A DNA stretch of 34,335 nucleotides. Source: Gemmatimonadales bacterium (GTDB taxonomy: Bacteria; Gemmatimonadota; Gemmatimonadetes; Gemmatimonadales; GWC2-71-9). The stretch covers positions 1 to 34,335 of the forward strand of contig JAUYMC010000332.1 in the NCBI GenBank assembly GCA_030699545.1, written 5' to 3'. Of the stretch, positions 1-34,335 are shown one piece after another. The notes beneath the pieces were generated by a model. The model was not told the DNA's origin and searched no databases. It worked only from the letters and a program-made list of their open reading frames with translations. The translations under genes were made by a program, and so were the position numbers. How positions within the stretch are numbered: position 1 is the first letter of the stretch; each line of letters opens with the position of its first letter.

Positions 1-654
1 CATCTGGCGCCGCTCGCCCGGCAGGTCGAGCAGGCGGCGGGCGAGTACGTGAAGATCGAGGAGCGCGTGGAGTTCGCGCTGGCGCTCGTCAAGCCCGAGG
101 GGTTTACGCCGGCGCTCGATGCCGCCGGCGCCGAGATCTACACGGCCGAGATCCTGTACCCCAAGGATCGCGAGCACCTCCTCTTGTCGTGGCAACAGAT
201 GCGTGAGCGGAACGCGGGCGACTTTGGCTTTCACTACGATCCGTATGACTTCGATTCGAACCCGGAAAAGAGCTGTTTCGAGCAGATGCTGGCGATGCTC
301 AACGTGGCGCCTGGTGATGTCGAGGACATCTACTTCACCGGGGCGCTGACGAATCCCGCGCAGACGGATTTTTTCGTCGAGTATAAGGACGACAAGGGCA
401 AGTGGCGGCGCTACACGCCCGATTTCGTCGTTCGCAAGAAGGATAGGCGGGTGCTGATCGTCGAGGTCAAAGCCGAGCGCGACCGCGACGCGATTACCCA
501 GGGCGTGGGCAAGGAGGGGAAGAAGCGTCTCGCGTTGCAGAAGTGGGCGGATTTGGATCCGGAGAAGCTCAAGTACGAGATCTTCTTTTCGAACTCTGAC
601 GTGTTCACCGCCGATCAGCTTGCGCCGGCGCGCCGGTTTGTGGAGGGTGCGTGA
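1..654 (+). CDS. res: Type III restriction endonuclease Res subunit, C-terminal end (partial)
   Basis: The frame is open from the first base, so this is the last 217 or so residues of a longer protein whose helicase part lies outside the window. Near the end it carries a PD-(D/E)XK nuclease signature: TPDFVV followed about 12 residues later by VEVKAE (P and D around 419-424, E-x-K around 463-471). In type III systems the Res subunit is an ATP-dependent helicase-nuclease that cuts DNA when two enzyme complexes meet at unmethylated sites. The stop overlaps the GTG of the next gene by 4 bases (GTGA), and that gene is a matching methyltransferase, which supports the assignment. A GTG at 49 is available, but nothing suggests it is a real start, because the same frame continues upstream. 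Confidence 0.85.
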   Translation, partial: HLAPLARQVEQAAGEYVKIEERVEFALALVKPEGFTPALDAAGAEIYTAEILYPKDREHLLLSWQQMRERNAGDFGFHYDPYDFDSNPEKSCFEQMLAMLNVAPGDVEDIYFTGALTNPAQTDFFVEYKDDKGKWRRYTPDFVVRKKDRRVLIVEVKAERDRDAITQGVGKEGKKRLALQKWADLDPEKLKYEIFFSNSDVFTADQLAPARRFVEGA

Positions 655-2549
655 AGCCGCGGCGCATGAAGTCGAAAGCGAAGCAGCCCGCCGCCAAGGG
701 CACCGTGCGTGAAGCGGTCGCGGCCCCGACCCCCCCCGCAAAGCCCGTCGAGGTGAAGGTCACCGCCGCCAAGGGGCGGCCGATGCTGGTGTGGGTCGGC
801 AAGCGCCCGTTGAAGCAGGTCATCGCATATCCGGCGCAGCACATCGAGACCTATTCGGTACGTGACGAAGTTGCGGGCGATTGGTCGGACTGGCCGAGGG
901 GCTATCCCAAGGGCGGGCTGCTGTTTCATGGGGATAATAAGGAGGTGCTGGCGCACCTTCTCGCGAACGGGTTTCGCGGTAAGGTGAATCTCATCTACAT
1001 CGATCCGCCATTTGACTCGGGTGCGGATTACGTTCGGAAAGTTTCTTTGCGGGGAGCCAAGGGCACTGCCCAACTTGATGGCGAATTCTACGCGCTCGGT
1101 GAACAAATCCAATACACTGACATATGGGCCAACGACAATTACCTGCAGTTCATGTACGAGCGGTTCATGCTTTTGCGTCAACTGCTAAGTGCCGGCGGCG
1201 TGATAGCCGTGCATTCTGATTGGAAGAAGACGCATCACATCCGTGCTCTGATGGACGAGGCGTTTGGTCCTGAGGCTTTTCGTAATGAGATCCTTTGGTA
1301 CTTCTACAACAAGATGCACGACGACCGGAAGGATATCCTTCCACGCGCAACCAACACGCTCTTGATATATGCGAATGGCGAACAGTCTGTGTTCAATCGT
1401 ATCGAGGTACCTCGAGAGACCGCCGTGCGGCAACTTAGGCGCGTTAAGGTTGATGGGGTCCTTGTGAATCTGAAGGACGAAGCGGGAAACCTTCAGTACC
1501 AGGAGCGCGACACAAAGACGCTCGACAACGTCTGGCCTATTCCGCTAATTCCGCCGGCTGATGTTCGTCAAAAGACCGATTATCCGACTCAGAAACCTGA
1601 GGCGCTACTCGATCTCATCGCTCGGCTGTATTCCAACCCAGGCGATCTGATCCTGGACTGTTTCATTGGTTCTGGGACTACCGCAGCAGTAGCACAGAGA
1701 CTCGGCCGTCGCTGGATCGGCTGCGACATCAACAAGGGCTCAATCCAGACGACGGCGAAGCGACTTCAGACGATCATCACTGAGCAGTCTGGCAGCCAGA
1801 TGGACACTGAAAGCTCGGCGCCCACTCAGTTCGCGTTCACCGTCTGGCGTGTCAACGACTACGACCTCCAGATCCAGCACAACGAAGCCGCGAACCTCGC
1901 CGTCGAGCTGCTCGGCGTCGAACGCACCCGCAGCGACGGCTTCTTCGACGGCACGCTCGGCAAGGCGCTCGTCAAGATCGCGCCGTTCACCCATCCCCTG
2001 ACGCCGCTCGATCTCGAGGAGGTCAAGCGAGAGCTCGACGCGCGGCCCGACGAAGACCGCGGCGTCACGGTCGTGTGCTTGGGGATCGAGACGACCGCGC
2101 AGGCGTGGGTGGAGGAGTGGAACGCGCTGCGCCGCGGCGCCGCCGCCGTCAACAAGATCCGCGTGATCGAGCTGCGCACCGATCCCAAATACGGCAAGTT
2201 CATCCGCCACGAGCCGGCGCGCGCCAGGGTGAAGATCGAGCGGAAGCAAAGCACGATTCGCGTGGAGATTCAGGACTTTATTTCGCCCAGCATCGTCGAG
2301 CGGCTGCGCCAGCAGGCGGGCGTGCTGTCGCCCAAGATTGACGATTGGCGGGCGATGGTGGACTGCGTGATGATCGACCCGGCGTACGACGGGAAGGTGT
2401 TCAAGGTCGCGTTGAGTGACGTGCCGGAGCGGAAAACCGACCTGGTCGGGGGGACCTACGAGCTGCCGGCCGCCCACGGAAAGACGACCGTGGCGGTGAA
2501 GATCGTGGACATGTTGGGGGAAGAGGTGCTCGTGCAACGGGAACTGTGA
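651..2549 (+). CDS. mod: Type III site-specific adenine DNA methyltransferase (Mod)
   Basis: This 632-residue protein should methylate adenine in the recognition site and supply sequence specificity to the Res partner. Motif IV (DPPF, residues 118-121) comes before the TQKPEALL segment (313-320) and the SAM-binding DCFIGSGTT segment (336-344). This is the beta-class order typical of type III Mod proteins. The target-recognition part probably lies at about 200-300, and residues 380-632 form a C-terminal domain that would contact Res. The GTG start overlaps the res stop, so translation is coupled. The order res then mod is the reverse of the classical mod-res arrangement. Bases 1021-1440 are visibly poorer in G+C than the gene ends, and a run of eight C lies at 730-737 in the early codons. 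Confidence 0.88.
   Translation: MKPRRMKSKAKQPAAKGTVREAVAAPTPPAKPVEVKVTAAKGRPMLVWVGKRPLKQVIAYPAQHIETYSVRDEVAGDWSDWPRGYPKGGLLFHGDNKEVLAHLLANGFRGKVNLIYIDPPFDSGADYVRKVSLRGAKGTAQLDGEFYALGEQIQYTDIWANDNYLQFMYERFMLLRQLLSAGGVIAVHSDWKKTHHIRALMDEAFGPEAFRNEILWYFYNKMHDDRKDILPRATNTLLIYANGEQSVFNRIEVPRETAVRQLRRVKVDGVLVNLKDEAGNLQYQERDTKTLDNVWPIPLIPPADVRQKTDYPTQKPEALLDLIARLYSNPGDLILDCFIGSGTTAAVAQRLGRRWIGCDINKGSIQTTAKRLQTIITEQSGSQMDTESSAPTQFAFTVWRVNDYDLQIQHNEAANLAVELLGVERTRSDGFFDGTLGKALVKIAPFTHPLTPLDLEEVKRELDARPDEDRGVTVVCLGIETTAQAWVEEWNALRRGAAAVNKIRVIELRTDPKYGKFIRHEPARARVKIERKQSTIRVEIQDFISPSIVERLRQQAGVLSPKIDDWRAMVDCVMIDPAYDGKVFKVALSDVPERKTDLVGGTYELPAAHGKTTVAVKIVDMLGEEVLVQREL
730..737. repeat. Homopolymer run of eight C in mod
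   Basis: Eight consecutive C residues span codons 27-29 of the methyltransferase gene. A gain or loss of one C would stop translation of nearly the whole protein. Homopolymer tracts near the 5' end of type III mod genes are a known route to phase variation. Eight C is short enough in a GC-rich gene that it may be chance. Confidence 0.7.
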
Positions 2550-2568
2550 ACCCCGAGCCTGCCGTTGA

Positions 2569-2580
2569 CTCAACGTTGAG
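2569..2580. promoter_or_regulatory. 12-bp perfect palindrome between mod and the TAC-like unit
   Basis: CTCAACGTTGAG is a perfect palindrome just after the mod stop and before the first coding signal of the next unit. It overlaps a TTGACT at 2565-2570 that could serve as a -35 box, but I see no good -10 hexamer at the right distance. It could be an operator for autoregulation, as is common for toxin-antitoxin operons. The function is inferred from position only. Confidence 0.3.
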
Positions 2581-2725
2581 GCTGCCCCGCCAACTTGGAC
2601 CAGGTGAGCGATAGGGCGGCCCACTGGTCCGAAAACTGCTGCGACGGGTTTTCGGCTCGAACGAGCCGCAGATCGGAGAGATCTGGCTCGTACGTGACCA
2701 GGACCTGGGGATTCCCCTCACAGGC

Positions 2726-2998
2726 ATGCATCCTGTTCTCGTGGTCGGCGGAAGTCCGTTCGCCGGCGGGCCGGTGCGAATCGCCCCAGGATCGGGGACC
2801 AGGCGGCCGACGGAGCCGGAGATCGCCCTTCCAGTCGACCCAGGAGACTGTGAGCCCGAAACGGCGCTCACGAAGCACACGAGATTTCGCCTGAATGAAG
2901 CCCGTCGAATCCCGCGGGAGAAGCTCCGCAAACGGATCGCCAAGTTGAAACCGCCCAAGCACCGAGACCTGCTCGTGCTCAGAGAGCACGTTCTCTAA
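2726..2998 (+). CDS. PemK/MazF-like small protein, possible toxin of a TAC-like unit (start uncertain)
   Basis: ATG 2726 is the only ordinary start codon, giving 90 residues. The coding signal continues upstream in the same frame to a TAG at 2612. The upstream part reads GEIWLV, then GMHPVLVV across the ATG. This resembles the G-x-I-W opening strand and the P-V-L-V-V strand of PemK/MazF-type SH3-barrel toxins, which are ribosome-independent or mRNA-cleaving RNases. Starting at 2726 would remove the first strand. In-frame candidates further upstream are CTG codons at 2624, 2636 and 2639. The C-terminal half is basic and helical (RIPREKLRKRIAKL). The gene lies 54 bases before the next one on the same strand. 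The family call is by eye and tentative. Confidence 0.5.
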   Translation: MHPVLVVGGSPFAGGPVRIAPGSGTRRPTEPEIALPVDPGDCEPETALTKHTRFRLNEARRIPREKLRKRIAKLKPPKHRDLLVLREHVL

Positions 2999-3052
2999 GG
3001 GGAACTGGAACGACTCTTGCGTGTTCCACGCAAGGAGGGAATCATTAACCAG

Positions 3053-3841
3053 ATGTTGCGCGCGCCGATCGGCTCCGTTTGGTCCGTCTCCGATCTCGGG
3101 GATGCGGCAGTCGTAGTTCTCGCCGGCCCGTTCGCCACCTCTCGAGGCTCGCCCGAGTACCTCGTGGCACCCCTATACACGGGACGCGAACCAGGCTTCG
3201 TCTGGAGCTCCGAAGACGTGCGTCTGGAGGCCCAGGAATCCGGTTTGGGCGAGCCGCGGTTTGGTGCGGTGTGGAACGCACGTCCGCTTCTGTACGCGGA
3301 TTTCGGCATGCAGCTCGGCACCTTAAGCGAGGAAGCGACGGTGGCGGTTCGCGATGCCTATTGGGCGTCTCTGAACGAGCGCCCGTTGGGGGAGAGCCCC
3401 CGCCTCGGACGTGCAATCCGATCCGCAAAGGACGCGGCGGCCAAGTTCCAGGCTGGCGAGTTGGAGCGCTGGGAGCCCCTTTCGGGGCGAGTTTTTGACA
3501 CTCCGGAGGACGCGTCGGTCAGCCTCACCGTGCGGTTCGCCGATGTGTGGACCATGACCCTCCCAGGCATCGAACAGTTGACGACTGAAATTGAGAGTTC
3601 CGAACGGCTCGTGGGCTCCGTAATCATTGATGGCATCGGCGAGAGCAAGGCATGGCTCAGCGGCTGGCTTCGTCTGGGTGGTATTCAAGAAACCCGCGAT
3701 GCGGTCGACCTCTTCACGACCGCTCCGAGGGACTCCGTCCAGTTCTCCCAGGAGACCACTTTCGTGGCCCAGCGAGAAGCCGGGCAGGCAGAGGTCCCCG
3801 TGCAGCTTAACGTGAATTCAGAACTCGCGGCCGCCGCATGA
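3053..3841 (+). CDS. Unrecognised two-part protein with SH3-barrel-like N-terminus, next to a SecB-like chaperone
   Basis: I chose ATG 3053 (262 residues) over the TTG at 3017 because GGAGGG at 3034-3039 lies 13 bases before it and the conserved-looking text begins there. Residues about 5-105 open with IGSVWSV and continue with EYLVAPLY and a LGTLSEEATVAVRDAY helix, which looks like a PemK/MazF-type SH3 barrel with its C-terminal helix. A helical linker follows. Residues about 145-262 are a second, beta-rich part with hydrophobic strands (VIIDGIG, KAWLSGWL) and a low-complexity tail ending in alanines. No signal peptide or membrane segment is visible. Its stop overlaps the SecB-like start (ATGA), so the two are probably made together. 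It could be the toxin, or the chaperone-dependent antitoxin with the C-terminal part as chaperone-binding region. Confidence 0.6.
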   Translation: MLRAPIGSVWSVSDLGDAAVVVLAGPFATSRGSPEYLVAPLYTGREPGFVWSSEDVRLEAQESGLGEPRFGAVWNARPLLYADFGMQLGTLSEEATVAVRDAYWASLNERPLGESPRLGRAIRSAKDAAAKFQAGELERWEPLSGRVFDTPEDASVSLTVRFADVWTMTLPGIEQLTTEIESSERLVGSVIIDGIGESKAWLSGWLRLGGIQETRDAVDLFTTAPRDSVQFSQETTFVAQREAGQAEVPVQLNVNSELAAAA

Positions 3842-4323
3842 CCCACCGCGTATCGTCTGAGCAGCTCAGCGCACTCCAGTTCGAGAGGGTATGGGTACGC
3901 GAAGCGGTATTCCTAGACATCGAGGGTGAGAAGGACAGTGCCGCTCCGCAGGCACACCTCAAGGTCGGCATCCGCATCGAGGTGAAGGTGGCGTACTCCC
4001 CTCGCGGGGATGGCGCCTTCGTAACCGTCCGCGCCGCCCTAGACCCTCCCGCTGACGAGCGGCTGTTCCGCGAGCTGACAGCTGCGGTCGAAGGTGAATT
4101 CAGTGTGCGAGGTGGCGTAGATCGGCAGCGCCTGGAAAGCTTTGCCACCACCCAAGCCCCGGTCTTGCTGCTTCCATACCTCCGTCAGGTACTCACAACG
4201 CTGACCGCGCAGAGTAGAGTGGGCGCGATCGTGATGCCACCGCTCAACATGGTCGAAATCACGAAGGCAATGCAGGCGCAGGCGAAAGACAAGCCTGCCG
4301 CCGCCGTTACCGCACAACCGTAG
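3838..4323 (+). CDS. SecB-like chaperone
   Basis: The 161-residue length is close to that of SecB (about 155). The C-terminal half carries the SecB signature pattern: LLPYLRQVLTTL (about residues 118-129), parallel to LFPYAREAITSL in E. coli SecB, followed by IVMPPLNM, parallel to the LAPVNF element. The first 80 residues have the alternating pattern of an antiparallel sheet. SecB proteins are tetrameric, keep clients unfolded and can serve export. Solitary SecB-like proteins encoded next to toxin-antitoxin genes protect an unstable antitoxin from proteolysis (TAC systems). Here the gene overlaps the upstream gene by 4 bases and sits in a defence island rather than next to gpsA or grxC, which favours the TAC role. 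The tail is alanine-rich and probably disordered. Confidence 0.7.
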   Translation: MTHRVSSEQLSALQFERVWVREAVFLDIEGEKDSAAPQAHLKVGIRIEVKVAYSPRGDGAFVTVRAALDPPADERLFRELTAAVEGEFSVRGGVDRQRLESFATTQAPVLLLPYLRQVLTTLTAQSRVGAIVMPPLNMVEITKAMQAQAKDKPAAAVTAQP

Positions 4324-4416
4324 ATCCTTCCGACCCAGAAACTCTAGGCGCGCCTTACACGACCGTCACAACGACACTCAACACGAGCCAAACATCCTTA
4401 CGATTCATAAGCCCTC

Positions 4417-4695
4417 CTAAAGCGGGTATTCCCATTCGGTGAGCGTCCCTTTCTCGCGGTTACAGCTCCAGCACGCCGTGGCGAGATTTTCAGGATCATG
4501 CGAACCACCCCGCGCGAGAGGCGTGCGGTGATCCAATTCGAGGTACGCAGTCGTGCGGCGGCAGCCACAGTACGTGCACGTGTAGTTGTCACGCCGGAAG
4601 ATCTCGTAGCGGAGATCGCCCCATGAAAGGGACTGGAGGCGTTCGCGCTCACGGAGGCGGGCGCGAGCTCGGGAATGCTTCGTGCCGCCAACCAA
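4417..4695 (-). CDS. HNH endonuclease
   Basis: This is a short protein of about 92 residues on the minus strand. It contains a complete HNH fold: a CTYC pair, LELDH with the catalytic histidine, the PENL asparagine segment, and CWSCNREK with the second zinc pair. HNH proteins of this type are metal-dependent DNA nucleases, found free-standing in phage and defence regions and in the 5-methylcytosine-specific McrA group. The frame is open upstream only to about 4710, so TTG 4695 is the most likely start. It is divergent from the XRE-ImmA gene, and the 90 bases between them hold that gene's operator and promoter. Whether it works with the type III system or the TAC-like unit cannot be told from sequence. 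Confidence 0.75.
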   Translation of the reverse strand: MVGGTKHSRARARLRERERLQSLSWGDLRYEIFRRDNYTCTYCGCRRTTAYLELDHRTPLARGGSHDPENLATACWSCNREKGTLTEWEYPL

Positions 4696-4749
4696 TAACC
4701 ACGGCGGGGATCATAGAGTCGATCGGTCGGGTTAGCTCCCGAGAACAAC

Positions 4750-4778
4750 TTGCCAGACAGCGCTTGTACGATTATCGT
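4750..4778 (+). promoter_or_regulatory. Candidate sigma70-type promoter of the XRE-ImmA gene
   Basis: TTGCCA (4750-4755) and TATCGT (4773-4778) are separated by 17 bases. The predicted transcript start falls at about 4785, next to the ATG at 4786, so the mRNA would be leaderless. The palindrome at 4765-4781 covers the -10 box. Confidence 0.45.
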
Positions 4779-4781
4779 ACA
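4765..4781. promoter_or_regulatory. 17-base operator palindrome (TGTACGAT-T-ATCGTACA)
   Basis: Two perfect 8-base inverted arms flank a single central T. The site ends 4 bases before the XRE-ImmA start and overlaps the proposed -10 hexamer, so binding would block transcription. The neighbouring gene encodes an XRE-type DNA-binding domain, making autorepression likely. That the XRE protein binds here is an inference. Confidence 0.7.
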
Positions 4782-4785
4782 CGTC

Positions 4786-6015
4786 ATGAATACTGTCAAG
4801 AGCCAGGCGCCAGTGCCGGTTTTTGCCCGCCTACGTGATGCTCGTATCCAGGCGGGACTGACACAGGAGCAGGTAGCCGACTACCTCGGCATTCGACGCC
4901 CGGCCATCGCCGAGATCGAGGCGGGGAAGCGGGCGGTGAAGAGCGACGAGTTGCTGCGGCTTGCCGAGCTGTACGGGCGAAGTCTCAAGTGGCTTGTACA
5001 GGGCGCCGAGGGGGCGGAGGAGCGCATTGCGGGTGCCTTGTTTCGGGCCCATGAGCCTACGAGTCCGCTTCTTAAACGGGAAGCCGCGAAGCTGGCGCGA
5101 CGCTGTCGCCTCGTGGGCGAGCTCGAAGAGAAGCTCGGCCTGGAACGGCACCACCAGGCGCTGCCACAGTACGCGAACGAGCGCGCCCTGCACGACTTCT
5201 CCCTCGCCGCGCACCACGGCGCCGAAGTCGCCTATCAGGAGCGGGCTCGCCTGCGGGTCGGCGTCGCAGCGCCGATTCGCGACGTCTGGGGGCTCGTGGA
5301 GGACGCCGGTTTGCACGTTTTCCCGCTCCACCTCGGCCGCGAGGGGGAAATCGACGGAATCTTCACGCGGATCGACGAGACCCGCGCATGCGTCGGCGTA
5401 AACGTCGAGAAATGGGTCTTTCGCCAGGTGTTCACGGTTGTCCACGAGTACGGGCACGCCCTGATGGATGGGGACACGCCCGCGGAGGCCTGCATCACGA
5501 GCCGCGGGTGGACCAGCCACAAGCGAAGCCGCTACAACAACCGAGAGTTTCGGGCCAACCAGTTCGCGGCGGTCTTCCTCGTCCCGCGAGAGGCGCTGCT
5601 CAGGTACCTCGAAGCCCGCGGCAAGGTACGGCGCGCACGGCTTACCGAGTTGACACCGATGGACGTTGTTCGGGCACAAGACCACTTCGGAGTAAGCGCA
5701 GAGATGCTCCTGTGGCGCCTTCAAGAGGAGAGCCTGATCGCGGCGACGGAACGGAAGGAACTGGCTGCCAAACTCGCGGAAATCGGCGTCGTCGCATTGG
5801 CCCGAGCGCTCGGCTATGACTGGCGCGACCGAGCGCAGCCGTTCACGCGCGTGCACGAACTCGCGCTCCAAGGCTACGCCAAAGGGCTGGTGACTCTAGG
5901 GATCGTGGCGGACTTGTTTGATCGCGTAAAGGAAGACATGCACGACCTCCTCCAAGCCTGGGGAGTAAGACAGGAGTTCGCACCGGGAGATGCGCTGGTG
6001 GGCACGGCGAACTAG
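4786..6015 (+). CDS. XRE-family regulator fused to an ImmA/IrrE metallopeptidase domain
   Basis: From ATG 4786 the protein has 409 residues; the TTG at 4750 would lie upstream of the proposed promoter -10. Residues about 14-70 are an XRE helix-turn-helix (LTQEQVADYLGI ... IAEIEAGKRAV). The middle carries the zinc-peptidase motif HEYGH at residues 220-224, followed by a conserved RANQFAAVFLVP segment. This is the ImmA/IrrE (COG2856) layout. ImmA relieves repression of ICEBs1 by cutting ImmR, and fused XRE-ImmA proteins occur in mobile elements and TA-like defence pairs. Here the repressor and its peptidase are one chain, so self-cleavage or signal-triggered derepression is conceivable. The next gene, a PIN-domain protein, begins 12 bases after the stop. 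A perfect palindrome before the start suggests autorepression. Confidence 0.85.
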   Translation: MNTVKSQAPVPVFARLRDARIQAGLTQEQVADYLGIRRPAIAEIEAGKRAVKSDELLRLAELYGRSLKWLVQGAEGAEERIAGALFRAHEPTSPLLKREAAKLARRCRLVGELEEKLGLERHHQALPQYANERALHDFSLAAHHGAEVAYQERARLRVGVAAPIRDVWGLVEDAGLHVFPLHLGREGEIDGIFTRIDETRACVGVNVEKWVFRQVFTVVHEYGHALMDGDTPAEACITSRGWTSHKRSRYNNREFRANQFAAVFLVPREALLRYLEARGKVRRARLTELTPMDVVRAQDHFGVSAEMLLWRLQEESLIAATERKELAAKLAEIGVVALARALGYDWRDRAQPFTRVHELALQGYAKGLVTLGIVADLFDRVKEDMHDLLQAWGVRQEFAPGDALVGTAN

Positions 6016-6027
6016 CGGGTCTCACCG

Positions 6028-6537
6028 TTGCCACCGAAAGACTGCGTCCTCGATACATCCCTCTTGATTTCGCTCGGCAAGGCCGGGCGGCTCGACCTGT
6101 TGGCCAAGGCTCCCTCATACCGTTGGCACATTGCCCCGACGACGCGAGGGGAACTCCGTAAACCGGAGACTCGGGACCCCGTAGAGCGATTCATCCTCGA
6201 CGGGCGGATGAGCGTCGTGGACCTTGACTCAGACGACGCCGCCGGGATCGCGTTCCTGGCCGAGTGGTCCGACCGCGTGGATCCAGGCGAGGCGGAAAGC
6301 ATCGCTATCGCGCTCACCAGGGGATGGCTGGTCGGGTTAGAGGACCTGGAGGCTCGTCGGCTCCTCGATCGAACGGTCGGCCCGGGTCGGTGGATCAATT
6401 GTGCTAACGTATTGATCGACGCCGTTACCGCGGGATTGCTATCGCTGCCGGACGCCGAAGCGGCCTTTCAGAGCCTCGATGTATACTCGAGCTACATGAA
6501 GGCCGGCGTGACCAGTCTAAAGGCCATGCTCAGATAG
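6028..6537 (+). CDS. PIN-domain protein (DUF3368-like), probable ribonuclease toxin
   Basis: The 169-residue protein opens with the PIN pattern CVLDTSLLISLGKAGRLDLL, containing the first metal-binding aspartate (D9). It later has DPGEAESIAIAL, with the conserved acidic pair, and VGLEDLEARRLL. PIN domains are Mg-dependent RNases, most often TA toxins. The DUF3368 group is usually paired with a small UPF0175 antitoxin, which is absent here, so the upstream XRE-ImmA protein is the only candidate partner. TTG 6028 is the only reasonable start before D9. It has no Shine-Dalgarno sequence, and it is in the same frame as the upstream stop codon (TAG 6013-6015), four codons earlier. Translation may therefore depend on re-initiation. 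Confidence 0.75.
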   Translation: MPPKDCVLDTSLLISLGKAGRLDLLAKAPSYRWHIAPTTRGELRKPETRDPVERFILDGRMSVVDLDSDDAAGIAFLAEWSDRVDPGEAESIAIALTRGWLVGLEDLEARRLLDRTVGPGRWINCANVLIDAVTAGLLSLPDAEAAFQSLDVYSSYMKAGVTSLKAMLR

Positions 6538-6616
6538 GTTTCGGGCGCAGATCGTCGCCCTACCGCCTCCCTGCCCTTCGGCCGATATTCCCCGTCGTCT
6601 TGCACGGAGTTGCTCC

Positions 6617-7813
6617 ATGAAAACCCAGGGTGCCAGCAAAGACGTCGTCTTTCTCTCCGGCGTACGCACGGGATTCGGCGCGTTTGGCGGATCCCTCAAA
6701 GACCTGTCGGCCATCGATCTCGGCGCCCACGCCGCGCGCCACGCGATGCAGCGCTCCGGCGTGCCGGCGGCCGATATCGGCCATGCGGTGTTCGGCAACG
6801 CGCTCCAGACCTCCGCCGACGCGATCTACATGGCGCGCCATGTGGGGCTGAAAGCCGGCCTCCCGATCGAAGTCCCCGCCGTGACGGTCAACCGCCTCTG
6901 CGGATCGGGGTTCGAAGCGATCACGCAGGGCGCCCAGCTGATCCTGCTGGGCGAAACCGATGCCGTGCTCGCGGGCGGTGCGGAATCGATGAGCCAGGCG
7001 CCGCACGTCGTGCGCGGCGCCCGCTGGGGCCTGCGCCTCGGCCCTGCCCCACTCGAAGACCTGCTGTGGGAATCGCTGAAGGACCCGCAATGCGGGCTCT
7101 CGATGGCGGAGACGGCGGAAAGCCTGGCCGAGCAGTACAAGCTCACGCGCAAAGAAGTGGATGAGGTGGCGGTGGCCTCGCAGCGGCGGGCGAAGCAGGC
7201 GTGGGATGCCTGCGCTTTCCAGGACGAAGTGATCTCCGTCCCGATCAAGGTGAAGGGGAAGGAAGTCGAGTTCCGCGCCGACGAGCACATGCGTCCGGAT
7301 ACGACGCTCGACATCCTGAGCGCGCTGAAACCGTATTTCAAGAAGGATGGGCTCGTGACGGCGGGCAACGCGTCGGGGATTGCGGACGGCGGCGCAGCGA
7401 CGGTGATCGCCAGCACCGAGTACGCGCAGGCCCACGGGCTGAAGCCGCTGGGCCGCCTCGTGGCGTGGGCGGTCGCGGGGGTGGAGCCGCGGCACATGGG
7501 CATCGGCCCCGCTCCGGCCGCGCGCAAGGTCCTCAAGAAAGCCAACATGTCCCTCGATCAGATGGACCTCGTGGAAGTGAACGAAGCGTTCGCCCCGCAG
7601 TATCTCGCGGTGGAGCGGGAGCTGGGCCTCGATCGGGAGCGGACGAACGCCTGCGGCGGCGCGATCGCCATCGGCCACCCGTTGGCCGCCAGCGGCACCC
7701 GCATCACGATCCACCTGCTCCACGCCCTGCGGCGCGGGAAGAAGCGGTTCGGGCTCGGCTCGGCCTGCATCGGCGGCGGCCAGGGCGCGGCCGTGATCGT
7801 CGAGGCCCTGTGA
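6617..7813 (+). CDS. Acetyl-CoA acetyltransferase (thiolase)
   Basis: This 398-residue thiolase has its three catalytic elements in place: nucleophile C95 in [12 protein letters not shown]354 in the GHPLAASG loop and C384 in CIGGGQGAA. Biosynthetic thiolases join two acetyl-CoA into acetoacetyl-CoA, and the degradative direction is also possible. GGAG at 6606-6609 lies 7 bases before the ATG. The gene begins the metabolic part of the window after the defence island. The slipin gene overlaps its stop by 4 bases (GTGA), and a 3-hydroxybutyryl-CoA dehydrogenase follows three genes later. The set fits acetoacetyl-CoA to 3-hydroxybutyryl-CoA metabolism, as in polyhydroxybutyrate or short-chain fatty acid turnover. 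Confidence 0.92.
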
Positions 7814-8640
7814 GCGACATTCTCCTCGGCGCGATCTTCGGGATCGCGCTCTACCTGTTCGCGGGATTGCGCGTGCTGCGTGAATACGAGCGCGGCGTCT
7901 ACTTCCTGCTGGGGCATCTCCGGCCGACCAAGGGCCCGGGGCTCATTTTCCTGCCGCCGTTTCTCGCCAAGATGCAGAAGGTGTCGCTGCGCGTCATGGC
8001 GATGGACATTCCGCCCCAGGACGTCATCACGCGCGACAATATCTCGATCAAAGTCAACGCCGTGCTGTACATGCGCGTGAGGACGCCGGACAAGGCCGTC
8101 GTCGGCGTCGAGAACTATCTCTACGCCACGAGCCAGCTCGCTCAGACGACGCTGCGCTCGGTGCTCGGCGAGACGGAGATGGACGAGCTGCTCGCCAACC
8201 GCGACAAGATCAACGCGATCCTGAAGCAGATCATCGACGCGCGATCCGAAGACTGGGGCATCGAGGTCTCGGCGGTCGAAGTGAAGGACGTGGACTTGCC
8301 GCCGGAGATGAAGCGGGCGATGGCCCGTCAGGCGGAAGCCGAGCGGGAGCGGCGCGCGAAAGTCATCAACGCCGAAGGCGAGCTGCAGGCGTCGGAGAAG
8401 CTGGCGCAAGCGGCGCACATCATCGGCAAGGAGCCCGCCGCGATTCAGCTCCGCTATCTCCAGACCGTGAACGAGATCGCGTCCGAGAACAACTCGACGA
8501 CGATTTTCCCGATCCCCATCGATCTGTTCCGCGTCTTCGTGGAGAAGCTGGCGCCCGCGGCCCAGGCGCCCGCGTTACCCGAGAGCACGGGCGGCGAGCG
8601 GCTGCCGGCGCCGCGCGCCAAGGCCAAAGCGAAGCCATAG
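7810..8640 (+). CDS. Slipin / SPFH-domain membrane protein
   Basis: The 276-residue protein starts with GTG overlapping the thiolase stop. A single N-terminal membrane segment (about residues 3-21) precedes a stomatin-type SPFH domain, with the family phrases [44 protein letters not shown] and [19 protein letters not shown] charged helical region follows ([17 protein letters not shown]). The C-terminal 30 residues are proline- and lysine-rich. Slipins form membrane microdomain scaffolds and are often encoded next to a NfeD-type protein. Here the neighbour is instead an uncharacterised membrane protein directly adjoining the stop. Placement between two acyl-CoA enzymes is unusual, and no direct metabolic role is evident. 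Confidence 0.9.
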
Positions 8641-9483
8641 ATGGCCGGCGAGCTGATCAGCCGCGGAGCCCTGGAGCGGATCATTCAGCGGGCCGCCGAG
8701 CTGCAGGCGGGCGAGCGCGACATCGGCGAGGGACTGACCAACCAGGAAGTGCTCGCACTCGGCAAGGACGTCGGCATCCCCGAGCGCTATCTCCGCCAGG
8801 CCATGCTCGAGGAGCAGACGCGCACGGCCCCGGAGGAAGCCCCCCGGGGGACGTGGGCCTGGCTGACGGGGCCGCGCTCCATCGTGGCGCACCGCGTGGT
8901 GCCGGGCGAGCGGCCGGCTGTCGAGCGCGCGATCAATCGCTGGATGATCGACGAGGAATTGCTCCAGCCCAAACGCCACTATCCCGACCGTACGACGTGG
9001 GAGCCGAAGGGAGGCGCGTTTGCGTCCATCCAGCGCGCGCTCTCCGGCCGGCGCCGTTATTCGCTGGCGAGCGCCGGCGAAATCACGGCCCAGGTGGTCG
9101 AGCTCGAGCCGGGATTTTGTCTCGTGCGGCTGGAGGCGGACATCCGGCAGCAGCGGACGCAACGCATCACCGGTGGCATGGGCCTCGCCCTCACCGGGTG
9201 GGTCGTGACGGGTGCCCTCGCCCTGGTGGCCCCGCCGGTGGCGCTCGCGCAGATCCTCCTGGTCGTACCGGGCATCGGCATGACCGCGGGGGGCGCCTTG
9301 ATCGCGCGCAGCCACCGTGGACCAAGCGAGCGGCTGCAGGTCGCCCTCGAGCAGGTGCTCGACCGGCTGGAGCGCAACGAAATGCGGAGCGGCCAGCTAC
9401 TGCCGGACTCGCATCCCATCGTGCGGATCGCCGAAGAGGTTCGGAAAGTATTCGACAATCCGAAGCCGAAACCGAGAAGCTGA
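8641..9483 (+). CDS. Uncharacterised membrane protein, slipin neighbour
   Basis: The ATG directly follows the slipin stop. This 280-residue protein belongs to no family I can name. The N-terminal 60 residues look like a helical domain (LERIIQRAAELQA, LTNQEVLALGKDVGIPERYLRQAM), similar in feel to a short regulatory or shocT-like segment. A mixed sheet region follows to about residue 175. Two adjacent membrane helices then occur at roughly 178-200 and 203-225 (LALTGWVVTGALALVA and IGMTAGGALIA), before a helical C-terminus. The fused arrangement with the slipin suggests that it is a membrane partner taking the place NfeD normally has. That role is inferred only from position. Confidence 0.75.
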   Translation: MAGELISRGALERIIQRAAELQAGERDIGEGLTNQEVLALGKDVGIPERYLRQAMLEEQTRTAPEEAPRGTWAWLTGPRSIVAHRVVPGERPAVERAINRWMIDEELLQPKRHYPDRTTWEPKGGAFASIQRALSGRRRYSLASAGEITAQVVELEPGFCLVRLEADIRQQRTQRITGGMGLALTGWVVTGALALVAPPVALAQILLVVPGIGMTAGGALIARSHRGPSERLQVALEQVLDRLERNEMRSGQLLPDSHPIVRIAEEVRKVFDNPKPKPRS

Positions 9484-9490
9484 GGAGCGC

Positions 9491-10378
9491 ATGGCGGACA
9501 TCAAACGGGTCGGGGTGCTGGGGTGCGGGCTGATGGGCAGCGGCATCGCGCAGGTCGCGGCCGCCGCCGGGTATGAGACCACCGTGCGCGACGTCACCAA
9601 GGAGCTGCTCGACCGCGGCCGCGCCGGGATCGAGAAATCCCTCGCCCGCCTCGTCGAGAAGAACAAGATCCAGGCGCCCGCGCGCGACGCCGCGCTGCAA
9701 CGGCTGACGTTCACGACCAGCGTCGCCGACCTGAAAGGCGCCGACATCGTCATCGAGGCGATCACCGAAGATCTCGACCTCAAGAACATGCTGTTCAAGG
9801 AGCTGGACGGGCTGTGCGGCGCGGGGACGATCTTCGCCTCCAATACGTCCAGCCTCACGATCGCCGAGATGGCGGCCGCCACCAAGCGCGCCGACCGCTT
9901 TGTGGGACTGCATTTCTTCAATCCGGTGCCGTTGATGGGATTAGTCGAAGTGGTGCGGACCGTGACGACGTCGGCGGAGACGTTCAAGCGGGCGTACGCC
10001 TTTGCGGCCTCGCTCGGCAAGGAGCCCGTCGCCGCCAAGGACAACTCGGGGTTCATCGTCAACCTGCTGCTCGTCCCCTATCTGCTCGATGCCATCCGCG
10101 CGGTGGAGCGGGGCGTGGGGAGCGTGCCGGATATCGACAAGGCGATGCAGCTCGGCTGCGGCCATCCGATGGGGCCGCTGACGCTGCTCGACTTCGTCGG
10201 TCTCGACACGACGTATCACATCGCCGAGATCATGTTCAAGGAGTACCGCGAGCAGCGCTATGCGCCGCCGCCGCTGCTCAAGCGGATGGTGCTGGCGGGG
10301 ATGTACGGGAAGAAGAGCGGGAAAGGCTTCTACGACTACTCGGCGCAACCTCCCATCGTGAACAACCTGGGACTCTGA
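9491..10378 (+). CDS. 3-hydroxybutyryl-CoA (3-hydroxyacyl-CoA) dehydrogenase
   Basis: From ATG 9491 the protein has 295 residues, the usual length for a stand-alone short-chain enzyme. GAGGAG at 9482-9487 is a good ribosome site, so longer in-frame starts are rejected. The N-terminus has the Rossmann dinucleotide motif GCGLMGSGIAQVAA (11-24), followed by FASNTSSL and HFFNPVPLM with catalytic H141. The C-terminal domain contains GCGHPMGPLTLLDFVGLDT and the GKKSGKGFYDY ending of the family. It oxidises or reduces the 3-hydroxy group of acyl-CoA with NAD(P). It pairs logically with the thiolase encoded upstream. Confidence 0.93.
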   Translation: MADIKRVGVLGCGLMGSGIAQVAAAAGYETTVRDVTKELLDRGRAGIEKSLARLVEKNKIQAPARDAALQRLTFTTSVADLKGADIVIEAITEDLDLKNMLFKELDGLCGAGTIFASNTSSLTIAEMAAATKRADRFVGLHFFNPVPLMGLVEVVRTVTTSAETFKRAYAFAASLGKEPVAAKDNSGFIVNLLLVPYLLDAIRAVERGVGSVPDIDKAMQLGCGHPMGPLTLLDFVGLDTTYHIAEIMFKEYREQRYAPPPLLKRMVLAGMYGKKSGKGFYDYSAQPPIVNNLGL

Positions 10379-10380
10379 CC

Positions 10381-10938
10381 ATGCTCGGCTACGACGCGCC
10401 CCGCTGGCACGCGCTCCTGAACGACCTTCCCGCCGCCTTGCTGCTCGTCGCGGTGCTGTTCGATCTCAGCGCGGCCGCCTGGAAACGCGAATCGCTCCGC
10501 TGGGCCGGCATCTGGACGTTGTGGGCGGGAGTCATCGGCGGGTGGGCGGCCGTGATCAGCGGCAAGCTGGCCGAAGAGGCGATCGATCACGGCGAGGCGA
10601 TTCACGCGATCATGGAGCGGCACGAGCAGATGGCGCTCTTGACGATGATCCTCTTCACCGTGATCCTCGGTTGGAAGATGCTGCGCCGTTTCGCGATGCC
10701 GGCGCAGGAGGAGGCGATCACCCGCTTCCTCGGCGTTGTCGGGGTGGTGGGCCTGATCTGGGTGGGCAGCCTGGGGGGGAAGCTTGTCTTCGAGAACGCG
10801 GCGGGGATTCCCAACGAGCGGCTGAAGGCGGAGCTGATCAATCGCGGCGTCCTGACGTCGGACACGACGGCGCCCGCGGACACGTCCAAGGCCGGCGGGC
10901 ATCAGCACGCGCCGGACACGCCACCGCATGAACACTGA
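10381..10938 (+). CDS. DUF2231-like membrane protein
   Basis: This 185-residue protein begins two bases after the dehydrogenase stop. It opens with a RWHALLNDLPAALLLVAVLFD segment typical of DUF2231 proteins, where a histidine in the first membrane helix is conserved. Four hydrophobic helices are visible (about 12-32, 42-60, 80-98 and 115-135). A soluble tail is rich in histidine (HQHAPDTPPHEH at the end), which might bind metal. The function of the family is unknown. It sits last in the acyl-CoA operon, and its end overlaps a possible upstream start of the next gene. Confidence 0.75.
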   Translation: MLGYDAPRWHALLNDLPAALLLVAVLFDLSAAAWKRESLRWAGIWTLWAGVIGGWAAVISGKLAEEAIDHGEAIHAIMERHEQMALLTMILFTVILGWKMLRRFAMPAQEEAITRFLGVVGVVGLIWVGSLGGKLVFENAAGIPNERLKAELINRGVLTSDTTAPADTSKAGGHQHAPDTPPHEH

Positions 10939-11012
10939 CGGCCGGATAGCCGGACGGTCAGACGGTCGACTGATGTCATGTCAGGCCGTCAGGGCGTCAG
11001 GCCGTCTGGCCG
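10937..11012. repeat. Tandem 8-base repeats (TCAGGCCG x4) with an inverted related block
   Basis: From 10981 to 11012 there are four octamers: TCAGGCCG, TCAGGGCG, TCAGGCCG, TCTGGCCG. Just upstream, 10951-10970 holds related octamers in the opposite orientation (CGGACGGT, CAGACGGT). The block lies across the start region and signal peptide of a lipoprotein gene. Because 8 is not a multiple of 3, any change in copy number shifts that gene's frame. Confidence 0.85.
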
Positions 11013-11413
11013 TCGTGCTGTTGGTTGCGTGCACACCAGCGACGACGCGTCCTCCGTTCACGCCGTTCCCCGAGAGCCTCCGCGCCATCCTCAACGCGCC
11101 ACCGGCGCGGGTCGTCGAGGAGGCGCGTGCGTGGCTGGTCGCGGACAGCGTCGCCGTGCGGTTCGCGAGCCCGCGCGATGCGTTCCTGGAGACCGCCGAG
11201 CTGGCCGGCGCGGTGACGCTGCGGGTCTGGGCGGATCCGGATGTGCCCGGCAAGGCGCGGGTGGCGATCGAGACGGTCTACCGCCCCATGGACGATCCCT
11301 CGCGAGAGGCGCGGGACCTCGAGCGCGCGGTGCCCGCCGGCTCGGATGGACAACGGCTGGCCGACCGGTTGATGGCGGCGTTGGTGGAGAAGTTTGGCAT
11401 GACGAGGTACTGA
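10973..11413 (+). CDS. Small lipoprotein of unknown function
   Basis: From ATG 10973 the protein has 146 residues; ATG 10928 in the same frame would add 15 residues read from repeat DNA. The N-terminus ends in a lipobox, LVAC, with C20 as the lipidated cysteine, so the product should be a membrane-anchored lipoprotein. The mature part has no recognisable domain. It contains a beta-rich middle (AVTLRVWADPDVPGKARVAIETVYRP) and a C-terminal helix. The whole signal peptide is encoded by octamer repeats. The gene converges on the DUF116 gene, with the two stop codons one base apart. Confidence 0.65.
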   Translation: MSCQAVRASGRLAVVLLVACTPATTRPPFTPFPESLRAILNAPPARVVEEARAWLVADSVAVRFASPRDAFLETAELAGAVTLRVWADPDVPGKARVAIETVYRPMDDPSREARDLERAVPAGSDGQRLADRLMAALVEKFGMTRY

Positions 11414-11414
11414 G

Positions 11415-12233
11415 TTACTGCCGCGACGATCCGTTTCCGATCCACTCCTTGACCCACTGCTCCATCTGATTCAGATCGATCCCGGCGTCCCGGCACGGGC
11501 CGTTGGGGAGCTGCATCGTCAGGCCCAACACGGGAAGCTTGCCGGCCACGTCGCGCAGGCCGGTCATCATATCCCGCTCGCACGCGACGGCGACGACGGC
11601 GCGGGGCCGGCGCTCGCGGATGACGCGGCGGGCGAGCTGGCCGCGCGTCGCCACGAAGACGGGCACTTCATAGCGGCCCGCGATCTCCAGCACGCCGTCC
11701 AGCGCCTGCTTGGACAAGCAGCGCGGGATCAGCACGAGCAGCTCGCCTTTCCCCACCACCCGCCCGCGTCGCAGCGCCAGGGAGTTGTAAATGTCGATCG
11801 CGGCATGCTCCACCCAGTCGCGCCGGCCGAACGCCCGCGCGATGAGCGACGTGTAGTTCATCAGCTGGAGGTAGGGACCCCGTTCGAGCAGGCGCTCGGG
11901 GAGCAGGTTGCGCTTTCCATAGAAGGAGCCCGCCACCAGCGCCAGGTAAAGCGCCTTGAGCCCGGCGGCCACGGCAAGCACGACCCAGAGCACGCCGGGG
12001 AGGGGTGCCCAGAGGGCGCCCAGCCGGGGACCGACCAGATAAAGGAGAAGGGCCACCGCGGCCGTAGCCACGGCCAGCGTCAGGGCGGCGAACCGGAAGA
12101 ACAGCCCTGGCCGGGCGGAGAAGTCGCCTCCGCCGGGCAGCGGCCGGCCATTCCACTCGTCCCACTCGTGGCCGAGGCGGCGGTCCACCTCGATGTGGAT
12201 GAGCTGGGCGCGGGGAGAAGAGACGTCTGGCAT
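11415..12233 (-). CDS. DUF116-family membrane protein
   Basis: ATG 12233 gives 272 residues. The much longer open frame upstream is antisense to the FAD oxidase and is rejected. Two or three membrane helices (about residues 44-66 and 78-101) follow a polar N-terminus. The cytoplasmic part has the DUF116 hallmarks: PRCLS (C172), ACERDMMTG (C218) and NGPC (C247), spaced like a metal or cofactor site. The biochemical role of DUF116 is not established. The gene is divergent from the FAD oxidase gene, with only 48 bases between the starts. No promoter can be picked out with confidence there. Confidence 0.82.
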   Translation of the reverse strand: MPDVSSPRAQLIHIEVDRRLGHEWDEWNGRPLPGGGDFSARPGLFFRFAALTLAVATAAVALLLYLVGPRLGALWAPLPGVLWVVLAVAAGLKALYLALVAGSFYGKRNLLPERLLERGPYLQLMNYTSLIARAFGRRDWVEHAAIDIYNSLALRRGRVVGKGELLVLIPRCLSKQALDGVLEIAGRYEVPVFVATRGQLARRVIRERRPRAVVAVACERDMMTGLRDVAGKLPVLGLTMQLPNGPCRDAGIDLNQMEQWVKEWIGNGSSRQ

Positions 12234-12281
12234 GGGGAAACGAAGCTTCACGTAGTGCCCACCCGGTGTCAAGTTTCCGGC

Positions 12282-13841
12282 GTGCCAGCAGTTCCGCCGT
12301 TGCAGTCCGACTCGCGCGTGCGCGCGGCGTACGCCGAGGGCGCCGGGATCTACCGCATCGTGCCGCAGGCCGTCGCGCTTCCCACCGATCTGGAAGACCT
12401 TCGCGCGCTCGTGGGGCGGGCCGCCGCCGCGCGCACACCGCTGATCCCGCGGGGTGCGGGGAGCGGGATGACCGGAGGCAACGTCGGGGCCGGGACGATT
12501 GTGGACCTGAGCGGAGGCGGGGGGTTCAAGGAGCTGACCGTGGACCCGCAGCGGCGGTTGGCCCGCGCCGGCGCCTCCGTCACCGCGCAGGCCATCAACG
12601 ACGCCGCGCGACCGTACGGCTTGCGCTTGCCGCCTGACCCGTCGTCGAGCGGCTTCGCCACGAGCGGCGGCATGGTCGCGACCAACGCCGCGGGGCCCCG
12701 CTCGGTGCGCTACGGATCCGTGCGACGCTGGGTGGAGGCTGTCGAGATCGTGGCTGCGGATGGCGAGGTTCGAATCGTTCGGCGGGGAATGGGGAATGGG
12801 GACCAATTCTCGTTGACGGCCGACAGCCGCCGGCTGATCGCGCAGCGCTTTCCCAAGACCCCGAAGAGCTCCAGCGGCTACGCCCTCGACCGCTTCGCCG
12901 CATCGGGTGACGAGCTCGATCTCCTCATCGGCTCGGAGGGGACGCTGGCGATCGTGACCGCCGTCGACTGGCGGCTCGATCCGATCCCCCCGCACGTGGC
13001 GGGGGCGGCGCTGGGGTTCGCCGATCTCGCCGCGCTGGGCGAGGCCGTGCCCTTCTTGCTGTCGCTCGACCCCTCCGCGGTGGAGCTGCTCGATCGCACG
13101 CTGCTCCAGCTGATTCCCGACGCTCCCGACGTCGCCGGCCTGCTGCTGGTCGAGTTCGAGCGCGAGACGGCGGCGGCGGCCCGGGGCGCCGTCGGCGACG
13201 CGGCGCGCGGCCTCAAGGAGACCCTCGCCTTCGTGGAGACGGCGATCGATCGCGCCGGCCTCGAGCGGCTGTGGGAGGTACGGCGGCTCGCGTCGCCCGC
13301 GCTCGCCCGGCTGCCCGAGACGCGCCGGTCGCTGCAGATCATCGAGGATGGCTGCGTGCCGCTCGCCGCGCTGGGTGCGTACGTGGCGGGTGTCCGGGCA
13401 AGCGCTGACCGCCAGGGCGTACCCGTCGCGATCTTCGGCCACGCGGGCGACGGACACGTCCACGTGAACGCGCTTCCCGATCTCTCCGGCCCCGGGTGGC
13501 TCGGTGCGCTGCAGCGATTGTACGCCGAGGTGTGCGACCTGCTCGTTCGGCTGGGCGGAGTCCCGGCGGGCGAGCATGGCATCGGGCGGCTGCGCGCCGG
13601 GATCCTCGAGCGGTTTTACGGACCGGAGATCATGGCGTTGTTCGTCGACGTGAAACGGGCCTACGACCCGCTGTCGATCCTCAACCCGGGTGTTATCATT
13701 CCCGCGGCCGATTGGGCGCCGCTGGCTCACCTGAAGGTTGGTGAGGGCGCCGCGGCGATTCCCGATGACATTGCCGCCCGTCTGCGCGAGGTGGAACGCA
13801 CCGCCGGATGGGCGATCCCCAAACCCGAGCTCGCCCGCTGA
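12282..13841 (+). CDS. FAD-linked oxidase, GlcD/D-lactate dehydrogenase type
   Basis: GTG 12282 gives a 519-residue protein; the open frame runs much further upstream but there overlaps the DUF116 gene antisense. The FAD-binding PCMH domain shows PRGAGSGMTGG (57-67), a SSSGFATSGGMVATNAAG loop (121-138) and GSEGTLAIVT (217-226). The C-terminal oxidase domain has GHAGDGHVHVN and GEHGIG, followed by DPLSILNPG. Relatives oxidise D-2-hydroxy acids such as glycolate and D-lactate. The exact substrate cannot be assigned, and no GlcE or GlcF partner is present. A small 7-base repeat (GGGGAAT) at 12784-12801 encodes an unusual Gly-rich loop. The thyX ATG overlaps its stop by one base. Confidence 0.88.
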   Translation: MPAVPPLQSDSRVRAAYAEGAGIYRIVPQAVALPTDLEDLRALVGRAAAARTPLIPRGAGSGMTGGNVGAGTIVDLSGGGGFKELTVDPQRRLARAGASVTAQAINDAARPYGLRLPPDPSSSGFATSGGMVATNAAGPRSVRYGSVRRWVEAVEIVAADGEVRIVRRGMGNGDQFSLTADSRRLIAQRFPKTPKSSSGYALDRFAASGDELDLLIGSEGTLAIVTAVDWRLDPIPPHVAGAALGFADLAALGEAVPFLLSLDPSAVELLDRTLLQLIPDAPDVAGLLLVEFERETAAAARGAVGDAARGLKETLAFVETAIDRAGLERLWEVRRLASPALARLPETRRSLQIIEDGCVPLAALGAYVAGVRASADRQGVPVAIFGHAGDGHVHVNALPDLSGPGWLGALQRLYAEVCDLLVRLGGVPAGEHGIGRLRAGILERFYGPEIMALFVDVKRAYDPLSILNPGVIIPAADWAPLAHLKVGEGAAAIPDDIAARLREVERTAGWAIPKPELAR

Positions 13842-14593
13842 TGGAGATTTTCCGCGCGCCCCGCGTCTCGCTGCTCGCCCGTCCGCAGTTCGTCGAGCCC
13901 GAGCATCTCCCGGTGCAGTGGCAGGGTGAGGCGAGCGACGGCGAGCGGCTCGCCGAGTACGCGGGGCGGCTCTGCTACATGAGCCAGCACAATCCCATCC
14001 ACCGCACGACGGCGGAGTATCTCGAGAATATCAAGAAGCAGGGACACGGCTCGGTGCTGGAGCACGCGGTCTACGTGCTGCTCATCGAGGGGATCTCGCG
14101 CTCCTGCTCGCACGAGCTGGTGCGGCACCGTGCCGGCTTTGGGTACTCGCAGATCTCGCAGCGCTACGTCGACGAGTCGCACGCGGCGTTCGTCCTGCCG
14201 CCCGCGACGGCGGGCGACGCGGCGCTCGAGGCCGAATGGCGGCGCCAGGTCACGGAGGCGCAGGCGGCGTACGTGCGCGCCGTCGAGGGACTGATGCGGC
14301 GCTACGAGTGGGTGACCGACAAGGTGCACCGCCGGAAGATGGCGCGCGAAGCGGCGCGCAGCGTGTTGCCCAACGCGACCGAAGTGAAGATCGTCGTCTC
14401 CGGCAACGCGCGCGCGTGGCGCACGATGCTGGAGCTGCGGTGCGGCGAGGGCGCGGAGCTCGAGATTCGCCGGATGGCGATCGCGGTGTTGCGGCTGTTG
14501 CAGCGCGAAGCCGGCGCGCTGTTTTCCGATTTCGAGATTTCCGTCGCCGACGACCGGCAGGAAGCGGCGCGCGTGACCTACCACAAAGTCTGA
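13841..14593 (+). CDS. thyX: Flavin-dependent thymidylate synthase
   Basis: This 250-residue protein makes dTMP from dUMP, using FAD and methylenetetrahydrofolate. The signature region reads HELVRHRAGFGYSQISQRY. The RHR triad and the following serine are present, but the spacing is RHR-x8-S, one residue longer than the canonical RHR-x7-S. Other family features are GHGSVLEHAVY upstream and the AREAARSVLPNATEVK helix with NARAWRTMLELR near the C-terminus. The ATG overlaps the FAD oxidase stop by one base. ThyX replaces ThyA in many bacteria and lowers the need for dihydrofolate reductase. Confidence 0.94.
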   Translation: MEIFRAPRVSLLARPQFVEPEHLPVQWQGEASDGERLAEYAGRLCYMSQHNPIHRTTAEYLENIKKQGHGSVLEHAVYVLLIEGISRSCSHELVRHRAGFGYSQISQRYVDESHAAFVLPPATAGDAALEAEWRRQVTEAQAAYVRAVEGLMRRYEWVTDKVHRRKMAREAARSVLPNATEVKIVVSGNARAWRTMLELRCGEGAELEIRRMAIAVLRLLQREAGALFSDFEISVADDRQEAARVTYHKV

Positions 14594-14603
14594 CGCGCAC
14601 CTA

Positions 14604-14632
14604 TTGCGCATCGTGAAGGCGTATCCTATTCT
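14604..14632 (+). promoter_or_regulatory. Candidate promoter of the ATP-grasp/GNAT/KamA operon
   Basis: TTGCGC (14604-14609) and TATTCT (14627-14632) are 17 bases apart. The start ATG at 14641 is 8 bases after the -10 box and has no Shine-Dalgarno sequence, so the message may be leaderless. Confidence 0.4.
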
Positions 14633-14640
14633 CAGACCCA

Positions 14641-15681
14641 ATGCGGATCGGTCTCGCCTATAACGAGAAACCGGAATCAGGCGTCACTTCCGACGCGTAT
14701 GCTGAATGGGACGACCCATCGACCATCGATGCGGTCGAGCAGGCCCTTGGCTTCTTCGGTCGCGTCGTCCGTCTCGAAGCCGATGAATTCTTTCCGCAGA
14801 AACTCGCGCTCGCCCGTCCCGACATCGTCTTCAACATGGCCGAGGGATTGCACGGACCGGCGCGCGAAGCCCACGTGCCCGCGATCTGCGAATACCTGAA
14901 CATCCCGTACACGGGATCGGATCCGCTCGCGCTCGCGCTGACGCTGCACAAGGGACGCACCAAAGAGATTCTGGCCTATCGCGGCGTGCCGACCGCGCCG
15001 TTCCGCGTGGTGGAGCGTGTCGTCGACCTCGAACGCATCCCGTTGCCGTTTCCGCTGTTCGTCAAACCGGTCGCCGAGGGCTCCGGTAAAGGCATATTTG
15101 TCAATAACTTATGTGGTAATCCCGCGGCGCTGGCGGAGCGCGTCCTGTTCCTGCTCGAGCGCTATCAGCAGCCGGTGCTGGTCGAGACGTATCTCCCCGG
15201 CCGGGAATTCACGGTCGCGATCCTCGGCAACGGCGCCGAGACGCGCTGCCTGCCGATCGTGGGATTCGATTTCGCGACGCTGCCCGCCGGCGCCCCGCCG
15301 GTGTACGGCTACGAGGCGAAGTGGATCTGGGATACGCCGGAGCATCAGCTCGCGATCTTCCAGTGTCCGCTGCCCGCCGACGCGTCCGAATCGCTGCAAC
15401 GCGAAATCGAGCGGGTCGCGCTCGACGCCTATCAGGCACTCGGCTGCCGCGACTGGTGCCGCATCGACGTGCGGGTCGATCGCTTCGGCGTTCCGAACAT
15501 CGTCGAGCTGAACCCGCTGCCCGGCATCATCCCCGATCCGCAGATGAACTCCTGCTTCCCCAAGGCGGCGCGGGTCGCCGGCTACGGCTACGACGAGCTC
15601 ATCCAGGAAGTCGTCCGCATCGCGTGGAAACGGATCACCGGGCGCGTCCTGGCCCTGTCCACGGCCGCGGTGTCGGCGTGA
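14641..15681 (+). CDS. Ddl-like ATP-grasp ligase, paralogue 1
   Basis: The 346-residue protein has the D-Ala-D-Ala ligase fold order. An N-terminal domain contains VFNMAEGLHGPAREAHVPA (63-81) and IPYTGSDPLA. The ATP-grasp core follows, with PLFVKPVAEGSGKGI (K142), VETYLPGREFTVAI (E187 region) and VELNPLPGI (288-296). True Ddl enzymes have a T-x-x-S-x-x-P acceptor loop after N-T-x-P-G; here the loop reads NPLPGIIPDPQMNS. The substrate is therefore probably not D-alanine. No murein genes are nearby. It overlaps the second ATP-grasp gene by 4 bases (GTGA) and shares the VFN-x-x-EG-x-HG motif with it. The likely reaction is ATP-dependent joining of two amino acids. Confidence 0.85.
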   Translation: MRIGLAYNEKPESGVTSDAYAEWDDPSTIDAVEQALGFFGRVVRLEADEFFPQKLALARPDIVFNMAEGLHGPAREAHVPAICEYLNIPYTGSDPLALALTLHKGRTKEILAYRGVPTAPFRVVERVVDLERIPLPFPLFVKPVAEGSGKGIFVNNLCGNPAALAERVLFLLERYQQPVLVETYLPGREFTVAILGNGAETRCLPIVGFDFATLPAGAPPVYGYEAKWIWDTPEHQLAIFQCPLPADASESLQREIERVALDAYQALGCRDWCRIDVRVDRFGVPNIVELNPLPGIIPDPQMNSCFPKAARVAGYGYDELIQEVVRIAWKRITGRVLALSTAAVSA

Positions 15682-16697
15682 AGCTCGTCATCCTGTACGA
15701 CCCCGGCGCCGAGGATTGGACGGCCGAAGACGTCGCGGGCGTCATGCTGGCCGTCGACGACATCGCCCGGATTTTCGGGGCGATGGGGCACCAAGTGCAG
15801 CGGGTCCCCGTGCGCCACGACATGCGCTGGTTCGCCCTCAGTCGCCGCGCCGATCTGGTGTTCAACCTGTGCGAGGGGGTTCACGGCGTCGCGCAGTGCG
15901 AAGATCACGTCGCCGGCACGCTCGAGATGGCCGGCGTCCCCTACACCGGCTGCGGCCCCTGGACGATCGCGGCCTGCCGCCGCAAGGGCGTGGCCAACGC
16001 GATCCTCGCGCAGGTGGGGCTGCCGGTCCCGCGCTGGACGATCGCCCAGGGCCGCATCGACGACGACTTCCCCCTGCCCGCGATCGTCAAACCGGCGGCG
16101 GAAGATGCGAGCGCCGGCCTCGACCGGCAGTCGGTGGTCACCGACCGCAAGAGCCTGCGGGCCCGCGTCGCGGCGATGACCGAGCAATTCGACGAGGTGC
16201 TGGTGCAGCAGTACGTCGCCGGCCGCGAATTCAACATCGGATTCGTGGGCGATCGGACGCTGCCCATCGCCGAGATCGACTTCTCGACCATGCCGCCGGG
16301 GAGCTGGCCGATCCTCACGTACGCCGCCAAGTGGCAGGCGGGCTCTCCCGAAGACGTCGGCAGCCGGCCGGTGTGTCCCGCCCCGATCTCGCAGCGGCTC
16401 GCCGACCGGCTCAGCCGGATCGCCGAGACCGCGTGGCGGACCGTGCAGGGCAAGGGCTACGGCCGGGTGGACCTGCGGCTCGATGACGCGGGGCGCCCCT
16501 GGGTGCTCGAGGTCAATCCCAATCCCGATCTCACCGACGAGGCCGGCCTGTCGCGCATGGCGAAGGCGGCGGGGTGGGAGTACCCGGAGCTGGTCCGCCG
16601 CATCGCCGAGCTGGCGCTGCGGGAGGCACAAGGAGCCAAGGCCGCGCGTGAGCTGCTCGCTGCGCCCCGTCGGGCGCGCGCATCGCGAACGGCTTGA
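15678..16697 (+). CDS. Ddl-like ATP-grasp ligase, paralogue 2
   Basis: GTG 15678 overlaps the first ligase stop; a longer open frame upstream is a shadow of the first ligase. The 339-residue protein has VFNLCEGVHGVAQ (61-73), VPYTGCGPWTIA, PAIVKPAAEDASAG (K138), VQQYVAGREFNIGF (E184 region) and VLEVNPNPDLTDEAG (276-290). It is a paralogue of the preceding protein, with a different end loop (NPNPDLTDEAG), so the two probably use different acceptor substrates. A C-terminal arginine- and alanine-rich tail of 20 residues extends past the fold, and its coding region holds the start and ribosome site of the GNAT gene. Tandem ATP-grasp enzymes with acetyltransferase and aminomutase neighbours suggest a short peptide or modified amino-acid product. 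Confidence 0.83.
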   Translation: MKLVILYDPGAEDWTAEDVAGVMLAVDDIARIFGAMGHQVQRVPVRHDMRWFALSRRADLVFNLCEGVHGVAQCEDHVAGTLEMAGVPYTGCGPWTIAACRRKGVANAILAQVGLPVPRWTIAQGRIDDDFPLPAIVKPAAEDASAGLDRQSVVTDRKSLRARVAAMTEQFDEVLVQQYVAGREFNIGFVGDRTLPIAEIDFSTMPPGSWPILTYAAKWQAGSPEDVGSRPVCPAPISQRLADRLSRIAETAWRTVQGKGYGRVDLRLDDAGRPWVLEVNPNPDLTDEAGLSRMAKAAGWEYPELVRRIAELALREAQGAKAARELLAAPRRARASRTA

Positions 16698-17154
16698 GCA
16701 GCTGACGCGGGGGACCGGCCTCTTTCGGGAATCGGAGGTCGGTACCGCGGTCGAGCTGCTGGATGCCAGCCTCGGCGAGCGGGGCAGCGACGACTACCGC
16801 TTTGTCGGCGCGTTCGACCGGAACGAGTTGCTGGGCTATGCGTGTTGGGGGCCGACCCCCGGCACCGAGGGGACGTGGGACCTCTACTGGATCGTCGTGG
16901 ATCGCGCGCGCCAGGGGAGCGGCATCGGAACGCAGCTGCTGACGGAGGTCGAAGGCCGGTTGCGGATGGACGGCGGCCGGCTGGTCGTGGTCGAAACGTC
17001 GTCGCGGGCCGACTATGCGGCGACGCGCGGATTCTATCAGGCACGCGGCTACACCAGGGCCGCCACCATCCCGGGGTATTACGCGCCCGGTGACGATCTG
17101 GTGATCTACACCAAGGATCTCACGGATGGAGACCTGGCAAGAACTGCTTCGTAA
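16648..17154 (+). CDS. GNAT-family N-acetyltransferase
   Basis: GTG 16648 gives 168 residues, with AAGGAG at 16630-16635 about 12 bases upstream. It overlaps the second ligase gene by 50 bases. The acetyl-CoA loop is RQGSGIGTQLL, after the beta strand LYWIVVD, and the C-terminal half has VVETSSRADYAATRGFYQARGY, the usual GNAT ending. It has no membrane or export signal. Because KamA follows directly, one reading is an AblB-like acetylation of beta-lysine. Known AblB/YodP proteins are longer (about 270-290 residues), however, so this would be a different acetyltransferase. Acetylation of the ligated product is equally possible. Confidence 0.82.
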   Translation: MSCSLRPVGRAHRERLEQLTRGTGLFRESEVGTAVELLDASLGERGSDDYRFVGAFDRNELLGYACWGPTPGTEGTWDLYWIVVDRARQGSGIGTQLLTEVEGRLRMDGGRLVVVETSSRADYAATRGFYQARGYTRAATIPGYYAPGDDLVIYTKDLTDGDLARTAS

Positions 17155-18208
17155 AAAGAGCATCGCCTCGCTCGACGCCCTGGCCGCGCGCTTCGGGCCG
17201 GAGCACGTGGGCGAGATCGACCGGCTGCGGCAGGCCGCCGAGAACTTCGAGTTTCGCATCTCCCCGGCCATGGTCGACCTGATCAAGTCGCCGGGCGATC
17301 CGATCTGGCGGCAGTACGTGCCGACCGTGCAGGAGCTGGAAGTGCACGACGGGATCGTCGATTCCCTCGACGAGGACGCGAACTCGCCCGTCCCCAACAT
17401 CACGCACCGCTATCCCGACCGGGCGCTGTTTCTCGTGTCGCCGGTGTGCGCGTCGTATTGCCGCTTCTGCACCCGGCGCCGCAAAGTCGGCGACCCCCAG
17501 AAGATCCCGATGTCGCAGCTGGAGTCGGCGTTCCGCTACCTCGCCGAGCACCAGGAGATCCGCGACGTGATCATGTCGGGCGGCGATCCCCTGCTCCTCT
17601 CCGACCGGCGGATCGACGACATCTGCCGCCGGCTACGGGCGATTCCCCATCTCGAGGTGCTGCGCATCGGCAGCCGCGTGCCCTGCCACATGCCCGAGCG
17701 CATCACGCCGGAGCTGTGCGACACGCTCAAGAAGTACCACCCGCTCTACATCAACACGCACTTCAATCACCCCGACGAGCTGACGCCGGCCGCGGTGAAG
17801 GCGCTGGGCATGCTCGCCGACGCCGGCATCCCCCTCGGCTGCCAGACGGTGCTGCTGCGGGGCGTGAACGACGATCCCGAGGTGATGAAGGAACTGATGC
17901 AGCGGCTGATGGCCGCGCGGGTGCGGCCGTACTACATCTATATGTGCGATCAGGTGGCCGGGGCCGAGCACTTCCGGACCACGGTCGAGAAGGGCCTCGA
18001 GATCATCAAGGCGCTGCGCGGATGGACCTCGGGCCTGGCGGTGCCGCACTTCGTGATCGACGCCCCCGGCGGCGGCGGCAAGATCCCGCTGCTGCCCGAG
18101 TACGTCGTGAAGCTCACCGACAAGGAAGTCGTGCTGCGCAACTACGCCGGGAAGATCTACCGCTACAAGCAGGGCGCAAAAGAAATGGAGCCGGTCCTCG
18201 TGGGCTGA
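17126..18208 (+). CDS. kamA: KamA-family radical SAM aminomutase, probably lysine 2,3-aminomutase
   Basis: The 360-residue protein has the radical SAM triad C108, C112 and C115 (CASYCRFC) and the PLP-binding K319 in PGGGGK. Compared with clostridial KamA, the two aspartates that hold the lysine side-chain amine are kept: D275 in YMCDQVAG and D312 in VIDAPGGGG. In glutamate 2,3-aminomutase these positions are Lys and Asn, so lysine is the likely substrate and L-beta-lysine the product. The length is between KamA (about 416) and EpmB (about 342). EpmB modifies EF-P lysine, but its partner genes epmA and efp are absent. AAGGA at 17113-17117 lies 8 bases before the ATG. The gene overlaps the GNAT gene by 29 bases and closes the operon. 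Confidence 0.88.
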   Translation: METWQELLRKKSIASLDALAARFGPEHVGEIDRLRQAAENFEFRISPAMVDLIKSPGDPIWRQYVPTVQELEVHDGIVDSLDEDANSPVPNITHRYPDRALFLVSPVCASYCRFCTRRRKVGDPQKIPMSQLESAFRYLAEHQEIRDVIMSGGDPLLLSDRRIDDICRRLRAIPHLEVLRIGSRVPCHMPERITPELCDTLKKYHPLYINTHFNHPDELTPAAVKALGMLADAGIPLGCQTVLLRGVNDDPEVMKELMQRLMAARVRPYYIYMCDQVAGAEHFRTTVEKGLEIIKALRGWTSGLAVPHFVIDAPGGGGKIPLLPEYVVKLTDKEVVLRNYAGKIYRYKQGAKEMEPVLVG

Positions 18209-18213
18209 CCTGC

Positions 18214-18242
18214 TTGACGCCTGCCGGCTGTATATTTATGAT
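18214..18242 (+). promoter_or_regulatory. Strong sigma70-type promoter before gltB
   Basis: TTGACG (18214-18219) and TATGAT (18237-18242) are separated by exactly 17 bases. Each matches the consensus at five of six positions. The region around the -10 is unusually A+T-rich for this window. The expected transcript start is 18249-18250, at or just after the GTG 18248 start. Confidence 0.75.
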
Positions 18243-18247
18243 TTGAT

Positions 18248-22696
<4,449 letters not shown>

Positions 22697-22717
22697 AAAC
22701 CGGTTAGTGTTCCGTCC

Positions 22718-23614
22718 ATGACGAATCCCAGTCCGACGCGATTCAAGGTCGGCCTCGTGCAGATGCGCATGACTGCCGACCCGGCGGCGAATCTCGCCAC
22801 CGCGGCCGCGCAGGTGCAGGCGGCGGCGCAGCAGGGCGCCGCGCTGGTCTGCCTCCCCGAGCTGTTCCGCACGCTGTACATCGGCCAGCGCGAGGACCAC
22901 GCGTTGTTCGACCTCGCCGAGCCGATTCCCGGCCCGAGCACGGAAGCGCTGGGAAGAGTCGCCCGCGACGCCAACGTCGTCATCATCGCGTCGCTGTTCG
23001 AACGGCGCGCCGCCGGTCTGTACCACAACACCGCCGTCACGATCGATGTGGATGGGAAGGTGAGGGGGATGTACCGCAAGATGCACATCCCCGACGATCC
23101 CGCCTATTACGAGAAGTTCTACTTCACGCCCGGCGACCTCGGTTTCCGCGCGTGTGATACGAGTGTCGGACCGATCGGGACGCTGGTGTGCTGGGATCAG
23201 TGGTACCCGGAGGGCGCACGGCTCACCGCGCTCCAGGGCGCGAACATCCTGTTCTACCCGACGGCGATCGGCTGGCATCCGGCCGAGAAGGCGCAGTACG
23301 GGGCGCAGCAGCTCGACGCCTGGAAGACGATCCAGCGCAGTCACGCGATCGCGAACGGCTGCTGGGTCGTCGCGGTGAACCGCGTGGGGCACGAGCGGCT
23401 CGAGCCGCAGGCCGCGGGGATCGAGTTCTGGGGCCATTCGTTCGTGTGCGATCCGTTCGGCGTCGTGGTGGCCGAGGCGGGCGAGCGGGACGAGCTGATC
23501 GTCGCGGAGGTGGATCTGACCCGGATCGAGGAAGTCCGCCGCAACTGGCCGTTCCTGCGCGACCGCCGCACGGATGCCTACGGCGGTATCGAGAGCAGGT
23601 TCTTGACCGATTAG
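22718..23614 (+). CDS. aguB: N-carbamoylputrescine amidase
   Basis: This 298-residue protein is a nitrilase-superfamily amidase with the catalytic triad E48 (LPELF), K121 (YRKMHIP) and C158 (VCWDQWYPE). The CWDQWYPE and YYEKFYFTPGD phrases are those of the N-carbamoylputrescine amidase branch. It splits N-carbamoylputrescine into putrescine, ammonia and CO2. It lies 11 bases before aguA, which supplies its substrate, so the functional call is firm. There is no Shine-Dalgarno sequence. A TAGTGT hexamer at 22705-22710 ends 7 bases before the ATG, which would allow a leaderless message. Confidence 0.92.
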   Translation: MTNPSPTRFKVGLVQMRMTADPAANLATAAAQVQAAAQQGAALVCLPELFRTLYIGQREDHALFDLAEPIPGPSTEALGRVARDANVVIIASLFERRAAGLYHNTAVTIDVDGKVRGMYRKMHIPDDPAYYEKFYFTPGDLGFRACDTSVGPIGTLVCWDQWYPEGARLTALQGANILFYPTAIGWHPAEKAQYGAQQLDAWKTIQRSHAIANGCWVVAVNRVGHERLEPQAAGIEFWGHSFVCDPFGVVVAEAGERDELIVAEVDLTRIEEVRRNWPFLRDRRTDAYGGIESRFLTD

Positions 23615-23624
23615 CGGCCTTCGC

Positions 23625-24632
23625 ATGCCCGCCGAATGGGAGCCGCACGCGGCGACCTGGATCGGCTGGCCGCACAACGCGAGCGACTGGCCGGGCAAGT
23701 TCCCACCGATTCCGTGGGTCTACGGCGAGATCGTCCGTCACCTCGCGCCGGGAGAGACCGTCCGGATCCTGCTCAACTCCGCCGCGCATGAGGCGGGCGC
23801 TCGTCGCATCCTCAAGAAGGCCGGTGTAGATCCCGAGCAGATTGAGTTCCTGCGTTTCCCGACCAACCGTGGATGGACGCGCGACTTCGGCCCGATCTTC
23901 GTCCGCACCGCGTCGGGGCTGGCGATCGCCCGCTTCCGCTTCACCGCCTGGGCGAAATACCCCGACTGGAAGAAGGACGACGCGATTCCCCTTCGGGCCG
24001 CCAAGCGCTTCAAGCTGCGGACGATCGAGCCGAAGATCCGCGGGCGGCCCGTGGTGCTGGAAGGCGGCAGCATCGACGTCAACGGCCGAGGCACGCTGCT
24101 CACCACCGAGGAGTGCCTGCTCGATCCGGCTGTGCAGGTGCGCAATCCGGGAGCGTCCCGGGCGGACATCGAAGCGGCGATGCGCGAGGGTCTGGGAGTC
24201 ACACAGGTCGTCTGGCTCGGCAAGGGCATCGCTGGAGACGACACCCACGGACACGTGGATGATCTCTGCCGGTTCGTGAATCCGACGACCGTGGTCTTGT
24301 GCCGGGAGAACGATCCGCGAGACGTCAACTACACAGCGCTCGCCGAGAACCGCGAGCGGCTGCAAGGCACCGGCCTCGAGGTGGTGGATCTGCCGATGCC
24401 GGCGCCGCTGTATTTCGCCGGCACCCGCCTTCCCGCGAGCTACGCCAACTTCTACATCGCGAACGCGGCCGTGCTGGTCCCGACCTTCAACGATCCGAGC
24501 GACCGCGTCGCACTCGGCATTCTCGCCGAGCTGATCACCGACCGCCCCGTCGTCGGCATCCACGCGGTGGATCTCGTGTGGGGGCTGGGGACGCTGCACT
24601 GCCTCACGCAACAGGAACCGGCGCTAGCGTAG
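23625..24632 (+). CDS. aguA: Agmatine deiminase
   Basis: The 335-residue protein converts agmatine to N-carbamoylputrescine and ammonia. It opens with the family N-terminus PAEWEPHAATWIGWPHN. The WTRDFGP loop (84-90), EGGSIDVNG (146-154), DDTHGHVDDLCRF (205-217) and the nucleophile C326 in LHCLTQQEP are all present. Just before the cysteine the usual GGGNIHC reads GLGTLHC, a mild departure in the active-site loop. With aguB it forms the agmatine-to-putrescine route; arginine decarboxylase is not in the window. The end converges on the minus-strand lipoprotein gene with a 9-base overlap. Confidence 0.92.
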   Translation: MPAEWEPHAATWIGWPHNASDWPGKFPPIPWVYGEIVRHLAPGETVRILLNSAAHEAGARRILKKAGVDPEQIEFLRFPTNRGWTRDFGPIFVRTASGLAIARFRFTAWAKYPDWKKDDAIPLRAAKRFKLRTIEPKIRGRPVVLEGGSIDVNGRGTLLTTEECLLDPAVQVRNPGASRADIEAAMREGLGVTQVVWLGKGIAGDDTHGHVDDLCRFVNPTTVVLCRENDPRDVNYTALAENRERLQGTGLEVVDLPMPAPLYFAGTRLPASYANFYIANAAVLVPTFNDPSDRVALGILAELITDRPVVGIHAVDLVWGLGTLHCLTQQEPALA

Positions 24633-25517
24633 CTGCCACACCTCGACGGTATTCCCCGCAAAGCTCGGCACCAGCAGCCGGTTGCGCTTGGCATCGTACC
24701 CGATGTCAGCCGGGGTCGGCACGCCCTTGATGAGCTTCGTGCCCTCGCCGCCCGCATAGCGATACACCGACGAGTCGGCCCAGCTCGATACCCAGACGGC
24801 GCCGTCGACCACCTCGACGCCATCGAACTGTCCGGCGCCGGTCCCGATCACGGCGGGGCCGGTGTCGCCGGGCTTCCACGAGAGCAGCGAGTTCCCGGCG
24901 AACGACACGACCACCAGGCGGTCGCCGTCGCGGTCCCAGGCGACCCCGTTGGGTCCGTTGAGCATATGGCCCTCGAGCGCCACGCTCACCTGCCGGTCGC
25001 GGGCGATCCGATAGATCCGGTCCGGACCGGGATGCTCGATTCCGCCCGCGCCGATGCGAATGCCGGTGTCGCTGATATAGAGCGCGCCGTCGGGCGCGGC
25101 CACGACGTCGTTGAGGAAGAGCGACCCCGGAATCCCGACCGTCCCGAGGGGTGCGCCGGTGCTCGCGTGAAACACGCGCACTTCGTCGATGTCCGCGACC
25201 CACAGCGTGTCGCCGACGAGCGCCATGCCTTTCGGCGCGTTCAACGTCACCCCGTTCTTGCCGCCCGCGATGAACTGATACTCCACCGACCCGTTCGCCA
25301 TCATCCGGCTGATCGAGCCGTTGTTGTCCTTCTCGCCGGGATTGCCGTTGATGTTCGAGACGAGATAGACGTCCTGCGCCTCGTACCACTTCACCGACTC
25401 CGGCGTGCGGAACCCGCCCACGGTGCGCACGCGCGACGGCTCCCCGCCGCCGCGGTCGCAGGCAGTACCAGCGGCAACCAGCCCAGCACACAGCACGCTT
25501 CGGACGATCACTCTCAT
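24624..25517 (-). CDS. SMP-30/gluconolactonase-like beta-propeller lipoprotein
   Basis: ATG 25517 gives 297 residues and a short signal peptide ending in the lipobox AGTAC (C20), so the protein is probably anchored outside the cytoplasmic membrane. The mature part is made of repeated propeller blades with recurring phrases: VYLVSNINGNPGEKDNNGSI, APKGMALVGDTLWVADID, APDGALYISDTG and GPNGVAWDRDGDRLVVVSF. The fold is that of SMP-30 and NHL-type proteins. Enzymatic activity cannot be inferred because the metal ligands are not obvious. GAGGAGG lies about 10 bases upstream. The ATG overlaps the stop of the DUF805/SRPBCC gene (ATGA), so the two are co-translated. Confidence 0.85.
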   Translation of the reverse strand: MRVIVRSVLCAGLVAAGTACDRGGGEPSRVRTVGGFRTPESVKWYEAQDVYLVSNINGNPGEKDNNGSISRMMANGSVEYQFIAGGKNGVTLNAPKGMALVGDTLWVADIDEVRVFHASTGAPLGTVGIPGSLFLNDVVAAPDGALYISDTGIRIGAGGIEHPGPDRIYRIARDRQVSVALEGHMLNGPNGVAWDRDGDRLVVVSFAGNSLLSWKPGDTGPAVIGTGAGQFDGVEVVDGAVWVSSWADSSVYRYAGGEGTKLIKGVPTPADIGYDAKRNRLLVPSFAGNTVEVWQLR

Positions 25518-26872
25518 CGCTTTGGATCCTCCTCGGCCAGCGTTTGAATGTGGTTCAACACCCTCGTATGAATCGCTTCGACGATGTAGTGCCCTGCCAG
25601 CGACCAATACGCCTGGGGGAACATATCCACGAGGTACGCGGTCCGCCCTTCCAGCCGGGTCCGACCGTCCGGCAGCGCGATCAGTCTGAACTCGCCTCGC
25701 GTCGCTCGAAAGTAACCATCCAGGTGCGGCGGGTTGACTCCCCGATAGAGGCTCAGCTCATTCATCGGTCGCGCCTGCTCGGTGATGTCGAAGGCGAGCA
25801 GCCGACCTTCTTCCCAAGCTGTGATGGGCTCGACAAAGGCTCCTGTGGTAAAATCGCAGTAGCGGATGGCGCCGACGCCGGAACCTTCGATACGGGCACG
25901 CAGCGGCGCGGCGATACCGGCGCGGAAGAACAGCTCGGTCGGCGGTGGCAGATCGGGAAACGTCACAACGTGACGCCACACCACACTCGGAGTGGCGGCA
26001 ATCTCCACGACTGTGATCACTTCTTGCGCGGGCGGCTGGCCCCGCGGCTCGACACCGACCAGCAGTGGGGCCAGAAGCGCCATACCCGCGCCCGCGACCG
26101 ATTGCGTCGCCCGGTGCGCCATGATTCGCCCCAACACCGCCCCCGGCCACGCGACGAGCAGGGCGATCGGCAACGCCATCGCCGCGCAGATGACTCCCTC
26201 CAGTGCGAACACCACAATCGAGCCTCCCGCGATCAACACGCTTACGAGCGCGATCACGATCGATTCCCCGGACGCGCGGGTCCCGGTCCGATTGTAGATG
26301 TAGGCCGAGATATATCCGATCGTGAAGGGAAGACCGAGAAAAAGGCCCGTGGAGTAGCTGCGCCGAAGGTAGATACCGATGCCGACCGTGATGAGGGTGA
26401 TTCCGAGTGCCGCCGCGACTCCGAGCAACGCGCTCTTCAGGCGGTCGTCGACAGCCGGCGGCGGGGCTTCGACGGGCCAGACCACCTTCGAGGCGGATGG
26501 CAAAATCGAGAGCGCTGCCATCAGGATCAGATTGACGACCGGCAGGAAGAACAGCAAAGCGAGCCACGGACTGCGGCCGGCGTCGGCCGCCCTCCGCGCC
26601 GTCATGCTGACGCCGATCCAAAGAAATGGCAGCGCGAACAGGAGCAGCGTCGGCGCGAGCCACGCCGGGCTATTGTCGAACAGTTCCTGCCGCGCGCTCC
26701 ACAGCGGATTGAAGTAGTCGAACGGCGTCCATACCCGCCGCCCGAAGCGCCAAATCAGCGCGGCATCGACGGCATACTTGAACACCATCAGGCCCAGGCC
26801 GTGCCTGAAGTACCTGTTGCGATCGACCGGGTCCCGGAACCCGAACCAGATGCGCAGCCAGCGTGTGGGCAT
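25514..26872 (-). CDS. DUF805-like membrane domain fused to an SRPBCC domain
   Basis: This 452-residue protein has two parts. Residues about 1-125 look like DUF805 (FGFRDPVDRNRYF, then membrane helices with RRAADAGRSPWLALLFFLPVVNLILM). Further helices extend to about 270. The C-terminal 165 residues form a soluble START/SRPBCC-type domain (VVEIAATPSVVWRHVVTFPDLPPP and LEGRTAYLVDMFPQAYWSL), a fold that binds hydrophobic ligands. The joining of a membrane domain to an SRPBCC domain is uncommon and has no known function. It directly follows the EF-G gene (TAA then ATG without gap) and overlaps the propeller lipoprotein gene, so the three form one operon. Confidence 0.78.
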   Translation of the reverse strand: MPTRWLRIWFGFRDPVDRNRYFRHGLGLMVFKYAVDAALIWRFGRRVWTPFDYFNPLWSARQELFDNSPAWLAPTLLLFALPFLWIGVSMTARRAADAGRSPWLALLFFLPVVNLILMAALSILPSASKVVWPVEAPPPAVDDRLKSALLGVAAALGITLITVGIGIYLRRSYSTGLFLGLPFTIGYISAYIYNRTGTRASGESIVIALVSVLIAGGSIVVFALEGVICAAMALPIALLVAWPGAVLGRIMAHRATQSVAGAGMALLAPLLVGVEPRGQPPAQEVITVVEIAATPSVVWRHVVTFPDLPPPTELFFRAGIAAPLRARIEGSGVGAIRYCDFTTGAFVEPITAWEEGRLLAFDITEQARPMNELSLYRGVNPPHLDGYFRATRGEFRLIALPDGRTRLEGRTAYLVDMFPQAYWSLAGHYIVEAIHTRVLNHIQTLAEEDPKR

Positions 26873-28969
26873 TTAGGCTCTTGCTTCTTCCATCTCCTTC
26901 TTCCTCGCCTCGGTCACTTTCGCCGCCACATCGGGCGGCGCGTCCTGGTACACATGGAACTTCATCCTGTACGTGCCGCGGCCGTGCGTGATGGAGTGCA
27001 GCGTGGTGGCGTAGCGATCGAGCTCCGCCTCCGGGACGAGCGCCTTCACTTTGGTGAGCCGGCCGTCCTTGTCGGTGCCGACGATATGCCCCCTCCGCGA
27101 TGAGAGATCACCCATCACCGCGCCCTGATAGTCGTCGGGAGTCCAGACTTCCACGTCCATGATCGGCTCGAGCAGCACCGGCCGTGCCCCGGGACTCACG
27201 TTCCGGAAGGCCTGGATGCCCGCCATCTTGAACGACATCTCGTTTGAGTCCACGTCGTGGTAGGAGCCGTCGTACAGCTCCACTTTGAAGTCCACGACCG
27301 GATAGCCCGCGACCGGCCCCTTGTGGGCCGCCTCGACCACGCCGCGCTCGACTGCCGGGATGTACTGCCGCGGAATCACACCGCCGACGATCTCGTCCAC
27401 GAACTGCACGCCGGTGCCGCGGGGCAGCGGCGCGATCCGGATCCAGCAGTCGCCGTACTGGCCGCGCCCGCCGGTCTGCTTCTTGTGTTTCCCCTGGCCT
27501 TCGGATTTGCCCCGGAATGTCTCGCGGTAGGCGACGCGCGGCTTGCCGGTCTGGGCATGCACGCCGTATTTGCGCGCCAGGCGGCCCACCACGATCTCGA
27601 GGTGCCGCTCCCCGAGCCCGCGAATCAGGGTCTGACCCAATTCGCCGTTGTATTCGTGATGGAACGTCGGATCCTCTTCGTGGAGCTTGTGCAAGCCTGT
27701 GGACAGCTTGTCTTCCTCCCCCCGCTGCTTCACTTCAACGGCGATCGTGATCACCGGCTCCGGGAAGGGGATCTTGGGGATGACGAGCCCCAGCTCTTTG
27801 GTGGACAGCGTGTCGTTGGTGTGCGTGTCGCGAAGCTTGGCCACCACGCCGATGTCCCCCGCGTGCAGCTCGGGAATCTCCGTGCGCTCCTTCCCCACCG
27901 CCACACAGAGGTGATTCAGCTTCTCGGCCACCTCACGAGGCGCGTTCCAGAGCTCCTGGCCGTTCTTCACCTTGCCGGAGAAAATCCGGAACAGCGTCAC
28001 GTCCCCCACGTGGGGCTCGGAGATCGTCTTGAAGACTTGCGCCGCGATTGGTCCGGCATCGTCCGCCTTGAGTGAGACGCGATCGGCGCTGCCCCATTTC
28101 TGCGCTTCGACGGGCGGACGCTCGTGCGGCGCCGGGCACAGCTCGACGAGCTTGGTGAGAAGCGCGCGCGTGCCATACGTCAGCTCGGCGGCGCCACAGA
28201 ACAGCGGGAACAGCTCGCCCTTCAGCATCCCCGCCTTCATGGCGGCGATCGCCTCGTCGCGTCCGATTTCCTCGCCCCCCAGGTAGCGCTCGAGCAACGT
28301 ATCGTCGGTGGACGCGATGGTTTCGATCAGCTCCTGCGAGTACTTCGCGAACCGCTCTTCGTACTCCGGCGGTACATCCACTTCTTCGTACTCGCCGGCC
28401 TTCGTGCCCTTCTTGTACAGGTGCGCCTTCTTCGAGAAGAGATTGATGATCCCGTGGAATTCCGCGCCTTCCCCGACCGGAATCTCCACCGGGATCACCT
28501 TGGGCGTGAGGCGCTCTTTGATCTGGCCGAACACGCGCTCGAAGTCGGCGTGCTCCTTGTCCATCAGCGAGACGAAGAGCAGCCGCGGCAGGCTGCGCCG
28601 CTCGCAGTAGTCCCACACCTTCTCCGTCCCGACCTCGACGCCCGCGGTCCCGGAGAGCACGACGACGGCCGAGTCGGCGGCGAATACGCCTGCCAGGGCG
28701 TCGCCCGTGAAGTCGAGATATCCGGGGGTGTCGATCAGGTTGACCTTGGTCTCCATCCACTCGGCGACGGCGAGAGCCAGGTTGATGGAGTATTTGCGTT
28801 CGATTTCGTCTGCGGTGTAATCGGTGAGGGCGGTGCCATCCTTGATAGAGCCGTGACGCTTGCTCGTCCCAGCCACGAACGCGAGAGCGTCAACCAGGGA
28901 GGTCTTGCCGCTCGCGCCGTGGCCCACTACGGCCACGTTGCGGATCTCGGTTGTCGTATACACACGCAT
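26873..28969 (-). CDS. EF-G paralogue (EF-G2-like translational GTPase) with divergent G motifs
   Basis: The 698-residue protein has the whole EF-G domain series, GTPase domain to domain V (TGGRGQYGDCW in domain IV, GRGTYRMKFHVYQ near the end). The P-loop is GHGASGKTS (16-24) and DTPG (80-83) is intact. The usual RGITI of switch I is replaced by RKYSI, and the guanine-specificity NKMD reads SLMD (134-137). It therefore belongs to the divergent EF-G2 group rather than being the housekeeping translocase. AGGAGGT lies 5 bases before the ATG, the best ribosome site in the window. It leads an operon with the DUF805/SRPBCC protein and a lipoprotein. Its role is unknown; EF-G2 proteins may lack or have weak ribosome-dependent activity. 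Confidence 0.88.
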   Translation of the reverse strand: MRVYTTTEIRNVAVVGHGASGKTSLVDALAFVAGTSKRHGSIKDGTALTDYTADEIERKYSINLALAVAEWMETKVNLIDTPGYLDFTGDALAGVFAADSAVVVLSGTAGVEVGTEKVWDYCERRSLPRLLFVSLMDKEHADFERVFGQIKERLTPKVIPVEIPVGEGAEFHGIINLFSKKAHLYKKGTKAGEYEEVDVPPEYEERFAKYSQELIETIASTDDTLLERYLGGEEIGRDEAIAAMKAGMLKGELFPLFCGAAELTYGTRALLTKLVELCPAPHERPPVEAQKWGSADRVSLKADDAGPIAAQVFKTISEPHVGDVTLFRIFSGKVKNGQELWNAPREVAEKLNHLCVAVGKERTEIPELHAGDIGVVAKLRDTHTNDTLSTKELGLVIPKIPFPEPVITIAVEVKQRGEEDKLSTGLHKLHEEDPTFHHEYNGELGQTLIRGLGERHLEIVVGRLARKYGVHAQTGKPRVAYRETFRGKSEGQGKHKKQTGGRGQYGDCWIRIAPLPRGTGVQFVDEIVGGVIPRQYIPAVERGVVEAAHKGPVAGYPVVDFKVELYDGSYHDVDSNEMSFKMAGIQAFRNVSPGARPVLLEPIMDVEVWTPDDYQGAVMGDLSSRRGHIVGTDKDGRLTKVKALVPEAELDRYATTLHSITHGRGTYRMKFHVYQDAPPDVAAKVTEARKKEMEEARA

Positions 28970-28974
28970 GAGTC

Positions 28975-28981
28975 ACCTCCT
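28975..28981 (-). promoter_or_regulatory. Strong Shine-Dalgarno site of the EF-G paralogue
   Basis: AGGAGGT on the minus strand, 5 bases before the ATG at 28969, fixes the start of the EF-G paralogue. Confidence 0.85.
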
Positions 28982-29075
28982 GCGGGGGGAACAGGAATAT
29001 GAGGAGGCGGCAAAACGGCGGCTAGGCTACCCCGCCGACACCCAGGGTCATCAGCGCCACGCCCACCGAACACGC

Positions 29076-29113
29076 GACAAAACGGGGCCGGAACCGAGCG
29101 GTCCCGACCCCGT
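29076..29113 (-). terminator. Rho-independent terminator of the 29131-29763 lipoprotein gene
   Basis: On the minus strand ACGGGGTCGGGACC and GGTTCCGGCCCCGT form a 14-bp stem with two G-U pairs and a four-base loop, followed by TTTTGTCG. It starts 17 bases after the stop of the lipoprotein gene and separates it from the EF-G operon. Confidence 0.8.
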
Positions 29114-29130
29114 CACCGAACCGGCGTTGC

Positions 29131-29763
29131 TTAGATGCCGATGCCGTCCATCTCCTGATCGGCGATCCGGTCGTGGTCCTGATGCGCCTCGCGGACGTGG
29201 GCCACCAGTCGGTGCAGGATCTGGATGCCGCGGAGGTTCAGAGCCAGCGCCGCCACCGGATCGCCGTCCGCGAGCGCCGCATCCGCGGCGTCGCGCAGCT
29301 CAGCGACGTGCGCGAGAATCGCGCGAATCCGCGGGGCCTCGCGGTCGCCGAGCCGCGTCTCGATCCGGGCCAGGACGTCATCGACTACCTCGCCGGTCCG
29401 CTCGGCGGCGTTGGGGAAGACCTCCACCACCGCGCACAGCACTTTCAGGAAGGAATCGCGGAGCAGCTGGCGCGCCAGCTCGCGATCGCCCGCCTCGAAC
29501 GCGGCCCGCGCCTGCTCGCGCAGCGAGCGCGCGTCGGCGAGGCAGGCCTGCGCCTCGGGGTCGTCGCTCTGCCGCAACGCGGCGAACAGCCGGCGTACCC
29601 AGTCTTCGTGTCGCGTCTCTGTGGTGGTGACAACGTCGCGGGCGATGACTTCGCTCTGCTGGGCGAGGACCAGCTCCTCGCCGGTCAGGCCGGTCGGCTC
29701 GTCGGTGCCGCACGCGGCCGTCATCAGCAGTGCCGTGCCCGCGGCCATCAAGGTTCTGCGCAT
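29131..29763 (-). CDS. Helical lipoprotein of unknown function
   Basis: ATG 29763 gives 210 residues, with GAGGGA as ribosome site just upstream; the GTG at 29790 would precede that site. The signal peptide ends in the lipobox TAAC (C18). The mature protein is almost all helix, with heptad-like alanine, leucine and arginine patterns (SLREQARAAFEAGDRELARQLL, AHVAELRDAADAALADGD), in the manner of a helical repeat or bundle. No enzymatic motif is visible. The gene has its own terminator. It lies downstream of the MFS gene on the same strand with a 54-base gap. Confidence 0.75.
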   Translation of the reverse strand: MRRTLMAAGTALLMTAACGTDEPTGLTGEELVLAQQSEVIARDVVTTTETRHEDWVRRLFAALRQSDDPEAQACLADARSLREQARAAFEAGDRELARQLLRDSFLKVLCAVVEVFPNAAERTGEVVDDVLARIETRLGDREAPRIRAILAHVAELRDAADAALADGDPVAALALNLRGIQILHRLVAHVREAHQDHDRIADQEMDGIGI

Positions 29764-29817
29764 CGGGGATTCCCTCGAGTAGGCGTTCACTCGTTGGACG
29801 GTCCGCGCCGTCCTGTG

Positions 29818-31035
29818 TTAAGACTCGGGAGGGGGAGCACCGGTAACGGAGCCGGGACCTGTTGGCGCAACGTGAGTTACGGGTGCCAGCGTCAAGCCCG
29901 TGAGGCCCGCCGCCAGCATCACGCCTCCCGCCGCCACGAACGCTCCCGTCCCACTCCAGCCGTCGTACACCGCGCCGACGACCGGTGGTCCCGCCATTCG
30001 TCCGAGCGCGCCAATCGCCTGCGCCGCGCCGAGCACCGTCCCCTGCTCGCGCAGATCCGCGTACACCGATACCAGGCCCGTTGCCGCGGGCGCGAACAGG
30101 CTGTTGGCGAGCGCCAGCAGAAACGTCCAGAAATATAAACCTCCCGACGTCCCCACCAGCGGGACCACGCCGATCGCCACCGCCATCCCGAATGTCCCGG
30201 CGATGACCAGGGCGCGCTCGCCGGTCCGGCGCACGAGCTTGCCGAAGAGATAGCCCTGCACCACCGCCGCGGTGATGCCGATGATCGTGAACAGAATGCC
30301 GAGCTCCCGCTCCTGCCAGCCGAAGGCGACGCCGGCGTGGAGCGGCAGGGCGACGGTGTAGCCGGAAAAGGCGAACGTCACGAGCGCCCAGACGGCCATC
30401 AGGGGCCGCAGCAACGGACGCGCGACGGCCTCGCCGAGGTGGCCGAGGTCGAAGAGCGGCCGCGCGACGCGATGCTCGGCGCTCAGGGATTCCGACAGGA
30501 TGAAGTACGCCGACACGAAGTTGGCGAGCGACAGGCCGACGGCGACGAGGCCCGGCGCCGCCGGCCCGCCCCAATGCGCCGCGAAGCCGCCGATCGCGGG
30601 GCCGATACTGAACCCAATGCCGAACGCGGCGCCGATGATGCCCATGCCCCGCGAGCGCTCGCTCGGCGACGTGATGTCGGCGATGTACGCCTGCGCGGCG
30701 GAGATGTTGCCGCCGGCAAAGCCGGACACGACGCGCGCGAGGAACAAGACCTCGTACGAGCCGGCAAACGCGAATAGGGTATAGCCTGCCGCGTTGATGA
30801 GCGTCGTCGCGAGAATAATGGGACGGCGGCCGATGCGGTCGGAGAGTTTGCCCAGCAGCGCCGTCGCCACGAACTGCATCAGCGAAAAGACGCCGAGGAC
30901 CGCGCCATACCCGAGCCCCTCGGCGCCGAAGCGCTGCGCATAGTAGGGCAAGATCGGCAAGATGATGCCGAAGCCGATCAGGTCGACGAGAATCGTCAAG
31001 AAGATGACGCCCAGCCGGCCGCGCTTGGGATTCAC
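29818..31035 (-). CDS. MFS transporter, TetA-like drug efflux group
   Basis: This 405-residue membrane protein has twelve predicted helices. It opens with the TetA-type motif FLTILVDLIGFGIILPILPYY. The loop 2-3 signature GKLSDRIGRRPIIL and the antiporter-type motif FGIGFSIGPAIGGF are clear. These indicate proton-coupled export of small molecules, possibly a drug. The substrate cannot be read from sequence. The start is GTG 31035, overlapping the stop of the EamA gene (GTGA), so both are translated together. The tail is proline-rich and soluble. Confidence 0.88.
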   Translation of the reverse strand: MNPKRGRLGVIFLTILVDLIGFGIILPILPYYAQRFGAEGLGYGAVLGVFSLMQFVATALLGKLSDRIGRRPIILATTLINAAGYTLFAFAGSYEVLFLARVVSGFAGGNISAAQAYIADITSPSERSRGMGIIGAAFGIGFSIGPAIGGFAAHWGGPAAPGLVAVGLSLANFVSAYFILSESLSAEHRVARPLFDLGHLGEAVARPLLRPLMAVWALVTFAFSGYTVALPLHAGVAFGWQERELGILFTIIGITAAVVQGYLFGKLVRRTGERALVIAGTFGMAVAIGVVPLVGTSGGLYFWTFLLALANSLFAPAATGLVSVYADLREQGTVLGAAQAIGALGRMAGPPVVGAVYDGWSGTGAFVAAGGVMLAAGLTGLTLAPVTHVAPTGPGSVTGAPPPES

Positions 31036-31886
31036 GCGCGCGTTGCCTCAGCCGGTGGGGTTTCCAGCGTGACGCGCACGGCGGTCGCGCCGAGAATGAG
31101 CGCGCCCCCGGTCAGGGCGCCGATGCCGGGTACCTCGCCGTGCGCCAGCCAGGCCCAGATGGGGTTGAGCACGGGCTCGATCAGCAGAAACAGTCCCACC
31201 TCGAGTGCGCGCAGCCGCGGGATGGCGCGCGCCATGAAGACGTACGGAATGCCCAGCTGAAACACGCCCAAGAATACGACGACGCCCCAGTCCACGGGGC
31301 GGCCGGCGCTCAGCGGGTACGCCATGACCAGCGCGATCGCGCACGCCGTGAGGTTGCCGGACGCCGCCGCCGGAGCGATCGAGCCGCCGCGCGCCACGAG
31401 CCAGCGATACCCGATCACGGTGAGCGCCCACGTCAGCGCGCAGGTCGCGGCCAGCGCGTTGCCCAGCGCCGGATTCGGCGCGGTGCTGCTCGGAACCGCC
31501 GAATCGAGAAAGAACAACGCCAGGCCGACGCCCATCGCGGCCATCTGCGCGAGGTCGCGCCGCGTCGCGTGCTCCCCCAGCAGCCACGGCGCCAGCAGCA
31601 GAATAAAGAGCGGGTTTGTGGCCTGGAGAAAGATCGCATTCGCCGCGGTCGTCTGCTTGTTCGCCTGCACGTACAGCAGCGTGGTGGCGCCGTAGGCGAG
31701 CCCGACCAGCGCCGTGCGCCAGGTCCAGCCGCGCCGGGCCTCCGGAATGAGCGCCAGGATCGTGAAGAGCGCGATGCCCGCCCGCAGACCCGCGAGCTGC
31801 CAGGCGTCGAACCCACACCACTTGATGGCCGCGCCACCGGTCGAGAACAGCACCGCCGCCAGCACGATCTTGGACCGGGGAGTCAT
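31032..31886 (-). CDS. EamA/DMT-family permease
   Basis: ATG 31886 gives 284 residues, the normal length for a ten-helix EamA permease with two repeated halves. Typical phrases are LAAVLFSTGGAAIKW in helix 1, FLQATNPLFILLLAPWLLGE at the end of the first half, and FLLIEPVLNPIWAWLAHGE at the end of the second. Such proteins export amino acids or other small metabolites. A longer frame upstream is antisense to the ArsC-like gene and is rejected. The gene is divergent from it across 21 bases that hold overlapping -10 hexamers. Confidence 0.88.
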   Translation of the reverse strand: MTPRSKIVLAAVLFSTGGAAIKWCGFDAWQLAGLRAGIALFTILALIPEARRGWTWRTALVGLAYGATTLLYVQANKQTTAANAIFLQATNPLFILLLAPWLLGEHATRRDLAQMAAMGVGLALFFLDSAVPSSTAPNPALGNALAATCALTWALTVIGYRWLVARGGSIAPAAASGNLTACAIALVMAYPLSAGRPVDWGVVVFLGVFQLGIPYVFMARAIPRLRALEVGLFLLIEPVLNPIWAWLAHGEVPGIGALTGGALILGATAVRVTLETPPAEATRA

Positions 31887-31907
31887 GGCGGTATATAGTA
31901 ACCGGCG
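31870..31907. promoter_or_regulatory. Compact divergent promoter, EamA / ArsC-like
   Basis: On the plus strand TTGGAC (31870-31875) and TATAGT (31894-31899) are 18 bases apart, and the ATG at 31908 follows the -10 by 8 bases. On the minus strand TACTAT (31900-31895) also ends 8 bases before its ATG at 31886. The two -10 boxes overlap and use the same A+T-rich core. Confidence 0.45.
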
Positions 31908-32246
31908 ATGGAAGTTCAGGTCTTCGGCATCCGCAAGAGCGCCGACACGCGCGCCGCGCTCCGCTTTTTCGCCGAGCGCCGCATCACGGTGCATTTCGTG
32001 GATTGCAACGAGCGGGCGCCGGCGGTGGGTGAGCTGCGGCGCTTCGCGGAGAAGTTCGGCCTCCACAACCTCGTCGCTCCCGGCCGGCCGGTCGCCACAC
32101 TCGAGCGGCTGAGCCTCGAGCCGCTGCTGTTACGGATGCCGCTGGTGCGTTATCGCCAGCAGCTGACGATCGGGGCCGCGCCGGAGGTGTGGGAGGGCTG
32201 GGTCGCCGCGGCGAAGACTAGCGGTACCCCGCGGCCTGGAGGCTGA
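31908..32246 (+). CDS. ArsC/Spx-fold protein lacking the active-site cysteine
   Basis: This 112-residue protein has the ArsC-family layout: a beta strand (MEVQVFGIRK), the helix DTRAALRFFAERRI, the VHFVD strand and the C-terminal segment ending in a P-L-V-R strand (MPLVRYRQQLTIG), as expected for a glutaredoxin-like fold. In arsenate reductases and Spx the first loop carries a cysteine (typically CS or CD). Here that position reads KSADT, with no cysteine in the loop. Redox chemistry as in ArsC is therefore unlikely, and a binding or regulatory role is possible. The gene converges on the ABC exporter gene with a 29-base overlap. Confidence 0.72.
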   Translation: MEVQVFGIRKSADTRAALRFFAERRITVHFVDCNERAPAVGELRRFAEKFGLHNLVAPGRPVATLERLSLEPLLLRMPLVRYRQQLTIGAAPEVWEGWVAAAKTSGTPRPGG

Positions 32247-34065
32247 ACAGCTCCGCGTAGAGTCCGCCGCGCGCCACCAGCGCGTCGTGCGTGCCGTCAT
32301 CCACCAGCTGGCCATCCTGCAGCACCAGGATGCGGTCGGCCATCCGCACCGTCGAGAAGCGATGCGAGATCAGCACCGCCATCCGGCCCTGCGTGAGCTC
32401 GGCGAAGCGCATGAACACTTCGTACTCGGCGCGGGCATCGAGCGCGGCGGTCGGCTCGTCCAGAATCAGCACCTGCGCGTCGCGCATGTAGGCGCGCCCC
32501 AACGCGACCTTCTGCCATTCGCCGCCCGACAGCTCGACCCCGCCCTCGAACCGCCGCCCCAGCATCTGATCGAAGCCCTTGGCCAGGCGCTCCGCCACGG
32601 CGTCGGCGCGCGACCGCTGCGCCGCCTCGCGGATCCGGACGTCGTCGGCGAGCGCCGTCACCTGGCTGATGCCGATGTTCTCCCGCAGCAGGAAGTCGTA
32701 GCGCACGAAATCCTGAAAAATGATCCCGATGTTCTCGCGCAGGCTGGCGAGGCCGTAGTCGCGCAGGTCGCGGCCGTCGAGCAGGATGCGGCCTTCGTCG
32801 GGGTCGTAGAGCCGCGCCAGCAGCTTCACCAGCGTCGTCTTGCCGGCGCCATTCTCGCCGACGAGTGCGACGCGCTCCAGCGGGCGTAGTGCGAACGTGA
32901 GCCCGCGCACCGCCCACCGCTCCGATCCGGGATAGCGAAAGCCCACGTCCTCGAACTGGAACCCCTCGCGGATCGGCCGGGGCACGGGGGCCGCGCCGGG
33001 GCGCGACACGACCTTGGGCTGTACATCGAAGAAGGTGAACAGGTCCCGCAGATACAGGCTCTGCTCGTAGATCTGCGAGAGCGCCAGCAGCACGCGCTGA
33101 ATCAGATCACGGCTCTGACGAAACGATCCGGCCAGGAACGTCAACGTGCCGACCGAAAAGACGCCGAGTACGGTGCGGTAGATGATCACGGCGTAGGCGC
33201 CGTAGTAGCCGAGCGTCCCGATCGTCACGAGGAGCGTCGAGACGACGTTGCGTCGCACGGCCAGCCGCTTGTTCTGCTCGTAGAACTCCTGCGACAGCTT
33301 CGCGTACCGCCCGACGAGGAACGGTGACAGCCCGAACAGCTTCACTTCCTTCGCCGACTCGTCGGAGGCCCCCATGTAGCGCAGGTAGTCGAGCAGCCGC
33401 CGCTCCGGCGTCCATTGATAGAGGAGCGAATAGCCCAGCGAGGCGAAATGCGCCTCGCCGAGGAACGCCGGCAGCACGGCGACGGTGAGGAGGAGCAGCA
33501 GCCACGGCAACTGCAAGAGCAGCACCGCGGCGAGCGACGCGAGCGTGATCAAGTCCTGCGCCGTCGCGAGCAGCAGCGTGAACAGCCCGATGCGGCTGGC
33601 GGTCTGGCGGCGCGCGCGCTCCAGATGGTCGTACGTCTCCGCGTCCTCGAACTGGGCGAGGTCGAGTGTGGCGGCGTGCTCCATGAGCCGGACGCTGAGG
33701 CGATTGGCAAAGAGATCGCCGAGCAGGCTCTCGAGCAGCGACGACAGCCGTGCCAGCCCCTCGCCGGCCACGGCGATCCCGAGCTCGAGCGCGACCAGGC
33801 CCGCGAGGTGCCGCCAATCGGGCTGCGCGCCGGCGGCCATGCCCGCTCCCGCCGCGATGACGCCGTCGATGATGAGCTTGCCGACCCACAACACCGCCAC
33901 CGGGATGAACGAACGGACGGCGCGCAGCGCCAGAATCGCGACGGTGTAGCCCCGGTGCGTCTGGAAGACCAGGCGAATGAGGGGCGGGACGTGCTGGAGC
34001 GCGGCGAGGCGCTCCCCCCACGACGGCGGCGGGTCGGTCCTCGGCGCGGGACGATGGCGGGCCAT
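32218..34065 (-). CDS. ABC exporter, fused membrane and ATPase domains
   Basis: The 615-residue half-transporter has a membrane domain of about six helices (roughly residues 40-330) and one nucleotide-binding domain. Walker A is GENGAGKTT (about 402-410), the signature is LSGGEWQKV (about 510) and Walker B is VLILDEP, followed by the ISHRFST H-loop. It should work as a homodimer exporting lipids, peptides or drugs. The substrate is not evident. No partner half-transporter or accessory gene is adjacent. The ATG at 34065 is divergent from the DUF1501 gene with 25 bases between. Confidence 0.9.
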   Translation of the reverse strand: MARHRPAPRTDPPPSWGERLAALQHVPPLIRLVFQTHRGYTVAILALRAVRSFIPVAVLWVGKLIIDGVIAAGAGMAAGAQPDWRHLAGLVALELGIAVAGEGLARLSSLLESLLGDLFANRLSVRLMEHAATLDLAQFEDAETYDHLERARRQTASRIGLFTLLLATAQDLITLASLAAVLLLQLPWLLLLLTVAVLPAFLGEAHFASLGYSLLYQWTPERRLLDYLRYMGASDESAKEVKLFGLSPFLVGRYAKLSQEFYEQNKRLAVRRNVVSTLLVTIGTLGYYGAYAVIIYRTVLGVFSVGTLTFLAGSFRQSRDLIQRVLLALSQIYEQSLYLRDLFTFFDVQPKVVSRPGAAPVPRPIREGFQFEDVGFRYPGSERWAVRGLTFALRPLERVALVGENGAGKTTLVKLLARLYDPDEGRILLDGRDLRDYGLASLRENIGIIFQDFVRYDFLLRENIGISQVTALADDVRIREAAQRSRADAVAERLAKGFDQMLGRRFEGGVELSGGEWQKVALGRAYMRDAQVLILDEPTAALDARAEYEVFMRFAELTQGRMAVLISHRFSTVRMADRILVLQDGQLVDDGTHDALVARGGLYAELFSLQAAGYR

Positions 34066-34090
34066 GGCAGTAAGTTAGCGGGTGCCACTC

Positions 34091-34335
34091 ATGGACCGCC
34101 GAGCGTTCCTCGCCATCGGCGCCGCCGCCGCTCTCCATCCGCGACGGCCCGTCGGCCCGTTGGCCCGTCCCGCTGTCGTGTTTGTTTTTCTTCGCGGCGG
34201 CGCCGACGGTTTGTGTTTCGTGGTTCCTCTTGGCGACGCGCGATACTATCGCGCGCGCCCGCACTGCGACGTTCCCCCGCGCCACGTGATAGACCTCGAC
34301 GGATTCTTCGGGCTGCATTCCGCTCTGGCGCCGCT
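34091..34335 (+). CDS. DUF1501-family exported protein, N-terminal part (partial)
   Basis: The frame starts at ATG 34091 and runs out of the window, so only about 81 residues are seen. The twin-arginine start DRRAFLAIGAAAAL resembles a Tat signal, and the next strand VFVFLRGGADGL, with VVPLGDARYYRARP, is the DUF1501 hallmark of this alkaline-phosphatase-like exported family. A matching DUF1800 neighbour usually lies beside such genes but would be outside the window. The signal region includes three 8-base repeats (34146-34169). Confidence 0.82.
   Translation, partial: MDRRAFLAIGAAAALHPRRPVGPLARPAVVFVFLRGGADGLCFVVPLGDARYYRARPHCDVPPRHVIDLDGFFGLHSALAP
34146..34169. repeat. Three tandem 8-base repeats (GGCCCGTC/T)
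   Basis: GGCCCGTC, GGCCCGTT and GGCCCGTC lie head to tail inside the signal-peptide codons of the DUF1501 gene. The unit resembles a rotated form of the TCAGGCCG octamer at 10981-11012. A copy-number change would shift the frame. Confidence 0.75.

Follow-up and report, generated by a model that had tools for sequence, protein, structure and literature searches.

The closest precedent for the repeats described here appears to be a group of paired sites in Geobacter metallireducens, each built from four octanucleotides, which on comparison of the sequences would be the same kind of thing written in other letters. In that organism 48 aligned class 1 'predicted global regulator binding sites' are composed of four tandem octanucleotides and occur as opposite-strand pairs (PMC2700814). 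Their unit is GTTGCTYN, with a free last base, the distance within pairs is variable and the outer repeats are poorly conserved; 49 elements of four heptanucleotides are also described, within and between genes, and IS elements are said to lie at a fixed distance (PMC2700814). Their function is given as unknown, the authors' guess being IHF/HU binding, and the passages that deal with these sites say nothing on conservation in orthologues or on signal peptides (PMC2700814). The arrays that we report share with the sites so described the four tandem octanucleotides, the single free base and the opposite-strand pairing at variable distance. They belong to another phylum and have a different consensus (GRCCGTCN), and are thus analogous to the Geobacter sites but not of the same sequence family.

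Rickettsia palindromic elements are in-frame repeats at tolerated sites of unrelated proteins, RPE-1 being longer than the arrays considered here, and MetJ binds cooperatively to 8-bp met boxes, which are direct repeats. The Rickettsia elements, which are mentioned in two of the sources used (PMC6649704; PMC3733652), reportedly lose the identity of their repeats with time (PMC6649704); the in-frame placement is alike, but the letters of the arrays are kept. For BldC, cooperative head-to-tail binding of 9-bp direct repeats has been solved, with a four-repeat site binding four subunits (PMC5859096). The direct-repeat layout of the BldC and MetJ operators resembles that of the arrays, whereas the sequences differ. 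REP/BIME and CGTC-tagged repeats are, as described, likewise short, dispersed, often found as inverted pairs and sometimes located inside genes, but a REP arm is a single hairpin (PMC3733652), while an array arm consists of four direct octamers.

The window, by which we mean the whole stretch of 34,335 nucleotides that was analysed, comprises the whole of contig C66 of a 3.16 Mb draft genome (402 contigs, 93.9% complete). It contains the following features.

10928–11413, plus strand: small ORF starting over a pair of arms; translation from ATG 10973 gives MSCQAVRASGRLAVVLLVACTP, which by eye resembles a lipoprotein
10937–10967, minus strand: left arm of a divergent pair, with minus-strand units GACCGTC, GACCGTC, GGCTATC and GGCCGTC (direct sequence reading)
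10984–11014, plus strand: right arm of the same pair, with units GGCCGTC, GGGCGTC, GGCCGTC and GGCCGTC
34091–34335, plus strand: 5' part of a DUF1501-like ORF whose product begins with a Tat-like signal, from ATG 34091, running off the contig end (homologue alignment)
34146–34169, plus strand: array as first read, GGCCCGTC GGCCCGTT GGCCCGTC (sequence read and Tandem Repeats Finder)
34147–34177, plus strand: the same array in the family register, with units GCCCGTC, GCCCGTT, GCCCGTC and CGCTGTC, which have 1, 2, 1 and 2 mismatches to GRCCGTC; a probably degenerate member

The three octamers noted near 34146 by the sequence-only reading are present and exceed what shuffled sequence gives. Tandem Repeats Finder reports a period-8 array at 34145–34169 with 3.1 copies and a score of 43. 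Lag-8 matches of at least 14/16 occur at two places in the whole window, this array and 10980, compared with a mean of 0.05 and a maximum of one per shuffle in 40 Markov-3 shuffles. Four-unit GRCCGTC matches with up to six mismatches number five in the window, overlapping registers being counted, compared with 1, 0, 0, 0, 0, 0, 0 and 0 in eight shuffles. The 34145–34169 array is real and improbable by chance.

The same reading had placed this array in the signal region of a DUF1501 protein, and the family was borne out through a homologue, whereas the array lies behind a Tat-like start at the signal/mature junction, outside the hydrophobic core, and the ORF is cut by the contig end. The 81 residues from ATG 34091 have no Pfam match, and the fragment aligns at 51% with a protein of G002, a member of the same genus, that is DUF1501 (PF07394, E 7.6e-35). 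The array encodes RPVGPLARP directly after the start MDRRAFLAIGAAAALHP, which was assigned as Tat-like by eye. Homologues in nine genomes of the genus have 45–52% identity, lower than the 66–81% at which RumA and an IDH/IPMDH protein find their best matches within the genus (a 45% IDH match in G005 was set aside as another family member), and so divergent paralogy or transfer may explain the copy in the window. At the same DUF1501 junction a canonical array encoding RPTVRPSDRP or a near variant is found in G002, G004 and, in another genus, G019, while no array of at least three units was detected there in the other seven members of the genus. It is for this reason that we regard, with moderate confidence, the array in the window, GCCCGTCG GCCCGTTG GCCCGTCC CGCTGTC in the family register, as a degenerate and probably worn family member. 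The arms near 10980 are separated by 16 bp (10968–10983). The left arm was not listed by the automatic scan because of two mismatches in its second unit from the left. No Pfam family was found for the small ORF, and the gene caller starts at 11015, so that 10937–11014 may be leader instead of coding sequence.

The sequence-only reading had also proposed a genome-wide repeat, and this is well supported: both arrays in the window fit a family that is spread over the genome with the 31-bp consensus (GRCCGTCN)4. Three exact copies of GGCCCGTN in tandem occur only twice in the genome. With up to three mismatches, three tandem copies of GGCCGTCN give 160 matches (90 forward and 70 reverse), a four-unit array counting as two overlapping matches, compared with eight (three forward and five reverse) for the reversed pattern; the 34146 array is absent among the 100 of these 160 matches that were listed. 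Three exact GRCCGTCN units are present in 17 of 61 genomes. These comprise all ten searched genomes of the genus, our own included, with 51 matches each in G004 and G008, and seven of 27 genomes from other genera of the family; none was found among 24 genomes from two other families of the order. With three GRCCGYCN units, 18 of 150 genomes of the phylum have matches, 17 of them among the 36 of the family and one, with a single match, outside it; among the 17, G118 deserves little weight, having four matches against three for the control. In a collection of 84,980 species, each represented by a single genome, two units followed by a spacer and two inverted units occur in 16 stretches, 15 of which lie in five Gemmatimonadetes MAGs. 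The sole match elsewhere is in Bifidobacterium leontopitheci (L125).

Dozens of copies per genome are found in some Gemmatimonadota from soil and groundwater. The arrays recur in five further MAGs (AG16, AG30, AG34, AG40 and NC_groundwater_1452), and this recurrence, together with the in-frame placement, rules out an assembly artefact. In a groundwater MAG (JACQVB loci L121, L122, L128 and L132–L136) we note that unit position 2 is mostly A and that the free base tends to differ between left and right arms. Relatives also carry period-8 arrays of other consensus, such as GACCGCCN and GACGGACN; among distant relatives we noted GACGGACN (L258, G042), GGCGGYCN (L236 and L259, G050) and GACCGCCN (L108, G014), and judging by sequence these are possible dialects. 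Among the matches listed from the open PMC literature there is no description of these arrays for Gemmatimonadota; a chromosome study of the phylum maps repeats of at least 80 bp (PMC11237797).

The anatomy of the arrays was established from 104 distinct examples in loci of three same-genus genomes (our own, G008 and G004). Since pattern matching supplied most of the loci, arrays far from the consensus are under-represented. Four units are present in 79 of the 104, three in 22 and five in three. The edges are sharp: in the 78 four-unit arrays whose flanks are complete, the letters where a fifth unit would stand, before or after the array, are at background level. The layout of four tandem octanucleotides with a free position 8 therefore holds for 79/104 arrays. 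In 293 interior units, position 2 is G in 214, A in 68, C in eight and T in three, and position 8 is C in 180, G in 57, A in 42 and T in 14; every other position is at least 94% one base, a figure helped by the detection rule, which allows at most one mismatch per unit. Under that rule the arrays with one mismatch number 19, 9, 13 and 31 of 78 for units 1 to 4, respectively, which forms a gradient among the units.

Many arrays are solo, without a partner. A divergent-pair pattern had been used to fetch the loci of 14 of the 37 close pairs (no more than 120 bp apart). The other 23, which include three from other genera (L105–L107), comprise 18 divergent, three ++ and two -- pairs and no convergent pair. 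The arms of divergent close pairs are 11–52 bp apart, and the spacers are mutually unrelated and, inside genes, form part of the reading frame. Facing units agree at position 2 in 79 of 117 cases (55.2 expected; species differ in that base) and at position 8 in 23 of 85 (34.2 expected). Selection for a hairpin is not supported, the free position 8 being non-complementary between arms. Neighbouring units are more alike than shuffled ones, at position 8 (165/303 compared with 121.6) and at position 2 (330/466 compared with 219.4), although the shuffle mixes species; some past duplication of units within arrays is therefore likely.

Comparison of orthologues indicates what is retained. Overlapping arrays were compared between orthologues 45 times, a locus contributing several comparisons; the orientation agrees in 38 of these, and in 37 of the 38 the phase agrees as well. 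The remaining seven, at four loci (RumA, an amidohydrolase, IDH/IPMDH and L151/L172), are flipped. We note that in different species the same protein loop carries opposite arrays with near-identical ends, in L074 (our own RumA), L233, L220 and L221, in L001/L175 and in L151/L172; at RumA and other loci it is as if the array had been flipped in place. Several orthologues have no array and turnover is high. In stretches fetched regardless of arrays, four of five orthologous arrays are retained, there being only five such cases.

To assess constraint, third bases were compared in the 37 in-phase comparisons at four-fold degenerate codons for the same amino acid. Fixed unit positions are identical at 127 of 139 sites and free positions at 14 of 23, while flanking four-fold sites are identical at 1987 of 4066. 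Codon-matched flanks predict 0.513, which rules out codon preference as the source of the identity at fixed positions, and a simulation of neutral change under the same detection rule, in which both arrays had to be detectable, gives 0.57. The excess over both values shows that the constraint acts on nucleotides: the six fixed positions of each unit are held at that level.

These observations bear on the slippage-born origin that the sequence-only reading had offered beside a mobile one. By slippage a single host octamer would expand in tandem, and three added units, 24 bp, would keep the frame. Such a microsatellite might be recognized in the alikeness of neighbouring units, in the RumA gene, where G001 has one unit, GACGGTCG, and G004 has four, a difference of 24 bp, and in the three to nine units seen in other genera. 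Within the genus, however, the fixed number of units, four in 79/104, the sharp edges, found also outside called genes, and the phase common to 37 of 38 comparisons speak against slippage as a mechanism still at work; the variation falls mostly at positions 2 and 8, and neither the nucleotide-level constraint nor the lack of convergent pairs fits. We consider this origin improbable. Still more so is the idea that the arrays are DNA uptake sequences, which would label self DNA for transformation and owe their spread to preferential uptake, like the dialects known from Neisseriaceae. Maintenance at the nucleotide level in tolerant coding positions and genus-specific variants are what that explanation would give, but uptake sequences have hundreds to thousands of copies per genome compared with only tens here, and a 31-bp motif of four units in divergent pairs is unlike them.

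Genes were assigned with a home-made gene caller, and signal-like genes with a crude home-made signal-peptide rule. By these means 80 of the 104 arrays lie inside genes and 24 have no assignment to a called gene. Beginnings are concentrated in the first 120 nt, with 29 of the 80 genic arrays compared with 8.8 expected, the other 51 lying further in; two arrays end in the last 30 nt, compared with 2.2 expected. Signal-like genes hold 17 of these 29 N-terminal arrays: eight on the plus strand and two on the minus strand in the c-region, five minus and one plus in the n-region and one minus in the h-region. Examples of such N-termini are MKRPDGRTARWPILAALTLLAVRPSGRLAAQ (first codon GTG) and MAGRADGLTVCRWLLGVLAAVWPSDRPAAQ. 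A preference for signal peptides, as had been suggested, is thus partly borne out, at gene beginnings, but is not significant overall: signal-like genes account for 25 of 77 genic arrays with a complete 5' end, a gene with two arrays being counted twice, compared with 105 of 417 sampled genes (Fisher p 0.20). Arrays also occur in genes of usually cytosolic enzymes, and the 51 arrays further in and the 24 without a called gene likewise limit the preference.

The gene stretches occupied are ones that vary between orthologues, namely N-termini, the n- and c-regions of signal peptides, loops and C-termini; other arrays lie in intergenic DNA. A Pfam search of 30 array proteins identified aconitase, isocitrate/isopropylmalate dehydrogenase, phosphoglycerate mutase, thiolase, ATP synthase gamma, PheT, DNA polymerase III alpha, YidC, lipoyl ligase and others, with no family at E 1e-6 for one of the 30 (L029). 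The usually cytosolic carriers are aconitase, thiolase, isocitrate/isopropylmalate dehydrogenase, PheT and lipoyl ligase. The array of ATP synthase gamma aligns to an unlike stretch of the best solved chain (3oaa_G) with no net insertion, and that of the IPMDH-like protein aligns where the best solved chain (3flk_A) has gaps.

In our view these data are best read, with a probability of about 0.48, as 31-bp sites (GRCCGTCN)4 for a putative oligomerizing nucleic-acid-binding protein, their retention depending on tolerance by the host protein. We infer the recognition step from array form and constraint: a reader protein with an 8-bp repeat is suggested by the fixed length, the polarity and the pairing, by the constraint inside coding sequence and by the unchanged form of arrays that lie outside genes. 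The putative protein would assemble head to tail on DNA (or, less likely, RNA) with one protomer per 8 bp, and the letters would be kept by the cell or by the site's own way of spreading. Selection on the protein would spare a site only if the VRPSGRPAV or GRPDGRTAG peptide that it encodes is harmless. Signal peptides would suit divergent pairs because they offer two tolerant segments, the n- and c-regions, about 30 nt apart. Points against this binding-site reading are the high turnover, the flips, the likeness of neighbouring units, which fits past duplication, the three to nine units in two other genera, where arrays often lie outside called genes, and the association with Y1 transposases considered below. 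The broader proposal of a chromosome-wide binding-site code running through core-enzyme genes, with lineage dialects and a putative oligomerizing reader of sites and divergent pairs, is possible and we put it forward tentatively.

Four units per array is not universal. In 20 regions of G081 and G013 the arrays have three to nine units. In G081, 16 of 23 arrays are not assigned to genes, although the calls in both genomes used the codon statistics of our own genome and may miss genes, and six of seven close pairs are divergent. Two such pairs between convergent genes (L302:1401-1523 and L305:1439-1558) have predicted RNA folds of -68.7 and -78.4 kcal/mol, respectively, and on these models could be terminators there. 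G081 has 59 matches, whereas the three other listed members of genus g14 have none and may use another consensus. Such patchy numbers, together with the flips in place and the link to Y1 genes, still allow a mobile origin. On that view a selfish element of the REP/BIME or Rickettsia palindromic type would have been copied genome-wide as two inverted arms; solo arms would be what is left of such pairs, and copies inside genes would persist only in frame and in harmless loops. The absence of convergent pairs and the 24-bp RumA difference between G004 and G001 accord with this, as does the position of six of 14 viewed places in G081 between convergent genes, described as a usual place for REPs (PMC3733652).

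Y1 transposase hits are commoner in carriers of arrays, in 15 of 17 compared with 14 of 44 other genomes (Fisher p 0.0001). Within the family the figures are 15/17 and 10/20 (p 0.017), and 7/8 and 10/20 when the genus is counted once (p 0.10); shared ancestry confounds all these comparisons. However, a scan of the surroundings of Y1 transposase genes, 20 stretches from ten genomes with 74,031 bases in all, detected no array of GRCCGYC units, and arrays and Y1 hits do not always coincide: G006 has eight array matches and no Y1 hit, and G047 has five Y1 hits and no array match. Five Y1 genes that were examined (L315, L316, L319, L322 and L313, from G008, G002, G004 and our own genome) are each flanked by imperfect inverted repeats with arms of 31–53 nt, for example around TAAAGAGTGGGCCC in L322, that are unrelated to the octamers. 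Judging by this arrangement, these genes and their flanking repeats probably form RAYT/REP-like units of their own. The unrelated, in-frame spacers, the shared phase and nucleotide-level retention of orthologous arrays and the non-complementary position 8 also argue against mobility, and on balance we regard a mobile element as possible but less likely than the binding-site reading.

Short DNA sites inside conserved proteins are thus themselves conserved at the nucleotide level, whichever way they are oriented and in several frames, and codon choice does not account for this. If the binding-site reading is correct, certain peptide stretches of aconitase, ATP synthase gamma and PheT are there on account of a DNA site and not of the protein, and the data suggest that RPSGRPAV-like stretches in array-bearing Gemmatimonadota proteins are DNA-driven and are not protein features. 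Should the binding protein be found, it would explain a class of repeats also reported in Geobacter and would show that a demand at the level of DNA shapes loops and signal peptides of core proteins.
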